Shown piece by piece: positions 1 through 64,000 of a stretch of DNA of 64,000 bases. The notes beneath the pieces are model-generated. The model saw only the letters and a program-made list of their open reading frames with translations, ran no database searches and was not told the DNA's origin. A program made the translations under genes and the position numbers. Position 1 is the stretch's first letter. Every line of letters starts with the position of its first letter. Origin of the DNA: Pseudomonas sp. SCB32 (GTDB lineage Bacteria; Pseudomonadota; Gammaproteobacteria; Pseudomonadales; Pseudomonadaceae); assembly GCF_009189165.1 (NCBI RefSeq), contig NZ_CP045118.1, positions 5,022,001 through 5,086,000 on the forward strand, written 5' to 3'.

Positions 1-1
1 G

Positions 2-550
2 CAACGCTATGAACTGCCGCTGGCCGATGGCCCTCTGCAAGTCATCACCCTGCCCGGCGTGTTCAGCCATGGCCGCCTGGATCGCGGCAGTGCCCTGTTG
101 CTGGAGCAACTGGACGGCCTGCCGAGCGGCCATGTGCTGGACTTCGGCTGCGGCGCGGGGGTGCTCGGCGCAACGCTCAAACGACGTTATCCACAGAGCC
201 GCCTGACCCTGCTGGACGTCGACGCCTTCGCCGTCGAGAGCAGCCGCCTGACCCTGGCCGCCAACAACCTGGAAGGCGAAGTGATCGCCGGCGACGGCAT
301 CGATGCCGCACCGGAAAACCTCGCCGCCATCGTCAGCAACCCGCCCTTCCACCAAGGCGTGCACACCAGCTATGCGGCTACTGAACACCTGCTGCGCCAG
401 TCCGCGCGCCATCTGGCGTCCGGCGGCGAATTGCGCCTGGTGGCCAACAGCTTCCTGAAATACCCGCCGCTGATCGAGCAGCACCTCGGCCCCTGCCAGA
501 CCCTGGCCGAGTCCGACGGCTTCCGCATTTATAGCGCCCGACGGCGCTGA
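2..550 (+). CDS. rsmC: 16S rRNA (guanine1207-N2)-methyltransferase RsmC, 3' part
   Basis: This is the C-terminal half of RsmC; the reading frame is open from the first base, so the 5' part lies outside the window. It shows the SAM-binding glycine loop ([10 protein letters not shown]), an acidic LLDVD strand, and the NPPF motif typical of N2-guanine methyltransferases ([10 protein letters not shown]). RsmC uses S-adenosylmethionine to methylate G1207 of 16S rRNA in the 30S subunit. The [14 protein letters not shown] stretch before the methyltransferase core matches the RsmC domain linker. The gene ends about 75 bases before the permease gene and shows no frameshift. Confidence 0.92.
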
Positions 551-625
551 CCCAAGGCCCGCACTACACTGCAGCGAGCCATGGACCGGCGCGCCGCTGC
601 ACGCCCAGACTGATCGAGGACACCC

Positions 626-2125
626 GTGAATCGCAGAATCAACGACGATGTCGAGCTGACATTCGCCATGGGGCCGAAAGAGAAGCCGCATCACCTGAAG
701 CGCTCTCTCAAGCCCCGCCACCTGAACATGATCGCCATCGGCGGCTCCATCGGCACCGGCCTGTTCGTCGCCTCCGGCAGCACCATCGCCACCGCCGGCC
801 CCGGCGGCGCGCTGATGGCCTACGCGCTGATCGGCCTGATGGTGTTCTTCCTCATGACCAGCCTCGGCGAGCTGGCGGCGCACATCCCCGATTCCGGCTC
901 GTTCTGCACCTACGGCAGCCGTTTCATCGACGATGGCTTCGGTTTCGCCATGGGTTGGAACTACTGGTACAACTGGGCGGTGACCATCGCCGCGGAACTG
1001 GTGGCCGCACAGCTGGTGATGAAGTTCTGGCTCCCTGACGTGCCCGGCATCTACTGGAGCGTGGTGTTCCTGGGCATCATGTTCATGCTCAACTTCTTCT
1101 CGGTGAAGGGCTTCGGCGAGAGCGAGTTCTGGTTCGCACTGATCAAGGTGGTCGCCGTCGTCGTATTCATCGGCATTGGCCTGGCCAGCATCATCGGCAT
1201 CATGCACGGCATCGACAGCCCCGGCTTCAGCAACTTCACCACCGGTGACGCACCCTTCGTCGGCGGCCTGCAGGCGATGATCGGGGTGGCGATGATCGCC
1301 GGTTTCTCCTTCCAGGGCACCGAGCTGATCGGCGTCGCCGCCGGTGAATCGGAAAACCCGCAGAAGTCCATTCCCATCGCCATCCGCCAGGTGTTCTGGC
1401 GAATCCTGATGTTCTACATCCTGTCGATCTTCGTGATCGGCATGCTGATCCCCTACACAGATCCGAACCTGCTCAAGACCGACAGCGCCGACATCAGCAC
1501 CTCGCCCTTCACCCTGCTGTTCGAGCGCGCGGGCCTCGCCGCCGCCGCGGGCGTGATGAACGCGGTGATCCTCTCGGCGATCCTCTCGGCGGGCAACTCG
1601 GGCATGTACGCCTCGACCCGGATGCTCTACACCATGGCCACCCAGGGCAAGGCGCCGCGCCTGTTCACCCAGGTGTCCGATAGCGGCGTGCCGCGCTATG
1701 CGCTGCTGGCCACCACCTTCGTCGGCGCGCTGTGCTTCCTCACCAGCTTCATCGGCGACAAGACCGTCTACACCTGGCTGCTCAACGCCTCGGGCATGTG
1801 CGGCTTCATCGTCTGGCTGGGCATCGCCGTGTCGCATTACCGCTTCCGCAAGGCCTTTGTCCTGCAGGGCGGCGACCTCAACAGCCTGCCGTACCGCGCC
1901 AAATGGTTCCCCTTTGGCCCGCTGTTCGCCTTCACCCTCTGCCTGGTCATCACCCTGGGGCAGAACTACCAGGCGTTCGTCGGCGAGCACGTGGACTGGC
2001 CCGGGCTGATCGCCACCTACATCACCATCCCGCTGTTCCTCTCGATCTGGCTGGGCTACCGCTTCAAGAACGGCACCCGCTTCATTCGCTACGAGGACAT
2101 GGACATCCGCTCCCACCGCGAATGA
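626..2125 (+). CDS. lysP: Lysine-specific amino acid permease (LysP-like)
   Basis: This 499-residue inner-membrane amino acid:proton symporter belongs to the APC superfamily. From memory it aligns closely along its whole length with E. coli LysP: the first membrane segment motif IGGSIGTGLFVASG, the GWNYWYNWAVTIA segment, FSFQGTELIGVAAGE, and the NSGMYASTRML segment. About 12 membrane segments are visible. The start is GTG at 626, preceded by GAGGA at 616-620; an ATG at 668-670 is an alternative. The substrate is most likely lysine, although other cationic amino acids cannot be excluded from sequence. It stands alone, followed by a palindrome and a riboswitch. Confidence 0.88.
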   Translation: MNRRINDDVELTFAMGPKEKPHHLKRSLKPRHLNMIAIGGSIGTGLFVASGSTIATAGPGGALMAYALIGLMVFFLMTSLGELAAHIPDSGSFCTYGSRFIDDGFGFAMGWNYWYNWAVTIAAELVAAQLVMKFWLPDVPGIYWSVVFLGIMFMLNFFSVKGFGESEFWFALIKVVAVVVFIGIGLASIIGIMHGIDSPGFSNFTTGDAPFVGGLQAMIGVAMIAGFSFQGTELIGVAAGESENPQKSIPIAIRQVFWRILMFYILSIFVIGMLIPYTDPNLLKTDSADISTSPFTLLFERAGLAAAAGVMNAVILSAILSAGNSGMYASTRMLYTMATQGKAPRLFTQVSDSGVPRYALLATTFVGALCFLTSFIGDKTVYTWLLNASGMCGFIVWLGIAVSHYRFRKAFVLQGGDLNSLPYRAKWFPFGPLFAFTLCLVITLGQNYQAFVGEHVDWPGLIATYITIPLFLSIWLGYRFKNGTRFIRYEDMDIRSHRE

Positions 2126-2140
2126 TCCGACGCGCAGGCT

Positions 2141-2164
2141 TGCCCAAGTCCTAGGACTTGGGCA
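2141..2164. terminator. Perfect 24-base palindrome after lysP
   Basis: An 11-base arm beginning TGCCCAAGTCC and its exact complement meet at a central TA. It lies 16 bases after the lysP stop and would form a strong hairpin in RNA, but no U-tract follows. It may be a transcript end or stabiliser, or a protein-binding site just before the riboswitch. The central motif GTCCTAGG recurs at 2175-2182. Confidence 0.45.
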
Positions 2165-2170
2165 GAATGC

Positions 2171-2366
2171 CCCCGTCCTAGGGGAGTAGTCTCCCGCGAG
2201 CGCCCAGCTCGCCCGGTACGCGTCAACACACTTGGTCCACAGACCATGGCGCGTGCGACCCACGCCTGCAACGCTCAGGCCCGGGTTTGACAAGACCTAT
2301 GACACGAGCAACCTGACCCGGGGCGGGCAGGTGGCGCGTGTCATGGTGATTAGTCGACCCGCCCCT
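2171..2366 (+). promoter_or_regulatory. yybP-ykoY (Mn2+) riboswitch leader
   Basis: The leader of the next gene contains the two conserved internal-loop sequences of the yybP-ykoY class: GGGGAGUAG at 2181-2189 and GACAAGACCU at 2289-2298, with the usual CGUCAACA...UGG segment at 2221-2234. This class binds Mn2+ and commonly precedes manganese exporters, including UPF0016 proteins. Candidate switching helices are visible. ATGACACG (2299-2306) is complementary to CGTGTCAT (2337-2344), and GGGGCGGG (2320-2327) to CCCGCCCC (2358-2365), the latter lying beside the ribosome-binding region. Control of translation initiation is therefore inferred. Confidence 0.85.
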
Positions 2367-2377
2367 TAGGAAGCCTG

Positions 2378-2959
2378 ATGGAATCCCTCTTCGTCCCAAC
2401 CCTGATCGTTGCCCTGGCCGAAATCGGCGACAAGACGCAACTGCTCGCGCTCGTCCTCGCTGCCCGTTTCCGCAAGCCCTGGCCGATCATCGCCGGGATC
2501 ATCGCCGCCACCCTGGCCAACCACTTCGCCGCCGGCGCCGTTGGCAGCTGGGTCGCCAGCTTCTTCTCGGCAACCACCCTGAGCTGGGTGCTGGCCGCGT
2601 GCTTCCTGGCCGTCGCCGGCTGGACCCTGATCCCCGACAAGCTGGATGACGACGAAGAAGGCGCGCTGAAGAAATTCGGCCCGTTCCTCACCACCCTGAT
2701 CGCCTTCTTCCTCGCCGAGATGGGCGACAAGACCCAGGTCGCCACCGTGATGCTGGCCGCGCAGTACCCGCACTTCTGGCTGGTGGTGATGGGCACCACG
2801 CTGGGCATGCTGATCGCCAACGTGCCGGTGGTGCTGGCCGGCAACTTCGCCGCCGATCGCCTGCCGCTCAACCTGATCCGCCGCCTGGCCGCCGCCGCCT
2901 TCGCCGTTCTCGGCCTGGCCGCCGTCTGGCATGCGTTGCAACTGGGCGGCGTGCTCTGA
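2378..2959 (+). CDS. mneA: UPF0016/Gdt1 (TMEM165) family cation exporter, probably Mn2+
   Basis: The 193-residue integral membrane protein has the two family signature repeats, E-I-G-D-K-T-Q near residue 15 and E-M-G-D-K-T-Q near residue 113, in an inverted-repeat six-helix fold. Characterised relatives are yeast Gdt1 and Vibrio MneA, which move Mn2+ or Ca2+ out of the cytosol. The manganese riboswitch just upstream supports manganese export. Start is ATG 2378; AGGAAG lies at 2368-2373. The gene symbol follows the Vibrio homologue and is a family-level inference. Confidence 0.85.
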   Translation: MESLFVPTLIVALAEIGDKTQLLALVLAARFRKPWPIIAGIIAATLANHFAAGAVGSWVASFFSATTLSWVLAACFLAVAGWTLIPDKLDDDEEGALKKFGPFLTTLIAFFLAEMGDKTQVATVMLAAQYPHFWLVVMGTTLGMLIANVPVVLAGNFAADRLPLNLIRRLAAAAFAVLGLAAVWHALQLGGVL

Positions 2960-3063
2960 CCTGAGCTCGAGGGAGCCTGGCGCGCCGGCCAATGCCTGTG
3001 TTTCACAATCGATACACAGTGGTGCGCCATTCTCCCCGTACATCAGCAAGCACAGGAAGCGCC

Positions 3064-3507
3064 ATGTCTGAGAAGGATCTCAAGAAGCTCGCTCGCCAGC
3101 ACATCGACCTTGCGTGGAACAAGGGTCACCTGGCGCTGGCCGAGCAGCTGCACAGCCCGGACTTCATCTACAAGAGCGCCTTCACCGCGCAACCCCTGAA
3201 CAACGCCGGCTACCGCCGCCTGGTACAGGAGATCCGCTCGGCCATGCCGGACCTGGAAGTGGTGGTGGAGGAATGCATCCGCGAAGGCAACAAGGTGTTC
3301 ACCTGGAGCACCCTGCTGGGCAGCATCTCCCGCCCCGCCTTCGGCTACCCGGCCAGCGAAAAGATTCTCAGCCTGTCGGCCATGGGCTTCTGGGTGTTCA
3401 GCAGTACCGGGGAAATCGTCGAACTGTGCACCATGTTCGACATGGAAAGCTTCCGCGCGCAGATGGGGCTGCAGAACCGGCCCTTTGCCGAGAAGGCGCT
3501 GCCCTGA
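3064..3507 (+). CDS. SnoaL-like / ester cyclase family protein
   Basis: A 147-residue soluble protein of the NTF2-like (SnoaL) fold. It shows the early helix with HIDLAWNKGHLALAEQL, the usual position of a catalytic-pocket segment (LHSPDFIYK), and a mid-region I-R-S-A-M-P-D-L-E-V typical of polyketide-cyclase-like proteins. In this family function ranges from cyclases to steroid-isomerase-like enzymes, and many members are unassigned; no substrate can be named. ATG 3064 was chosen because AGGAAG precedes it by four bases; an in-frame ATG at 2992 lacks a ribosome site. A hairpin terminator follows. Confidence 0.75.
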   Translation: MSEKDLKKLARQHIDLAWNKGHLALAEQLHSPDFIYKSAFTAQPLNNAGYRRLVQEIRSAMPDLEVVVEECIREGNKVFTWSTLLGSISRPAFGYPASEKILSLSAMGFWVFSSTGEIVELCTMFDMESFRAQMGLQNRPFAEKALP

Positions 3508-3510
3508 GAT

Positions 3511-3543
3511 GAAAAAGCCCGGCATCTGCCGGGCCTTTTCATT
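3511..3543. terminator. Rho-independent terminator
   Basis: Inverted repeat AAAAGCCCGGC...GCCGGGCCTTTT just after the SnoaL-like gene. A-rich and T-rich flanks on both sides suggest it works for either strand. Its arms are nearly the same as those at 11371 and 44276. Confidence 0.85.
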
Positions 3544-3553
3544 TGTGCTCTTC

Positions 3554-3616
3554 GTAGGAGCGAGGTTGCTCGCGCCCCCCGCAGCGGGGCGGGTTCGCGA
3601 GCAAGCTCGCTCCTAC
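3554..3616. repeat. REP-type inverted repeat
   Basis: Starts with GTAGGAGCGAG and ends with the complementary CTCGCTCCTAC, with GGTTGCTCGCG/CGCGAGCAAGC internal arms. It has the form of Pseudomonas repetitive extragenic palindromes. Related copies or half-copies occur at 8091, 15003, 18550, 39311 and 39353. Confidence 0.8.
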
Positions 3617-3625
3617 ATTGTTTCT

Positions 3626-3699
3626 GGGTCCCCGCGTTCGCGGGGATGACGCAGGGAGCGCGAATCCCACCTCCGTCACTCCCGCGAACGCGGGAGCCC
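3626..3699. repeat. Inverted pair of CCCGCGAACGCGGG elements
   Basis: GGGTCCCCGCGTTCGCGGGGATGAC is followed 25 bases later by its near-complement GTCACTCCCGCGAACGCGGGAGCCC; each arm contains its own 14-16 base palindrome. A further copy lies at 39557-39580. It is a second repeat family distinct from the GTAGGAGC elements. Confidence 0.7.
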
Positions 3700-3730
3700 A
3701 AAAGACAGTGGCTCCTACAGGGTGCGCAAT

Positions 3731-4714
3731 CTACAGATAGTCATTGGCATGGAACCAGGCGATCGCCCGCTCCAGCGTATCCTCCAGCGGCACATGGGAC
3801 TCGAAGCGCAGCTCTTCGCGCGCCTTGCGCCCATCGAGGAACTGCCCGCCGGCCATCACCTCGATCGCCGTATCGTCCAGCAGCGGCACCTTGCCGGTCA
3901 GCCGGTAGCGCCAGCGACCCAGGGTCGCCAAGGCGCGCGCACGGTGCAGTGGCATCGGTGTCGGCGCCGGCTTGCCCAACAGGCGAGCGATGGTGGCGGT
4001 CAACTCGCCCATCTCGATGTTGTGCCCGGTGAGCAGGTAGCGCTCGCCGACCCGGCCGCGCTCCAGCGCCAGCAGCAGGCCACGGCCGGCCTCGGCGGCG
4101 TCGATCACGTTGCGCCGGCCCGGCACGTAGTGAAGCATCTCATCATGCCCGATGGCGGTGATCAGCCGTCCGGTGGTCGGGCCGATGTCGAGCTCGCCCA
4201 GCGCCATGCCGGGAATCCCGATCACCACCGGCAACCCGCCGCGCGCCTGCTCGCGGGCCTGCTCGTCGAGCGCCCACTTGCACATGACGTAGGCACTCTT
4301 GCCGGTAGGCAGGCCCTCGTAGAACAGCCCCTCGTGCCCCGGCAGCCCCTGGGGGTGCAACGGCATGGCGAAGGCCGAACCGACGTAGAGGATGCGCGGC
4401 ACCTTGGCCTGCAGACAGGCGGCGTAGAAGTGGTTGGTCAGGTCCAGGGCACTGGCCACCTCTTCCTGCCAGCGACGCGGCCGCACCGGGTAGTAGCCGG
4501 CGCTGAAGATCACCGCATCCAGGCCGCTCAGCGCTCGCGCCATGCCGCGGTGGTCGAAGAGCTCGGCCACCCGGCATTCCGGTTCGAGGTAGGCCAGCCG
4601 CTGAATCTGCGACGACGGCCGATGGATCAGCACCAACTGGTGTCCCGCGGCCTTGATGGCACGGGCAGCGTGATGGCCCAGGAGCCCTGTGGCTCCAAGT
4701 ACAGCAATTTTCAC
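3731..4714 (-). CDS. NAD(P)-dependent epimerase/dehydratase (extended SDR)
   Basis: The 327-residue protein is an extended short-chain dehydrogenase/reductase of the dihydroflavonol-reductase-like group. The N-terminal Rossmann glycine motif GATGLLG follows the first strand (KIAVLGATG), the middle has VGSAFAMP, and the catalytic YxxxK is in SAYVMCK. Such enzymes oxidise or reduce sugar nucleotides, sterols or aldehydes; the substrate here is unknown. The start is GTG at 4714, with a GGGAG ribosome site eight bases before; longer upstream frames read through low-complexity sequence. The M48 protease gene lies upstream on the same strand. Confidence 0.8.
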   Translation of the reverse strand: MKIAVLGATGLLGHHAARAIKAAGHQLVLIHRPSSQIQRLAYLEPECRVAELFDHRGMARALSGLDAVIFSAGYYPVRPRRWQEEVASALDLTNHFYAACLQAKVPRILYVGSAFAMPLHPQGLPGHEGLFYEGLPTGKSAYVMCKWALDEQAREQARGGLPVVIGIPGMALGELDIGPTTGRLITAIGHDEMLHYVPGRRNVIDAAEAGRGLLLALERGRVGERYLLTGHNIEMGELTATIARLLGKPAPTPMPLHRARALATLGRWRYRLTGKVPLLDDTAIEVMAGGQFLDGRKAREELRFESHVPLEDTLERAIAWFHANDYL

Positions 4715-4773
4715 GGGCGCTCCCTGTTCACGTTGCACAGCGGCGCAACCACGCGCCGCTCCTGGCGGGCCAA

Positions 4774-5592
4774 TCAGTGGCCTTTGGCTTGCTCGTAAAG
4801 CGGCATCACCTTCGGAATGGCAGCCTGCAGGTTGGCCATCCGGGTGCTGTCGGCCGGGTGGGTGCTGAGGATTTCCGGCGGAGCATCGCCACCGGCCTGT
4901 CCCATCTTCTGCCACAAGGTCATCGCGGCGTTGGGGTTATAGCCGGCGCGGGCGGCCAATTCCAGGCCGATCAGGTCAGCTTCGTTCTCGTTCTGCCGGC
5001 TGTTGGGCAGGGTCAGGCTGTATTCCACTACCTGGTGGGCCAGGTCGACGCTGTTCTGGCCCAGGCCCAGCAGGGCGCCGCCGATGCCCAGGCCCATCTG
5101 CTCGGCGTAGGCGCGGGACATGGCTTCACGGCCGTGCTCGCGCAGGGCGTGGGCGATCTCATGGCCCATCACGGCGGCGAGTTCGTCATCGGTCAGCTTC
5201 AACTTATCGATCAGCCCGGTGTAGACGATGATCTTGCCGCCGGGACCGCAGTTGGCGTTGAGCTCGTCGCTCTTGATCACGTTGACTTCCCACTTCCAGG
5301 ACGGTGCATCCGGACGGAAGGCGCCGGTCTGCGGAATCAACCGACTGGCGATGGCCTTCACACGCTTGGCATCACTGCTGCTGGCGTCCAGCTTGCCGGC
5401 CTTGGACGCCTCGCCGAGGGTCTGCTGGTAGGACTGGGCGTACATCTGATCGACCTGCGCACTGGACAGCATGCTGAACATGGTCTGCTGGCGGTTGACG
5501 CCGACGACGCCGCCGTTGGTGGTGCTCACCTCCTGGCAAGCGGTCAGCAGCAGGGCTGCGGCCAGGCCGGCGACACGGAAAAGACGGGGCAT
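4774..5592 (-). CDS. M48 family zinc metalloprotease lipoprotein
   Basis: The 272-residue protein begins with a lipoprotein signal peptide (MPRLFRVAGLAAALLLTAC, lipobox L-T-A-C), so it is anchored in the envelope. The zinc-binding HEIAH motif is in AVMGHEIAHALREH, and the third ligand lies in the later E-N-E-A-D-L-I-G-L-E segment, as in M48 peptidases of the LoiP/YggG/BepA group. These take part in outer-membrane protein quality control. The start at 5592 gives the signal peptide and has GGAGAGCAGC before it. The family assignment is strong, the substrate unknown. Confidence 0.88.
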   Translation of the reverse strand: MPRLFRVAGLAAALLLTACQEVSTTNGGVVGVNRQQTMFSMLSSAQVDQMYAQSYQQTLGEASKAGKLDASSSDAKRVKAIASRLIPQTGAFRPDAPSWKWEVNVIKSDELNANCGPGGKIIVYTGLIDKLKLTDDELAAVMGHEIAHALREHGREAMSRAYAEQMGLGIGGALLGLGQNSVDLAHQVVEYSLTLPNSRQNENEADLIGLELAARAGYNPNAAMTLWQKMGQAGGDAPPEILSTHPADSTRMANLQAAIPKVMPLYEQAKGH

Positions 5593-5782
5593 GCTGCTCT
5601 CCTGAAACTGTGCAATTACCCAAAGACAGCGCGCATGGTAGGCCGCGCCCCGATGCCCGGCAACTACCCGGCAACAAGCGGCGTACAACGGCGTTACAAC
5701 CCATTACAAGCAGCCCCTAAGGAAACCGCCCCTGCCTGCCGATAACCAGGCACACGCAGGCTCTGGGACATCGGATACCCGT

Positions 5783-7915
5783 ATGAAATTCAAGTCGATC
5801 CAGTTTTCCGTGGTGGCGCTGGCCGGGGCCAGCGTCTTGGCGGTGGTCGCGGCATTGGTGCTGTATGCGCTGTTCGCGGGGGCCAGGACCCAGGCGCTGG
5901 TGCAGGAACGCACCCAGGCCTTGCTCGAGCAGGTGATCAATGAGCGCCTGGTGGCTATGGCGCGCGGCCAGGTCAGCCAGATCCAGCGTGAGTTGGAATA
6001 CCCGCTGACGGTCGCCCGCGACCTGGCCAACACCAACGCCCTGCTCGACGAGACCGACGCCAACGGCCAGCCGGTTCTGGGCATAGGCCGTGCCGGCATG
6101 TCCAACCTGCTGCGCCAGACCGTGGCACAAAATCCCAAGCTGCTCGACGCCTTCGCCGGCTGGGAACCCAATGCTTTTGCCGGCAGCGACAGCCAGTACG
6201 CCGGCCTGCCGGGCTACGACGCCAGCGGCCGCTTCATGCCCTGGTGGTACCGCAAGGACGGCGGCCTGACCGTGGAAGCCATGGGCGACACCCTGGAAAG
6301 CCAGAAGATGCAGCCCACCGGCGTGCGCGAAGGCGAGTACTACCTGTGCCCGAAAGAGAAGCACCAGCCCTGCATCGTCGACCCGGCGCCCTATGAGATG
6401 GCTGGCAAGATGGTGCTGATGTCCTCCTTCAACGCACCGATCATGGTCAAGGGCCAGTTCAAGGGCACCGTCGGCGTGGACCTGTCGCTGGACTTCATCC
6501 AGGACCTGCTCAAGGCCGCCGACGGCCAGCTTTACCACGGCGCCGGCGAGATGGCGCTGATCTCCACCAATGGCCGCCTGGTCGCCTACACCAAGGACCC
6601 GAGCAAGCTCGGCGAGCCTGCCAGCAGCGTGCTGGACGCCAGCGAAGTGGCCAACCTGAGCAAGCTGACGCTCGACCAGCCGCTGACTTCGGTGGACCAG
6701 GAGCACGGCCACATCGAGCTGTTCCTGCCCTTCACCATCGCCGATTCCGGCGCGCGCTGGACCCTGATGCTGCAACTGCCGCAGGAAGCCGTGCTGGGTG
6801 ACCTGAAGCAGCTGCAGGCCGACCTGAAGTCGCAACGCGACGGCGACACCCTGGGCATGACCCTGGTGGGCCTGCTGATCGCCGCTATCGGCCTTGCGGT
6901 GATCTGGCTGGTCGGCCACGGCATCGCCCGCCCGCTGCGCCAGTTGGTCGGCATGCTCGACGATATCGCCCAGGGCGAAGGCGACCTGACCCGCCGCCTG
7001 ACCAGCGACCGCGCCGACGAACTGGGCTCCATCGCCAAGGGCTTCAACACCTTCCTCGGCAAGCTGCAGGGCATGATCGGCCAGGTGGTGACCTCGGTGC
7101 AGCGCGTCAGCGATTCCTCCGAACACACCGCCGACATCGCCATCCGCACCAACCAGGGCGTGCAGAAGCAGCTGGCGGAAATCGAACTGGTGGCCACCGC
7201 CGTCCACGAGATGACCGCCACCGCCCAGGACGTGGCGCGCAACGCCACTCACGCGGCGGAAGCGGCCAACCACGCCGACCAGGCCGCGCACCACGGCAAG
7301 CGCATCGTCGAGAGCAGCTCGGCGGCGATCCAGGCGCTGGCCAGCGAGATCGGCCGCGCGGTGGGCGTCGTCCAGACCCTGGCCCGCGACAGCGAGAACA
7401 TCAACGCGATCCTGGTGGCCATTCGCGGCATCGCCGAGCAGACCAACCTGCTGGCGCTCAACGCCGCCATCGAAGCGGCCCGCGCCGGCGAGCAGGGACG
7501 CGGCTTCGCGGTGGTCGCCGACGAGGTGCGCAACCTGGCGCAGAAGACCCAGCAGGCCACCGAGGAAATCCAGTCGATGATCCAGCAGCTGCAGCACGGC
7601 ACCCGCGAAGTGGTGCAGGTGATGCAGCAGAGCCAGGAGAAGACCGACGACAGCGTGCGCCACGCCAGCGAGGCGGCCCAGGCGCTGGAGTCGATCACCC
7701 AGGCGGTCTCGGTGATCAACGACATGAACACCCAGATCGCCAGCGCCGCCGAAGAGCAGAGCGCGGTGGCCGAGGACATCAACCGCAACGTCAGCAACAT
7801 CGGCATGGTCGCCAACCAGGTCGCTGGCGGCGCGGACGAAGCCTCCCAGGCCAGCGCCGAGCTGACCAAGCTGGCCGAGCAGCAGCGTCGGTTGGTGAAT
7901 CAGTTCAGGGTGTGA
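5783..7915 (+). CDS. Methyl-accepting chemotaxis protein with dCache ligand domain
   Basis: A 710-residue chemoreceptor. It has a membrane segment near residues 7-30, a periplasmic double-Cache domain to about 350 (including [13 protein letters not shown] and [13 protein letters not shown]), a second membrane segment near 356-378, a HAMP domain ([25 protein letters not shown]) and the cytoplasmic signalling domain, whose conserved hairpin tip includes [19 protein letters not shown]. It would control CheA through CheW. The WYR/D pattern resembles dCache domains that bind amino acids or amines, but the ligand is an inference. No chemotaxis genes are adjacent, which is normal for Pseudomonas receptors. 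Confidence 0.92.
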
Positions 7916-7973
7916 GCATGATCGCGGGGGCTGCCCCGCGATCCCTGTAGGAGCAACTGTCTTTTGTGCCCTT

Positions 7974-8054
7974 GTAGGATGGCGTAGAGCGAAGCGAAAC
8001 CCATCAACATCGTGCACCGACAGCATGGGTATCGCTTCGCTCCACCCATCCTAC
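7974..8054. repeat. Long inverted repeat GTAGGATGG...CCATCCTAC
   Basis: The left part holds GTAGGATGGCGTAGAGCGAAGCG and the right part CGCTTCGCTCCACCCATCCTAC, so the two halves pair over most of their length around a short spacer. It resembles a second Pseudomonas intergenic repeat type. It lies between the chemoreceptor gene and the SRAP-like gene. Confidence 0.7.
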
Positions 8055-8090
8055 GAATTGCGGCAACTCCAGTCCTGGTGCACGACTCCT

Positions 8091-8136
8091 GTAGGAGCGG
8101 ACGGAGTCCGCGATCGCGCCCATGGGGCGCTCCTAC
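8091..8136. repeat. REP-type repeat
   Basis: GTAGGAGCGGACGGAGTCCGCGATCGCG...GGGGCGCTCCTAC: complementary ends of the GTAGGAGC family with an internal CGGACGGAGTCCG palindrome. It lies just after the 3' end of the SRAP-like gene. Confidence 0.75.
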
Positions 8137-8167
8137 AGGTCAACTCCGTTTCACAGGGAGTCCGGCA

Positions 8168-8779
8168 TCAGGCCGGCGTCAGGCACTCCGGCCCGTTGCA
8201 CGTGGGATCATTGACGAAACTCGCCAGCACCTGCTCGCGCAACCGCGCCAGCGGCAATTGCAGCAACTCAAGCAAGCGCGCCCGATCGGTCTCGTTCGAC
8301 AGCCACTGCGCCTGCTCCACCGCATCGAGGATCAACGGCCGGCGCATGTCCCCGGCCGCCTGGGTGACCATCGCCACGCTGTAGTAGACATGCCCCTCCA
8401 CCGGATAGGCCTCCCACACCCCCGCGAAACAGATCAGCCCGCCGCCGGAAATCCAGTGCGGGCGCTTGCGCACGCCGCGCCACTCGTAGAAGCCGTTGGC
8501 CGGCAGCAGGCAGCGGCGCTGGGCAAAGGCGTCACGGAACATCGGCTGTTCGGCAATGGTTTCGGCGCGGGCATGGGCCGGGGTGCGCGACAGGTCCTTC
8601 AGCCAGGCCGGCGTCAGGCCCCAGCGCGCGAGGTCGGCGCAATGCGCACCACCCTCCTCGCGCAGCATCAGTACGCGCGCGCCGGGGGCGAGGTTCCATT
8701 GCGGCTGCAGGTCCGCGGGGAAGCCCGAGCTCTGGGCAAGTTCGCGGTTCCAGCGGAACAGGGCGTAGCGGCTGGTCAT
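8168..8779 (-). CDS. SRAP/YedK-fold protein without the canonical catalytic residues
   Basis: The 203-residue protein has the SOS-response-associated peptidase (HMCES/YedK) fold: N-L-A-P-G near 29-33, WGLTPAW near 53-59, RCLLPANGFYEW at 89-100, AGVWEA and RRPLIL near 146-151. Family members crosslink to abasic sites in single-stranded DNA through Cys2, helped by an Asn, a Glu and a His. Here the start reads Met-Thr, so Cys2 is Thr; the N in the usual N-A-R-x-E is His69; and the H of H-D-R-R-P aligns with Asp144. Only Glu99 of FYEW is kept. It is full length with no stop, so a changed role is more likely than decay. Confidence 0.82.
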   Translation of the reverse strand: MTSRYALFRWNRELAQSSGFPADLQPQWNLAPGARVLMLREEGGAHCADLARWGLTPAWLKDLSRTPAHARAETIAEQPMFRDAFAQRRCLLPANGFYEWRGVRKRPHWISGGGLICFAGVWEAYPVEGHVYYSVAMVTQAAGDMRRPLILDAVEQAQWLSNETDRARLLELLQLPLARLREQVLASFVNDPTCNGPECLTPA

Positions 8780-8810
8780 GGGCAGTCGTTCACGGGGAGG
8801 GAGGGATCAA

Positions 8811-9077
8811 TCAGCACAGCAGGACGCCAGGACCGGCCTCGTTGTCGTCGGCGGGTCCCGGCAGGGGTTGCGCGGCATTGTACGCGGCGATCAGCTCCCT
8901 CGCCCGCTCGGCATGCTCGTTCTCGACCCACAGGTGCAGCAAGCCCATGCCCGGCAGCTCACCGACACCGCCGAGCAGGTGGCGCCCACCCAGGTGCGAC
9001 GAAATGCCCTCGTTGGCCAGCATCCCGCCCAGCAGTTCGGCCTCGATCAGGTCGGCGGGTTCGTAGATTCGCTGCAT
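8811..9077 (-). CDS. DUF2007 family small protein
   Basis: An 88-residue protein with the DUF2007 pattern: MQRIYEPADLIEAELLGGMLANEGI at the N-terminus, then a glycine-rich strand and LWVENEHAERARELI. The family has a ferredoxin-like fold and is described as putative signal-transducing; no activity is known. The ATG at 9077 overlaps the TGA of the upstream cysteine-rich gene by one base (TGATG), so the two are translationally coupled. The order with the CPXCG gene is common in gamma-proteobacteria. Confidence 0.8.
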   Translation of the reverse strand: MQRIYEPADLIEAELLGGMLANEGISSHLGGRHLLGGVGELPGMGLLHLWVENEHAERARELIAAYNAAQPLPGPADDNEAGPGVLLC

Positions 9078-9259
9078 CAGTCGTCCTCGCGCTGGACTTC
9101 CAGGGACCACTCCACACCATCGGTGCAAAGCTGGAACAGGATCGGTCGGCAACATACCGGACAGTCTTCATAGTAGCGCTGGTCGCCGCCGGAGAGGTCA
9201 ATCACGGCCTCCGCCGGCTCGCCGCAATAGGGGCAGGTATAGGCCTGACTTTCGAGCAT
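9077..9259 (-). CDS. CPXCG-motif cysteine-rich small protein
   Basis: A 60-residue protein with CPYC near residues 9-12 and CPVC near 33-36, which together would bind one zinc ion. It ends in an acidic tail. This is the CPXCG family, which has no assigned function. It is first in a two-gene unit with the DUF2007 gene. A GGGGAACC segment lies before the ATG at 9259. Confidence 0.82.
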   Translation of the reverse strand: MLESQAYTCPYCGEPAEAVIDLSGGDQRYYEDCPVCCRPILFQLCTDGVEWSLEVQREDD

Positions 9260-9284
9260 CGCTGGTTCCCCTGTGACTTCCGTT

Positions 9285-9290
9285 TATAAT
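9285..9290 (+). promoter_or_regulatory. Sigma70-like -10 element
   Basis: A perfect TATAAT inside GTTTATAATCGCGCG lies about 110 bases before the acyltransferase start. The -35 region (around 9262) matches the consensus poorly. A very similar TTATAATCG block lies in the mqo leader at 12256. Confidence 0.5.
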
Positions 9291-9402
9291 CGCGCGGTCT
9301 TTCAGGGTGCCCAGTCTGACCGATCGGTTCCCAGGCAACCCTCCGAGCCGTCTATTTCGCGGCCCGGCCCGTGATACCCACAAAAAATTCATAGAGAGCA
9401 TG

Positions 9403-10557
9403 ATGGGCGAGTTCGAAGCCATCCGACCGTACAATGACGCCGAAGTCCCGGCCGTCCTGCAACGCCTGCTGAGTGATGACGCCTTCCTTGGCGCACTGGC
9501 GCGTTACCGCTTCCCCCGTCTGTCCGGTCCGCTCGGCTGGCTGCTCAGACCACTTATAGCTCATCGCCTGGCTCGCGAAGTCACCGGCATCCGTAGCGTG
9601 ATCGCGCTGCAGGACAAGATCGAGCCCTACGTCGACCGCACCATCGAGCACGCCACCGACGGCGTCACCTATTCCGGCGTCGAGCGCCTGAAGCCCGGCT
9701 GCGCGTACCTGTTCATCGCCAACCACCGCGACATCGTGATGGACCCGGCCTTCTGCAACTACGCGATCTACCACGCCAAGCTGCCGACGCCGCGCATCGC
9801 CATCGGCGACAACCTGCTGCAGAAGCCGTTCGTCAGCGACCTGATGCGCCTGAACAAGAGCTTCATCGTGCACCGCTCGATCACCGGCCGGCGCGAGAAG
9901 CTGGCGGCTTACCAGAAGCTCTCGGCCTACATCAATCACTCGATCCGCGAGGACGGCCAGTCGATCTGGATCGCCCAGGCCGAAGGCCGCGCCAAGGACG
10001 GGGATGACCGCACCGATTCGGCGATCCTCAAGATGTTCCACATGAGCCGCAAGGACGAGCCGTTCGCCGAGGTGATCCGCGAGCTGCACCTGATCCCGGT
10101 GTCGATCAGCTACGAGTACGACCCCTGCGACGCCGCCAAGGCCCGCGAGCTGTTCACCCGCGCCACCACCGGCGAGTACAAGAAGGCGCCGGGCGAGGAC
10201 GACCGCAGCATCGTGCAGGGCATCACCGGCTACAAGGGCCGGGTGCACATCAACTTCGGCGAGGAAATCACCGGCGAATTCGGCGATGCCAAGCAACTGG
10301 CCGCCGAACTGGACCGGCAGATCCTCGGCAACTACCGGCTGTTCCCGGTGCACTACCTGGCCTACGAGGCCTCCACGCTGCGCGATCCGGCGCTGCAGGT
10401 GCCCACCGCCGCCAGCCTGTTCAAGGACGAGGAGCTGCGCCGCGCCCGCACCGAATGGGAGCGTCGCCTGGCCGAGTGCCCCAGCGAGCAGCGCGCGTAC
10501 CTGATCCTGCAGTACGCCAATCCGGTCCTGAACCAGTACCGCCTCAAGCAGGCATGA
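9403..10557 (+). CDS. 1-acyl-sn-glycerol-3-phosphate acyltransferase family protein
   Basis: A 384-residue protein with a PlsC-type acyltransferase core: IANHRDIVMDP carries the NHx4D catalytic motif, followed by a segment ending in IAQAEGRAKDG that takes the place of the usual EG-S/T-R motif, and LIPVSISYEYDPCD. It is longer than PlsC (about 245) with N- and C-terminal additions, as in a subgroup annotated as glycerol acyltransferase. It would transfer acyl chains in phospholipid or related lipid synthesis. Start at 9403 follows AGAGAG; ATG 9400 is equally in frame, and a further frame back to 9307 lacks a site. A terminator follows. Confidence 0.78.
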   Translation: MGEFEAIRPYNDAEVPAVLQRLLSDDAFLGALARYRFPRLSGPLGWLLRPLIAHRLAREVTGIRSVIALQDKIEPYVDRTIEHATDGVTYSGVERLKPGCAYLFIANHRDIVMDPAFCNYAIYHAKLPTPRIAIGDNLLQKPFVSDLMRLNKSFIVHRSITGRREKLAAYQKLSAYINHSIREDGQSIWIAQAEGRAKDGDDRTDSAILKMFHMSRKDEPFAEVIRELHLIPVSISYEYDPCDAAKARELFTRATTGEYKKAPGEDDRSIVQGITGYKGRVHINFGEEITGEFGDAKQLAAELDRQILGNYRLFPVHYLAYEASTLRDPALQVPTAASLFKDEELRRARTEWERRLAECPSEQRAYLILQYANPVLNQYRLKQA

Positions 10558-10583
10558 AAAAAGGCGCCCTCGGGCGCCTTTTT
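10557..10583. terminator. Rho-independent terminator
   Basis: AAAAAAGGCGCCC-T-CGGGCGCCTTTTT immediately at the end of the acyltransferase gene. It is symmetrical, so it can serve the convergent small gene at 10597 as well. Confidence 0.9.
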
Positions 10584-10596
10584 CAATTCCGGCTCA

Positions 10597-10875
10597 TCAC
10601 AGCTGCGTGCTGTACCAACTGGCCGCCAGCGCCAGCGCCATGCAGGCGAAGCCGAAGCGGTAGAAGAAGCGGTTCAGCCGCAGCGTCGGCTCGAAGCTGT
10701 CCAGCGGAATCGGCTGCAGCTCGCTTTCGGTGGCCAGACGCGCCAGGGCCAGACGCTCACGACGGCGAGTGGCCAGCAGCAGCCAGGCGCCCGCCAGGGC
10801 GAAGAACAGCGCCAGATCATTGAGGATCCGACCGGGATGGGCCTGGAATAAGCTCCAGAGCGCCTGCAGCGACAT
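10597..10875 (-). CDS. Small two-helix membrane protein, unknown function
   Basis: A 92-residue protein with two hydrophobic stretches: LNDLALFFALAGAWLLLA (about residues 19-36) and FGFACMALALAASWY near the C-terminus. An arginine-rich segment (TRRRERLALAR) lies between them, so both ends are probably periplasmic or both cytoplasmic with a short loop. I do not recognise a family. The ATG at 10875 is preceded by GGAGG on the minus strand, which rules out the longer frame. Confidence 0.65.
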   Translation of the reverse strand: MSLQALWSLFQAHPGRILNDLALFFALAGAWLLLATRRRERLALARLATESELQPIPLDSFEPTLRLNRFFYRFGFACMALALAASWYSTQL

Positions 10876-11143
10876 CACAACCTCCACTTCGGGACTGCAC
10901 ACCAGTTATCGCGAAGGAGAGCCGGGGGTGAGTCTACTGGATGAACGGGCATCGCCCGTCATGGATGAGAAACAATCGTCGCGCATTTTATCCGCAGGCC
11001 AGTCACTCCAGCCAGCGCGTAACGCTTAATTACGACGAGCGTAAGAGTTATCGAGAATCGGTCTAGGACCTCGCGCGCGCACTGGCACGTTGCTGGCTAC
11101 AACGAATTCTGCCATTCGAAGTCTTTCGCCAAGGAGATTCGCC

Positions 11144-11350
11144 ATGCTCGACATCGTCCCCCACGAAAACGCGTACCTGATCGAACATCTGGAAGAAATC
11201 GAAGCCGTCGTCGTCGAACTGTCGTTCAACGTCCAGGACGATCACTGGCTGGTCTACACCCAGGCCTGCGGCCACGAACACCTGGACCTGCCGGAAAGCC
11301 ACGAACGCATTCCGTTCTGCGAAGTCGACCCGTACCGCCAGGCCGCCTGA
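11144..11350 (+). CDS. Small acidic protein, unknown function
   Basis: A 68-residue, strongly acidic protein (MLDIVPHENAYLIEHLEEI at the start) with a C-x-H pair in QACGHEH and a later Cys in IPFCEVD, which could bind metal. AAGGAG sits eight bases before the ATG, and a perfect terminator follows, so it is a real single-gene transcript. No family was recognised. About 270 bases without a gene lie upstream. Confidence 0.7.
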   Translation: MLDIVPHENAYLIEHLEEIEAVVVELSFNVQDDHWLVYTQACGHEHLDLPESHERIPFCEVDPYRQAA

Positions 11351-11370
11351 TCGCACCATCTTCAGCGGCC

Positions 11371-11406
11371 CATGAAAAAGCCCGGCATCAGCCGGGCTTT
11401 TTCATG
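11371..11406. terminator. Rho-independent terminator, 16-base perfect arms
   Basis: CATGAAAAAGCCCGGC and its exact complement are separated by ATCA. It serves the acidic protein gene and the convergent yajG-like gene. The arms are identical to those of the fumarase terminator at 44276. Confidence 0.92.
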
Positions 11407-11431
11407 TCCGTACGGATCAAGGACGCATCGA

Positions 11432-12019
11432 TCAGCGCTGGTTCAGCGTCTGGCCGACGGTCGGGTCCTTGAACACGCGGTTCAGGGCATCGCTGAGCAC
11501 GTCGCTCACCAGCTTGCTGTTGGTCGCCTCGTTGGGCGCCATGCCGAAACGCTGGTTCAGGGCGGCGCCGTAGCGGCCGCTGTAGTGACGCGCGCTGTTC
11601 TGCACATCGACGCGGAAGGTGGCGCTGATATCGGCCTCGGTGACGTACATGCCTTCCTTGGGCGACTGGTACTTCAGCTCAGCCAGGGTCACGGTCAGCT
11701 GCGGCGCGTTGTAGGCGTTCGGCGACGGCGTGAAGCCCAGCAGGCGCACGGCGGTCTCGGCCTGCAGCTGCAGCTTGGGAATCACGTCCTGGCTGCGCAC
11801 GGTGATCGAGCTGGTTTCCGAGTACAGGCCACCACGGGTGCCCAGCGAGGTGCTGGGGCGGCCGTCGACGACCTTGACCACTACCGGCTGGCCCTGGCCA
11901 ATGGCAGTGACGGGGCCCTTGAACACAGGGTCCGGGTTGAGTTGTTGCGGGCTGAGCGCACAGCCGGTCAGGGTCAGGCTGGCAGCAGCGATAAAGCTGA
12001 GCAACAAACGTTGCAGCAT
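11432..12019 (-). CDS. yajG: YajG-like lipoprotein
   Basis: A 195-residue outer-membrane lipoprotein: signal peptide MLQRLLLSFIAAASLTLTGC with lipobox L-T-G-C, then ALSPQQLNPDPVF and a mixed beta domain ending in SDALNRVFKDPTVGQ. The match to the YajG family (about 192 residues) is over the whole length. In enterobacteria yajG lies beside ampG; here it does not. The start at 12019 has GGAGAG six bases before; the ATG six bases earlier abuts that site directly. Function unknown. Confidence 0.8.
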   Translation of the reverse strand: MLQRLLLSFIAAASLTLTGCALSPQQLNPDPVFKGPVTAIGQGQPVVVKVVDGRPSTSLGTRGGLYSETSSITVRSQDVIPKLQLQAETAVRLLGFTPSPNAYNAPQLTVTLAELKYQSPKEGMYVTEADISATFRVDVQNSARHYSGRYGAALNQRFGMAPNEATNSKLVSDVLSDALNRVFKDPTVGQTLNQR

Positions 12020-12255
12020 GCTCATCTCTCCATGGGTTGGGCGGTTGGCCGGCAGTATACCGGCCGTCAGCGCAAGCAGATAGCGCCTGGCCATTGGACG
12101 CGGAACAGGTTCTCAGGGTTCCCCAAGTGGCGCGGCCACATGCCGTATTGACCGGCCTCGAGCCGAGACGCACCAAGGCGGGGCGAAAAACGCAATTCCA
12201 GAGTCAAAGCCTCGGAAAAAAGTCTAAGGTGCAGGGCTTTTTTTTTGTTTCGCCG

Positions 12256-12278
12256 TTATAATCGCCCCCCGATTATAA
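12256..12278. promoter_or_regulatory. Inverted repeat carrying TATAAT on both strands
   Basis: TTATAATCG and CGATTATAA flank five C residues. Each 9-base arm contains TATAAT on its own strand, so the element can be a -10 box in both directions or an operator overlapping one. The forward -35 region is a T-run rather than TTGACA. Confidence 0.5.
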
Positions 12279-12497
12279 GGACGCCTCCAGATCGGGCCCC
12301 GCATGATGCCGACACGCCGTGTCTCGCCTCTGCCACCCCTCAAAGAGAGTCGCCACTCGCCTCGGTCACTGGCCGTCGCGCTTTACGTTCGTTGCGCAGA
12401 ACGCTTGGCAAGGATGCAGCCGCCCCCTCCGTACGGAGACCGGACCGGCCCGCAACGACGATCCCCTTTGAGTTTCACGCCTCCAAAAGAGCGTGAT

Positions 12498-12623
12498 TTG
12501 AAGGTTTTTCACTACTTCACGAGAGTGTGGCGAGCAATGAAGAGTTTTGCGTCGGTAGCAGCACCATTAACGTCTGTCCCCGCAGCACTGAATCGCTTTT
12601 TCGGCACCGGAAGCCGCGCATAA
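12498..12623 (+). CDS. Possible small leader protein (41 aa)
   Basis: A short frame starts at TTG 12498 (AAAAGAG lies six bases before) or ATG 12537 (28 aa) and ends at TAA. The product is basic and partly amphipathic, with PLTSVPAALNRFFGTGSRA at the end. Its codons often end in A or T, unlike neighbouring genes. It could be a regulatory leader peptide for mqo or chance; I recognise no family. Confidence 0.35.
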   Translation: MKVFHYFTRVWRAMKSFASVAAPLTSVPAALNRFFGTGSRA

Positions 12624-12831
12624 GCGCCCACCCGATGCACTTGCGGATGTCCTGATCGTCCGCCGTGGATTGCCGAGCGAAGGTGCGCATTTTCCCTCCT
12701 CTAATCCCGGCCCAAGGCATTCGCGGATGGTCGCACGCGACCTGAGAAGAATTCGGACTGGCGGCTTTTCGCGCCCAGCGCGCCAAGCCCCTGTCACAAC
12801 TGGCTGCTGATAGTTTTTTGGAGACGCGTTA

Positions 12832-14325
12832 ATGGCGCAGAACGATTACGAATCGATGGACGTACTGCTGGTAGGCGCCGGCATCATGAGTGCAACCCTG
12901 GCTGTCCTGCTCAAGGAAGTCGATCCGAGCGTCAAGCTCGAGATCGTCGAACTGCAGGAGTCCGGGGCCATCGAAAGTTCCAACCCGTGGAACAACGCCG
13001 GTACCGGTCACGCCGGCCTCTGCGAGCTGAACTACACCCCGCAGGCCGCCGATGGCTCGATCGACATCAAGAAGGCGGTGAACATCAACGCCCAGTTCGA
13101 GGTGTCCAAGCAGTTCTGGGCCTACCTGACCGGGAAAGATGCCTTCGGCGCACCGCGCAACTTCATCAACCCCGTTCCGCACATGAGCTTCGTTCGCGGC
13201 AAGGATATTCCTTTCCTGAAGAAGCGCTTCGAGCTGCTCAGCCAGCACCACGCCTTCACCTCGATGGAATACACCGAGGACCGCGCGCAGATCGCCGAGT
13301 GGGCACCGCTGACCGTGCCCGGCCGTCCGGCCGACGAGCAGGTCGCCATGACCCGCGTGGAAAGCGGCACCGACGTCAACTTCGGCGCCCTGACCAATCA
13401 GCTGCTGGGCTACCTCGCCAGCCGCGAAGGCAGCGCAGTCCGCTACTTCCAGAAGGTCGTGGGCCTTGAGCGCAGCGACGACGGCTGGCTGGTGGACATC
13501 AAGAACACCCAGTCCGGCGAAGCCCGCAAGGTCAAGGCGAAGTTCGTCTTCCTCGGCGCCGGCGGCGGTGCACTGCCGCTGCTGCAGATGTCCGGCATTC
13601 CGGAAAGCAAAGGCTTCGGCGGCTTCCCGGTGAGCGGCCAGTGGCTGCGTTGCGACAACCCGGAAGTGGTCAAGCACCACCAGGCCAAGGTCTACAGCCA
13701 GGCCGAAGTCGGCGCCCCGCCGATGTCCGTGCCGCACCTGGATACCCGCGTCGTCGAGGGCAAGACCTCCCTGCTGTTCGGCCCCTACGCCGGCTTCTCC
13801 ACCAAGTTCCTGCGTCACGGCTCGTTCCTCGACCTGCCGCTCTCGGTGCGCACCAGCAACCTGCTGCCGATGCTCGCCGTGGCCCGTGACAACATGGATC
13901 TCACTCGCTACCTGGTGAAGGAAGTCATGCAGTCCATGGACCAGCGCATCGACTCCCTGCGCAAGTTCTACCCCGAGCTGAACCCGGCCGACTGGCGCCT
14001 CGAAACCGCCGGCCAGCGCGTGCAGATCATCAAGAAGGACCCGAAGAAGGGCGGCATCCTGCAGTTCGGCACCGAACTGGTGGCAGCCCAGGACGGCAGC
14101 ATCGCTGCCCTGCTCGGCGCCTCGCCGGGTGCCTCGGTCACCGTGTCCATCATGCTGGGCCTGCTGGAGCGTTGCTTCCCCGAGCGCTACAAGTCGGCCG
14201 AGTGGACCGCGAAGCTCAAGGAGATCTTCCCGGCCCGCGAGAAGCAGCTGGAAACCGACGCCGCGGTCTACCGCGAAGTCAACCAGATGACTGCCGACCG
14301 CCTGCAGATCGCCGCCGCGTCCTGA
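12832..14325 (+). CDS. mqo: Malate:quinone oxidoreductase
   Basis: The 497-residue FAD enzyme oxidises L-malate to oxaloacetate and passes electrons to the quinone pool at the inner-membrane face, serving the TCA cycle in place of NAD-malate dehydrogenase. The N-terminal FAD site is [20 protein letters not shown]; the strongly conserved [23 protein letters not shown] and the C-terminal [15 protein letters not shown] confirm the family. Length fits. The PA4642-family gene lies downstream, as it does beside mqoB in P. aeruginosa, so this is probably the mqoB orthologue. ATG 12832 follows TTGGAGACG. Confidence 0.95.
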
Positions 14326-14338
14326 GCCTTGCGCTCAT

Positions 14339-14370
14339 GAAAAAGCCCGCCTTTTGGCGGGCTTTTTCGT
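14339..14370. terminator. Rho-independent terminator
   Basis: GAAAAAGCCCGCC-TTTT-GGCGGGCTTTTTC directly after mqo, with a T-run on both strands; it also serves the convergent VOC gene. Confidence 0.92.
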
Positions 14371-14395
14371 TTTCGCTTTCGTTTTAAGTGCAGGG

Positions 14396-14797
14396 TCAGT
14401 GGCAACTGACCATCCAGCCGACGCCGAAGCGGTCGGTGAGCATGCCGAAGCGCTGCGCCCAGAAGGTCTTCTCCATCGGCATATCCACCCGCCCCTCTTC
14501 CGCCAGCGAGGCGAACGCCTGCTCCGCCGCCACCACGCTGCGCAGCGCCAGGTGCAGGGAGAAACCATTGAAGGCGGCGTTGTGCTCGCCACGGCCATCG
14601 GACAGGAGGATCTCGGTATCGCCGATGCGCAGGCTGGCGTGCATCACCTTGTCCATCCAGCCATCCGGCACCGGCGACGGGCCGGGCGCTTCCTCGTAGC
14701 GCATCAGAATATTGAGCTGGGCACCCAGCGCATGCTGGTAGAAGGCAATGGCCTCATCGGCGCGACCATGGAAAAACAGATAGGGCTGTACTTGCAC
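14396..14797 (-). CDS. VOC family (PhnB-like) protein
   Basis: A 133-residue vicinal-oxygen-chelate fold protein of the PhnB/glyoxalase-like group: PYLFFHGRADEAIAFYQHALGAQ at the start, MHASLRIGDTEILLSD in the middle, and WAQRFGMLTDRFGVGWMVS at the end. This matches the YjdN/PhnB subfamily, annotated as 3-demethylubiquinone-methyltransferase-like. Activity is unassigned for most members. It is a single gene convergent with mqo. Confidence 0.85.
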   Translation of the reverse strand: MQVQPYLFFHGRADEAIAFYQHALGAQLNILMRYEEAPGPSPVPDGWMDKVMHASLRIGDTEILLSDGRGEHNAAFNGFSLHLALRSVVAAEQAFASLAEEGRVDMPMEKTFWAQRFGMLTDRFGVGWMVSCH

Positions 14798-15060
14798 GGC
14801 TTCGTCCTCGCCTTGTCGTTATCGTTGTAGGGGGAAGTCTAGGCGGGGATTTCGGGATGGGTCGCCAGTTCGCGCCACGAGAGGGCGCTCCTACAGGTTC
14901 TGGCGTCTTGCCGAGGTGTTTTTCCGGTGAGAGCGTATTCCGTCGCGATGGATTTCGCGGACAAGGTCTGCTCCTACGGGAGCGTGCCTCGGTGCTTCAG
15001 ATGAAGGAGCGCGCCATGCGCGCGATCGCGGGCATGGCCCGCTCCTACAGGTGACAGAAT
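14798..15060. repeat. REP-rich intergenic stretch
   Basis: About 300 bases without a gene. A GAGGGCGCTCCTACAGG half-element lies at 14881-14897, GTCTGCTCCTACGGGAGC at 14967-14984, and a complete GAGCGCGCC...GGCATGGCCCGCTCCTAC element at 15006-15046. These are members of the GTAGGAGC repeat family. No coding sequence was seen. Confidence 0.65.
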
Positions 15061-15061
15061 C

Positions 15062-15089
15062 AAAAAAGCCCGCACAAGGCGGGCTTTTC
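15062..15089. terminator. Rho-independent terminator
   Basis: AAAAAAGCCCGC-ACAAG-GCGGGCTTTT after the 3' end of the PA4642-family gene (minus strand). The T-run is on the minus strand side. Confidence 0.85.
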
Positions 15090-15105
15090 CAGCAGCTCGA
15101 ACCGA

Positions 15106-15393
15106 TCAGCCGCGAGCAGCCTTGATCACTTCGATGTAAGGCTCGGCCTGGCGCTGGTCCTGGATCAGGGCGATGAAGTCCTGGCCTTGGGCATCCTTGG
15201 CGGACAGGTCGTAACCGGCCTCGACGAAGAAGCCGACGAAGCGCTCGAAGTCGTCGATGCGCAGACCGCGGTAGGCCTTGACCAGCTTGTGCAGGGAGGC
15301 CGGAGTGTCGTCGGCCGGTTCCACGTCGAGGAACAGCTTGATGGCGTCGTCGTTGATCTCTTCGCCAATCACCTGCTTCTTGTCTTTACGCAT
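15106..15393 (-). CDS. PA4642 family protein
   Basis: A 95-residue soluble protein (MRKDKKQVIGEEINDDAIKLFL at the start; then LHKLVKAYRGLRIDDFERFVGFFVEAGYDL and an ankyrin-like AKDAQGQDFIALIQDQRQAEPYIEVIK). It matches the family named after P. aeruginosa PA4642, found beside mqoB there as here. Function unknown. AGAGAAGCGAGCG precedes the ATG at 15393. Confidence 0.85.
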   Translation of the reverse strand: MRKDKKQVIGEEINDDAIKLFLDVEPADDTPASLHKLVKAYRGLRIDDFERFVGFFVEAGYDLSAKDAQGQDFIALIQDQRQAEPYIEVIKAARG

Positions 15394-15491
15394 CGCTCGC
15401 TTCTCTCTACGGCTGTCTCGGGAATCGCGGCCGGCATCGGCTCAGGCCGGGCACCACGGTCGGGCAGTTTAACCCTGCGCGGTGGCGCCGC

Positions 15492-15977
15492 TCAACGCGC
15501 GCGCACCGCGCCAGTGTGCAGGTCAGCCCAGATATGGCCATTGCCGTAGCTGAGGAACTGCACGTAGACGGTGCCATTGCGCAACAGATCGAGCAGCTTC
15601 GGGTAGGACGCCGGCGGGTAATAGAGGCTGAGCACCCGGGTCTTCTCGTCGTAGGCCGGCTTCTTCAGGCTCTTGCCCTCGGCATCGAAGCTGATCACCA
15701 CCTGGCTGATCTGCGCGCCTTTGTTCAGCGCCTTGCCCTTGAGGCGCAGCAGCGACGGCGTGGTAATCGGGATCGGCTGCTGGTTCGACTGGCGCTGGTT
15801 ACCCAGTACCACGCTGTATTCGGTGACCTGCAGCAGCTGTTGCTGCTCCGGCTCGCCCTGGCGCAGGCCGGCGTCGTCCGGAGGCAGGAACTGGCTGTGC
15901 ATCGGCGGCGCGGCGAATGCCACGAGGGGTAGACAGAGCGCCAGCGCCAATGCGGCGCCCGGAATGCGAATGGACAT
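15492..15977 (-). CDS. Exported protein of unknown function
   Basis: A 161-residue protein with a clear Sec signal peptide (MSIRIPGAALALALCLPLVAFA, cleavage after A-F-A), so it is periplasmic. The mature part has VTEYSVVLGNQRQSNQQPIPITTPSLLRLKG and repeated beta strands; no catalytic motif or family was recognised. Start at 15977 is chosen because GGAGG lies five bases before; GTG 15983 and ATG 15980 in the same frame overlap or crowd that site. Divergent from the LysR gene. Confidence 0.7.
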   Translation of the reverse strand: MSIRIPGAALALALCLPLVAFAAPPMHSQFLPPDDAGLRQGEPEQQQLLQVTEYSVVLGNQRQSNQQPIPITTPSLLRLKGKALNKGAQISQVVISFDAEGKSLKKPAYDEKTRVLSLYYPPASYPKLLDLLRNGTVYVQFLSYGNGHIWADLHTGAVRAR

Positions 15978-16114
15978 CATCACCTCCGCAGGACAAGGCG
16001 CAGCACTCTAGCACGGGCACAAAGCGCCACGACAGGCGCACATGGCATGCCCGCCGATACATTGATAGTCTTCAACACAAATAGCCCCTTGCATCGACAG
16101 AGACCGATCACACC

Positions 16115-17032
16115 ATGCTGCACAACGTCTCCGATCTCGACCTGCGCCTGCTCCGCATCTTCGCCTGCGTGGTGCGCTGCGGCGGCTTCTCCGCAGCGCA
16201 GGGTGAACTGGGCATGGGGCAGTCGACCATCAGCACGCACATCGCCAGCCTGGAAACGCGCCTGGGCTATCGCCTTTGCGAACGCGGCAAGAGTGGCTTC
16301 CGCCTGACCGAGAAAGGCGAGCGGGTGCTGGATTACGCACAGAACCTGTTCGCCGCCCTGGGTGAGTTCCGCGACCAGGTGCAGTCATTGGCGGGGCGTC
16401 TTGTGGGTGAACTCCATATCGGAATCGCCGACAACGTTGCCACCCTGCCCGGTGCGCGCATCCATCACACCCTCGCGCGCTTCAACCGCCGCGACCAGGA
16501 CGTGCGCCTGCATTTCCTCATCGAATCCTCCACCGAACTGGAGCGCATGCTGCTCAACGGACGCCTGAACCTGGCCATCGCCTGCTTCAGCCGGCCCCTG
16601 CCGAACCTGCGTTACGAGCCGCTGTACCACGAACGGGTGGCAGTGTTCTGCGGGCGCGAGCATCCGTTGTTCGCCAAGGACGTGACGGATGTCGCGGAGC
16701 TGGAGCGCTGCAACTGGATTCAGCACGGCTATGCGGTGGCCGACGTGCAGCTCCCGGCCGATCCGCAGCGCAGCACGGCCTTCACCCAGCACATGGAGGC
16801 GGTGCTTCACGCGGTGCGCGCCGGCACCCACCTGGGCTACCTGCCGACCCACTATGCCGAGCGCTGGGTCGACCAGGGCGACATGCGCGCCCTGCTGCCG
16901 GACAGCCTCGGCTACGGCATCACCCATAGCCTGGTGGTGCGCGACGAGCCGGGGCACAACGAAGCGCTCCAGGCGCTGGTGGAGGACCTGCGCCTGGAGC
17001 ACGGGGTAACGCCGGTCAGCGCGGCGCGGTGA
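16115..17032 (+). CDS. LysR-family transcriptional regulator
   Basis: The 305-residue protein has the N-terminal winged helix-turn-helix (LLRIFACVVRCGGFSAAQGELGMGQSTISTHIASLETRLG) and a substrate-binding domain (GELHIGIADNVATLPGARIHHTLARF onward). It regulates by binding an inducer. Its 3' end overlaps the convergent aldehyde dehydrogenase gene by 17 bases, so that gene, although not divergent, is a likely target. No inducer can be predicted. Confidence 0.9.
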   Translation: MLHNVSDLDLRLLRIFACVVRCGGFSAAQGELGMGQSTISTHIASLETRLGYRLCERGKSGFRLTEKGERVLDYAQNLFAALGEFRDQVQSLAGRLVGELHIGIADNVATLPGARIHHTLARFNRRDQDVRLHFLIESSTELERMLLNGRLNLAIACFSRPLPNLRYEPLYHERVAVFCGREHPLFAKDVTDVAELERCNWIQHGYAVADVQLPADPQRSTAFTQHMEAVLHAVRAGTHLGYLPTHYAERWVDQGDMRALLPDSLGYGITHSLVVRDEPGHNEALQALVEDLRLEHGVTPVSAAR

Positions 17033-18440
17033 TGTGCTTGATGTCGAAGAATGCCGACAGGCCCCACGGGCCCAGCTCACGGCCGATGCCGCTGCGCTTG
17101 CCGCCACCCCAGGAGGTCTGCGGGAATACCACTTGCGGCGAGTTCAGCCAGACGTTGCCGGCCTCCAGGTTCTCGGCGACGCGCTGGGCGCGCTCCAGGT
17201 CGGCACTGCAGACGGTGGCCGCAAGGGCGAAGTCGTTGTCGTTGGCCTGACGCAGGGCATCCGTTTCATCGCTGAAGGTGCGCACGCACAGAACCGGGCC
17301 GAAGACTTCCTCGCGCCACAGGCGGCTGTCCGCCGGAACGTCGGTGTAGACGGTCGGCTGGATGAACCAGCCCTCACCCGCTTCGCCGCCGGTCAGGCAG
17401 GCCAGTCCCTCGTCGCGGGCAACGGCGAAGTAGTCGAGCACCTTGCGGTACTGCGCTTCGCTGGTCATCGGGCCCATGTCGGTCTCGCCCTGCAGCGGGT
17501 TACCCACGCGCAGGCCTTCCACCGCGACCTTCAGCTTCGCCAGCAGCGGCTCGGCGATGGACGCCTGCACCAGCAGGCGCGAGGTAGCCGAGCACATCTG
17601 GCCGGCGTTCCAGTAGACGCCGGCGATGATCCACTGCACGGCCTCGTCCAGGTCGCAATCTTCGAATACCAGGATCGGCGACTTGCCGCCCAGCTCCAGG
17701 CCCACCGGCAGGGTGCGCGCAGCGGCGGCTTCCATGACCTTGCGGCCCACAGCGTTGCTGCCGGTGAAGGACAGCTTGGCGATGGTCGGATGGCTGCACA
17801 GCGCGGCGCCGGCATCGGCCAGGCCCGGCACCAGGTTCAGCACGCCCGCGGGCAGGCCGATGGCGTCGGCGATCTCACCCAGCACCAGCTCGATCAGTGG
17901 GGTGATCTCCGAGGGCTTGAGCACCACGGTGCAACCCGCCGCCAGGGCCGGCGCGACTTTCCAGGCGCTGGTCACCAGCGGGAAGTTCCACGGGACGATC
18001 AGGCCGACCACGCCGATGGGCTCGAAGCGGGTCTGCGAACGGTAGCCGGCGTCCGGCAGGGCGACTTCGGCGTTCTGCCGGGCGTCGAGCTGGTCAGCCA
18101 GTTCGGCGTAGTAGGCGAAGGTGGCGATGGCGTCGCCGATATCGATTTCCGCTTCCAGGCGCGGCTTGCCGCTGGCCTGCATCTGCAGGGCGATCAGGGT
18201 TTCGCGGCGGGCTTCCAGTTGCTCGGCGAAGGCACGCAGGTAACCGGCGCGCTGGGCAGCGGTGGTCTGGCGCCAGTCGGCGAAGGCTCGCTTGGCCGCG
18301 GCGACGGCACGCTCGACGTCGGATGCGCCGGCACAGGCGACTTCCGGCAGCGCCACACGGGTGGACGGATCGATCGGGCGCAGGACAGCGCCGTTGTCGG
18401 CGGCCTGCCATTGGCCATCGATATAGAGAAGACGGGACAT
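17016..18440 (-). CDS. NAD(P)-dependent aldehyde dehydrogenase
   Basis: The 474-residue ALDH-superfamily enzyme has the cofactor region GVVGLIVPWNFPLVTSAWKVAPAL, the general-base glutamate in LELGGKSP, and the nucleophile cysteine in NAGQMCSATSRLLV. It resembles betaine-aldehyde and aminoaldehyde dehydrogenases (PQTSWGGGKRSGIGRELG near the end). It would oxidise an aldehyde to its acid in the cytosol. The upstream region holds three ATGCAT motifs, likely operator sites. It overlaps the convergent LysR gene at the 3' end. Exact substrate unknown. Confidence 0.9.
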   Translation of the reverse strand: MSRLLYIDGQWQAADNGAVLRPIDPSTRVALPEVACAGASDVERAVAAAKRAFADWRQTTAAQRAGYLRAFAEQLEARRETLIALQMQASGKPRLEAEIDIGDAIATFAYYAELADQLDARQNAEVALPDAGYRSQTRFEPIGVVGLIVPWNFPLVTSAWKVAPALAAGCTVVLKPSEITPLIELVLGEIADAIGLPAGVLNLVPGLADAGAALCSHPTIAKLSFTGSNAVGRKVMEAAAARTLPVGLELGGKSPILVFEDCDLDEAVQWIIAGVYWNAGQMCSATSRLLVQASIAEPLLAKLKVAVEGLRVGNPLQGETDMGPMTSEAQYRKVLDYFAVARDEGLACLTGGEAGEGWFIQPTVYTDVPADSRLWREEVFGPVLCVRTFSDETDALRQANDNDFALAATVCSADLERAQRVAENLEAGNVWLNSPQVVFPQTSWGGGKRSGIGRELGPWGLSAFFDIKHITAPR

Positions 18441-18486
18441 GCGAACCTCAGGCGGTTTTCAACGAGGGTCGCAGGATAGGCGGGGC

Positions 18487-18542
18487 ATGCATCGGCAAAA
18501 ATGCGAGTCAGCCCATGCATGCATCGATATTTCTCAATGCAT
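18487..18542. promoter_or_regulatory. Cluster of ATGCAT motifs upstream of the aldehyde dehydrogenase
   Basis: ATGCAT occurs at 18487-18492, in ATGCATGCAT at 18515-18524, and at 18537-18542, spaced 28 and 22 bases apart, within about 100 bases of the dehydrogenase start. Repeated palindromes at such spacing are typical of a regulator binding site; the nearby LysR protein is the candidate. Confidence 0.45.
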
Positions 18543-18549
18543 GACTTGG

Positions 18550-18642
18550 CGTAGGAGCGGACTCCGTCCGCGACCGATTTACCACCGCTCCGTTAGGCCA
18601 CAGAGTTGGGCGAAGCTATCGCGGACGGAGTCCGCTCCTACG
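18550..18642. repeat. REP pair with perfect 24-base inverted arms
   Basis: CGTAGGAGCGGACTCCGTCCGCGA at 18550-18573 is the exact reverse complement of 18619-18642; 45 bases lie between. Each arm holds its own CGGACTCCGTCCG palindrome. It is a back-to-back REP doublet between the dehydrogenase and cupin genes. Confidence 0.85.
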
Positions 18643-18653
18643 CGCGTGCAGAA

Positions 18654-19130
18654 TCAGGCAGGAAAGTGCGAGCGCATCCAGGCCAGGTACTCGGCAGCAC
18701 CCGCCTCACCCTCGCGCGGCGCCCACTGCCCGCGCTCGTCCTCGCCCAGCGGCACGAAGGGGCCGGCCTTGGCTTCGAACATCACGCTGTCGGGCTCCAG
18801 TGCGACGATGGCATGGAAGGTGCCCGGCGGCAGGTCGGCACCGACGCACTCGCCACCGGCGCGCAGCTCGCGGGTAGTGAGCAGTTCACCGGAGTCGGAG
18901 AAGATCAGCAGGCCCAGCGCACCCTTCACCACCAGCAGGCTCTCGGCCTTGTCCGGGTGGCGATGGCAATGCGGCGGGATATAGCTGTCCGGCTGCAGCG
19001 CATTGAGCAGCCGATGGCAGGGTTCGGTCTGCTCATGGAAGTTGTGGTTCTGCCGACGCCGAGGGCTGACAGCGGCCTTGCCCGCGACCTCGTCGAACAA
19101 CGCGCTGTCGAGAAAACGCGGTCCAGTCAT
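18654..19130 (-). CDS. WbuC family cupin metalloprotein
   Basis: A 158-residue cupin with the metal-binding motif PPHCHRHPDKAESLLVVKG near residues 52-70 and a second strand set around PGTFHAIVALEP. The N-terminus (NHNFHE...CHRLLNALQPDSYIPPH) is the WbuC signature. In some bacteria wbuC lies in O-antigen clusters, but many members stand alone and have no known reaction. Its ATG (19130) lies one base after the stop of hpt, so the two are co-transcribed and coupled. Confidence 0.82.
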   Translation of the reverse strand: MTGPRFLDSALFDEVAGKAAVSPRRRQNHNFHEQTEPCHRLLNALQPDSYIPPHCHRHPDKAESLLVVKGALGLLIFSDSGELLTTRELRAGGECVGADLPPGTFHAIVALEPDSVMFEAKAGPFVPLGEDERGQWAPREGEAGAAEYLAWMRSHFPA

Positions 19131-19131
19131 C

Positions 19132-19689
19132 TCAGAGCCCCTTGACCGCGAAGATGCCGGCGGCGTTGCGCCAGTAACCCTTGTAGTCCATGCCGTAGCC
19201 GAAGATGTAGCGGTCGACGCAGGACAGGCCCACGTAGTCGGCCTTCAGGTCCGGACGGGCCTTGCGGTCGTGGTCCTTGTCGATCAGCACGGCGGTGTGC
19301 ACGCGCTTGGCGCCAGCGTGCTTGCAGAAGTCCATGATCGCCGTGAGGGTGTGCCCCTCGTCGAGGATGTCATCGACGATCAGTACTTCACGATCGATGA
19401 AGGAGATTTCCGGCTTGGCCTTCCAGAACAGCTCGCCACCGGTGGTTTCATTGCGGTAACGGGTCGCATGCAGGTAGGAGGCTTCGAGTGGGAAGTTCAG
19501 CAGCGGGAGCAGCTTGCCGGAGAAGATCAGGCCACCGTTCATCACGCAGAACACCACCGGGTTGGTCTCGGCGAGAGAACCATTGATGGCCTCGGCCACG
19601 CGGGCGATGGCAGCCTCGACCTCGGCGTTGGTGTACAGGCAGTCGGCTTCGGCCATGACTTGGCGGATGTGCGCGAGATCGACGGACAT
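19132..19689 (-). CDS. hpt: Hypoxanthine-guanine phosphoribosyltransferase
   Basis: The 185-residue purine-salvage enzyme joins hypoxanthine or guanine to PRPP. The PRPP-binding loop is [15 protein letters not shown], and the flexible region has YRNETTGG. The gene is preceded by GGAGACC. It is divergent from upp, so purine and pyrimidine salvage genes share a promoter region of about 155 bases (19690-19844). Synteny with P. aeruginosa PA4645-PA4647 supports the call. Confidence 0.93.
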
Positions 19690-19844
19690 GGGGGGTCTCC
19701 GGTGAAAAAGTGCGCAAAGGTACCTATCAGCGTGCCATGGAGCAAGGGTCAGCGGACGAAAGTCCCCGACAATCGTGGCCCAAGATAGCTAGGATGCATT
19801 ACGCTACCGCAATTTTTTTGCCAGCCCGCCCGGAGACCCCGTCC

Positions 19845-20483
19845 ATGCCCGTCCTCGAGATTCGTCATCCCCTGATCCGCCACAAGATCGGACTGATGCG
19901 CCGTCACGATATCAGTACCAAGAACTTCCGCGAGCTGGCCCAGGAAGTGGGCGCCCTGCTGACCTACGAGGCGACCAAGGACCTGCCGCTGGAGAACTAC
20001 GAGATCGAAGGCTGGGCCGGCCCGGTTCAGGTCGAAAAGATCGCCGGCAAGAAGATCACCGTGGTGCCGATCCTGCGCGCCGGCATCGGCATGCTGGACG
20101 GCGTGCTCAGCCTGATCCCCGGCGCCAAGGTCAGCGCCGTGGGCGTTGCGCGCAACGAGGAAACCCTCGAGGCGCACACCTACCTGGAAAAGCTGGCGCC
20201 GGACATCGCCGAGCGCCGCTCGCTGATCATCGACCCGATGCTGGCTACCGGTGGCTCCATGGTCGCCACCATCAACCTGCTGAAGAAGGCCGGCAGCAAG
20301 GACATCCGTGCCATGGTGCTGGTGGCGGCACCGGAAGGGATCAAGGCGGTCAACGATGCGCATCCGGACGTGCTCATCTATACCGCCTCGATCGACCAGT
20401 GCCTGAACGAGCACGGTTACATCATGCCGGGCCTGGGCGACGCCGGTGACAAGATCTTCGGCACCAAGCAGAAGGAAACCTGA
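19845..20483 (+). CDS. upp: Uracil phosphoribosyltransferase
   Basis: The 212-residue enzyme converts uracil and PRPP to UMP. The PRPP site is [17 protein letters not shown], and the uracil-binding C-terminus [16 protein letters not shown] is intact. ATG 19845 gives the family's exact length; the frame extends upstream without a ribosome site. It is followed by uraA after three bases, forming a uptake-and-salvage operon. Confidence 0.95.
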
Positions 20484-20486
20484 TTC

Positions 20487-21782
20487 ATGGCCGATGAATA
20501 CAACGACCCGCTGTGGCGCCAGGTCATCTCGGGCGCGCAGATGCTCTTCGTGGCCTTCGGCGCACTGGTGCTGATGCCGCTGATCACCGGCCTGGACCCG
20601 AACGTCGCACTGTTCACCGCCGGCTTCGGCACCCTGATGTTCCAGATCGTCACTGGCCGCCAGGTGCCGGTGTTCCTGGCGTCGAGCTTCGCCTTCATCA
20701 CCCCGATCATCCTCGCCAAGGGCCAGTTCGGCCTGGCCGCGACCATGGGCGGCGTGGTGGCGGCGGGCTTCGTCTACACCTTCCTGGGCCTGGCGGTGAA
20801 GATCAAGGGCACCGGCTTCATCGACCGCCTGCTGCCACCGGTGGTGATAGGCCCGGTGATCATCTCCATCGGCCTGGCCATGGCGCCGATCGCCGCCAAC
20901 ATGGCGATGGGCAAGGCCGGTGACGGCAGCGAGCTGATCCCCTACAAGACCGCCATGTTTATCTCCATGCCGGCGCTGGTCACCACCCTGATCGTCGCGG
21001 TGTTCGGCAAGGGCATGCTGCGCCTGGTGCCGATCATCTCCGGCGTGCTGGTGGGCTACGGCCTGTCCTTCGCGTTCGGCGTAGTCGATGTGGCCAAGAT
21101 CGTCGCCGCGCCCTGGCTGGAACTGCCGAAGTTCACCGCCCCGGAATTCAACTGGCAGGCCATCCTGTTCATTGTGCCGGTGGCACTGGCCCCGGCCATC
21201 GAGCACATCGGCGGGGTCATCGCCGTAGGTGGCGTGACCGGCAAGAACTACCTGAAGACTCCGGGCCTGCACCGCACCCTGCTGGGCGACGGTATCGCCA
21301 CCTCCGCTGCCGGCCTGTTCGGCGGTCCGCCGAACACTACCTATGCGGAAGTAACCGGCGCGGTGATGCTGACCAAGAACTACAACCCGAAGATCATGAC
21401 CTGGGCGGCGGTATTCGCCATCAGCCTGGCCTTCGTCGGCAAGTTCGGCGCCATCCTGCAGAGCATCCCGGTACCGGTCATGGGCGGCATTCTCTGCCTG
21501 CTGTTCGGCACCATCGCCTCGGTGGGCATGAACACCCTGATCCGTCACAAGGTCGACCTGTCCCAGGCGCGTAACCTGTGCATCGTCTCGGTGACCCTGG
21601 TATTCGGCATCGGCGGTGTGCTGATCGGCACCGGCACCGGCCCGGACGACTTCGGCCTGAAGGGCATCGCCCTGTGCGCCATCGTCGCCATTCTCCTCAA
21701 CCTGATCCTCCCGGGCGAGGACGGCTGGGAGAACAAGGCGCTGGAAGAAGGCGCCTCTTCAGCCGAGAAATCCGCCGAGTGA
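20487..21782 (+). CDS. uraA: Uracil:proton symporter, NCS2 family
   Basis: A 431-residue inner-membrane transporter with about 14 segments. The NCS2 signature Q-H/P-x-x-E region is seen as ALAPAIEHIGGVIAVGGVTGKNY, and the NTTYAEVTGAVMLTKNYNP motif is typical of UraA. It takes up uracil for upp, its operon partner three bases upstream. A strong terminator follows. Confidence 0.93.
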   Translation: MADEYNDPLWRQVISGAQMLFVAFGALVLMPLITGLDPNVALFTAGFGTLMFQIVTGRQVPVFLASSFAFITPIILAKGQFGLAATMGGVVAAGFVYTFLGLAVKIKGTGFIDRLLPPVVIGPVIISIGLAMAPIAANMAMGKAGDGSELIPYKTAMFISMPALVTTLIVAVFGKGMLRLVPIISGVLVGYGLSFAFGVVDVAKIVAAPWLELPKFTAPEFNWQAILFIVPVALAPAIEHIGGVIAVGGVTGKNYLKTPGLHRTLLGDGIATSAAGLFGGPPNTTYAEVTGAVMLTKNYNPKIMTWAAVFAISLAFVGKFGAILQSIPVPVMGGILCLLFGTIASVGMNTLIRHKVDLSQARNLCIVSVTLVFGIGGVLIGTGTGPDDFGLKGIALCAIVAILLNLILPGEDGWENKALEEGASSAEKSAE

Positions 21783-21785
21783 GGC

Positions 21786-21812
21786 AAGGCGCCGCCATTG
21801 GCGGCGCCTTTT
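21786..21812 (+). terminator. Rho-independent terminator after uraA
   Basis: AAGGCGCCGCC-ATT-GGCGGCGCCTTTT, three bases after the uraA stop codon. Confidence 0.9.
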
Positions 21813-21941
21813 CCCGCGCACAGCTCAGCGAATGCAGCATGCCGAAGGCAGTCCACTGCGCATGAATGCCCGCCCCCGACTGGAGACCCGTCTCATCCAC
21901 CTCGCCTCACCCACCCCGTCGTCATCGCCGCAGGTGCGCCC

Positions 21942-22940
21942 ATGAGCCGCGCCTGGTGGTTGCTGCTGGGCCTGATCGGCGCCTCGCTGATCCCCCTGGC
22001 CCTGGGCGGCCGGGAAATGCTCACCCAGGTCCTCGCCTTCCCCCTCGACAGCCTGCTGATCATGTTCGGCATGATCCTGCTGTGCTGGCTGATCAACGCC
22101 CAGAAACTACGGGTGCTGCTCAATGGCCGCGCCGGCGATATCGGCCAGGTCCAGTCGGTGGGCATCATCATGGCCTCGGAGTTCGCCTTCTACGCCACTC
22201 CGGGTGGCACCGGCGCGCCGCTGACGCTGATGGCCCTGCTGTCACGCCACGGCATGCGCCCGGCGCACAGCAGCGCGATCTTCGCCGTGGACCAGCTGAG
22301 CGACCTGATGTTCTTCATCTGCGCCCTGGCGGCGGTGCTGGTCTGGGCCCTGTCCCATAGCGTCAGCCCGAACCTGGAGACGTCGCTGATCACCAGCGGC
22401 GTGCTGCTGGGCGGCATATTCTTCGGTGTCGTGCTGCTGGCACGCTTCCAGCGCCGGGTGATCAAGGCCAACGGGCGCCTGCTCACACGTCTGGGCATGA
22501 AGCCACTCAAGCGTCTGCACTGGGCACGCAAGTGCCTGCACTTCCGCGACACCCTGGTCAGCAGCCTGCGCCAGCCGAAACGGCGCCTTGCACTGATCTT
22601 TTTCCTCACCTGCTGCCACTGGACCCTGCGCTTCTCGGTGCTCTACCTCATCCTGCGCGCAATGGGCGTGGAGCTGCACTGGGCCTGGACCTTCCTGATC
22701 CAGTTGCTGTCACTGGCGGCAGGCCTCGCCACGCTGCTTCCGGGTGGCGCCGGAGGCACCGAGCTGACCTCCGCGGCGCTGCTCGCCCCGCTGGTGGGCA
22801 AATCCACGGCAGCCGCGGCCATCCTGATCTGGCGCGTGGTGACCTACTACTTCTACCTGGTGATGGGCGCACCGGTATTCGCCCTGATGGCGGGGCGACC
22901 GTTGCTGCGCAAATTGATCGGGCTGCGGGAAAAAGCCTGA
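21942..22940 (+). CDS. Lysylphosphatidylglycerol synthase TM-domain (UPF0104) family membrane protein
   Basis: A 332-residue polytopic membrane protein with about eight segments. The family pattern is visible in AEFAFYATPGGTGAPLTLMALLSRHG near residues 80-105 and LLSLAAGLATLLPGGAGGTE near the C-terminal third. This is the flippase-like domain of MprF, here without a synthase domain, so it may translocate a lipid rather than make lysyl-PG. The start at 21942 is the first that gives a clean N-terminal helix; the ribosome site (GCAGGTG) is weak. Confidence 0.8.
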   Translation: MSRAWWLLLGLIGASLIPLALGGREMLTQVLAFPLDSLLIMFGMILLCWLINAQKLRVLLNGRAGDIGQVQSVGIIMASEFAFYATPGGTGAPLTLMALLSRHGMRPAHSSAIFAVDQLSDLMFFICALAAVLVWALSHSVSPNLETSLITSGVLLGGIFFGVVLLARFQRRVIKANGRLLTRLGMKPLKRLHWARKCLHFRDTLVSSLRQPKRRLALIFFLTCCHWTLRFSVLYLILRAMGVELHWAWTFLIQLLSLAAGLATLLPGGAGGTELTSAALLAPLVGKSTAAAAILIWRVVTYYFYLVMGAPVFALMAGRPLLRKLIGLREKA

Positions 22941-22943
22941 GAC

Positions 22944-23129
22944 TCAGGCTTCGGAAGGCTTCTCGCCTTCGGAGGGAGTTTTCGGCTTGAGCGAATCCCA
23001 GAGTTCAGCGGCGCCGGGAAACTCGGTGCCATCTTCTTCGCTCAGGGCTTCGGGGTCGTAGCGGCGGACACAGCCTTCGCCCAGGGTAGGCGGCGGAGTG
23101 GCGGTGCCGGGGTTCTTCGGGTCGCTCAT
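22944..23129 (-). CDS. Small hydrophilic protein, unknown function
   Basis: A 61-residue protein, rich in Pro, Glu and Ser, probably disordered (MSDPKNPGTATPPPTLGEG...). GGAGAG precedes the ATG at 23129, and codon use fits the genome, so it is likely translated. Its stop lies three bases from the convergent membrane protein gene. No family recognised. Confidence 0.55.
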   Translation of the reverse strand: MSDPKNPGTATPPPTLGEGCVRRYDPEALSEEDGTEFPGAAELWDSLKPKTPSEGEKPSEA

Positions 23130-23219
23130 GGTGGCACTCTCCGGTTGGGCGCAGCGCCCGCCGTCAGAAGATGGCAGGCGCATGCGGAGTACCCAGTGTA
23201 GCGAACGACCGACTGCGGA

Positions 23220-24071
23220 TCAGTCGAACACCACGGTCTTGTTGTCGTGCACCAACACGCGGTCTTCCAGGTGGGAGCGCAGGCCGCGCGACAGCACCAT
23301 CTTCTCCACGTCCTTGCCCAGGCGCACCAGGTCCTCGACGCTGTCGCGGTGGCTGATGCGCACCACGTCCTGCTCGATGATCGGGCCGGCGTCCAGTTCC
23401 TCGGTCACGTAGTGGCAGGTCGCGCCGATCAGCTTCACACCGCGCAGCGAGGCCTGGTGGTATGGCTTGGCGCCGACGAAGGACGGCAGGAAGCTGTGAT
23501 GGATGTTGATCACCTGGTGGCGGTACTTCTGGCACAGGTCCGGCGGCAGGATCTGCATGTAGCGCGCCAGCACCACGTTGTCGGCCTGGTGCTCGTCGAT
23601 CAGGCGCGACACTTCCTCGAAGGCCGGCTGCTTGTTCTTCGGGTCAACCGGTACGTGGAAGTACGGAATGCCGTGCCACTCCACCATGCTGCGCAGGTCG
23701 TCGTGGTTGGCGATCACGCAGGGAATCTCGCAGTCCAGCTCGCCGCTGTGCCAGCGGTGCAGCAGGTCGGCCAGGCAGTGCGATTCGCGACTGGCCATCA
23801 GCACCACGCGCTTCTTCACCGAAGAGTCGGTGATACGCCATTCCATGGAGAACTCGCGCGCGATGGGCGCGAAGGCCTGGCGGAAGCCGTCGAGGTCGAA
23901 CGGCAGGGAGTCGGCACGGATTTCATGCCGCATGAAGAACCAGCCGTTGTCATTATCGGAATGGTGACTGGCCTCGGTGATCCAGCCGTTGTAAGTGGCC
24001 AGGAAATTACTCACCTTGGCGACGATGCCGACCCCGTCGGGGCAGGCGATCACCAGTCGAAAAGTGCGCAT
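23220..24071 (-). CDS. purU: Formyltetrahydrofolate deformylase
   Basis: The 283-residue enzyme hydrolyses 10-formyl-THF to formate and THF and so balances one-carbon pools with purine synthesis. An N-terminal ACT domain (TFRLVIACPDGVGIVAKVSNFLA) is followed by a formyltransferase-type domain with the catalytic pattern NIHHSFLPSFVGAKPYHQA and later LDAGPIIEQD. Length is normal. In P. aeruginosa the same three genes purU1-mvaT-sbcB are adjacent. Confidence 0.95.
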   Translation of the reverse strand: MRTFRLVIACPDGVGIVAKVSNFLATYNGWITEASHHSDNDNGWFFMRHEIRADSLPFDLDGFRQAFAPIAREFSMEWRITDSSVKKRVVLMASRESHCLADLLHRWHSGELDCEIPCVIANHDDLRSMVEWHGIPYFHVPVDPKNKQPAFEEVSRLIDEHQADNVVLARYMQILPPDLCQKYRHQVINIHHSFLPSFVGAKPYHQASLRGVKLIGATCHYVTEELDAGPIIEQDVVRISHRDSVEDLVRLGKDVEKMVLSRGLRSHLEDRVLVHDNKTVVFD

Positions 24072-24330
24072 GGGTGTACTCCAGATACATCGCGAAGGCC
24101 GCCATTCTAGCGGCTGGAGGGGAAAAGTTCAGCACTGGGCGGGAGTGGCCGACGAGAGCCAATTAGGGCCTGCGCGAATGCTTCGATTAAATCCGCTGGG
24201 CTAATAACTTAAATACTTGACTAGTTACCCACGAAAGTTTTCTCCGGAGTTTACTTGAGCAACTCGGCTGACTATTATGTGTGCTACAAACTATCCGCCA
24301 CCGCTGGACCTCAAGAATAAGGTACCCAAC

Positions 24331-24705
24331 ATGTCGCTGATCAACGAGTACCGCGCCACCGAAGAAGCCATCAAGGAACTTCAAGAGCGCCTGAAATCCC
24401 TCGAGCAGGACGACAAGCTGAAAAAAGAGCTTGAGTTCGAAGAGAAACTCCGCGCACTGATGGGCAGCTATGGCAAATCCCTGCGCGATATCATCGCCCT
24501 GCTCGATCCGGACGCGAAGCTGAGCAAATCGCCGCGTGCCGCGAAGAGCACCGTGAGCAAGCGCGCTCGCAAGGTCAAGCAATACAAGAACCCGCACACT
24601 GGTGAAGTCATCGAGACCAAGGGCGGCAACCACAAGACCCTCAAGGAATGGAAGGCCAAGTGGGGCGCCGAGGCCGTCGAGGGCTGGGCTACCCTGCTGG
24701 GCTAA
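24331..24705 (+). CDS. mvaT: MvaT, H-NS-like xenogeneic silencer
   Basis: The 124-residue nucleoid protein is nearly identical to P. aeruginosa MvaT: a coiled-coil oligomerisation domain (residues 1-60, MSLINEYRATEEAIKELQ at the start) and the AT-binding domain ending in ETKGGNHKTLKEWKAKWG. It silences AT-rich and acquired genes, together with MvaU. The about 260 bases upstream are markedly more A/T-rich than average, as usual for a self-regulated promoter. A terminator follows. Confidence 0.97.
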   Translation: MSLINEYRATEEAIKELQERLKSLEQDDKLKKELEFEEKLRALMGSYGKSLRDIIALLDPDAKLSKSPRAAKSTVSKRARKVKQYKNPHTGEVIETKGGNHKTLKEWKAKWGAEAVEGWATLLG

Positions 24706-24723
24706 GCGCTACGGGCAATAAAG

Positions 24724-24750
24724 AACGCCAGCCTTGCGCTGGCGTTTTTT
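24724..24750. terminator. Rho-independent terminator after mvaT
   Basis: AACGCCAGC-CTT-GCGCTGGCGTTTTTT with a six-T tail on the plus strand. Confidence 0.92.
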
Positions 24751-24765
24751 ATTACCTGTCGAACG

Positions 24766-26196
24766 CTAGAGGCCATAGCGCTCGCGCAATGCGCGCGCAT
24801 ATTTCGCCCAGGCCTCAAGCACTGCGCGGTTTGCCGCACCGGCATTACTCATCTGTTCGGCCATTGCGCTATCGAAGTTCTCCAGAGTATTCGGCGCCCC
24901 CCACTCCGCCGCACTCAGGCGCAGGCGGCAGAAGTCCTGCCATTGTTGCTGTTCGCTGGCCGACAAAGTTTCCGGGAAATTACGTGCCCGGTATCGGAAC
25001 AAAAGTTCTGGAAGTCGCGGATCATCGAACGGCCATTGCTCATTGGCCAATCGGGCAGGATCTGCCTGACGCACCTGCTCGCACAATCGGCGGTCCCGGT
25101 CACCGATAAATCCGTCATACAACTGCTGCTCCGGATCTTCGGTTGCCGTGAAACTTTCCTCGGCATAGATCGGCGCCAGTTTTTCCTGCCAGAGAGCCTT
25201 GGCCTGTACCAGTGTCTGCGCGGCCTCCAGGCATCCGTCCAGATCCAGACCGATGCGTTCGCGATCCTGCGGGCGGAGCACGCTCAAGGGCGCCACCACC
25301 GGGCAACGGTTGATGTGCAGAAGCTTCAGCGGCACCGGCAGTTCGCCTTCGGCGAGCGCGTCCCGGCGCGTATACAGACGCTGGCGCAGGGTCTCGGCAT
25401 CCAGCTCCAGCAGCGGCGACGGATCGGCGGCCAGGTCGCAGACGATCAGGGCATTGCGATTGCGCGGGTGCCAGCCCAGCGGCAACACCACCGACAGATA
25501 GTGGCGCGCCCCGGAGAAGCGCCCGGACACGTGCACCAACGGCTCGTGCAGGCGGATCTGGTCCAGTACGCCCTGCTTGCTGCGCAGGCGGTAGAGGTAA
25601 TCGTAGAGCTTGGGCTGACGATTTCGGATCAGCCGTGCCAGGGCGATGGTCGCCCGCACGTCCGACAACGCGTCGTGAGCCTGGCCGTGGTCGATGCCGT
25701 TGGCGGCGGTGAGGCGTTCCAGCTTCAGGCTGACTACGCCGTCCTGCTCCGGCCAGACGATACCTTCCGGGCGCAGTGCGTAGCAGGTGCGCACCATGTC
25801 GATCAGGTCCCAGCGGCTGTTGCCGCCCTGCCACTCACGGGCATAGGGATCGAAGAAGTTCCGATAGAGGCTGTAGCGCGTCACTTCATCGTCGAAGCGC
25901 AGGGTGTTGTAGCCGGCGACGCAAGTGCCCGGCTGCGCCAGCTCGGCATGCAGGCGGGTCATGAACTCGGCCTCGCCAAGACCCTGGGCCTCCAGTCGTT
26001 CCGGGATGATCCCGGTGACCAGGCAGGCAGCCGGATGGGGGAGGATGTCGTCACTGGGACGGCAATAGAGATTCAGCGACGGTCCGATCTCATTGAGCGC
26101 TTCGTCCGTGCGGATGCCGGCGACCTGCAGAGGCCGGTCGCGGCGCGGGTCGATGCCGGTGGTTTCGTAGTCGTACCAGAAGATGCTGGCGGTCAT
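24766..26196 (-). CDS. sbcB: Exodeoxyribonuclease I
   Basis: The 476-residue 3'-5' single-strand exonuclease takes part in recombination and mismatch repair. The DEDD-type first motif is FWYDYETTGIDPRRDRP at the N-terminus; the second acidic motif is VAGYNTLRFDDEVTRY and the third is AHDALSDVRATIALA. An SH3-like and helical C-terminal region follows. ATG 26196 gives the length of E. coli ExoI (475); longer upstream frames are shadows. Convergent with mvaT. Confidence 0.95.
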   Translation of the reverse strand: MTASIFWYDYETTGIDPRRDRPLQVAGIRTDEALNEIGPSLNLYCRPSDDILPHPAACLVTGIIPERLEAQGLGEAEFMTRLHAELAQPGTCVAGYNTLRFDDEVTRYSLYRNFFDPYAREWQGGNSRWDLIDMVRTCYALRPEGIVWPEQDGVVSLKLERLTAANGIDHGQAHDALSDVRATIALARLIRNRQPKLYDYLYRLRSKQGVLDQIRLHEPLVHVSGRFSGARHYLSVVLPLGWHPRNRNALIVCDLAADPSPLLELDAETLRQRLYTRRDALAEGELPVPLKLLHINRCPVVAPLSVLRPQDRERIGLDLDGCLEAAQTLVQAKALWQEKLAPIYAEESFTATEDPEQQLYDGFIGDRDRRLCEQVRQADPARLANEQWPFDDPRLPELLFRYRARNFPETLSASEQQQWQDFCRLRLSAAEWGAPNTLENFDSAMAEQMSNAGAANRAVLEAWAKYARALRERYGL

Positions 26197-26338
26197 GGCG
26201 CGTTTCCTTGCCTGCGTGCGATTGCGCCGCAGTCTAACAGTGCACCCTGCCGCACTTCCAAGCCGCGGTATTGGCTCGTGGCCAGCTGCCATCCTATGCT
26301 TCACCCCGAACGGACTCGTCTGAAGGAAAGGAACTTCC

Positions 26339-27103
26339 ATGCAAGAGATATCCGCGCAGAATCCCTACAGCCCTCCGCAAAGCAACCTGCAACCCAGCTC
26401 GTCCGCACTGGCCGTCCCTTCCGTGGAGGAAGCCCTCGCCCGTGGCTATGACTTCTCAATTGGCGAAGTGATCAGCGAGGCCTGGAAGCGGGTCAAGGGC
26501 ATGAAAGGCCTGATGATCGCAGCCACACTGGTCTACATCGTGGCAATCCAGGCGATCAGCTTCGCCTTCGGCCTCGCACTGGGGCTCGGATTCGGCGTGA
26601 CGGAATCCCAAACGCCAATGGGACAAGTCGCACAGATAATCGCGAGCATTCTCGCTGGAGCCGTCTGCTATCCCCTGGCCGCTGGCGTCGCCATGCTCGG
26701 CATCCGCCGCGCCGCCGACCAGAAGGTCTCCTTCGACGAGATGTTCAGCCACTTCGGACTGTTCGTCCCGCTGCTCGTCACCGGCCTGCTGATGACCCTG
26801 CTGATGTACATCGGGCTGTTGCTGCTGATCATTCCCGGCATCTACCTGAGCCTTGCCTATCAGTTGGCGATCCCGCTGGCGGTCGAGCGCAAGCTCAGCC
26901 CCTGGCAGGCGCTGGAAGCCTCGCGCAAGGCGATCACCCGGCACTGGTTCAAGATTCTCGGCCTGTACCTGGCGCTGGGCCTGATCACGTTCCTCAGCAT
27001 GCTGCCGCTGGGCATCGGCCTGGTCTGGACGGTGCCGCTGCTGATCATTTCCGGGGGCGTGCTGTACCGAAGGATCTTCGGCGTACTGCCACCCGCCCAG
27101 TGA
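26339..27103 (+). CDS. Polytopic membrane protein, unknown function (DUF975-like)
   Basis: The 254-residue protein starts with a proline-rich cytoplasmic segment (NPYSPPQSNLQP) followed by five or six membrane helices, among them PLLVTGLLMTLLMYIGLLLLIIPGIYLSLAYQL, a pattern of glycerophosphoryl-diester/DUF975-like proteins. AGGAAAGGAA precedes ATG 26339. It lies 90 bases before the RDD-MoxR operon on the same strand and could belong to it. Confidence 0.7.
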   Translation: MQEISAQNPYSPPQSNLQPSSSALAVPSVEEALARGYDFSIGEVISEAWKRVKGMKGLMIAATLVYIVAIQAISFAFGLALGLGFGVTESQTPMGQVAQIIASILAGAVCYPLAAGVAMLGIRRAADQKVSFDEMFSHFGLFVPLLVTGLLMTLLMYIGLLLLIIPGIYLSLAYQLAIPLAVERKLSPWQALEASRKAITRHWFKILGLYLALGLITFLSMLPLGIGLVWTVPLLIISGGVLYRRIFGVLPPAQ

Positions 27104-27191
27104 TACCCATTCACCAATTGCCGCCAGCGCGGTTGCCTCGCCGCAGCGCGCTGGCTAGCATCTGCCTTTCAGCCATCGATAGCGACTCCCC

Positions 27192-27932
27192 TTGACCGCA
27201 GCCGCCGTTCCACGCCTGGACGCACGTCCACTCAGCCCCGCGCTGGATACCCGCTACCACGTGGAGACGCCGGAAGGGATCGACCTGCTGCTGCGTCCCG
27301 CTGGCGTGATTCCACGGGCGATCGCCTACCTGGTCGACCTGGGCATCCGCGCCCTGCTGATGTTCGCCCTGTTCATGGCGCTGGCCTTCCTCGGCCAACT
27401 CGGCACCGGCCTGGGCCTGTTGCTCACCTTCGTCATGACCTGGTGGTACATGGTGCTCTTCGAAGTACTCAACCAGGGCCGCTCGCCGGGCAAGCAGATG
27501 ATGGGGCTGCGCGTGGTCCACGATGACGGCACGCCGATCGGCTGGTCCGCCTCGCTGCTGCGCAACCTGCTGCGCTTCGCCGACATCCTGCCCTTCGGCT
27601 ACACCCTGGGCCTGCTCAGCTGCCTGTCCAATCCGGCATTCAAACGCCTGGGCGACCTGGCTGCCGGCACCCTGGTGATCTACCGCGACCCGCTACCGGG
27701 CCGCCCGCAACCGCCGCAGGTTGCGCCAGAGCTGGCACCCTGGCCGCTGAACCTGGAGGAGCAGCGCGCGATGATGGGCTTTGCCGAGCGCGCCGGGCAG
27801 CTGTCCGCGGCGCGCCGTGAAGAGCTGGCCAGTATCCTCGCCGAACCGCTGGGCGTAACGCCCGAACACGCGGAGGCTCGCCTCAACGCCATCGCCAGCG
27901 GCCTGCTTGGCAGCGGTAGGGAGCCCCAATGA
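27192..27932 (+). CDS. RDD family membrane protein
   Basis: The 246-residue protein has the RDD domain: RPAGVIPRAIAYLVDLGIRALL (first helix with R and D pair), a second helix, then NQGRSPGKQMMGLRVVHDDG and a third helix, with a cytoplasmic tail rich in Glu and Ala. The start is given as TTG 27192 because no ATG precedes the conserved region; confidence in the start is low. The stop overlaps the next gene's start (ATGA), as in all five following junctions. Confidence 0.8.
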   Translation: MTAAAVPRLDARPLSPALDTRYHVETPEGIDLLLRPAGVIPRAIAYLVDLGIRALLMFALFMALAFLGQLGTGLGLLLTFVMTWWYMVLFEVLNQGRSPGKQMMGLRVVHDDGTPIGWSASLLRNLLRFADILPFGYTLGLLSCLSNPAFKRLGDLAAGTLVIYRDPLPGRPQPPQVAPELAPWPLNLEEQRAMMGFAERAGQLSAARREELASILAEPLGVTPEHAEARLNAIASGLLGSGREPQ

Positions 27933-28915
27933 AGCAGGCACTCTTCGAGCAACGCCACCAGGGGGCGTGGAAGCGCTTCGGCAAGCGTCTGGAGCAACTG
28001 GAGAACGGCAAGCGCAAGGAAGGCTCCGAGCGCCCCGACGAATTCGCCGCGGACTACCGGCGCATCTGCCAGCAACTGGCGCTGGCGCAGGAACGCGGTT
28101 ACAGCAGCCACCTGATCGATCATCTGCAGCAGCTGGCGATGCGCGGGCACCAGCAGTTCTACCGGCACCGCAGCCACCTCGGCGCGCGCATCCTCGGCTT
28201 CGTCACCGCCGGTTTCCCGCGTCTGGTACGCGAGGAGTGGCGCTTCATCCTGGTCGCCAGCCTGCTGCTCTATGGCAGCGTGCTGCTCATGGGGCTGCTG
28301 ACCTATCACTTCCCCGACCTCACCTACAGCGTGATGGCGCCCGACCGTGTCGCGGAGATGGAGACCATGTACTCGCCCGAGGCACGGCGCCTCGGCCCGA
28401 TGAGCACACGGGACACCGGCGACGACTGGAAGATGTTCGCCTTCTACATCATGAACAACATCGGCATCGCCTTTCAGACCTTCGCCAGCGGCCTGCTGTT
28501 CTGCCTGGGCAGCCTGTTCTTCCTGCTGTTCAACGGCCTGATGATCGGCGCGGCCGCCGGGCATCTGACCCAGATCGGCTACATCGAGACCTTCTGGTCC
28601 TTCGTCATCGGCCACGGCGCCTTCGAGCTGACCGCCATCACCTTCGCCGGCGCCGCCGGCCTGAAGCTCGGCTGGGCTCTGCTGGCGCCTGGACGCCTGA
28701 GCCGTCTCGATGCGCTGCGCCAGGCCGCCGCCCGGGCCGTGCAATTGGTGGGCGGGGTGATCCTGTTGCTGCTGATCGCGGCCTTCATCGAAGGCTACTG
28801 GTCCTCGATCACCCAGTTCCCGGCGACCGTGAAGTACATCGTCGGCGCCTGCCTCTGGCTGTTGGTGGGCGGTTATTTCGTGTTTGCCGGACGGAGCCGT
28901 CATGCGCCTGACTGA
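27929..28915 (+). CDS. SpoIIM-like membrane protein
   Basis: A 328-residue protein: a soluble N-terminal helical part (FEQRHQGAWKRFGKRLEQLENG onward) and about six membrane helices with NIGIAFQTFASGLLFCLGSLFFLLFNGLMIG, typical of the stage II sporulation protein M/UPF0719-like family. The bacterium does not sporulate; in this setting the protein is an operon partner of RDD and MoxR proteins. It starts inside the RDD stop (ATGA) and ends 14 bases inside the next gene. Confidence 0.85.
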   Translation: MKQALFEQRHQGAWKRFGKRLEQLENGKRKEGSERPDEFAADYRRICQQLALAQERGYSSHLIDHLQQLAMRGHQQFYRHRSHLGARILGFVTAGFPRLVREEWRFILVASLLLYGSVLLMGLLTYHFPDLTYSVMAPDRVAEMETMYSPEARRLGPMSTRDTGDDWKMFAFYIMNNIGIAFQTFASGLLFCLGSLFFLLFNGLMIGAAAGHLTQIGYIETFWSFVIGHGAFELTAITFAGAAGLKLGWALLAPGRLSRLDALRQAAARAVQLVGGVILLLLIAAFIEGYWSSITQFPATVKYIVGACLWLLVGGYFVFAGRSRHAPD

Positions 28916-30482
28916 CGCCAGCGTCGCCATCCGCCCGCGCAGCCCGTGGGAAGCCCTGGACCTGGGAATACTCCTGGCGCGCCGCCATGCCGGCCTGCTG
29001 ATGGCCAGTTGGGCGCTGGTAACCCTGCCGGTGTTCGCCCTGCTCAGCGTACTGCTGTGGAATCACTCGGGCTGGGCGGTCCTGCTGTTCTGGTGGCTCA
29101 AGCCAGCCTTTGAACGCCTGCCGCTGTACATCCTGTCGCGCGCCCTGTTCGACGATACTCCCAGCCTCAAGCAGGCCCTGCGGGCCTTCCCAGGCCTGCT
29201 CAGGAACCAGTTGCTACCCAGTCTGCTGTGGCGCCGCTTCAGCCCGACGCGCAGTTTCGACCTGCCGGTACTGCAACTGGAAGGGCTCAAAGGCCAGGCA
29301 CGCAGCCAGCGCCTGGTGGTCCTGGGCCAGCGCAATGCCGGTGGCGCCACCTGGCTGACCATGATCGGCATGCACTTCGAACTGGCCCTCTGGCTCGGGC
29401 TTTCCGTGCTGCTCTACCTGCTGCTGCCGCAGCAGTGGGTCACGGACTGGAAATGGCAATCGCTGCTCAGCCTCGCCAACGGCGAATGGGCCTGGATGGA
29501 GCACCTGAGCAACCTGATCTACGCACTGCTGCTGATAGTCTGGGAGCCGGTCTATGTGGCCTGCGGCTTCACCCTCTACCTGAACCGTCGTACCGAGCTG
29601 GAAGCCTGGGACATCGAGCTGGTGCTGCGCCGCCTGCGCCAGCGCCTGATCGGCAGTGCCTACGCCCTGCTGCTGGTGGCGGCCGCCTGCCTGGCGCCGC
29701 TGCCCGGTTCCAGCACCTGGGCGGCGGAACAACCGGGCAACAGCTGCCCACTGCCCGACCAGAACCCCAACGGCCCCCAGGCGTCGCGGCTGCAGAATCA
29801 GCGGCTGAACAGCGACCAGTCGCGACATGCCGCCGAGGCCATCCTGGCGGCGCCGCCATTCCGTAACAGCGAGACAGTGACCCGCTGGCGGCTGGGCGAT
29901 CCTGCCAAGGACAAGACCAAGTCGAGCAAGGACGACGAACAAAGCCTGAAGCGCTTCTTCGAAGCCCTGGAACACTGGCAGGCATTCAAGTACGTCGCAC
30001 AGATCATCGAAGTGCTGCTGTGGGGTGCGCTGCTCAGCGTTGTCGCCCTGCTGATCTGGCGCTATCGCGAGTGGCTGCGGCTGTTCGCCGGGCGCATCGG
30101 CCTGCCGCAGCGCCCGCGCCGGGAAGTGCCGAGCGTCCTGTTCGGCCTGGAGCTGGCTCCGGAAACCCTGCCCGACGATGTCGCCAGCGAGGCCGAGCGC
30201 CTGTGGGACGAGCAACCCCGCGCCGCGCTGGGTCTGCTCTACCGCGCCCTGCTCAGCCGCCTGCTGCATGACTTCCGCGTACCGTTGCGCGACTCCACCA
30301 CCGAAGGCGAGGTAATGGCGCGCGTCGAAACCCTCGACAATCCGCCGCTGGACAGCTTCACCCGCACCCTGACCCTGCACTGGCAGGCGCTTGCCTATGG
30401 CCATCGCACGCCCCAGGACGACCTCAAGCAGCAGCTGTGCGAGCAATGGCGCAGCCTGTTCGGCAACGAGGTGCGCGCATGA
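28902..30482 (+). CDS. DUF4129 domain membrane protein
   Basis: A 526-residue protein with several N-terminal helices (RRHAGLLMASWALVTLPVFALLSVLLW and later pairs), a periplasmic linker around residues 270-370 (ending in a K/D-rich stretch), another helix and a cytoplasmic C-terminal DUF4129 domain (SEAERLWDEQPRAALGLLYRALLSRLLHDF). DUF4129 is common beside MoxR/DUF58 pairs. The start overlaps the SpoIIM-like gene by 14 bases. Confidence 0.8.
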   Translation: MRLTDASVAIRPRSPWEALDLGILLARRHAGLLMASWALVTLPVFALLSVLLWNHSGWAVLLFWWLKPAFERLPLYILSRALFDDTPSLKQALRAFPGLLRNQLLPSLLWRRFSPTRSFDLPVLQLEGLKGQARSQRLVVLGQRNAGGATWLTMIGMHFELALWLGLSVLLYLLLPQQWVTDWKWQSLLSLANGEWAWMEHLSNLIYALLLIVWEPVYVACGFTLYLNRRTELEAWDIELVLRRLRQRLIGSAYALLLVAAACLAPLPGSSTWAAEQPGNSCPLPDQNPNGPQASRLQNQRLNSDQSRHAAEAILAAPPFRNSETVTRWRLGDPAKDKTKSSKDDEQSLKRFFEALEHWQAFKYVAQIIEVLLWGALLSVVALLIWRYREWLRLFAGRIGLPQRPRREVPSVLFGLELAPETLPDDVASEAERLWDEQPRAALGLLYRALLSRLLHDFRVPLRDSTTEGEVMARVETLDNPPLDSFTRTLTLHWQALAYGHRTPQDDLKQQLCEQWRSLFGNEVRA

Positions 30483-31743
30483 AACGGCCCGTCGCCCTGC
30501 TGGTCACCCTGGCCGTCCTGCTGGTGCTGGCGGCCGTCGGGTACTACCTCTACACCCACCTCACCCCCTATTCCGAGACCATCGAGCATGGCCCCGCGCC
30601 GGAAGTCCGCGCCAATCCCTACCTGGCCGCCGAAACCTACCTGCGCGGGCGTGGCTTGAAGGTCAGCGCCGCCAGGGGGCTGGAAGTGCTCGACCAGTTG
30701 CCGAGCAAGGGCAACACGCTGATCCTGCTCGGCAGTCGCGAGAACCTCACGCCGAAGCAGACCACCCGCCTGCTCGACTGGACCTCGCGCGGCGGCCATC
30801 TGGTGGTCACTGCCGAACGCCTGTGGGACGAAGAGGAAGGCAAGAGCGGCGACCTGCTGCTCGATCGCCTGGGCGTCCAGCAGTTCCTCACCGAGGACCT
30901 CGACAAGGACAAAGGCACCGCCAAGCCGGAAGACAAATCCAGCGCGGAACCCTCCACGCAGGAAGAAGCGGCCGAACAACCGACCACGCCCGCCGCCGAA
31001 AACGCCGAAACCACTGAATCGGCCGAAGAAGAAGACCCGTACCCGAAGCTGACCAAGCTCTACCTGGAAAACGAGAAGGCGCCGGCCTACATCGACTTCG
31101 ATACCGAATACCACCTGTTCGACTCGAAGAACCTCGCCTACGCCTGGGCCAACAGCTCGAACGCCACCCACCTGCTGCAACTGCAACAGGGCCAAGGCCT
31201 GGTCACCGTACTGACCGATAACTGGATCTGGCAGAACAACCAGCTGAGCGACTACGACAACGCCTGGCTGCTCTGGTACCTGACCCAGGACAACAGCGTG
31301 ACCCTGGTCTACCGCGCCGACGGCGAAAGCCTCTTCACCCTGCTGGCGCGCTACTTCCCGCAAGCCCTGGTCGCCTGTGCCCTGCTGCTGGCGCTCGCGC
31401 TGTGGCGCCAGGGCCTGCGCCAGGGCCCGCTGCAACCCAGCCCGGCACGCGGACGCCGGCAACTGGAAGAGCACCTGCGCGCCGGTGCCGACTTCGTCCT
31501 CCGCCAACGTGGCCAGATCGCCCTGCTGCAGGGGCTGCAACGCGACATCCTGCGCCGCGCGCGGCAGCGCCAGCCGGGCTTCGAGCGCCTGCCCGTCGCC
31601 GAACAATGGCAAACCCTGGGCCGCATGACGCGGCAGCCGATCAGCGCCATCAGCCAGGCCATGCGCCCCTATCCACAGCAACGCATGACCATCGCCGAAT
31701 TCACCCGTCAGGTCGCCCACCTGCAAAGCCTCAGGAATTCCCT

Positions 31744-31747
<4 letters not shown>
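30479..31747 (+). CDS. DUF4350 domain membrane protein
   Basis: A 422-residue protein with an N-terminal anchor (VALLVTLAVLLVLAAVGYYLY), a DUF4350 domain starting at NPYLAAETYLRGRGLKV with a GATase1-like fold, a Glu/Thr-rich linker near 160-195, and a second membrane helix near residue 300 (FPQALVACALLLALALW) followed by a basic cytoplasmic tail. Its ATGA overlap with the upstream and downstream genes shows coupling. Function unknown. Confidence 0.8.
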
Positions 31748-32747
<1,000 letters not shown>

Positions 32748-32751
<4 letters not shown>

Positions 32752-34079
32752 AGCCATCGCGCGCCCTTCTCGCGCTGCTCGGCGTGTTGCTGGCCGCGGC
32801 CATTGCCCTCGGCTCGGCGACGGCCCTGGACACGCCGCCGCCGGCATGGCTCGGTCGCCTCTGGTGGGGTGCGCTGTGCGCCCTGACGCTGCTGGCGCTG
32901 GTCGATGCCCTGTGGCTGCGCCGCCTGCCCTCGCCGCGCCTGGAAAGGCAGCTGAGCGGCAACCTGCCACTGGGCCGCTGGAGCGAGGTGCGCCTGCACC
33001 TGCACCATCGCTACGGGCAGGTGCAGCGCGTGACCCTGTTCGACCACCTGCCCGGCGCCATGGAGGTCGAGCATCTGCCGCAAGTCGTCGAACTGCGTCC
33101 GGGCGAGCAGACCGAGCTGGGCTACCGCGTGCGTCCGCTGTCGCGCGGGCATTTCGTCTTCCCACGCTGCGAGATTGAACTATCCAGCCCGCTGCGCCTG
33201 TGGAGGGGCCGGCGCTACCTGGAAGAACGCAGCGAAGCCCGCGTCTACCCCGACTTCGCGCGCATGTACGGCGCCGAACTGATGGCGGTCGACCACTGGC
33301 TGAACCGCATCGGTGTACGCGCCGGACAGCGCCGTGGCCTGGGCCTGGAATTCCATCAGCTGCGCGAGTTCCGCGACGGCGACACCCTGCGGCAGATCGA
33401 CTGGAAAGCCACCGCGCGCAAGCGCACGCCGATTGCCCGCGAATACCAGGACGAGCGCGACCAGCAGATTCTCTTCCTGCTCGATTGCGGCCGACGCATG
33501 CGCAGCCACGATGGCGACCTCTCGCATTTCGACCACGCGCTCAACTCCAGCCTGCTGCTGGCCTATGTCGCACTGCGCCAGGGAGATGCCGTGGGCCTGA
33601 TGACCTTCGCCGGGGAGCAGACACGGCACCTGCCGCCGGGCAAGGGCAGCGCGCAGTTAAGCGTGCTGCTCAATGGCGTCTACGACCTCGCCAGCAGCCA
33701 GCGCGCGGCGGACTACACGGCAGCGGTGCAGGCCGTGCTCACCCGCCAGCGGCGGCGGGCCCTGGTGGTGATCATCACCAACCTGCGCGATGAGGACGAC
33801 GAAGACCTGGTGGCCGCGGTGAAGCGCCTGGGACGGCAGCACAGGGTACTGGTGGCCAGCCTGCGCGAGGAAGTGCTCGATCGCCTGCGACAAGCCCCGG
33901 TGGAGGGCTATGAAGAAGCGCTGGCCTACTGCGGCACCGTGGAATACCTGAACGCCCGTGCCGGGCTGCACGAGAAGCTGATCGCCCATGGCGTGCCGGT
34001 GCTGGACACGCGGCCCAGCCAGCTCGGCCCGGAACTGGTCAGCCGCTATCTGGGCTGGAAGAAGGCAGGTGCGCTGTAG
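32748..34079 (+). CDS. DUF58 domain protein (VWA-related)
   Basis: A 443-residue protein with an N-terminal membrane segment (ALLALLGVLLAAAIALGSATAL and WWGALCALTLLALVDALWL) and a DUF58 core: GLGLEFHQLREFRDGDTLRQIDWKATAR followed by a VWA-like LLDCGRRM. It is the usual partner of MoxR ATPases. It is the last gene of the operon; a perfect inverted repeat begins right after its stop codon. Confidence 0.88.
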
Positions 34080-34106
34080 GGCGTATGACGCTGTGCGTCA
34101 TACGCC
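34080..34106 (+). terminator. Inverted repeat at the end of the MoxR operon
   Basis: GGCGTATGACG-CTGTG-CGTCATACGCC, 11-base perfect arms, starting one base after the DUF58 stop. No T-run follows, so it may be a Rho-dependent end or RNA-stabilising hairpin. Confidence 0.6.
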
Positions 34107-34168
34107 GATTGGCCGGGATTTCAGGGCCCATCGAGTTCAGCGACGAGCTCGCCAACACGTGAGGAGTA

Positions 34169-34195
34169 ATGGCGTACAAGTCCGAGCGCTTGTAG
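34169..34195 (+). other. Mini reading frame with perfect ribosome site
   Basis: GAGGAG stands four bases before ATG 34169; the frame MAYKSERL ends in TAG after eight codons. Reading on in the same frame continues for 25 more codons to a TAA. It could be a decayed small gene, a leader peptide, or chance. Confidence 0.3.
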
Positions 34196-34276
34196 GCCTT
34201 GTGGTGTTCCGACGGCGGGAACTACCCGGCGTCCTGCCTTCCGCTACCGCCAGATCGGTTCAGCGCGTAATGCGCT

Positions 34277-34636
34277 TCAGACCGACTCCACCTGGCGGCG
34301 AAAACTGAAATAACGGCGTAGTGCATCGACCAGCTCGACGTACTCCGCCGGCGGCGCCACCAGGCTGAAGCCGGAGTCGTAATTGCCCGGATTGACGTCC
34401 TCGCGGCACCACTGGCACGTCGCGGAGAACTCGATCAGCTGCAGCTTGCCGTCGTGGCCGGGGATCTTCAGGCGCATGTCGAAACGGCCGCCCACCAGCA
34501 TCGGCAGCTGGCTGATCAGCAACATCCCGTCCAGCGAGACGTTTCCCAGGTAGCCCATCGGTTTGTCGGTGATGCTGTTGAACACCTTCAGGTAGTAGGG
34601 CAGCTGATGGCGCTCGATATGTCGTGAATGGCGCAT
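34277..34636 (-). CDS. PilZ domain protein
   Basis: A 119-residue protein with the c-di-GMP-binding pattern of PilZ: an arginine pair region RHSRHIERH at the N-terminus and the D/NxSxxG motif as NVSLDG near residue 32. Strands forming the small barrel and a final helix follow. It would be a c-di-GMP effector. A SadC-type cyclase is encoded about 7 kb further on. The start lacks a clear ribosome site; ATG 34636 gives the conserved N-terminus. Confidence 0.78.
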   Translation of the reverse strand: MRHSRHIERHQLPYYLKVFNSITDKPMGYLGNVSLDGMLLISQLPMLVGGRFDMRLKIPGHDGKLQLIEFSATCQWCREDVNPGNYDSGFSLVAPPAEYVELVDALRRYFSFRRQVESV

Positions 34637-34696
34637 AATGGCGTTTCGCTATGAGATATCGTCCAGTATGACGATGCCGCCCCCTCGGGGCCAGTC

Positions 34697-35119
34697 CTAA
34701 CGACAACCTTCCGCCAGGCGCGCTTCGAGCTCGCGACGGGCGGCGTCGATCTGTGCATCGCTGTAGTAGGTGCGTTTGCCGTCGCTATCCTGCGTGAAGT
34801 AGCGACCGCCCAGACTGAGCCCATCCAGGTCACTGCGCCAACGTGCGCACTGGGCGCTCAGGTCGGCCTGTTGCTGGGCCGCCTTGGCCTGCGCGGCGGC
34901 CTGCTCGTCACGACGGGCATCATAGAAGCGGGCGGTGCGCTCCTCCCGCTCACGGGTCGCCGCGTCACGCTCGACGACCTGGGGCTTCACTTCAATGCGC
35001 TGCGCCCCCGGCGGTGGGGTTTCGCTGAAATGCACCTTGCCCTGCGCGTCGGTCCAGCGATAGATGTCGGCGTTAACCAACAGGGGAAAACACCAGACGC
35101 AGAGCCACAGGGCACGCAT
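34697..35119 (-). CDS. DUF4124 domain exported protein
   Basis: A 140-residue protein with a short signal peptide (MRALWLCVWCFPLLVNA) and the DUF4124 domain right after it (DIYRWTDAQGKVHFSETPPPGA). A coiled-coil stretch rich in Arg, Glu, Ala and Gln and a cysteine pair near the end (AQCARW, EGCR) follow. Periplasmic, function unknown. GAGGAGGAAGAA lies before the ATG at 35119, fixing the start. Confidence 0.82.
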   Translation of the reverse strand: MRALWLCVWCFPLLVNADIYRWTDAQGKVHFSETPPPGAQRIEVKPQVVERDAATREREERTARFYDARRDEQAAAQAKAAQQQADLSAQCARWRSDLDGLSLGGRYFTQDSDGKRTYYSDAQIDAARRELEARLAEGCR

Positions 35120-35195
35120 TTCTTCCTCCTCCGTGAAGTCACTCCATGAGATTAGCCAGCGATCCGGAGCGCTCAAGTTCGCCACCGACCGGCGG

Positions 35196-35567
35196 TCAGG
35201 GCGTGACCGGGTAGCTACGCGCGGTATCGCCAGGCAGACGGCCATTCAGGCGCAGCGTGTCCAGCCGGGCCTTGGCGCGGTAAGCATACTCGCTGGTCGG
35301 GTAGCGGGCGATGATGAACTGGTAGGTCTGCGCGGCATCGACGAAGAACTTCTGCCGCTCCAGGCATTGCCCGCGCAGCATGGAAATCTCCGGCTGCAGC
35401 CAGGGCCGCGCGCGGCTGTTGCGCTCGGTTTCCGAGAGTTCGAGCATGACCCGCTCGCAATCGCCACTCTTGTACGAGCGGTAGGCATTGTTCAGGTGGT
35501 AATTCATCGACCAGCTGGTGCATCCGGTAACACTCAGGAGCAGCAGCAAGGTGGCCAGGGTTCGCAT
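35196..35567 (-). CDS. Small TPR-like lipoprotein
   Basis: A 123-residue lipoprotein: signal peptide MRTLATLLLLLSVTGC with lipobox V-T-G-C, then helical repeats (NNAYRSYKSGDCERVMLELSE, QTYQFIIARYPTSEYAYRAKARLDTL) like a tetratricopeptide repeat. Probably an outer-membrane periplasmic adaptor; function unknown. GGAGGA precedes by seven bases. Divergent from the 35667 lipoprotein, which is also TPR-like. Confidence 0.75.
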   Translation of the reverse strand: MRTLATLLLLLSVTGCTSWSMNYHLNNAYRSYKSGDCERVMLELSETERNSRARPWLQPEISMLRGQCLERQKFFVDAAQTYQFIIARYPTSEYAYRAKARLDTLRLNGRLPGDTARSYPVTP

Positions 35568-35666
35568 GGGCATATCCTCCGTTGGGAAGTGTATCGGCCT
35601 GTCTTGGCCGTACTGAAGCCCACCACTAGACTGGCGCGGATCACGCCCTGGCGCCAAGGAGATGCC

Positions 35667-36473
35667 ATGCGTTCAGCTTTCGCCCTGCCCTTCGCCGTGC
35701 TCCTCCCCCTGCTCGCCGCCTGCGCCCCGACCACGCCGCTGTTCGTCGCCCAGGTCACCACCGGCGAAGTCGCCGAATACAAGCAACTGCAGAACAAGCG
35801 CATGACCGCCGCGGTGGAAGAGGAAGGCGACCTGCTGACCTACAGCGCCCAGGCCATCCGCGACAACAAGAGCGCCGAAGCCGAGAAGCTCTACCTGACC
35901 GGCTACGACAACACCCGCTACAGCCCGGAAGTGCGCGCCATCGCGCTGTACCAGATCGGCCTGATCTACATGAGCCGCTTCAACGACCAGCGCGACGATG
36001 CGAAGGCGCTGCAGTACTTCGAGCGCATCGACCGCGAATTCCCCGGCACCCAGGCCGCCGCCCACGCCGACGCGCGCATCCTGGTGATCCGCCAGCGTGC
36101 CAAGGACCCGGTGCAGAAGAGCGCCCGCGAGCTGCTGGCGGACTGGAAACCGCAGAACAACCTGGACCTGAACAGGCCCAGCCTCGACCCGGACATGACC
36201 CTGCTGTCACGCCGCGCGGTGCTCAAGGACCGCGTCGACGAAGCCGCGCAGCTCTACCTGCTGGGCGCCAACGACCCGGCCATCCCGCCGGAGATCCGCG
36301 AGAAGGCGCTGTACCAGCTCGGCCTGATGTACATGGCAAAGGACAACCCGCACGCCAACCGCGACCAGGCCATCGCCTACCTGCGCCGGCAACTGGCCGA
36401 GTACCCCAACGGCGATCTTGCCGACAAGGCGGCGCGCCACCTCGATCAGGCACTGAACAGCCAGCGCAATTGA
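35667..36473 (+). CDS. TPR/Sel1-like lipoprotein
   Basis: A 268-residue lipoprotein (signal MRSAFALPFAVLLPLLAAC) with two sets of TPR-like repeats: IALYQIGLIYMSRFNDQRDDAKALQYFERI and KALYQLGLMYMAKDNPHANRDQAIAYLRRQL. The C-terminal pattern with D-K-A-A-R-H-L-D resembles envelope scaffold lipoproteins. ATG 35667 follows AAGGAG. Function unknown; with its divergent neighbour it may act in the envelope. Confidence 0.75.
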   Translation: MRSAFALPFAVLLPLLAACAPTTPLFVAQVTTGEVAEYKQLQNKRMTAAVEEEGDLLTYSAQAIRDNKSAEAEKLYLTGYDNTRYSPEVRAIALYQIGLIYMSRFNDQRDDAKALQYFERIDREFPGTQAAAHADARILVIRQRAKDPVQKSARELLADWKPQNNLDLNRPSLDPDMTLLSRRAVLKDRVDEAAQLYLLGANDPAIPPEIREKALYQLGLMYMAKDNPHANRDQAIAYLRRQLAEYPNGDLADKAARHLDQALNSQRN

Positions 36474-36564
36474 AGGCGGCTTCCCGCGCGCAGCGCTGCC
36501 CCAGGTCAAGCGCAACGCGCTAGGCTTGGTCTGCAATGGTCGCAGCCCGCGCGAGGAAGCCGAC

Positions 36565-37473
36565 ATGAAACTCCAGCACCTGCTCGTCGTCATCGACCCC
36601 ACCCGCGAAGACCAGCCCGCGCTCACCCGCGCCCAGTGGATCGCCGAACGCAGCGGCGCGCACCTGGAACTGCTGGCCTGCGAGTTCAACCCGGCCCTGG
36701 ACAACAACCTGCTGCTGGACCAGGGCGACCTCGAACGCGGCCGGCAGAGCCTGCTCGAGCAGCGCCTGGTGTGGCTGGAACAACTCGCCGCGCCCCTGCG
36801 CCAGGCCGGCACCGAGGTGAAGTGCCAGGTGCGCTGGGGCAAGCCGCTGCACCGGCAGGTCGTCCTGCACTGCGAGCAGAGCCAGCCCGACCTGGTGCTC
36901 AAGTCCGCGCAACACCACAGTCTGCTCAAGCGCCTGGTGCTGACCAATCACGACTGGCAGTTGATCCGCCATTGCCCGCAGCCGCTTTGGCTGGTGCAGC
37001 ACGGCCAGTGGCGTGGTGAACGCCTGTGCGCGGCGCTCGACCCGCTGCACGACAGCGACAAGCCGGCGGCACTGGACCATCGCCTGATCGGCGTGGCCCG
37101 CGAGTTCGAGCAGCGCCTGAAACTGCAGGCGCACTACCTGCATGCCTACGTCGCCCTGCCGCACACCCTGGCCTTCAATGCCGAACTGCTGGCCGACTAC
37201 GACAACTATGTGCAGCGCACCGAATGGCACCACCGCGACGCCTTCGACGCCCTGCTGGCGCAATACCCGGCCATCGACCGCGAACGCACCCAGCTGGGTC
37301 AGGGCTTTGCTGAAGAGGTGATCCCCGCCTATGTGCGCGACAACGGCATCGACCTGCTGCTGATGGGCGCGGTCGCCCGCGGGCAGTTCGACAACGCGCT
37401 GATCGGCCAGACCGCCGAACGGGTGCTCGAAGAAGTGGAATGCGATTTGCTGGTGATCAGACCTGTCACCTGA
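36565..37473 (+). CDS. Universal stress protein, tandem Usp domains (UspE-like)
   Basis: The 302-residue protein contains two Usp domains: MKLQHLLVVIDPTREDQPAL at the start and a second ending in NGIDLLLMGAVARGQFDNALIGQTAERVLEEVECDLLVIRP. This layout matches UspE, linked to stress resistance and anaerobic survival. GAGGAAG precedes ATG 36565. It is upstream of pykA on the same strand, as in P. aeruginosa (PA4328-PA4329). Confidence 0.9.
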   Translation: MKLQHLLVVIDPTREDQPALTRAQWIAERSGAHLELLACEFNPALDNNLLLDQGDLERGRQSLLEQRLVWLEQLAAPLRQAGTEVKCQVRWGKPLHRQVVLHCEQSQPDLVLKSAQHHSLLKRLVLTNHDWQLIRHCPQPLWLVQHGQWRGERLCAALDPLHDSDKPAALDHRLIGVAREFEQRLKLQAHYLHAYVALPHTLAFNAELLADYDNYVQRTEWHHRDAFDALLAQYPAIDRERTQLGQGFAEEVIPAYVRDNGIDLLLMGAVARGQFDNALIGQTAERVLEEVECDLLVIRPVT

Positions 37474-37579
37474 AACCCTGTCACATGAAACAGAGTAATA
37501 TGGCGCCCTGGCTGCCTCGGAACCTGTTCAGGTTCGCCCGGCAGCCTGACCGCTGCTTGCTTTCCCCTAGGAGTCCCGC

Positions 37580-39031
37580 ATGTCCCTTCGCCGCACCAAG
37601 ATCGTCGCCACCCTCGGCCCAGCCAGCAACTCCCCCGAAGTGCTGGAACAGCTGATCCTCGCCGGGATCGACGTCGCCCGCCTGAACTTCTCCCACGGCA
37701 CTCCCGACGAACACCGCGCCCGCGCCAAGCTGGTCCGCGACATCGCCGCCAAGCACGGTCGCTTCGTGGCGCTGCTGGGCGACCTGCAGGGTCCGAAGAT
37801 CCGCATCGCCAAGTTCGCCAACAAGCGCATCGAACTGGCGGTCGGCGACATCTTCCGCTTCTCCACCAGCCACCCCCGCACCGAAGGCAACCAGCAAGTG
37901 GTCGGCATCGACTACCCGGACCTGGTCAAGGACTGCGGCGTAGGCGACGAGCTGCTGCTGGACGACGGCCGCGTGGTCATGGCGGTCAAGGAAGTGAAAG
38001 CGGATGAGCTGGTCTGCGAAGTGCTGATCGGCGGCCCGCTGTCCGACCACAAGGGCATCAACCGCCGTGGCGGCGGCCTCACCGCGCCGGCCCTGACCGA
38101 GAAGGACAAGGCAGACATCAAGCTGGCCGCGAGCATGGACCTGGACTACGTCGCCGTGTCCTTCCCGCGTGACGCCAAGGACATGGAATACGCCCGCAGC
38201 CTGCTCACCGAAGCCGGCGGCACCGCCTGGCTGGTAGCGAAGATCGAGCGCGCCGAAGCCGTGGCCGACGACGAAGCCCTGGACGGCCTGATCCGCGCCA
38301 GCGACGCGGTGATGGTGGCCCGTGGCGACCTCGGCGTGGAAATCGGCGACGCCGAGCTGGTGGGCATCCAGAAGAAGATCATTCTGCACGCGCGCCGCTA
38401 CAACAAGGCCGTGATCACCGCGACCCAGATGATGGAGTCGATGATCCACAACCCGATGCCGACCCGCGCGGAAGTCTCCGACGTGGCCAACGCCGTGCTC
38501 GACTACACCGACGCCGTGATGCTTTCGGCCGAGAGCGCCGCCGGCGAATATCCAGTGGAAGCGGTCCAGGCCATGGCGCGCATCTGCGCTGGCGCCGAGA
38601 AGCATCCGACCACCAAGAAGTCCAGCCACCGCCTGGGCCAGACCTTCGAGCGCTGCGACGAGAGCATCGCCCTGGCGGCCATGTACACCGCCAACCACTT
38701 CCCGGGCATCAAGGCGATCATCTGCCTGACCGAAAGCGGCTACACCCCGCTGATCATGTCGCGCATCCGTTCCTCGGTACCGATCTTCGCCTACTCCCCG
38801 CACCGCGAAACCCAGGCCCGCGTGGCGCTGTTCCGTGGCGTGGAGACCATCCCCTTCGACCCGGCCGCGCTGCCGCCGGAGCGGGTCAGCCAGGAAGCCG
38901 TCGACGCGCTGCTGCAGCGCGGCGTGGTGACCAAGGGTGACTGGGTGATCCTGACCAAGGGTGACAGCTACACCACCCAGGGCGGCACCAACACCATGAA
39001 GGTGCTGCACGTGGGTGACCTGCTCGTCTGA
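37580..39031 (+). CDS. pykA: Pyruvate kinase
   Basis: The 483-residue enzyme converts phosphoenolpyruvate and ADP to pyruvate and ATP. N-terminal RRTKIVATLGPASNSPE, the catalytic barrel motif WLVAKIERAEAV and substrate region DAVMVARGDLGVEIG are all present, and the ITATQMMESMIHNPMPTRAEVSDVANA block is intact. Its length equals P. aeruginosa PykA. CTAGGAGTCCCGC precedes the ATG. A perfect terminator follows. Confidence 0.96.
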   Translation: MSLRRTKIVATLGPASNSPEVLEQLILAGIDVARLNFSHGTPDEHRARAKLVRDIAAKHGRFVALLGDLQGPKIRIAKFANKRIELAVGDIFRFSTSHPRTEGNQQVVGIDYPDLVKDCGVGDELLLDDGRVVMAVKEVKADELVCEVLIGGPLSDHKGINRRGGGLTAPALTEKDKADIKLAASMDLDYVAVSFPRDAKDMEYARSLLTEAGGTAWLVAKIERAEAVADDEALDGLIRASDAVMVARGDLGVEIGDAELVGIQKKIILHARRYNKAVITATQMMESMIHNPMPTRAEVSDVANAVLDYTDAVMLSAESAAGEYPVEAVQAMARICAGAEKHPTTKKSSHRLGQTFERCDESIALAAMYTANHFPGIKAIICLTESGYTPLIMSRIRSSVPIFAYSPHRETQARVALFRGVETIPFDPAALPPERVSQEAVDALLQRGVVTKGDWVILTKGDSYTTQGGTNTMKVLHVGDLLV

Positions 39032-39043
39032 TCCTGCTGTGCC

Positions 39044-39079
39044 AATGAAAAAGGCCGCCCGAGGGCGGCCTTTTTCATT
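39044..39079. terminator. Rho-independent terminator after pykA
   Basis: AATGAAAAAGGCCGCCC and its perfect complement around a central GA-type loop, T-runs on both strands. Confidence 0.92.
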
Positions 39080-39124
39080 CCGGGTTGCTCAAAGGGCAAC
39101 CAATGCGCTGAAAGCCAGGAACTG

Positions 39125-39308
39125 CGCGGGTTCGGCACCTTGGCCCCAAGCTTATCCACAGCACCTTCCACACCTTATGTGGGCAACCTGCCAGGCGTCG
39201 CTCAAATACCGCTCAATTCCCTGCAGGCCGCGAATGCCGTGGGTTCGCCGGGTTACCCCAGAGCTTATCCACAGCGCGTTCCACAGATTGTGTGGGCAAT
39301 CTGTCCGT
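39125..39308. repeat. Two 112-base-spaced direct repeats with DnaA-box-like TTATCCACA
   Basis: Copy one has AGCTTATCCACAGC at 39150-39163, copy two at 39262-39275. Both are followed by a TTCCACA and a TGTGGGCAA..TG block (39178-39190 and 39291-39303), and preceded by a GGGTTCG segment. TTATCCACA at 39153 and 39265 is the consensus DnaA box. Confidence 0.65.
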
Positions 39309-39352
39309 CGGAGCGAACTTGCTCGCGAACCCGTCCCGCTCGGTATTCCCCT

Positions 39353-39416
39353 GTAGGAGCGGGCCGCTTTTTAGAATGGCGATGTGGGCTCGATCGCGCG
39401 CATGGCGCGCTCCTAC
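39353..39416. repeat. REP-type repeat
   Basis: GTAGGAGCGGGCCGC...ATGGCGCGCTCCTAC, complementary ends of the GTAGGAGC family; a partial member (GAGCGAACTTGCTCGCGAACCC) lies just before at 39311-39332. Confidence 0.7.
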
Positions 39417-39430
39417 AACGGCCGCTGCAC

Positions 39431-39448
39431 CACTGTTCGCGAACAGTG
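39431..39448. promoter_or_regulatory. 18-base perfect palindrome
   Basis: CACTGTTCGCGAACAGTG is its own reverse complement. Its form fits a dimeric regulator site but no candidate is adjacent. Confidence 0.4.
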
Positions 39449-39518
39449 CGCGGCTGCAGCGCCCTTGTCGTTGGCGACATGGCGAACCCCGGAGTGCATT
39501 GAGACCAAGGTCAAACGA

Positions 39519-39541
39519 CGGATAACGTCGAACGTTATCCG
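39519..39541. promoter_or_regulatory. Inverted repeat CGGATAACGT-CGA-ACGTTATCCG
   Basis: Ten-base perfect arms around CGA in the gap downstream of the enoyl-CoA hydratase gene. It could be an operator or a hairpin. Confidence 0.4.
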
Positions 39542-39610
39542 CCCTGCATTCTTTGCGTCATCCCCGCGAACGCGGGGACCCAGAAAACAATGCAGGAGCG
39601 GACACGGCTC

Positions 39611-40384
39611 TTACATGAACTTCGAGAAATCCGGCTGACGGCGCTGGGTGAAGGCGCTCAGCGCTTCCTGGGCTTCCGGCGAGTGCAGGCGCTCGACGAA
39701 GAGTTGCCCCTCCTCCGCCACCACCTGGCGCAACTGCTCGATGTAGGGCTCCTTGAGCAGGCGCTTGCTCAGCGCCACCGCTGCCGGCGGGAGCTGTTGC
39801 AGCGTCTGGCAGACCTCGCGGGCACGCTCGATCGCGGCGGCACCATCGGCCAGCGCTTCGTTGGCGATGCCATAAGCCACCGCCTGCTCACCGGTGAAAC
39901 CTTCGCCACGCATCAGCAGGCTGGCGGCCTTCACCGGGCCGACCAGGCGCGGCACCAGGAAGCTGGAGCCGAATTCCGGACACAGGCCCAGATTGACGAA
40001 AGGCATCTTGAACTTGCTGGCCTGGGCGACGAATACCTGGTCGCAGTGCAGCAGCAGGGTGGTGCCGATGCCCACGGCAGGGCCGGCCACCGCCGCAACA
40101 ACCGGCTTGGTGAAGTCCATCAGCGCGCGCATGAAGCGGAATACCGGGCTGTCCGGGCTACTGGGTGGCTGCTGGAGGAAGTCGACGATGTCATTGCCAC
40201 TGGTGAAGCATTCGGCGCCGCCGGTGATCAGTACCACGCGCACGGTACGATCCGTCTGCGCCGCTTCCAGGGCCTCGGCCAGGGCGGAATACATAGTGCG
40301 GGTCAGCGCATTCATCTTGTCCGGACGGCTCAGGCGCAGGGTCAGCAGGCCCTGTTCGCGTTCGACGAGAATCTGTTCGCTCAT
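39611..40384 (-). CDS. Enoyl-CoA hydratase/isomerase family protein
   Basis: A 257-residue crotonase-fold enzyme: oxyanion-hole segments at FTSGNDIVDF and AVAGPAVGIGTTLLLHCD, and a catalytic glutamate in the LCPEFGSSFLVPRLVG segment. It would hydrate or isomerise enoyl-CoAs in fatty acid or related catabolism. GAAGGATTTGCC precedes ATG 40384. It lies downstream of the ferredoxin reductase gene on the same strand; the order pykA/ech/reductase/sadC/fumA matches P. aeruginosa PA4329-PA4333. Confidence 0.88.
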   Translation of the reverse strand: MSEQILVEREQGLLTLRLSRPDKMNALTRTMYSALAEALEAAQTDRTVRVVLITGGAECFTSGNDIVDFLQQPPSSPDSPVFRFMRALMDFTKPVVAAVAGPAVGIGTTLLLHCDQVFVAQASKFKMPFVNLGLCPEFGSSFLVPRLVGPVKAASLLMRGEGFTGEQAVAYGIANEALADGAAAIERAREVCQTLQQLPPAAVALSKRLLKEPYIEQLRQVVAEEGQLFVERLHSPEAQEALSAFTQRRQPDFSKFM

Positions 40385-40433
40385 GGCAAATCCTTCTTCT
40401 TGGAATTCTATCTGGTGGGGCCGCGCGCCCGCT

Positions 40434-41372
40434 TCAGGCGTGGGGCAGGAACAGGTCGGCCAGCGTCTGGCCGCGCGGTACGCCACAGAGGTAGAGGCGG
40501 CGGGCGAAGGCATCGACGCTGTCGGGGTGGCCGCAGAGTAAGGCGAGGGTCCGTCGCGAAACAAGCCGGAGTTGTGCCATAACGGCGGCCGACTCGGCCG
40601 TCGTCATCAGCGTCACCTCCAGCTCCGGGTGTGCTGCGGCAAGCGCTCGCAGCGGTTCGGCCAGGTAGTGACCGGCCTGGTCATGGGCCTGGTGAATGAC
40701 GCGGATCGGCCCCGCATGACGCTGGCGCAGCGCCTCGCGCAGAACGCCCCAGAGCGGCGCCAGACCGGTGCCGGAGGCCATCAGCAGCAACGGCCGCTCG
40801 TGCCATTCGGGGTCATAGTGCAAAGCGCCGCCGCGCAGCTCGCCCAGGCGTACGTTGTCGCCCACCTTCAACTGGCGGGCGAAGTCGCTGAATGCGCCCG
40901 GCAGTCGGCAATCGATGTGGAACTCCAGCCAGGGATCGATACCCGGGACGCTGGCCAGCGAGTACGGCCGCGCCACACCTTCTGCACTCCAGAGAATCAG
41001 GTGTTGCCCGGCGCGATAGCGCAGAGGACGCTGCGGCATGAGTCGAAGACGCAGCACGTCAGGCGCCGGCCAATCCAGTTCGGCCACGCTGGCAGGCAGG
41101 CCATCGCGCTGCGGGTCGAAGACTTCCACGGCCAGGTCTTCGATGACCCGGCACTGGCAGGACAACCGCCAGCCCTCGTCGCGCCGGACTGCGTCGAGGG
41201 CTTCGGGCTGTGCGTCCAGCACCTCGCCCCGGGTGCAGCGCACCAGGCAGGCGTGACAACTGCCGGCGCGGCAGCTGTAGGGCACGGCGACGCCGGCCCC
41301 GCGCAGGGCATCGAGCAAGTTGACTCCGGGGGCTACCGAAAAGCGTTGCGATCCGGCCTGTATCTCAGGCAC
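40434..41372 (-). CDS. 2Fe-2S ferredoxin/FAD-NAD(P)H oxidoreductase
   Basis: A 312-residue fusion: an N-terminal plant-type ferredoxin domain (CRAGSCHAC cluster with a later LSCQC cysteine) followed by an FAD-binding barrel (RPYSLAS) and an NAD-binding domain (LMASGTGLAPLWGVLREAL). Such proteins pass electrons from NAD(P)H to an oxygenase or other acceptor. The GTG at 41372 has GGGAG seven bases before it and overlaps the stop of the SadC-like gene, so it is translationally coupled to the cyclase. ATG 41393 is an alternative inside that gene. Confidence 0.85.
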   Translation of the reverse strand: MPEIQAGSQRFSVAPGVNLLDALRGAGVAVPYSCRAGSCHACLVRCTRGEVLDAQPEALDAVRRDEGWRLSCQCRVIEDLAVEVFDPQRDGLPASVAELDWPAPDVLRLRLMPQRPLRYRAGQHLILWSAEGVARPYSLASVPGIDPWLEFHIDCRLPGAFSDFARQLKVGDNVRLGELRGGALHYDPEWHERPLLLMASGTGLAPLWGVLREALRQRHAGPIRVIHQAHDQAGHYLAEPLRALAAAHPELEVTLMTTAESAAVMAQLRLVSRRTLALLCGHPDSVDAFARRLYLCGVPRGQTLADLFLPHA

Positions 41373-42483
41373 GCGTCCACTCCCATGCGGCATCGCAGCG
41401 GTTACGTCCGCTGCGTTTCGCACGGTAGAGCGCCTGGTCGGCCCGTTGCAAGGCTTCGTCGAGATCGTCGGTCGGCTCCAGCAGGGTCATCCCCGCCGAC
41501 AGGCTCAGCACTTCGATGTTCACTCCCACCGGCTCCGCGGCGGCGAAGGCCATGCGCAAGCGCTCGCAGCAGGTGGCCAGCCGGTCGGCGTCGGCATTGG
41601 GCAGCAGCAGGACGAACTCCTCGCCACCGTAACGCGCCAGGACATCACCCTCGCGCAGGCAGGCCCGCGCCACCGCGGCGAAGGTCTGCAGCACGCGGTC
41701 ACCGGCGGCATGGCCGTGGATATCGTTGATGCGTTTGAAGTGATCCAGGTCGATCAGCGCCAGGCCATGCCGCTGGCTGAATTGCATCTCTTCCAGCGCG
41801 CGGCCGGCCAGGCGCAGGAAATGGCGACGGTTGAACAGGCCGGTCAGCTCATCGGTGGCCACCAGGTCCTCCAGCTGACGCATCATCCCGCGCAATGTGT
41901 CCTGGTGCGCCTGCAGCGCATAGCGGCGTTGACGCATACGCTGGCGCAGCGCCTGGACATAGCCGGCGAACAGGCTGAGCCAGACCAGTACGATGAACAG
42001 AACCAGAAGTTGCAGGATCGCCTGGGCGGGCAGCTCGAGGCGCTGCTGGAAGGCCTCCCACAGGTTCAGGCCGGCGAAGGCGATGAACGCCAGCGCCGCG
42101 CACCGTGCGAAAACCCTGGGCTGCAGCTGGAATACGCCGAACAGCAGGATCAGCACATAGAACACCATCAGGGTGCCGCGCGCGGTGTCGACATTGGCGA
42201 GGAACAGCGTGTGCCAGAGGAGTGCGACCAGAACCTGCGGCTCGGTCATGCTGGGGTCGGAAAAGCGCTGGTTGCGTCCGGTGATGAACAACCAGAAGAA
42301 GATCAGCTGGCTCGCCACCACCAGTGAGGTGCAACCCAGCGCGAAGATGATAGTGCCGCGAAAGAAGTCGCCGAAGACCGCCATCCAGAGCAGTAGCTGC
42401 ACCAGCGCGTAGGTCCCGACGGCCATGCCGAATCGCCTGATGAGTAGTTTTTGTAAGGCGCGCTGTTTCAGCAGTGTGCTCAT
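41365..42483 (-). CDS. sadC: Diguanylate cyclase, SadC-like membrane protein
   Basis: A 372-residue inner-membrane protein with five or six helices in residues 1-190 and a GGDEF domain. The active-site motif reads RYGGEEF; ELTGLFNRRHFL and LDHFKRINDIHGH precede it. The region before GGEEF lacks an RxxD inhibition site that I can see. It makes c-di-GMP from GTP. In P. aeruginosa the gene in this position (PA4332) is SadC, which promotes attachment; that protein is longer (487 as I recall), so this is a shorter orthologue or paralogue. Confidence 0.82.
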   Translation of the reverse strand: MSTLLKQRALQKLLIRRFGMAVGTYALVQLLLWMAVFGDFFRGTIIFALGCTSLVVASQLIFFWLFITGRNQRFSDPSMTEPQVLVALLWHTLFLANVDTARGTLMVFYVLILLFGVFQLQPRVFARCAALAFIAFAGLNLWEAFQQRLELPAQAILQLLVLFIVLVWLSLFAGYVQALRQRMRQRRYALQAHQDTLRGMMRQLEDLVATDELTGLFNRRHFLRLAGRALEEMQFSQRHGLALIDLDHFKRINDIHGHAAGDRVLQTFAAVARACLREGDVLARYGGEEFVLLLPNADADRLATCCERLRMAFAAAEPVGVNIEVLSLSAGMTLLEPTDDLDEALQRADQALYRAKRSGRNRCDAAWEWTRA

Positions 42484-42735
42484 GGGGCTCCGTCCCGTAA
42501 TGGCACCTGGCCTTCACTCTACTATCAAAGCGCCCCAGTGCCTAGCCGATCGGAATGTGGGCGATGACAGGCCACCTGGGACCAAGGTCGGATCACTGGC
42601 GCGTGCGCGGCAAGCGGCCGCAACGGTATACTACGGCGCCTTTTTTCGCCGCAGCCGTGTCGGCGAACCCCTGATGTAACAGGCGAGAGCCTGTATTACC
42701 CGCCTGACTTTCCTGCCTGAAGAGGACCGTGCTCC

Positions 42736-44259
42736 ATGGCCGTGATCAAGCAAGACGACCTGATCCAGAGCGTCGCCGATGCCCTGCAGTTCATCTCCTA
42801 CTACCACCCGGTTGATTTCATCCAGGCCATGCATGAGGCCTATCTGCGTGAAGAATCGCCGGCCGCCCGGGACTCGATGGCGCAGATCCTGATCAACTCG
42901 CGCATGTGCGCCACCGGCCACCGCCCGATCTGCCAGGACACCGGCATCGTCACCGTGTTCGTCCGCGTCGGCATGGAAGTGAGCTGGGCCGGCGCCACCA
43001 TGAGCGTCGACGACATGATCAACGAAGGCGTACGTCGCGCCTACAACCTGCCGGAGAATGTCCTGCGCGCCTCCATCCTGGCCGACCCGGCCGGTGCGCG
43101 TAAGAACACCAAGGACAACACCCCGGCGGTGATCCACTACTCCATCGTCCCCGGCAACACCGTGGAAGTGGACGTCGCGGCCAAGGGCGGCGGCTCCGAG
43201 AACAAGTCGAAGATGGCCATGCTCAACCCGTCCGACTCCATCGTCGACTGGGTCCTGAAGACCGTTCCAACCATGGGCGCCGGCTGGTGCCCGCCGGGCA
43301 TGCTCGGCATCGGCATCGGCGGTACCGCCGAGAAGGCCGCGGTGATGGCGAAGGAAGTCCTGATGGACGAGATCGACATCCATGAGCTGAAGGCCCGCGG
43401 CCCGCAGAACAAAATCGAGGAAATGCGCCTTGAGCTGTTCGAGAAGGTCAACCAACTGGGCATCGGCGCCCAGGGCCTGGGCGGCCTGACCACCGTGCTC
43501 GACGTGAAGATCATGGACTACCCGACCCACGCCGCCTCGCTGCCGGTCTGCATGATCCCCAACTGCGCCGCCACCCGTCACGCCCACTTCGTGCTCGATG
43601 GCTCGGGCCCGGCAGAACTGGAAGCGCCGTCCCTGGACGCCTACCCGGAAATCGTCTGGGAAGCCGGCCCGTCCGCGCGCCGCGTCAACCTCGACAGCAT
43701 CACCCCGGAAGAAGTGCAGAGCTGGAAGCCGGGCGAGACCATCCTGCTCAACGGCAAGATGCTTACCGGCCGCGACGCCGCGCACAAGCGCATGGTCGAC
43801 ATGCTGAACAAGGGCGAAGAGCTGCCGGTGGACCTCAAGGGCCGCTTCATCTACTACGTCGGCCCGGTCGATCCGGTTGGTGACGAAGTGGTTGGCCCGG
43901 CTGGCCCGACTACCGCGACCCGCATGGACAAGTTCACCCGCCAGATCCTCGAGCAGACCGGTCTGCTGGGCATGATCGGCAAGTCCGAGCGCGGCCCCAT
44001 TGCCATCGAGGCGATCAAGGACAACAAGGCCGTCTACCTGATGGCCGTGGGCGGCGCCGCCTACCTGGTCGCCCAGGCGATCAAGAAGTCCAAGGTCCTG
44101 GCCTTCGCCGAGCTGGGCATGGAAGCGATCTACGAGTTCGAAGTGAAAGACATGCCGGTGACCGTTGCGGTCGACACCAATGGCGAGTCGGTGCACATCA
44201 CCGGCCCGGCCGTCTGGCAGAAGAAGATCGCCGAGAGCCTGGCGGTGGAAGTGAAGTAA
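42736..44259 (+). CDS. fumA: Class I fumarate hydratase
   Basis: The 507-residue iron-sulfur fumarase of the TCA cycle. It has the class I regions RPICQDTGIVTVFVRVG near residues 63-80, PGGCRPPGMLGIGIGGTAEKAA-like sequence (seen as GWCPPGMLGIGIGGTAEKA) and the C-terminal YEFEVKDMPVTVAVDTNGESVH beta domain; cysteines for the 4Fe-4S cluster are present. ATG 42736 follows GAAGAGGACC. It is divergent from sadC. A strong terminator follows. Confidence 0.94.
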   Translation: MAVIKQDDLIQSVADALQFISYYHPVDFIQAMHEAYLREESPAARDSMAQILINSRMCATGHRPICQDTGIVTVFVRVGMEVSWAGATMSVDDMINEGVRRAYNLPENVLRASILADPAGARKNTKDNTPAVIHYSIVPGNTVEVDVAAKGGGSENKSKMAMLNPSDSIVDWVLKTVPTMGAGWCPPGMLGIGIGGTAEKAAVMAKEVLMDEIDIHELKARGPQNKIEEMRLELFEKVNQLGIGAQGLGGLTTVLDVKIMDYPTHAASLPVCMIPNCAATRHAHFVLDGSGPAELEAPSLDAYPEIVWEAGPSARRVNLDSITPEEVQSWKPGETILLNGKMLTGRDAAHKRMVDMLNKGEELPVDLKGRFIYYVGPVDPVGDEVVGPAGPTTATRMDKFTRQILEQTGLLGMIGKSERGPIAIEAIKDNKAVYLMAVGGAAYLVAQAIKKSKVLAFAELGMEAIYEFEVKDMPVTVAVDTNGESVHITGPAVWQKKIAESLAVEVK

Positions 44260-44275
44260 GCCTTCACCTTCGCTG

Positions 44276-44312
44276 CATGAAAAAGCCCGGCCATGTGCCG
44301 GGCTTTTTCATG
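44276..44312. terminator. Rho-independent terminator, 16-base perfect arms
   Basis: CATGAAAAAGCCCGGC-CATGT-GCCGGGCTTTTTCATG. The arms are identical to those at 11371. It serves fumA and the convergent exported protein gene. Confidence 0.93.
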
Positions 44313-44314
44313 GG

Positions 44315-44812
44315 TCAAAGCGCGGTTTCCAGGCTCGACTGGATCGCTTCGGTGCGTTCTTCGATCTGGGTAGCGGCCGAAGCCGGCTTGAAATTGATGC
44401 TCAGAACACCCTCCTCGAAGGCCACGCCAGTGCGGTAATCACCCGCCGCCGCCCTGCCGGCGTCGTAGCGTATGACGATGCGCTTGAGCTTCTCCTGTAC
44501 CGCCTGCTTACCCCGTGCATAGGAGGTCAACATATCCAGGGCCTCAGCCAGGGGCACGAAGTACACGTTGGTCCAATAGTCCTCGGCACCATAGTGGGCG
44601 GCCTGACCGGGCAAGGCGATGCTCTCCCAGTCCACCTCGACGGCTACGGCGAAGCCGGCGGAGTGGTGGATGTCCCGCAACTGGGCGACAAAGACGCCCT
44701 GCTGATAGGCGGCGATGGCTTCACGCTCGGCAGAGCTAGGCTCGGCGAAAGACAGACCCGCGATGCCTGCCCCCAGCACAGCACTGGCGAGTAACGAACA
44801 GATCCTGAACAA
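44315..44812 (-). CDS. Exported protein, unknown function
   Basis: With a TTG start at 44812 (GGAG nine bases before) the product is 165 residues and has a signal peptide (MFRICSLLASAVLGAGIAGLSFA). Without this start the longer form begins at ATG 44860 with extra residues before the signal. The mature part contains VAQLRDIHHSAGFAVAVEVDWESI and ALDMLTSYARGKQAVQEKLKR; no family recognised. Probably periplasmic. Confidence 0.6.
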   Translation of the reverse strand: MFRICSLLASAVLGAGIAGLSFAEPSSAEREAIAAYQQGVFVAQLRDIHHSAGFAVAVEVDWESIALPGQAAHYGAEDYWTNVYFVPLAEALDMLTSYARGKQAVQEKLKRIVIRYDAGRAAAGDYRTGVAFEEGVLSINFKPASAATQIEERTEAIQSSLETAL

Positions 44813-44911
44813 CTTGGGAGACTCCGGACAAGTAGCAATGGCGCAGTCTAGAAAGGCCATGCCACAGTCCGGGATCAGACAATTCGGCAATGCTCGTGGG
44901 CAGCGACCGAG

Positions 44912-45217
44912 TCAGGATGCGCTACGGGTCACCAGGCTGAGCTCCGCCACCTTTTCCCGCCGCTGGGCGAGGAATCGGGTGCAGCTCACCCGCAGGAAGG
45001 AAGCGAAGTTCACCACCTCCCCGCGGTAGTCCATCACCTCATCGTAGAGTTTGGCGATCAACTGGTTGGTGGTCATGCCGTCCACCTCGGCGATCTCCCG
45101 CAGGATGTCCCAGAACTGGTTCTCCAGGCGCAGCGTGGTGACCACGCCACGGATGCGCAGCGAGCGGGAGCGCGACTCGTAGAGGATCGGGTCGGCCCTT
45201 ACGTAGAGCTCGCACAT
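44912..45217 (-). CDS. Ribbon-helix-helix domain protein
   Basis: A 101-residue protein with RIRGVVTTLRLENQFWDILREIAEVDGMTTNQLIAKLYDEV, the beta-helix-helix pattern of RHH DNA-binding proteins, and a long C-terminal helix. Such proteins can repress transcription as dimers. CAGGAGAA precedes ATG 45217. No toxin gene is next to it, so it is more likely a stand-alone regulator than an antitoxin. Confidence 0.75.
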   Translation of the reverse strand: MCELYVRADPILYESRSRSLRIRGVVTTLRLENQFWDILREIAEVDGMTTNQLIAKLYDEVMDYRGEVVNFASFLRVSCTRFLAQRREKVAELSLVTRSAS

Positions 45218-45251
45218 GGACGGATTCTCCTGCGTCGATGACAGCGTCAGT

Positions 45252-45833
45252 TTACAGGCTGATCTTCGTGCCCAGTACGTCGAGGAACTTCGCCAGCCAG
45301 GCGGGATGCGCCGGCCAGGCCGGAGCGGTGACCAGGTTGCCATCAACGTGTGCGGCATCCACCGGGATGTCCACGTACTCGCCACCGGCCAGTTTCACTT
45401 CCGGACCGCAGGCCGGGTAGGCGCTGCAGGCGCGGCCCTTGAGCACACCGGCGGCAGCCAGCAGTTGAGCACCATGACAGACGGCGGCGATGGGCTTCTT
45501 CGCGGCGTCGAAGGCTTTCACCAGCTCGATCACCCTGGCGTTCAGGCGCAGGTATTCCGGGGCGCGGCCGCCAGGGATCAGCAGCGCGTCGTAGTCTTCG
45601 GCGCGCACGCCGGCAAAATCGGCGTTCAGGGCGAAGTTGTGCCCGGGCTTCTCGCTGTAGGTCTGGTCGCCTTCAAAATCGTGGATGGCGGTGCGGATGC
45701 TCTGGCCTGCCTTCTTGTCCGGGCAGACGGCATGGACGGTGTGCCCGACCATCGACAGCGCCTGGAACGGCACCATGGTTTCGTAGTCTTCGGCATAGTC
45801 GCCGACCAGCATCAGGATCTTCTTCGCGGCCAT
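45252..45833 (-). CDS. DJ-1/PfpI family protein
   Basis: A 193-residue glutamine-amidotransferase-like protein; [19 protein letters not shown] holds the nucleophile cysteine and partner histidine, and [15 protein letters not shown] the conserved loop. Family roles include glyoxalase III, protease and chaperone activity. ATG 45833 is nine bases after GGGAGG, the ATG nine bases earlier sits on that site. Next to the RHH gene on the same strand (34 bases apart). Confidence 0.85.
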
Positions 45834-45924
45834 CTGGGGCATCCTCCCGGCAGGGCCCGGCCGTGGTGGCCGGGCATGCGCAAAAGCTTAGTCAGTCGCG
45901 CGGGCCGCGGGTAATACGCCGCTA

Positions 45925-47589
45925 CTACACCGCCGCGCGCTGGGCAGGCTTCACGGACGCGCGCTGCTCGGATACCTGACGGGCGTCCTCGAGGATCAGG
46001 TCGGCGCCCTTCTCCGCCACCATCATCACCGCCGCGTTGGTGTTGCCGGAGGTGACGTTGGGGAAGATCGACGCATCGACCACGCGCAGGCCGGTCAGCC
46101 CGTGCACCCGCAGACGATTGTCGACCACCGCGGTATACGGATTGGCCCCCATCGCACAGCTACCACAGAGGTGATAGATGGAGCCGCAGTTCTCGCGGAA
46201 ATACTGCAGCATCTGCTCGTCGGACTGGGTGGCCGGGCCCGGCAGCACCTCTTCGACGGTGATCTTCTGCAGCGCCGGGGCGTTCATGATCGTGCGGATC
46301 AGGTGGCTGCCCTGGATGGCTTCGTCGATGTCCTTCTGCGTGCTCAGGTAGTTCGGATCGATCAGCGCGGCGTCGGCCGGGTTCTTCGAGGCGATGCGGA
46401 TTTCGCCGCGGCTGGTCGGCCGGCACGGGTTGAAGCAGAGCAGGAAGCCCGAGTACGGCTCGGGTTTCAGGCTGGCCTTGTTGCTCTTGGGGATCTGGTA
46501 GGACAGCGGGTTGAAGTACAGCTGCAGGTTCGGGTGTTCCAGATCATCATCGCTGCGGAAGAAACCGCCGCTCTGGTTCACGCTCATCGACAACGGCCCC
46601 TTGCGGGTCAGCAGGTACTCCAGGCCCAGCTTGGCCTGACCGAAGAGCGAGCCGAAGTCGTCGTTGAGCGTGCGGATGTTGGCCTTGTAGTAGTAGCTGA
46701 CGCAGAGGTGATCCTGCAGGTTCTTTCCCACAGCCGGCAGATGGTGCACCGTGGGAATTGCGTGCTGGTCGAGCAGGTCTCGATCGGCTACGCCGGAAAG
46801 CTGGAGTATCTTCGGCGAGTCCACTGCACCGGCGGCGAGAATCACCTCGCGCCTGGCATGGAACTCACGCTGCACGCCGCTCTGCTGCACGCTCACACCC
46901 ATGGCTCGCTTGTTCTCGTCAAACAGCACGCGCTCTACCAGCGCGTTACGCTCGATGGTCAGGTTGGCGCGGTTCTGTGCCGGGTGCAGGTAGGCGAAGC
47001 TGCTGGAGCAGCGCTGGCCATTCTTCGTGTTGACGTCGTAGAGACCGGCGCCTTCGAAGTCCTTGCCGTTGAAGTCTTCGCTCAGCGGATAACCCAGCTC
47101 CTGGCAGCCTTTGAGGAAGCTGTCGCAGATCGGGTGGGTGTGGCCCTTCATCGGCGTGATCCGGATCGGCCCGTTGGCGCCGTGATACTCGGTGTTGCCC
47201 AGCGGGTGCGATTCCAGCTTGCGGAAATACGGCAGCACGTCCTTGAACGACCAGCCATCGTTGCCATCGGCCGCCCAGTCATCGAAGTCATGGGCCTGGC
47301 CGCGCACGTAGATCATCGCGTTGATCGAGCCCGAGCCGCCCTGCACCTTGCCGCGCGGCGCGTAGAGCTGGCGGTTGGCGAGCTGCTTCTGCGGCTGGCT
47401 GTAGTACATCCAGTTGAAGGTCGGGTTGTAGTAGAGCTTGGCGAAGCCCACCGGGATCTTGAACCAGTGCGAGCTGTCCTTGCCGCCGGCTTCCAGCAGC
47501 AGGACGCTGTGTTCACCCGATTCGCTGAGGCGGGCGGCGAGGATGCAGCCGGCGGAACCGGCGCCGACGATGATGTAGTCGTATTTCAT
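45925..47589 (-). CDS. GMC-family FAD alcohol/choline dehydrogenase
   Basis: A 554-residue GMC oxidoreductase: ADP-binding YDYIIVGAGSAGCILAARLSE, the signature VQGGSGSINAMIYVRG, and the catalytic His/Asn pair (YHLCGSCAMG and TSGNTNAAVM). Close in size to choline dehydrogenase BetA, but no betaine aldehyde dehydrogenase is adjacent, so an alcohol or polyol linked to the neighbouring sugar-acid genes is more likely. Last in a leftward cluster, 70 bases after the dehydratase gene. Confidence 0.88.
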   Translation of the reverse strand: MKYDYIIVGAGSAGCILAARLSESGEHSVLLLEAGGKDSSHWFKIPVGFAKLYYNPTFNWMYYSQPQKQLANRQLYAPRGKVQGGSGSINAMIYVRGQAHDFDDWAADGNDGWSFKDVLPYFRKLESHPLGNTEYHGANGPIRITPMKGHTHPICDSFLKGCQELGYPLSEDFNGKDFEGAGLYDVNTKNGQRCSSSFAYLHPAQNRANLTIERNALVERVLFDENKRAMGVSVQQSGVQREFHARREVILAAGAVDSPKILQLSGVADRDLLDQHAIPTVHHLPAVGKNLQDHLCVSYYYKANIRTLNDDFGSLFGQAKLGLEYLLTRKGPLSMSVNQSGGFFRSDDDLEHPNLQLYFNPLSYQIPKSNKASLKPEPYSGFLLCFNPCRPTSRGEIRIASKNPADAALIDPNYLSTQKDIDEAIQGSHLIRTIMNAPALQKITVEEVLPGPATQSDEQMLQYFRENCGSIYHLCGSCAMGANPYTAVVDNRLRVHGLTGLRVVDASIFPNVTSGNTNAAVMMVAEKGADLILEDARQVSEQRASVKPAQRAAV

Positions 47590-47659
47590 GGATTGCGTAC
47601 CGCGGTGTTGGGTAAAACCCCGCTCCCCCGTCCTTGACGGAAAGGGGGCGGGTCCGGCA

Positions 47660-48877
47660 TCAGCCCTTGGCTGGTGCGTTGTCTCTCACGTCGACGGGGT
47701 CCGGGCCCATCTGCAGGTGCAGACGCTCGCCGGTGTAGGGGCTGTGGGCGCGCACCACGTCCATGTCCAGCTCGACGCCAAGGCCGGGCTCGCTGGACGG
47801 GATGATGTAGCCGTCTTCCCACTGCAGCGGCTTCTTCAGCACCTGCGCGTGGAAACCGTCCCAGGTGCCGATGCTTTCCTGGATCAGGAAGTTCGGCGTG
47901 CAGGCCGCCAGCTGGAAGCTCGCCGCCGCGCCGATGGGGCCGTTGTAGAGGTGCGGGGCGATCTGCGCGTAAAAGGCTTCGGCCATGGAGGCGATCTTCT
48001 TGCCTTCGAGCAGGCCGCCGCAGCGCCCGACGTTCATCTGCAGGATCGACGCGCCGCCGGCCTGCAGCAGCTTGAAGAATTCGTACTTGGTGGTCAGGCG
48101 CTCGCCAGTGGCGATCGGGATGCTGGTCTTGCCGGCCACCTGGCCCATGGCGTCTTCCTGGCCCGGCGGGATCGGCTCTTCGAACCACAGCGGGTCGTAC
48201 TTCTCCAGACGCTTGGCGAGGCGGATGGCCGAGGACGGCACCATCTGCCCGTGGGTGCCGAACAGCAGGTCGCACTTGCTGCCCACCGCCTCGCGGATCT
48301 TTCGGCAGAAGGTCTCGCAGCGCTCCAGCACTTCCAGGGAAATCTGGTGGCCGGAGAAGGCGGTGTAGGGGCCGGCCGGGTCGAACTTCACGGCGGTGAA
48401 GCCCAGCTTCATGTTCTCGATGGCGCACTCGGCGGCCAGGTCCGGATCGGAGTAGTCATACTCGCCCTGGGTATTCTTCGGGTACAGGTAGGTGTAGGAG
48501 CGCAGGCGCTCGTGGACCTTGCCGCCGAGCAGCTCGTAGACCGGCTTGTTCGCCGCCTTGCCGATGATGTCCCAGCAGGCCATTTCCAGGCCGCTGACGA
48601 TGCCCATCATGGTCAGGTCGGGGCGCTGGGTGAAACCGCTCGAATAGGCGCGGCGGAAGAAGCGCTCGATGTGGTGCGGGTCCTGGTTCTCCAGGTAGCG
48701 GCCGAACACGTCTTCGATGGCCGGGACCATGACCTTGGGATGGAAGCTGGCGGCGTAGATCTCGCCGACGCCTTCGATGCCGCAGTCGGTCTTCAGCTTG
48801 ACGAACAGCCAGTACATGCCGCCGATGTGGGGCGGCGGAACAGCAACCACATGGGTTTCGAGGGAGACGATCTTCAT
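47660..48877 (-). CDS. Mandelate racemase/muconate lactonizing (enolase superfamily) protein, likely sugar-acid dehydratase
   Basis: A 405-residue enolase-superfamily enzyme with barrel motifs typical of D-galactonate/mannonate-type dehydratases: GFTAVKFDPAGPY, CDLLFGTHGQ, WFEEPIPP, ATGERLTTKYEF and IAPHLYNGP. The acidic residues of the second, third and fourth motifs would bind Mg2+ and a C-terminal His acts as base. It would dehydrate a hexonate or pentonate. Its ATG overlaps the MFS stop (ATGA), so it shares an operon. The exact sugar acid is unknown. Confidence 0.85.
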   Translation of the reverse strand: MKIVSLETHVVAVPPPHIGGMYWLFVKLKTDCGIEGVGEIYAASFHPKVMVPAIEDVFGRYLENQDPHHIERFFRRAYSSGFTQRPDLTMMGIVSGLEMACWDIIGKAANKPVYELLGGKVHERLRSYTYLYPKNTQGEYDYSDPDLAAECAIENMKLGFTAVKFDPAGPYTAFSGHQISLEVLERCETFCRKIREAVGSKCDLLFGTHGQMVPSSAIRLAKRLEKYDPLWFEEPIPPGQEDAMGQVAGKTSIPIATGERLTTKYEFFKLLQAGGASILQMNVGRCGGLLEGKKIASMAEAFYAQIAPHLYNGPIGAAASFQLAACTPNFLIQESIGTWDGFHAQVLKKPLQWEDGYIIPSSEPGLGVELDMDVVRAHSPYTGERLHLQMGPDPVDVRDNAPAKG

Positions 48878-50169
48878 GCTTGTTTCGCTCGCTTCTGGAT
48901 GCGCTTGTTCAGGATCAGGGTGGCGACCACGCCCAGCAGGCCCATCACCACGACGTAGGAGAAGTAGATCTGGTAGCCGACGAAGCCGGGGAAGCGGTCG
49001 GTGATGTAACCGTTGAGCAGCGGCAGGTAGGCGTCCGGGGCGTAGCCCAGCACCGAGATGATGCCGATGGCGAGGCCCGTGACACGCAGCGGGATATGGC
49101 AGTCGTCGAGGATCGCCCAGTAGAGTCCGCGGATCGCGTAGGTCATCAGGCCGATGAAGATCACCAGGAAGATCAGTACGGCGAGCACGTGCAGGCTCGG
49201 CAACACGATCAGGCCTATCATGCCCAGCGCCGCCAGCAGCATCGCCCAGGTCAGTACGCCGGTGCGGGTGAAGCGGTCGCCCAGCCAGCCGCCGCCGATA
49301 CCGCCCAACGGGCGCATCCACAGCTTGATTGTGGTGATGAGGCCGGCAGCGGTGGCGGAGAGACCGAAGCCGCCCTCCTGCAGGTAGGCCGAGAAGCTGT
49401 AGGTGGCCCAGAAGAAGTGGTAGCCGCAGAACACGATGGCGGTGACCAGCCAGAGTTCGGGGATGCGCAGCAGAGTGCGGAGGTCCTCCAGCAGGTTGCC
49501 CTTCTCGGTTCGGGCGTCCTTGCCGCTCTTCTGCGGATCGCGCACCAGCATCAGCGCGGCACCGAGCACGATGCAGCAGATGGCGTACAGATGGATGACC
49601 AGTTGCAAGCCCTGGGCGTTTTTCTCCCCACGGGTCTCGGTGACGTAGGCGAACAGCGCGATGGCCACAGTCGCCAGCAGCGCCTCGACCAGCCCGCGCC
49701 CACCGTCGAGCACGCCGAAGAAACGGCCCTGCTCGTCCTCGCCGGCGAGCATCTTCACCCGCTTGATCAGCGCGGCCCAGAAGGTCAGGCCGGTGGTGAT
49801 ACCGAAGCCGCAGAAAATCACCAGCAGCGTGTTGAAGCCCGGCAGCAGGGCGTACCACATGCCCAGGGCGCCGGTAGCGATCAGCGAGAAGCTGATGAGG
49901 AAGCGCGGCGACAGGCGGTCCGCCAGCCAGCCGCTGGGCAGATAGCTGAGCAGGAAGGCGGTGCCGAGGATCGAGTAGAGGTAGCCCAGTTCGCTGTTGT
50001 TGATCGCCAGCGCTTCGAGCATGGTGCTCTGATACACCTGGCGCAGGTACAGCATCGGATAGATCGCCCCCGCCGCGAGCACCAGCAGGGCGAGCTGGAT
50101 GTAGCGGGTGAGGTTCGCGTTGGCGGGCGCAGCCATGGGGATGGCCTGTGCACTTATTGTTCTTTTCAT
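48874..50169 (-). CDS. MFS transporter (sugar-acid/anion:H+ symporter-like)
   Basis: A 431-residue 12-helix major facilitator protein. It shows SGWLADRLSPRFLISFSL after helix 2 and GGGWLGDRFTRTG after helix 8, the duplicated loop motif. The partner dehydratase suggests a sugar acid as substrate. Start is uncertain: ATG 50172, 50169 or 50136; the A-rich opening (ATGATGAAAAGAACAATAAG) resembles Hfq/Crc recognition motifs, and if 50136 is used it lies in the 5' leader. Confidence 0.85.
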   Translation of the reverse strand: MKRTISAQAIPMAAPANANLTRYIQLALLVLAAGAIYPMLYLRQVYQSTMLEALAINNSELGYLYSILGTAFLLSYLPSGWLADRLSPRFLISFSLIATGALGMWYALLPGFNTLLVIFCGFGITTGLTFWAALIKRVKMLAGEDEQGRFFGVLDGGRGLVEALLATVAIALFAYVTETRGEKNAQGLQLVIHLYAICCIVLGAALMLVRDPQKSGKDARTEKGNLLEDLRTLLRIPELWLVTAIVFCGYHFFWATYSFSAYLQEGGFGLSATAAGLITTIKLWMRPLGGIGGGWLGDRFTRTGVLTWAMLLAALGMIGLIVLPSLHVLAVLIFLVIFIGLMTYAIRGLYWAILDDCHIPLRVTGLAIGIISVLGYAPDAYLPLLNGYITDRFPGFVGYQIYFSYVVVMGLLGVVATLILNKRIQKRAKQA

Positions 50170-50257
50170 CATGCATCTCGAAGCCGGATCGGTCACCGGC
50201 GGATGGTGGAGCCGCAGTTGAGAAAAGGGGCCCAGGCAGCGGCCCCCAGGGTTTGAA

Positions 50258-51679
50258 TCAGAACTTGAGGACAACCAGGCGCGTCTGGGTGAACTCCAGC
50301 ATCCCGTGCTTGCCGTCGTCGCCGCCCAGGCCCGAGCGCTTCCAACCGGCGTGGAAGCCCTGGTAGGGGTCGGCGGGCGTACGGTTGATGTAGATCTCGC
50401 CCGCCTCGATGTGGTTGGCGACCTTCATGGCATTGCGGTAGTTCTCGGTGAACAGCACCGAGGACAGGCCGAACTGGTGGTCGTTGGCCATGCTCAGCGC
50501 GTCGTCGAGAGTCTCGTAGGACAGCACCGGCAGCACCGGACCGAAGATTTCCTCCTGGACGATTTCCATGTCCTGGCGGCAGCCGCTCAGCAGAGTCGCC
50601 GGGTAGAAGTGGCCGGCACCTTCGGGCAGCACGCCGCCGCACTCCAGCACCGCGCCTTCGGCCAGCGCGCGCTGGACCTTGGCGTGTACGTCCTGGCGGG
50701 CACGGGCGTTCTGCATCGGCCCCATCCGGCTAGCGTCCTGGGCACGATTGCCGATGCGCACGGCGGCCATCTTCTCGCGCAACAGGGCGAGGAAGCGGTC
50801 ATGCACGCTGGCCTGCACGTAGACGCGTTCGATGGCGGTGCACAGCTGGCCGCAATGGGTAGTCTTGGAGCCGACGATGGCGGCGGCGGCCTTCTCCAGG
50901 TCGGCGTCCGCCTCGATGATCGCCGGAGTCTTGCCGCCCAATTCCAGGGACGGCTTGGCGATGTTGGCCTTGCAGTAGTCGAGCACGATGCGGCCGGCAC
51001 CGACGCTGCCGGTCAGGGTGATCAGACCGATCTGCGGCTGCTGGCAGAGCACGCCGGCCACATCGTGGTTCATGGTCAGCACGTTCAGCACGCCGGCGGG
51101 CAGGCCGGCCTCCTCCGCGCAACGGGCGATCTCGAAGGCCGAGGTCGGGGTGTTGTTGCTCGGGCGCACCACCACGGTGTTGCCGGTGATCAGCGCCGGC
51201 GCGACCTTGCGCAGGAAGGTGTAGACCGGGTAGTTGAACGGGATCAGCGCCGCGACCACACCGATCGGCTCGCGCTGCAGCAGGATGGTTTCGTCGGTGG
51301 AATCGCTGGGGATCACTTCGCCTTCGATGCGACGCGCCCATTCGGCGTGGTAGCGGGTGATCTGGCCAGCGTAGAAGGCTTCGCTGCTGGCATCGGCCAG
51401 ACTCTTGCCGGACTCCGCAGCCAGGGCGGCGCCGATGCGCTCGGCGTTACGCTCCAGCGCCTCGGCGAAGCGGCGCAGGTGCTCGCCACGCTCGATGGCC
51501 GGCAGGCGGGCCCAGCTACGTTGAGCGCGGGCGGCGGCTTCGACGGCCTTGCGCACATCGGCTTCGGTGGCGGCCGGCACCTGGGCGACCTGCTGCTCGG
51601 TCGCCGGGTCGAACACGGCGATATGGGCGGAGGAGGCGTCGGCGAAACGGCCGTCGATGAAGTTACGATCTGTACGCAT
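50258..51679 (-). CDS. NAD-dependent aldehyde dehydrogenase (lactaldehyde/glycolaldehyde type)
   Basis: A 473-residue ALDH with cofactor region AALIPFNYPVYTFLRKVAPALITGNT, active glutamate LELGGKTP, and catalytic cysteine in HCGQLCTAIERVYV. It is AldA-like (the FNYP and ITGNT features) rather than like the enzyme at 17016. It likely oxidises an aldehyde made by the sugar-acid route. ATG 51679 has AGGA seven bases before; ATG 51685 is possible. Confidence 0.9.
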   Translation of the reverse strand: MRTDRNFIDGRFADASSAHIAVFDPATEQQVAQVPAATEADVRKAVEAAARAQRSWARLPAIERGEHLRRFAEALERNAERIGAALAAESGKSLADASSEAFYAGQITRYHAEWARRIEGEVIPSDSTDETILLQREPIGVVAALIPFNYPVYTFLRKVAPALITGNTVVVRPSNNTPTSAFEIARCAEEAGLPAGVLNVLTMNHDVAGVLCQQPQIGLITLTGSVGAGRIVLDYCKANIAKPSLELGGKTPAIIEADADLEKAAAAIVGSKTTHCGQLCTAIERVYVQASVHDRFLALLREKMAAVRIGNRAQDASRMGPMQNARARQDVHAKVQRALAEGAVLECGGVLPEGAGHFYPATLLSGCRQDMEIVQEEIFGPVLPVLSYETLDDALSMANDHQFGLSSVLFTENYRNAMKVANHIEAGEIYINRTPADPYQGFHAGWKRSGLGGDDGKHGMLEFTQTRLVVLKF

Positions 51680-51863
51680 GGTCATGTCCTGTCGTTCAAG
51701 CAAGGCTTCGGGCCGATGGCGGCCCCGCGGAACGACAAGGTGCAGGCTGACTCATGCAGGCGACGGGCAAGGTGGCGCGGCGCAGGCATGGGGGTGACTC
51801 TTGTCGTTATCGAATGGCCGAAGTTTCGATAGGCACCGAAGGAGCGACAAGCGATTAATAGAC

Positions 51864-51896
51864 CGCAGTAACTTGCGAAAAACGCAGGTTACTGCG
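51864..51896. promoter_or_regulatory. Inverted repeat upstream of the aldehyde dehydrogenase gene
   Basis: CGCAGTAACTTGCG at 51864-51877 pairs with CGCAGGTTACTGCG at 51883-51896 (13 of 14 bases) around AAAAA. It lies about 190 bases before the dehydrogenase start and 45 bases after the LysR stop. It may be an operator for the flanking LysR proteins or a hairpin. Confidence 0.45.
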
Positions 51897-51903
51897 CATA
51901 GGA

Positions 51904-51930
51904 AAATAGCCACTTCCTACTGGAAGTGAC
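51904..51930 (-). terminator. Hairpin after the LysR gene
   Basis: CACTTCC-TACT-GGAAGTG hairpin at 51911-51928 followed in the minus direction by GCTATTTTCC; a weak Rho-independent terminator for the LysR gene at 51941. Confidence 0.55.
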
Positions 51931-51940
51931 TCGGATTCTT

Positions 51941-52879
51941 TCAGGAAAGACTGACGAAGGAGCCCGATCCAGCCAGGTTGCGCTCGGCCATCCACACCTC
52001 CTGCTGCAACCACTCATGGAAGCGCTGGACGTGGGGCGGCAGCTCCTGCTCGGGCCGGCTGACCCACCAGTAGGACTGGTGCCCCTGCACCTCGACGTCG
52101 AGCATCTGCACCAGCTGCCCCGCTGCCAGTTCGCGGGCCACCATCTGCCGGTCGGCGATGGTGATGCCCAGGCCGTCGATGGCCGCGCGAATGGCCATGT
52201 CCAGCAGGTCGAACTCGTAACCGCCCCGCAGGTCGACGCCCTGGATCTTCGCTGCGTCCAACCAGTGCCGCCAGGTCAGGAAGCGCTGGTCGTCGCGGGC
52301 CAGCACATGCAGCAGGGTCATACTGCGCAGGTCGATGTCCTGCTCCTCGCGCTGCGCCAGCAGGCTGGGCGCGCACACCGCGATGTGCCGCTCGTGCATC
52401 AACAGCGAGCTGTCCAGGCCGTCCCATTCGCCATTGCCGAAGCGGATCGCGCAGTCCAGCGTGCTGCTCTGCGCGAGGCTGTCCTGCAGGTTGGTGGTCA
52501 GGCTCACTTCCAGGTCGGGATGCGCTTCGCGCAGGCGCGACAGGCGCGGCAACAGCCAGCGCAGGGCGAAGGTCGGCGGCGCGTTGACCCGCAGGCGATT
52601 GAGGTGGTGACGCTGCTGGATGCCGCGCACGGTCAGCTCGATGCGGTCGAACGACAGCTGCAGTGCGCGCAACAGTACGCGCCCCGCTTCAGTCAGTTCC
52701 AGATGGTGATGACGACGGACCAGCAGGGACTCTCCAAGCTGCTCCTCCAACTGACGCACCTGGCGGCTGACCGCGCTCTGGGTCACATTGAGCAGCTCGG
52801 CAGCACGGGTAAAGCTACCGGTGCTGCCGGCCACCTCGAAGGCTTTCAGCGCGTTCAGCGCCGGTATCTTGCGTTTCAC
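51941..52879 (-). CDS. LysR-family regulator (GcvA/AmpR type)
   Basis: A 312-residue regulator with helix-turn-helix GSFTRAAELLNVTQSAVSRQVRQLEEQLG and the GcvA-like C-terminal domain (NAPPTFALRWLLPRLSRLREAHPDLEV). The start is GTG 52879, with GGGAAGG four bases before; an upstream ATG at 52927 adds 16 residues with no clear ribosome site. It sits between the porin and the dehydrogenase genes and would control them. Confidence 0.88.
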   Translation of the reverse strand: MKRKIPALNALKAFEVAGSTGSFTRAAELLNVTQSAVSRQVRQLEEQLGESLLVRRHHHLELTEAGRVLLRALQLSFDRIELTVRGIQQRHHLNRLRVNAPPTFALRWLLPRLSRLREAHPDLEVSLTTNLQDSLAQSSTLDCAIRFGNGEWDGLDSSLLMHERHIAVCAPSLLAQREEQDIDLRSMTLLHVLARDDQRFLTWRHWLDAAKIQGVDLRGGYEFDLLDMAIRAAIDGLGITIADRQMVARELAAGQLVQMLDVEVQGHQSYWWVSRPEQELPPHVQRFHEWLQQEVWMAERNLAGSGSFVSLS

Positions 52880-52932
52880 CCAACCTTCCCTGCCCACAGG
52901 CCGCCGCCGCGCGAGCTTCGTCTGCATGCTTA

Positions 52933-54114
52933 TCAGAAGTAATAGCCGATGTTGGCATACAGCTGGTTCTCCCAGTGGTCGGTGCCACCTTCGGCCAGAC
53001 TCCGGGTGTAATTGCTGCCGCCAATGTAAGGATCGTTGCGACCGTTCAGCCACTCCACGGCGATGTACACCGCCTTGACCGAGAACGAAGTACCGAGGAT
53101 GAAGCGCTGTGAGGTCTTGTAATCATCGGCGGACTTGTCGAAGGCGCTGTAGTTGCCATAGACCTTCACGCCGCTGATCCAGCCCTCAAGGAAATTTCCT
53201 GGGATGCTGTAGCTCAGGTCGCCGACATAGAGGTTACCGCGACTTGCGACGTTGAATGTACCGTCGTACCCACCGAATGTGACTACCTTGTCGCTACCAG
53301 AATTCCTAGGCGACATTTGCTGCCGGGCGGCTTGCAATTGCACGCCCCATGGGCCGTTCTGGCCGGCGTAGTGGATGGCGTAGGCATTGCGTCGACCGTT
53401 GTCGTTGGTGTCCTGGTTCTCCAGGCGCGAGGTCAGCGCGGACAGGCCGACTTCGGACTTCCAGTCTCCCAGCTGCAGCGAGCGCGCCACGCGGCCAACC
53501 AGAATCTGCCGCTCCTTGTTGCGGTTGCCATCACCCACGTAATCATCCGCCGAGGTCACCACGGTGGAATAGGTATCGCCGTTGCTGGTGCCATTGCCCG
53601 GCCAGGAGGGACGGGCATAGGCGCCGACCTGGACGTTCCAGTCACCCTGCTGCTGGATGTACTTCACCCCCACATCGTTCACATCTTCCAGGCCGATGAC
53701 ATTGCCCAGGGTCTCGTAAAAGGTACTGCCGAAGAGCGGCTGCAGACCGAACGGAATCTGGTTCAGACCGACCTGCACCTGTTTGTCCGGATCGAAGCGA
53801 TAGCCGATCCAGGCATACTCGGCAAAATTGATGTCGCCGAAATGATCGGTGTACTGATACGGGTACGCCTTGCCGTACCAGCGGTAGCGTGCGGCGCCGA
53901 TCCAGGTGTCGGAGGTGTAGGTCACGCGCAGCATCGCGGTATCGATACCGAATTTCTCGATATCGCGGTCCGGATCATGATCGAAGCGCGTTCGGACAGC
54001 TCCGCCAATGTCCAGGTTGTCCGTGACCGGCACGGCGAAGGCCGCTGAACTCAGGACGAACAGGACAGGCAGCAGGACGGACGATGGGCGGAGCGGCAGG
54101 TAGGGTATGGCCAC
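52933..54114 (-). CDS. Outer-membrane porin-like protein
   Basis: A 393-residue protein with a signal peptide (PSSVLLPVLFVLSSAAFA) and a long series of alternating beta strands, ending in the typical outer-membrane C-terminus LYANIGYYF (last residue Phe). Internal features include RYRWYGKAYPYQYTDHFGDINFAEYAWIGYRFDPDKQVQVGLNQIPFG. It is a phosphate-selective-porin-like or carbohydrate-like channel. The start is GTG 54114, with GAGG about ten bases before. It probably admits the cluster's substrate. Confidence 0.82.
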   Translation of the reverse strand: MAIPYLPLRPSSVLLPVLFVLSSAAFAVPVTDNLDIGGAVRTRFDHDPDRDIEKFGIDTAMLRVTYTSDTWIGAARYRWYGKAYPYQYTDHFGDINFAEYAWIGYRFDPDKQVQVGLNQIPFGLQPLFGSTFYETLGNVIGLEDVNDVGVKYIQQQGDWNVQVGAYARPSWPGNGTSNGDTYSTVVTSADDYVGDGNRNKERQILVGRVARSLQLGDWKSEVGLSALTSRLENQDTNDNGRRNAYAIHYAGQNGPWGVQLQAARQQMSPRNSGSDKVVTFGGYDGTFNVASRGNLYVGDLSYSIPGNFLEGWISGVKVYGNYSAFDKSADDYKTSQRFILGTSFSVKAVYIAVEWLNGRNDPYIGGSNYTRSLAEGGTDHWENQLYANIGYYF

Positions 54115-54333
54115 GTTTGGAAGTGCCTCGGCAGGTTTCTTGTCGTTATGCGGTTCCCCCGGACCGGCAAGCTCCGGCCCCTGGGCGCGGCCGAAACTAG
54201 CCCTGGCCGATACATCCGACAAACGACTAAATCGCGGGCGAAACCCGAGGAAAACGCATGCTCCGCCACCATCGGCACCGCTAGAATCGGGGCGAGAAAA
54301 CGCGCCCAAGGCGCCCTTCCGGATGGTCCCGTC

Positions 54334-55209
54334 ATGCGCAACCTACCGCCCTTGACCATGCTCCGCGTCTTCGAGGAAGTCGCTCGTCATCGCAGCTTCA
54401 ACCGTGCTGCCGATGCGCTGAACGTCACCCAGGGCGCGGTCAGTCGGCAGATCAAGCAACTGGAGGACTACCTCGGAATAAGGCTTTTCCTACGAACGCC
54501 CCGCGGTCTGACGCTGACCGAAGCCGGTGGGGCATTGTCCACGCATCTGGAAGATGCATTCGACCAGATCGAACGGGCCCTGCAGGCAGTGCGCGTCCCC
54601 AATCTGCGTCAGCGCCTGCGCATCCTCGCCCCACCGACCTGGGGAACACGCTGGTTGTCGCCGCGACTGCGAGGGTTTCTGCAGCGCTATCCGGACATCA
54701 ACCTGAGCATCACCAACCAGTTCGACGCCGACAGCCACAACGAGCTGGATTGCCAGATCCGCTTCGGCCTGGAACGGGCCATTCACTGCCACAGCGAACT
54801 GCTGGTGATGGAGCGGCACCTGGCGGTCGCCAGCCCCGATCTCTTCGAGGGTGACCGACCGCCAGAACTGAGCGCCCATCCGCTGCTGCACATCCTTCAC
54901 GAAGGCAAGCGCCTGAAGGTCTGGGAGAACTGGCTGGAGACCGTAGGCCGCATCGACATCGACGCTGCCAGCGGCATCGAATTCAGCACGCTGGATCAGG
55001 TCATTCACACGGCTCTGGCTGGCGGGGGACTGGCGGTGATCGACCGGCAGATGATCGAACGAGAACTGGTCAGTGGCAGCCTGTTGCCGATCGCCCCTGT
55101 GGAAGTGATCGGCCCCTACGGTTACTGGCTGGATATCGCCAGTGACAAGCTGGGTCTGTCGAAGGTGGAGCGCTTCCAGCAGTGGCTGAACCAGGAGAGA
55201 AACCCCTGA
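54334..55209 (+). CDS. LysR-family regulator (GcvA/AmpR type)
   Basis: A 291-residue regulator: helix-turn-helix RSFNRAADALNVTQGAVSRQIKQLEDYLG and effector domain RLRILAPPTWGTRWLSPRLRGFLQRYPDI. It is divergent from the porin gene with a shared 218-base region, the classic arrangement for control of a neighbour. It is clearly related to the regulator at 51941 (APPTxxxRWLxPRL shared), so the cluster has two paralogous regulators. Confidence 0.9.
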   Translation: MRNLPPLTMLRVFEEVARHRSFNRAADALNVTQGAVSRQIKQLEDYLGIRLFLRTPRGLTLTEAGGALSTHLEDAFDQIERALQAVRVPNLRQRLRILAPPTWGTRWLSPRLRGFLQRYPDINLSITNQFDADSHNELDCQIRFGLERAIHCHSELLVMERHLAVASPDLFEGDRPPELSAHPLLHILHEGKRLKVWENWLETVGRIDIDAASGIEFSTLDQVIHTALAGGGLAVIDRQMIERELVSGSLLPIAPVEVIGPYGYWLDIASDKLGLSKVERFQQWLNQERNP

Positions 55210-55541
55210 TAACACCCCCTGCAGGGCAGGCAGGCGTGCCTCACTGAAAAAATGGCCAGACTCCTGATTCGCCACCGGAGCCTGGCCGAGTATCAGAGGC
55301 AAGAACACCACAGGAGCACTCACTTTCAAGCCTCTGAGCATGCCCCCAATCGGCATGCCGCTGCACTCTTCAGGTTTCGTCCGGCCTCGCGCTGCCGGAA
55401 GCGCCCTAGAGATAGGCACGATATTTCCTGTGCTCGTTCCTCCCCAGAGTATCCCTCGACGCTTCCCCTTAACCTCGTACGACAGGCTCGCCAGTGAAGG
55501 TGCGCCTGTGCAACAGCTCCCATTGTCGAGGTACAGAGAAA
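55210..55541. other. Gene-free stretch, 332 bases
   Basis: Two short hairpins are visible: AGGCAGGCGTGCCT near 55228-55241 and GCATGCC/GGCATGC at 55338-55358. Otherwise nothing recognisable was found; a minus-strand open frame through the region resembles no family. Confidence 0.5.
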
Positions 55542-55992
55542 ATGAAATCAGCAACATCCTGGATCGCCGCCCTCCTGGTCACCTTTTCCCTCAGCGCCTG
55601 CTCAACAGTCGATGCGGGCGACGGCGGGCCGGGTGAGGTGGAGATTCGCTCGGGCCGCATCGAGCAGATATCCCTGCCCCAGATGCAGACCAACCATGAC
55701 AGCGGCGTCGGCGCCGTGCTCGGTGGCGTGGGCGGCGCTCGGCAGCCTGATCGGCCACGGCACCGGCCGGGATGTGGCGATGGTCGCGGGCGCGCTCGGT
55801 GGCGCCCTGGGTGGCAACTACGCGGAGAAGAAGCACTACGACCAGCCCAAGGAAGCCCAGCAGATCATCGTGCGGATGAAGAATGGAGTGCTGGTATCGG
55901 TGACCCAGCCGGTCAGTCCGGGACTGGCGACGGGCATGCCGGTATACATCGAGGGCAGTGGCAACGAGGCGCGAGTGGTTCCACAGGGTTAA
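55542..55992 (+). pseudogene. slyB: SlyB-like glycine-zipper lipoprotein gene with a frameshift
   Basis: The first frame gives a lipoprotein signal (SWIAALLVTFSLSAC) and VEIRSGRIEQISLPQMQTNHDSGVGAVLGGVGG. The glycine zipper then continues only in another frame: LGSLIGHGTGRDVAMVAGALGGALGGNYAEKKHYDQ and a C-terminal domain with MKNGVLVSVTQPVSPGLATGMPVYIEG. The switch is at 55731-55738, where GGCGGCGCTC has one base too many or two too few. Joined, the protein would be about 150 residues, the SlyB size. It may be a true mutation or a sequencing error. Confidence 0.85.
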
Positions 55993-56052
55993 CCGATCAA
56001 GGCGCCTTTCCCGGAGAAAGGGAAAGGCGCCGCTTACGGACGTGAGCCGAAG

Positions 56053-56295
56053 TCAGGGAGTTTTCAGCTTGTCGATCAACTCCGTGCGCCATACACCAAT
56101 ACAGCGAGGCGCACGAATGGAAAGACGTACCATCACGCCCTTCAAGGGGTCTCGGGAAAGTGGCGTGTAAACGCCGTCAACCCTCACTACCAAGCCCTCG
56201 CCACGCACCGCAAGCAGTATTTCCTCGTCACTCACTTCGTCGCCACAGAAGATTCGAATTTCCTCTCCAGGTCGACGCGACAGTGCCAGCGCCAT
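56053..56295 (-). CDS. CsrA/RsmA-family RNA-binding protein with insertion (RsmF/RsmN-like)
   Basis: The 80-residue protein starts LALSRRPGEEIRI, matching the CsrA first strands (L-I-L-T-R-R-x-G-E), and ends GVMVRLSIRAPRCIGVWRTELIDKL, matching the CsrA strands 3-5 and the RNA-contacting Arg (R70, like CsrA R44). A roughly 25-residue insert lies between, as in P. aeruginosa RsmF/RsmN. It would bind GGA motifs in mRNA or sRNA. GGGAGG spans the last codons of the outer-membrane channel gene; its stop (TAG) is four bases before this ATG, so translation is coupled to the efflux operon. Confidence 0.82.
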   Translation of the reverse strand: MALALSRRPGEEIRIFCGDEVSDEEILLAVRGEGLVVRVDGVYTPLSRDPLKGVMVRLSIRAPRCIGVWRTELIDKLKTP

Positions 56296-56299
56296 TGAT

Positions 56300-57730
56300 C
56301 TACCTCCCACGAGCCGCTATAGGCTTGACGAGCAACGATGCATCCGCGCCGACGTCGCCGCCAACCGACAGGTACAACGCGTTGAAGGCGTTCAGCGACG
56401 CCAATCGACTGTTAACTTCCTGCAGTTGCCCTTCGAAGAGTTTTTCTTCCGAGGTGGTGACCTCCAGATAGGTCGAATATCCCCCCTCGTACAATCGACG
56501 CGCCTGCCTGGCGTAGGTCTGCAACGCACTGATCTGCTGCTCGACAGCAGTGAGCTGTGCCGCCGACTCACGGGTATCGACCAGGGCGTCGTTCACGTCC
56601 GCCAAGGCCGACTGGACGGCTCCCTGGTAGGCCAGCACCGATTGCTGGTACTGGGACTTCGCCTGCAGGACCTGACCGGAGATCGCACCCGCATCGAATA
56701 CGGTCTGGTTGATGCCAAGCGCCAGGTTCCAGATTTTCGATGCGCTCTCGAACAGCTGTCCGCTCTCACCGCGGCTGAAACCGATCATCCCCGACAGGTT
56801 AAGGTCCGGCAGATACAACGCTTCTGCCGCCCCGACCATCGCATTGCTCGCCACTACCGCCTGCTCCGCCTGCAGCAGGTCCGGCCGCCGTGACAACAGA
56901 CTGGCAGGCAGGACTGTCGGCGTCGCCGGCGCGCGCAACGAGGACAAGCGCTCAGAGCGCACGATAGGCCCCGGAGCACGGCCGAGCAGAACCGACAGTG
57001 AGTTCTCCGCTGCGGCGATCTTTGACCTCAGTGGCGGAATGGCCGCCTGGGTCGACCAGTAGTCGTTCTGTGCCTGGCTGAGTTCGAGCTGGCGAACCAC
57101 ACCTCGGTCATAACGCTTCTGGAAGATATCCAGCGCATCCTTGCGCGCCTGCGCCGTTTGCTCTGCGATAGCCAGCTGCTCATCCAGCGCGAGCAGATTC
57201 AAATAGCCTTCACTGATCGAGCTGGCCAGGCTGAGTGCCACGCCACGCTGCGCATACTGCGCGCCCAGCAGTTGCGCGCTTGCCGCTTCGCCCTGCCGGC
57301 GCAGCCGTCCCCACAGATCGATCTCCCAGCTGGCGCTCATCCCCGACTGATACTGATTGGTAACGCCATCAAAGCTCGAGAACGGCGTATCGACGAACTG
57401 ATCGCGGCGTCCACGCTGGGCTCCCAGGCCCAGGCCGAGTTGCGGGAACAAGCCTGCGCGGACGGTCTGCAGTTGCCCGCGGAACTGCTCGATGCGTGTA
57501 GTGGCACGCTGCAGGTCGAGGTTGTTGGTCAGGCCTTCGTTCACCAGTGCTGCCAGCGTTGGCGAGCCGAACTGCCCCCACCAGGGGCCGGCCACGCCAG
57601 CGGAGGTATTCGTCAGATGCGCCCTGAAGGTGGACGGCACACTGACCTCCGGCCGCTGATAGTCCGGTCCGATCATGCAGCCCGCCACGCTGGACACGGC
57701 CAGCGCCAACCACAGTTTTCTGGCATCCAT
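56300..57730 (-). CDS. RND efflux outer-membrane lipoprotein channel (OprM/NodT family)
   Basis: A 476-residue outer-membrane factor with a lipoprotein signal (ALAVSSVAGC) and repeat halves marked by LVNEGLTNNLDLQRATTRIEQFRGQLQTVRAGLFPQ and the later VSEALYLP-like VGAAEALYLPDLNLSG. It forms the trimeric tunnel for the pump. Its ATG overlaps the pump gene's TGA by one base, and its end carries the ribosome site of the CsrA-like gene. Confidence 0.92.
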   Translation of the reverse strand: MDARKLWLALAVSSVAGCMIGPDYQRPEVSVPSTFRAHLTNTSAGVAGPWWGQFGSPTLAALVNEGLTNNLDLQRATTRIEQFRGQLQTVRAGLFPQLGLGLGAQRGRRDQFVDTPFSSFDGVTNQYQSGMSASWEIDLWGRLRRQGEAASAQLLGAQYAQRGVALSLASSISEGYLNLLALDEQLAIAEQTAQARKDALDIFQKRYDRGVVRQLELSQAQNDYWSTQAAIPPLRSKIAAAENSLSVLLGRAPGPIVRSERLSSLRAPATPTVLPASLLSRRPDLLQAEQAVVASNAMVGAAEALYLPDLNLSGMIGFSRGESGQLFESASKIWNLALGINQTVFDAGAISGQVLQAKSQYQQSVLAYQGAVQSALADVNDALVDTRESAAQLTAVEQQISALQTYARQARRLYEGGYSTYLEVTTSEEKLFEGQLQEVNSRLASLNAFNALYLSVGGDVGADASLLVKPIAARGR

Positions 57731-60700
57731 CAGTGGGCCTCCGGGGCAGTGCCGCTATCGGCTTCGCTTACGCCGACGGATGTCGAGGCAGCCTCCTTCT
57801 GCTTATCCTTCCGCTCGCCAAGCCGCTCGACGAGGTAGGAGAACAGCGGCACGAACAGCAGCGCCAGACTGGTGGCGGCGAGCATCCCGCCAATGATGCC
57901 GGTACCGATGGAATGACGGGAATTCGCCCCCGCCCCCGTGGCGATGGCCAGCGGAACCGCACCGAAAATGAACGCCAGGGAGGTCATGATGATGGGGCGC
58001 AAGCGCAGCTGGGCGGCCTTGAGAACCGCGTCCATGGGCGAGAGCCCCGCCTGGCGCTGGAGGATGACGAACTCCACGATCAGGATCGCGTTCTTCGCCG
58101 CCAGCCCCACAAGGGTGACCAGGCCGATCTGGAAGTAAACGTCGTTGGGAATGCCACGCGCCCAGATCGCCACCAACGCGCCGAAGATGCCGAATGGCAC
58201 GGCGCTGAGTACCGTCAGCGGCAGCGACCAGGATTCGTACTGTGCCGCCAGGATCAGGAACACCATGATGATGCCGAAGATGAACACCAGCACCGTGGTA
58301 TTGCCCGACTTGTTCTGCTCGAACGCCTCGCCGCTCCACGCATAGCTGTAGCCGGCAGGAAGCTCCTGAGCGGCGAGTTGCTGCATGGCCGTGATGGCAT
58401 CGCCTGAGCTGTAGCCCGGGGCCGCGCTGCCAGTAATCTTGGCGGCGGGGAAGTTGTTGAAGCGGGTTACCAGGCTCGGGCCGGAGCTGAACTCCGTCTT
58501 CACCAGCGCGGACAGGGGGATCATCTTGTCATTCTTCTGTTTCACGTACAGATAGCCCAGGTCGGTCGGTGAACTGCGGTACTGCGGGGCACCCTGCAGG
58601 ATCACCTGCCACACCCTGCTGCCCAGGACATACTGGCTGACGTACGAGGAGCCGAACTGAGTCTGGAGCGCGCCATAGACATCAGCCATCGGAACGCCGA
58701 GGGTCTCCGCCTTCGAGTTGTCGACGGAAATCCGCATCTGCCGGGTGGACGCCTGGAAGGTACTGATCAGGCCAGACAGCTCCGGGCGCTTGGCAGCGGC
58801 GCCGATGAGTTTCCAGGTCGCTGCCTGCAATTCCTTGGCGTCGCCATTGCCACGGCTTTCCACCCAGAATTCAAAACCGCCCTGGGTGCCCAGACCGGGA
58901 ATCGACGGCGGGTTGATGGGGATGACCCTTGCCTGGGGAATGCTCGCCAGCTTCGGATAAAGCGCCCTGATCACACCGTCGGCGGAAAGCGCGAAGCCCT
59001 TGCGCTGCTCGGACGGCTTCAGGTTGATGAACACCGTTCCCATGTTGGTCTGGTTCTGCCCGTCGATGAAGCTGTAACCGGAAATCGCCGAGGCATCCTG
59101 TACGGCAGGGTGTTCGCGGAACAGGGAGGCCACCTGTTCGGTGGTAGCCTCGGTGCGATCGAGGCTCGCCGAGTCCGGCATCATCACGGCCACCAGCAGG
59201 TAACCCTGGTCCTCTTCGGGAACGAAGCTGGTCGGGATCTTCGAGAAGAGCGTCCAGATGCACAGCAGCATCACCGCAAACAGCGCCAGTGCCAGCACCA
59301 TGCGCCGGACCACCAGGGACACCAGGCCGACGTAGCCGTGAGTCAGCTTGTCGATTGCCTGGTTGAACCACTGGAAGCCTTTCCAGCGGGCATGCTGGCC
59401 GGGCTTGAGAATCAGTGAGGCCAGCGCCGGCGACAAGCTCAGGGCGACGAAGCCGGAAATCACCACCGAGCAGGCGATGGTCAGGGCAAACTGCCGATAC
59501 AACAGGCCGGTCGTACCGCTGACGAAGGCCACGGGGACGAACACGGCACAGAGAACCAGCACGATGGCGACCACCGGCCCGGTCACTTCCTCCATGGCCT
59601 TCACGGTTGCATCGCGGGCGCTGAGCTTGAGCTCCTCCATGTTCCGCTCGACGTTTTCCACGACGACGATCGCGTCGTCCACGACGATGCCGATGGCCAG
59701 CACCAAGGCGAAAAGCGTCAGCAGGTTGATGGAGAAACCCAGTGCCAGCAAGGCGCCGAAAGTACCCACCACCGCCACGACCACCGCGGCAACTGGAATC
59801 AGGGTACTGCGCACGCTCTGCAGGAAGACGAACACCACCATCACCACCAGCGCGATGGCGATCAACAGCGTCACCTCCACCTCGTGGATGGAGGAACGTA
59901 CGAACTCCGTGGTATCCAGCGAGACCACGGAGTCGATCCCATGCGGGAAAGTCGTGGACATCTCGGCCAGTGCCGCGCGAACGTTCTTCGACACTTCCAG
60001 GGCATTCGAGCCGGCCTGCTGGTAGACGGCGATCAGGGTGGCGGTCTTGCCGTTGATGGACGAGCGCATGGTGTACTGGTTAAGGCCGATTTCCGCGCTG
60101 GCGACGTCCCCCAGGCGAACGATGGCCGTCCCCGTGGAGTCGACGCGCAGGATAATGTCCTCGAAGTCCTTGGCCGTTTTCATCCGCCCCGGAGTCACCA
60201 GCGGATAGGTCAGCTCCATCTGCCCCTGGGAAGGGGCCTGGCCGATGTTGCCGGCACCGAACTGCTGGTTCTGCTGGCTGACGGCGTTCTGCACGTCCGC
60301 CGCCGTGATCCCCAGCTCGGCCATCCTGTCGGGCTTGAGCCAGATGCGCAGGGCGAGGTCGGCGTCGCCCATGATCTGTGCCTGGTTCGCCCCCTGGATG
60401 CGCTTGATCGCATCCAGCACGTACAGGTTCGCGTAGTTGCCGACGTACTGCTGGTCGAAGCTGTCATCAGGGGAATAGATGGCCAACAGCATGAGGAAAC
60501 TGGAAGAGCGCTTCTGCACGTTGACGCCGTTCTGCTGGACGGACTGCGGCAACTGCGCCAGCGCCTGGCTGACTCGGTTCTGTACCTGGACCTGGGCGAT
60601 GTCGGGGTCGGTACCGGTATCGAAGTACACGTTCAGGGTCATTTGTCCCGTGGGCGAGCTGACCGACTGCATGTACAGCATGTTGTCCACGCCGTTGACC

Positions 60701-60906
60701 TGCGTCTCGATGGGCGCTGCGACGGTGGATGCGATGGTCTGCGAGTCGGCGCCCGGATAGGTCGCCGTCACAGTGATCTGGATGGGGGTGATGTCGGGAT
60801 ACTGCGCCACAGGCAACGCGAAGATCGACACGCCACCGGCGATGATGATGATCAGCGACAGCACCATGGCGAAGATCGGGCGCTCAATGCAGAAGCGGGA
60901 AAGCAT
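57730..60906 (-). CDS. RND multidrug efflux transporter, HAE-1 family
   Basis: A 1058-residue inner-membrane proton-driven pump. The N-terminal FCIERPIFAMVLSLIIIIAGG, the proton relay aspartates in GIVVDDAIVVVENVERNM, and FVPEEDQGYLLV are standard. It resembles the AcrB/MexB/MexF group and would export hydrophobic drugs or similar. It lies ten bases downstream of the adaptor gene and overlaps the channel gene. No divergent repressor gene is in the window. Confidence 0.95.
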   Translation of the reverse strand: MLSRFCIERPIFAMVLSLIIIIAGGVSIFALPVAQYPDITPIQITVTATYPGADSQTIASTVAAPIETQVNGVDNMLYMQSVSSPTGQMTLNVYFDTGTDPDIAQVQVQNRVSQALAQLPQSVQQNGVNVQKRSSSFLMLLAIYSPDDSFDQQYVGNYANLYVLDAIKRIQGANQAQIMGDADLALRIWLKPDRMAELGITAADVQNAVSQQNQQFGAGNIGQAPSQGQMELTYPLVTPGRMKTAKDFEDIILRVDSTGTAIVRLGDVASAEIGLNQYTMRSSINGKTATLIAVYQQAGSNALEVSKNVRAALAEMSTTFPHGIDSVVSLDTTEFVRSSIHEVEVTLLIAIALVVMVVFVFLQSVRSTLIPVAAVVVAVVGTFGALLALGFSINLLTLFALVLAIGIVVDDAIVVVENVERNMEELKLSARDATVKAMEEVTGPVVAIVLVLCAVFVPVAFVSGTTGLLYRQFALTIACSVVISGFVALSLSPALASLILKPGQHARWKGFQWFNQAIDKLTHGYVGLVSLVVRRMVLALALFAVMLLCIWTLFSKIPTSFVPEEDQGYLLVAVMMPDSASLDRTEATTEQVASLFREHPAVQDASAISGYSFIDGQNQTNMGTVFINLKPSEQRKGFALSADGVIRALYPKLASIPQARVIPINPPSIPGLGTQGGFEFWVESRGNGDAKELQAATWKLIGAAAKRPELSGLISTFQASTRQMRISVDNSKAETLGVPMADVYGALQTQFGSSYVSQYVLGSRVWQVILQGAPQYRSSPTDLGYLYVKQKNDKMIPLSALVKTEFSSGPSLVTRFNNFPAAKITGSAAPGYSSGDAITAMQQLAAQELPAGYSYAWSGEAFEQNKSGNTTVLVFIFGIIMVFLILAAQYESWSLPLTVLSAVPFGIFGALVAIWARGIPNDVYFQIGLVTLVGLAAKNAILIVEFVILQRQAGLSPMDAVLKAAQLRLRPIIMTSLAFIFGAVPLAIATGAGANSRHSIGTGIIGGMLAATSLALLFVPLFSYLVERLGERKDKQKEAASTSVGVSEADSGTAPEAH

Positions 60907-60916
60907 GGCCGGCTCC

Positions 60917-62083
60917 TCACTCTGACTTCGCGGCGGGAGCGCCGAAGCTGTCGGCCTGCGCCACGCCGGTCACTTTCAGTGGCGCACCTGGCATCAACTT
61001 GCCAGCGCCATCGACGACCACCTGCTCTCCACCCTTGAGTCCGTCTTCGACCCGCCAGAAATCACCGGACGGTTCGGCCATCTGCACCGGGCGGGCCTCG
61101 GCCTTGCCGTCGGAACCGGCAACATACACGAAGTCCCCTTTCGGCCCGTGCATGACTGCCCGCTGCGGGACCTGGACGGCATTGGCGTAGCTCGCGCCCT
61201 TGAGCGTGATGCGCACGAACTGCCCCGGATGCAGCTCACCCTTGGGATTGGCGAAGTCGGCGCGAACCATGAAGGTGCCGGTCTGCTGGTTGAACGTGCT
61301 GGAGGTGAAGGTCACCACACCGGTATGCGGGTAGCTGGAGCCATCGGCCATCAACAGATCGGCTTCCATGCGCCCATCGGCCGGCAAGACCAGCCGGCCG
61401 CTCTCGCTCAGGTTGCGCACGGCGAGGAACTGCTCCTCGCTCACGCTCAGGACAACCCGCATGGGGTCCAGGGTCGAAACCGTGGTCAGCAGACTGTTGC
61501 TGGTGTTTACGTAGGTGCCGTCATTCACCTGCGCGTAGTCACTGACGCCCTCCACCGGTGAGCGGATGTAGGTGTAGGACAGATTCAGCTCCTGGGTTTT
61601 CACCTGGGCCAATGCGGCCTGCATGGAGGCTTCCGCCGCCTTGGCGCTGCCGATCGCATCATCTCGATCCTTTGGGCTCAGTGCCTTCTCGGCCGCCAGC
61701 GGCAGGACTCGATCAAGGTTGGCCTTGGCCCGTTCATAGCGAGCCTTCTGCGCCTCGTACTCGGCCTTGGCCGAGGCGAGGTCGGCCAGGAATGGGGCGT
61801 GATCGATTTCGAAGAGCAGTTGGCCAGCCGTCACCACGCTCCCTTCCGTGTAGTTGCGCTTGAGGAGGAAGCCATTGACCCGGGCACGAATATCCACAGC
61901 CTGAGGGCTTTGGGTCTGGCCGACGAAGGTAATGCTCGCCGGTAAGCTCTCGGGTTTCGTCGTCACGGTAGTGACATCGATCGGAGCGGCGCCGGCAGGG
62001 CCCTTTCCATCCGGCCCGCAGGCTGTCAGGCAGGCAGCGGCAAATAACACTGCGCAATGGCAGCCGAGATCAGTCAAACGCAT
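60917..62083 (-). CDS. RND periplasmic adaptor (membrane-fusion) lipoprotein
   Basis: A 388-residue protein with a lipobox (FAAACLTAC), lipoyl and hairpin domains (VDIRARVNGFLLKRNYTEGSVVTAGQLLFEID then a coiled coil rich in Ala and Lys) and barrel segments (PVEGVSDYAQVNDGTYVN; GQFVRITLKG). It connects the pump to the outer-membrane channel. First of the three pump genes; the exported-protein gene at 62165 ends 81 bases before. Confidence 0.92.
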   Translation of the reverse strand: MRLTDLGCHCAVLFAAACLTACGPDGKGPAGAAPIDVTTVTTKPESLPASITFVGQTQSPQAVDIRARVNGFLLKRNYTEGSVVTAGQLLFEIDHAPFLADLASAKAEYEAQKARYERAKANLDRVLPLAAEKALSPKDRDDAIGSAKAAEASMQAALAQVKTQELNLSYTYIRSPVEGVSDYAQVNDGTYVNTSNSLLTTVSTLDPMRVVLSVSEEQFLAVRNLSESGRLVLPADGRMEADLLMADGSSYPHTGVVTFTSSTFNQQTGTFMVRADFANPKGELHPGQFVRITLKGASYANAVQVPQRAVMHGPKGDFVYVAGSDGKAEARPVQMAEPSGDFWRVEDGLKGGEQVVVDGAGKLMPGAPLKVTGVAQADSFGAPAAKSE

Positions 62084-62164
62084 GGTGGATTCCGTTGGTC
62101 ATCGCGGAGCAGCAAAAAAACGAGGCAAGGGCCTCTGCGGTCTGGCAGGAGCCCCGGAGTTGCA

Positions 62165-62770
62165 TCAGTTGGTGGACTTGGTCGGGGCCTGAGCGCCCGG
62201 ATGGGCAGTCACGATCTGCAGGGTGTCCTCATAGGTCACGTTCAGCGTCTGGCCAGCCTTCAGCTCACCCAGCTTGCTGCGCAGTTTCGGGTCGTCGACG
62301 GAAACGACCTTGGTGGTGCCGTCCGGACCTTCGAAGGTGAGCTCATGCTTCTTGACGTTGATCCCGACGATCTTCAGTTGCACGCGCGCCATGCGGAATG
62401 CGTCGCCGCCCGGATGCAGGTTGCTCGGGGTCGCCAGGGCAACGCCTTCGGCCTCGATACCGCCCGGTGCCTGGCTCTGAACCTTGGTATCCAGATCGAA
62501 CGCGGCGGAGTGGATGACCAGCGCGGCGATAGCGTCGCCCGCCTTCAGATGCCCCAGATCCTGAGCAGCATCGGTGACCTGTACGGTGATCGGCTTGCCC
62601 GCCGCGTCCTCGACCACGATACGGCGATCCTTGGCATCGACGGAAACGACCTTGGTCACGACCTCATCGGCCTCGACGGCGGTGCCCAGCGGAATGTCGG
62701 CAGCCATCACAGGGGCGGCGATCGCCAAAGCCAGGGCGCTGATCATCGGCAGGGATTTGAGGATATGCAT
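62165..62770 (-). CDS. Periplasmic protein, unknown function, upstream of the RND pump
   Basis: A 201-residue protein with a signal peptide (LKSLPMISALALAIAAPVMA) and two copies of a beta-rich unit: VTKVVSVDAKDRRIVVEDAAGKPITVQV and VGINVKKHELTFEGPDGTTKVVSVDDPKL, both like small beta barrels. No catalytic residues stand out. AGGAGGGTTCACTC precedes ATG 62770. Same strand as the pump genes, so probably part of the operon. Confidence 0.72.
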   Translation of the reverse strand: MHILKSLPMISALALAIAAPVMAADIPLGTAVEADEVVTKVVSVDAKDRRIVVEDAAGKPITVQVTDAAQDLGHLKAGDAIAALVIHSAAFDLDTKVQSQAPGGIEAEGVALATPSNLHPGGDAFRMARVQLKIVGINVKKHELTFEGPDGTTKVVSVDDPKLRSKLGELKAGQTLNVTYEDTLQIVTAHPGAQAPTKSTN

Positions 62771-62832
62771 GAGTGAACCCTCCTTGGGCTCGGTGTTGTG
62801 GAAAATTGGAAGCGCGAATGGCGCTCTCGGCG

Positions 62833-63159
62833 CTACTTGGAAATCCGGGCGGTATCGCTGATCGCATTGCAGGTGTTCGGGTCCAGGCAGTAGGTGATGT
62901 AAACCGCCTGGCGCCCGCAGCCGCGCGCCCCGATGGTGTATTCGGTACGGTTGTTGGCGTAGGCGATCTGAACCTGAGTGACCTTGCTCGACAGGACGGA
63001 CGCCGAGACATCCGGGCAGTCGAGCTCGAACTTCGCGCGGGAAACGGTGGCGTTGATGGCTGCGTTCTGGTTCTGCGCGAGGAACTCCTGATCGGTCATG
63101 CAACCACTCACGGCGGCTGCAAAGGCACAGAGCGAAACCAGCAGATAGCGTGTCTTCAT
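62833..63159 (-). CDS. Small lipoprotein, unknown function
   Basis: A 108-residue lipoprotein: signal MKTRYLLVSLCAFAAAVSGC with lipobox V-S-G-C. The mature part has four further cysteines (LDC, RGCG, TYCLD, NTCN) that could form disulfides. It has no recognised family. It lies between two other exported proteins on the minus strand. Confidence 0.68.
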   Translation of the reverse strand: MKTRYLLVSLCAFAAAVSGCMTDQEFLAQNQNAAINATVSRAKFELDCPDVSASVLSSKVTQVQIAYANNRTEYTIGARGCGRQAVYITYCLDPNTCNAISDTARISK

Positions 63160-63220
63160 AGGGGAACCTTCGACGACGATGTCCGTTGCCACGCGTGAGC
63201 GCGTGGCACTCAGAAAGGAA

Positions 63221-63724
63221 TTACTCGGCCAGGGGAAGCGATCGATTGGTCTGGATCAGCGCGAGGGCGTCGAGTTGCGTCTCGATCTGCAGGAAGCGCA
63301 GTGCACGCACCGGCGAGACCTCCTTGGAGATACGCCCCACATAGGTTTCCTTCAGCTTCTGGCGTCGGTCTTCCAGCTGGAAGACACGCATCTGCAGGTC
63401 TTGGGCCTGGTCCTCGCCAACCGTGCCCGCCTGCAGGCTGCGGACGAAGTCGAGGCTCAGCGCCATGGCATCGGTATCGACCTTGTCGGCCTCACCGCGG
63501 TAGCTGTTGTAGATGGCCCAGAACGGCTCGGCCTCTGCGGGCGCCAACTGGATGTTGCGATCCATGACGCGGCGGCGGTTGTATTCCACATCTGCCAGTT
63601 GGTTCTTGATTTCCTCCTGATGCTGACTCATCTCGTCGCGGGCCTGCTCGCTGGCCTCCTCGGCGGCGGCGAACAACGGCAGGCAACTGAAAGTCAGGGC
63701 GGCAACAGCGGGACCAAAGTGCAT
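63221..63724 (-). CDS. Helical periplasmic protein, unknown function
   Basis: A 167-residue protein with a signal peptide (AVAALTFSCLPLFAAA) and an extended, charged helical region (EEASEQARDEMSQHQEEIKNQLADVEYNRRR), then MRVFQLEDRRQKLKETYVGRISKEVS. This is a Spy/CpxP-like shape, but I cannot name a motif. AAGGAGTTGCT is seven bases before ATG 63724. It may be the first gene of the RND operon. Confidence 0.65.
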   Translation of the reverse strand: MHFGPAVAALTFSCLPLFAAAEEASEQARDEMSQHQEEIKNQLADVEYNRRRVMDRNIQLAPAEAEPFWAIYNSYRGEADKVDTDAMALSLDFVRSLQAGTVGEDQAQDLQMRVFQLEDRRQKLKETYVGRISKEVSPVRALRFLQIETQLDALALIQTNRSLPLAE

Positions 63725-63785
63725 AGCAACTCCTTGCTGGGGAAATATCGCCTTCGGGCGTCATGGCGCCTGATGGGGCCATGAC

Positions 63786-63795
63786 TGACCGGTCA
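63786..63795. promoter_or_regulatory. Palindrome TGACCGGTCA upstream of the efflux-operon genes
   Basis: A 10-base palindrome, with CATGAC on one side, 62 bases before the gene at 63221-63724. Its place suits an operator of the long leftward operon. The remaining sequence up to 64000 holds no supported gene. Confidence 0.35.
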
Positions 63796-63960
63796 TCCGA
63801 GGCGGAAGCCGCTACCTTAATCGGCATCCGGGGCACTGAAATCGGGGGGGAAATCGATAAGGACAGACCTCCCGTCAGTTGCGCCAATTTCCTACAGGCC
63901 TTGGTCAAGATCCTGAGGAACGGCAATGCACACACGCCCTCTTGCCCCTGAAAAACAAAC

Positions 63961-63985
63961 GGGCGCACCGATTTCCGGTGCGCCC
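63961..63985 (-). terminator. Hairpin terminator of a gene beyond the window
   Basis: GGGCGCACCG and CGGTGCGCCC form a 10-base stem; on the minus strand it is followed by GTTTGTTTTT. It therefore ends a leftward gene that begins past the window. Confidence 0.7.
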
Positions 63986-64000
63986 GCTGGGCGGTTCGCC

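Follow-up and report, generated by a model that had tools for sequence, protein, structure and literature searches.

The window, that is, the whole stretch of 64,000 nucleotides of Pseudomonas sp. SCB32 that was analysed, carries on its minus strand seven genes running from 63724 to 56053. Three genes for small proteins come first, followed by a periplasmic adaptor (membrane fusion protein, 60917..62083), an AcrB-type RND permease (57730..60906), a NodT-type outer membrane efflux channel (56300..57730) and, last, a gene that we name rsmX (56053..56295), recognized as coding for an 80-residue RsmN-type protein from its open reading frame, Pfam, a profile comparison and a structural model. The small-protein genes are hyp63221 (63221..63724, 167 aa, exported as judged by eye), hyp62833 (62833..63159, 108 aa, lipoprotein-like by eye; its start at 63159 was also picked by eye, and a longer frame begins at 63192) and hyp62165 (62165..62770, 201 aa, signal peptide by eye), and none of their products reached the cut-off of any Pfam family.

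An RND efflux operon that ends in rsmX

The permease scores 1304 bits against the NCBIfam model RND_permease_1 (cut-off 1250), and adaptor, permease and outer membrane factor are adjacent on one strand, as in a tripartite RND system. With these three genes upstream on the same strand, rsmX is indeed the final gene of an RND operon, as the original prediction had claimed from the letters of the DNA. The details of the junction that it described are borne out as well: the 80-residue frame is present at 56053-56295 on the minus strand, the Shine-Dalgarno sequence GGGAGG (56303..56308, minus strand) falls within the final codons of the channel gene, and the TAG of that gene (56300-56302) ends four bases ahead of the rsmX ATG (56293-56295).

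A 12-bp GC-rich hairpin (56001..56031, minus strand, fold z -3.8) follows rsmX, ahead of a convergent gene. It is terminator-like, with no clear U run, and a GC-rich palindromic sequence, noted by eye at the level of sequence only, is found after rsmX in the other five genomes too. At the opposite end, a terminator-like hairpin with a T run (63958..63988, minus strand) parts the operon from the upstream gene. A separate promoter had been named beforehand as something that would speak against coupling; a sigma-70 consensus scan of the minus strand from 55800 to 64000, which addresses that promoter type only, gave no promoter-like sites. Since hairpins flank the operon and the scan found nothing between them, the operon including rsmX is likely to form one transcript, and there is good reason to expect that rsmX would be expressed together with the pump.

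Other features of the region were observed in passing. The convergent gene, coding for a glycine-zipper lipoprotein (55542-55992, plus strand), is divided between two frames in the window, whereas its two parts share a frame in each of the five relatives with the gene; it is either a broken gene or a sequencing error. Upstream of the operon, at 63725-64000 on the minus strand, there is a block like GTAGGAAATTGGCGCAACTG, perhaps a promoter or regulator site, with variants in seven of eight genomes (the G010 stretch is too short to show it). Finally, hyp63221 is present in four of the eight operons; in G010, G016, G017 and G021 its start region seems attached directly to hyp62833, so that the gene may have been gained or lost between the start region and the lipoprotein gene.

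RsmX is related to RsmN along its whole length

The product of rsmX belongs to the CsrA family by the Pfam model PF02599 (30.9 bits against a cut-off of 27, E 2.7e-7). This match, above the curated cut-off, comes in two stretches, in agreement with the likeness to CsrA at both ends that had been noticed. RsmX shares with CsrA, RsmA and RsmE a first strand with LSRR and a last part that reads APRxIxVxRxEL. Unlike them, it has an additional helix after b2 and falls far under the cut-offs of the NCBIfam CsrA equivalogs (25.5 against 73 bits for NF002469, 20.3 against 70.1 for TIGR00202). The insert of 25 residues described earlier consists of real extra residues, which are better read as two insertions, one being the RsmN-type helix after b2 and the other a longer b3-b4 hairpin peculiar to the rsmX clade. 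A set of 5.8 billion proteins held 14 other close relatives (74-84% identity). In the b3-b4 extension, S47, R48 and P50 are invariant (15/15), and K52 and G53 nearly so. As databases name these relatives "carbon storage regulator" in some sources, and "hypothetical protein" in others, the family assignment itself is not new.

An AlphaFold model built on a 71-sequence alignment places a helix (residues 23-33) between strands 13-17 and 36-43. This is the RsmN/RsmF arrangement, with a helix between b2 and b3, as structure comparison also indicated, and not the classical CsrA topology of five consecutive strands followed by a helix with none between b2 and b3. No classical CsrA chain was among the structural matches listed for the model, which does not count against the likeness. 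An earlier model from 15 close sequences was dropped (pLDDT 63, first strand absent, long C-terminal helix). The profile A2 matched RsmN (4k59) with E 1.1e-18 over positions 1-68, a relationship along the whole length, while the single RsmX sequence without the profile reached only E 0.58. In a tree, rsmX forms one clade of 17 rows (support 100/98); its placement relative to P. aeruginosa RsmN, which depends on few columns and long branches, is poorly supported (60/92). R7 and R70 are kept in all 71 sequences of the alignment, and R70 corresponds to the essential Arg of the RNA site, a trait of RsmN/RsmF-type proteins; the role of this residue in CsrA is described in section 4 of Sobrero and Valverde 2020 (PMC7366521).

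The original prediction was to stand or fall with the five-strand swapped dimer of CsrA, a yardstick ill-suited to this protein. According to excerpts of PMC6061880, a rearrangement sets RsmN itself apart from that dimer, and for this reason a match to RsmN is the right test. RsmX passes it by profile, by model topology and by structure comparison, and the part of the claim that called it RsmF/RsmN-like is well founded. In structural alignments it is 29-33% identical to RsmN/RsmF of P. aeruginosa (PDB 4KJI, 4KRW, 4K59), from which the conserved b3-b4 extension also sets it apart. We regard it as very likely that RsmX is an RsmN-type RNA-binding protein, predicted to bind GGA hairpins.

Distribution and conservation of rsmX

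The rsmN gene of P. aeruginosa stands alone, whereas rsmX sits in an RND operon. It was found in 6 of 25 genomes of the genus at 69-100% identity; two others had weaker RsmN-type matches only, and 17 had none at E <= 0.01. Across 398 genomes of the family, with 14 candidates scored in each, only the same six exceeded 120 bits, the next match having 40. An orthologue of the adaptor was present in eight of the 25 genomes at E <= 1e-100, and in the same eight of the 398 at E <= 1e-110 (four candidates scored each). In all six genomes with rsmX the gene is directly behind the channel gene, at a spacing of -10 to 28 nt, so that the proposed search for the same gene order in Pseudomonas gave 6/6. 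Its absence from related operons, which was to count against the prediction, is seen in two cases out of eight and its presence in six. The two operons without rsmX, those of G016 and G021, also lack the convergent glycine-zipper lipoprotein gene, and in G021 the next regulator gene is reduced to a remnant. By adaptor divergence, G016 is closest to G017 and G021 to G000, the genome of the window, so two losses of rsmX would be the simpler reading.

For comparison we took 36 other loci, which represent 27 distinct places, 8 of these also as longer stretches. None matched the adaptor, permease or channel at E <= 1e-5, against 6/6 of the rsmX loci, with the proviso that 28 of the 36 stretches cover only about 2-3 kb. 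A whole RsmN-type protein could be read at twelve of the 27 places and a truncated one at a further place, the remainder being search hits and not confirmed genes. A mobile origin of rsmX was considered and rejected, as neither phage nor plasmid collections held a close relative: phages gave one weak match, and among plasmids 11 records reached E <= 10, of which the top one (E 0.01), from a Pseudomonas megaplasmid, was 34.6% identical. Accessory csrA genes that mobile elements carry, such as csrT on a Legionella integrative element (PMC5413113, in part) or RsmM, RsmH and RsmE on phages and plasmids (excerpts of PMC7366521), resemble rsmX in being extra paralogues beside a housekeeping gene and differ from it in that rsmX lies behind pump genes and has no close relative in the collections searched. 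RsmX is an RsmN-type paralogue settled in the RND operon of one Pseudomonas lineage.

Selection on rsmX was estimated by NG86, with synonymous sites near saturation. The permease aligns in one frame in five of the rsmX genomes, and the ten pairs that these form gave dN/dS of 0.10-0.29; these values and the 14 relatives at 74-84% identity make rsmX more than a chance open reading frame. The five pairs with G017 gave 0.16-0.40. The G017 permease takes three frames to align, and rsmX of that genome is changed at 5 of the 34 sites that are invariant in alignment A1 (which includes neither G017 nor G010), all five radically (negative BLOSUM62). In G010, with the permease in one frame, rsmX departs at 6 of these 34 sites, five of them conservatively. 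Each of these two genomes had more unique changes when set against G007 (10 against 2, 9 against 1), and the count was 8 against 8 when the two were compared with each other. The data are no more than suggestive of a joint decay of rsmX and pump in G017, where assembly errors are possible.

A hairpin at the hyp62165 ribosome site and the possible role of RsmX

A scan of the operon gene starts for GGA in a hairpin loop (for hyp62833 restricted to operons that begin with this gene, and for the channel to genomes other than G023) singled out a candidate Rsm site, GAGCCC-AAGGA-GGGTTC (62775..62791, minus strand), which holds the Shine-Dalgarno sequence of hyp62165. It has the features of an Rsm target, an A(N)GGA loop on a stem at a ribosome site, here AAGGA on 6 bp; according to the site rules given in excerpts of PMC4005645, RsmE binds pentaloops of the sequences AGGGA and AAGGA with high affinity. 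All seven operons that keep hyp62165 have the hairpin, with the ATG 3-4 bases behind; its only variation is one C-to-T in G010, where a G-U pair remains, and the flanks vary freely. Since its sequence hardly varies, it displays no covariation. Hairpins at the other starts were set aside as not conserved: the first gene has a stem in G000 and G007 and a weaker stem in G010 but lacks it in the remaining five genomes; the counts elsewhere are 1/8 for the adaptor (mostly G-U), 0/8 for the permease, 2/7 for the channel (4 bp) and 2/6 for rsmX.

The pattern followed by an ATG occurs nine times in the 25 genomes, in seven of them (reversed control, 0). Seven of these are the operon copies, and G000 and G021 each add one paralogue; all stand before a hyp62165-type gene. 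The window has a single A[AG]GGA pentaloop on a stem of at least 6 bp (mean 0.55 in 20 Markov-resampled windows). The fold energy of -9.4 kcal/mol (z -2.2) represents a modest excess, 6 of 200 shuffles being equally good, and another structure wins in one of the seven leader folds (G023). GGA hairpins arise readily by chance, with stems of at least 4 bp in 121 of 293 random GGA stretches and of at least 5 bp in 61, and over its full length the window has no excess of Rsm-type hairpins (for a pentaloop on 5 bp, 1 against 1.6 expected; for ANGGAN on 6 bp, 0 against 1.15). Conservation and position, not hairpin abundance, argue for the hairpin as a putative site. This AAGGA pentaloop over the hyp62165 ribosome site is a possible direct target that the original prediction had missed.

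The hairpin travels with hyp62165 and not with rsmX, because G021, which has no rsmX, carries it before both hyp62165 copies, and in G000 a second hyp62165 with the hairpin lies in 12 kb of sequence devoid of adaptor, permease and channel genes. In G016, which has neither rsmX nor an intact hyp62165, one stem base is changed, a single case. Homologues of hyp62165 at 39-49% identity (five from genus g14, one from the genus of the window) had no AAGGA hairpin at the candidate starts checked, apart from a weak and different hairpin in L089, and ten more at 25-29% (genus g11) were left out, their starts being outside the stretch or unplaced; the hairpin looks like a lineage trait. As a separate observation, L116 (G000:C1:3070400-3073900) and L117 (G021) form a second cassette of hyp62833 and hyp62165 paralogues with the same AAGGA hairpin and no RND genes, which in G000 adjoins an apparent response regulator gene.

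RsmX enters a crowded network, as the genome of the window also has four classical CsrA proteins, two more RsmN-type genes, of which one is truncated, and RsmY and RsmZ RNAs above the Rfam cut-offs. The truncated gene, L068 (G000:C1:5103223-5103327), is about 17 kb past the window edge, and its frame ends after the helix, entering a sequence that by eye recurs nearby within L068. Elsewhere in the family, ten proteins of 135-148 aa (P0016, P0081, P0082, P0085, P0089, P0093 and P0095-P0098) have two RsmN-type units per chain; by eye, the first unit has no C-terminal Arg in nine of the ten, while the second retains it. They are possibly a single-chain or half-active form of the family.

Our preferred reading, to which we give a probability of roughly 0.55, is that RsmX is an RsmN-type regulator, produced from the last gene of an RND operon, that acts in negative feedback through the AAGGA hairpin and also enters the Gac/Rsm system. 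Production of RsmX would accompany transcription of the pump operon and translation of the channel gene, through co-transcription and translational coupling. Together with general Rsm proteins it would bind the pentaloop holding the hyp62165 Shine-Dalgarno sequence, and the bound hairpin would lower translation of hyp62165, and possibly of the adaptor, permease and channel behind it; the same pool of RsmX would also join the Gac/Rsm network. Taken by itself, the step in which RsmX acts on its own operon through the hairpin is tentative, at less than even odds, given that the four classical CsrA proteins and the other RsmN-type protein could use the hairpin as well. It is doubtful that RsmX is a dedicated protein whose extended, RNA-facing b3-b4 loop is specialised for its own AAGGA hairpin; if true, the operon would hold its own brake and site, independent of the global Gac/Rsm state.

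A serious alternative, though a minority one in our estimate, is that RsmX works only in trans, as a pump-linked member of the Gac/Rsm system that acts on other mRNAs or competes with RsmA and RsmN for RsmY and RsmZ, the hairpin being read by general Rsm proteins with nothing special to RsmX. Persistence of the hairpin without rsmX in G021 and at a second locus without RND genes fits this explanation, as do the RsmY and RsmZ RNAs and further Rsm proteins, and it is close to the link with the Rsm network first proposed for this gene. However, it leaves unexplained why an Rsm protein is retained in one operon and why that same operon has the only such pentaloop of the window. It is improbable that rsmX is a mere passenger, an RsmN paralogue that came to lie after the channel gene and is loosely kept with no role tied to efflux. 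Its absence from two of eight operons and its changes at A1-invariant sites in G017 (radical) and G010 (all but one conservative) would agree with such a fate, but the low dN/dS among the five genomes with a one-frame permease, the unbroken retention of R7 and R70 and the constant position behind the channel gene point the other way.

Rsm proteins are usually regarded as global regulators. E. coli encodes CsrA apart from acrAB, whereas here an Rsm gene lies inside the pump operon and the candidate site would hide the third gene's ribosome site. The two systems are alike in that a Csr protein acts on an RND pump transcript, in our case as proposed from sequence; in E. coli, CsrA is reported to help acrAB expression, and the same source, seen in excerpt, describes post-transcriptional control of tripartite pumps as less known than transcriptional control (PMC8277102). 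Among the open-licence papers listed in our literature search, none on an Rsm gene within an efflux operon was found. Sobrero and Valverde distinguish nine Rsm subfamilies in Pseudomonas (excerpts of PMC7366521), and the words "efflux", "RND" and "operon" do not occur in the main text consulted; rsmX may be among their unassigned sequences. No description of the operon context, the RsmN fold of the clade, the b3-b4 loop or the hairpin turned up among the open-licence papers listed. With its RsmN fold and lengthened b3-b4 loop, RsmX adds another shape to the CsrA family on which specificity can be studied. A conserved Rsm gene and, upstream of it, an Rsm-type hairpin share the predicted transcript of one pump operon; they make a compact and testable case of local feedback, and suggest that the pump operon may carry its own translation brake.
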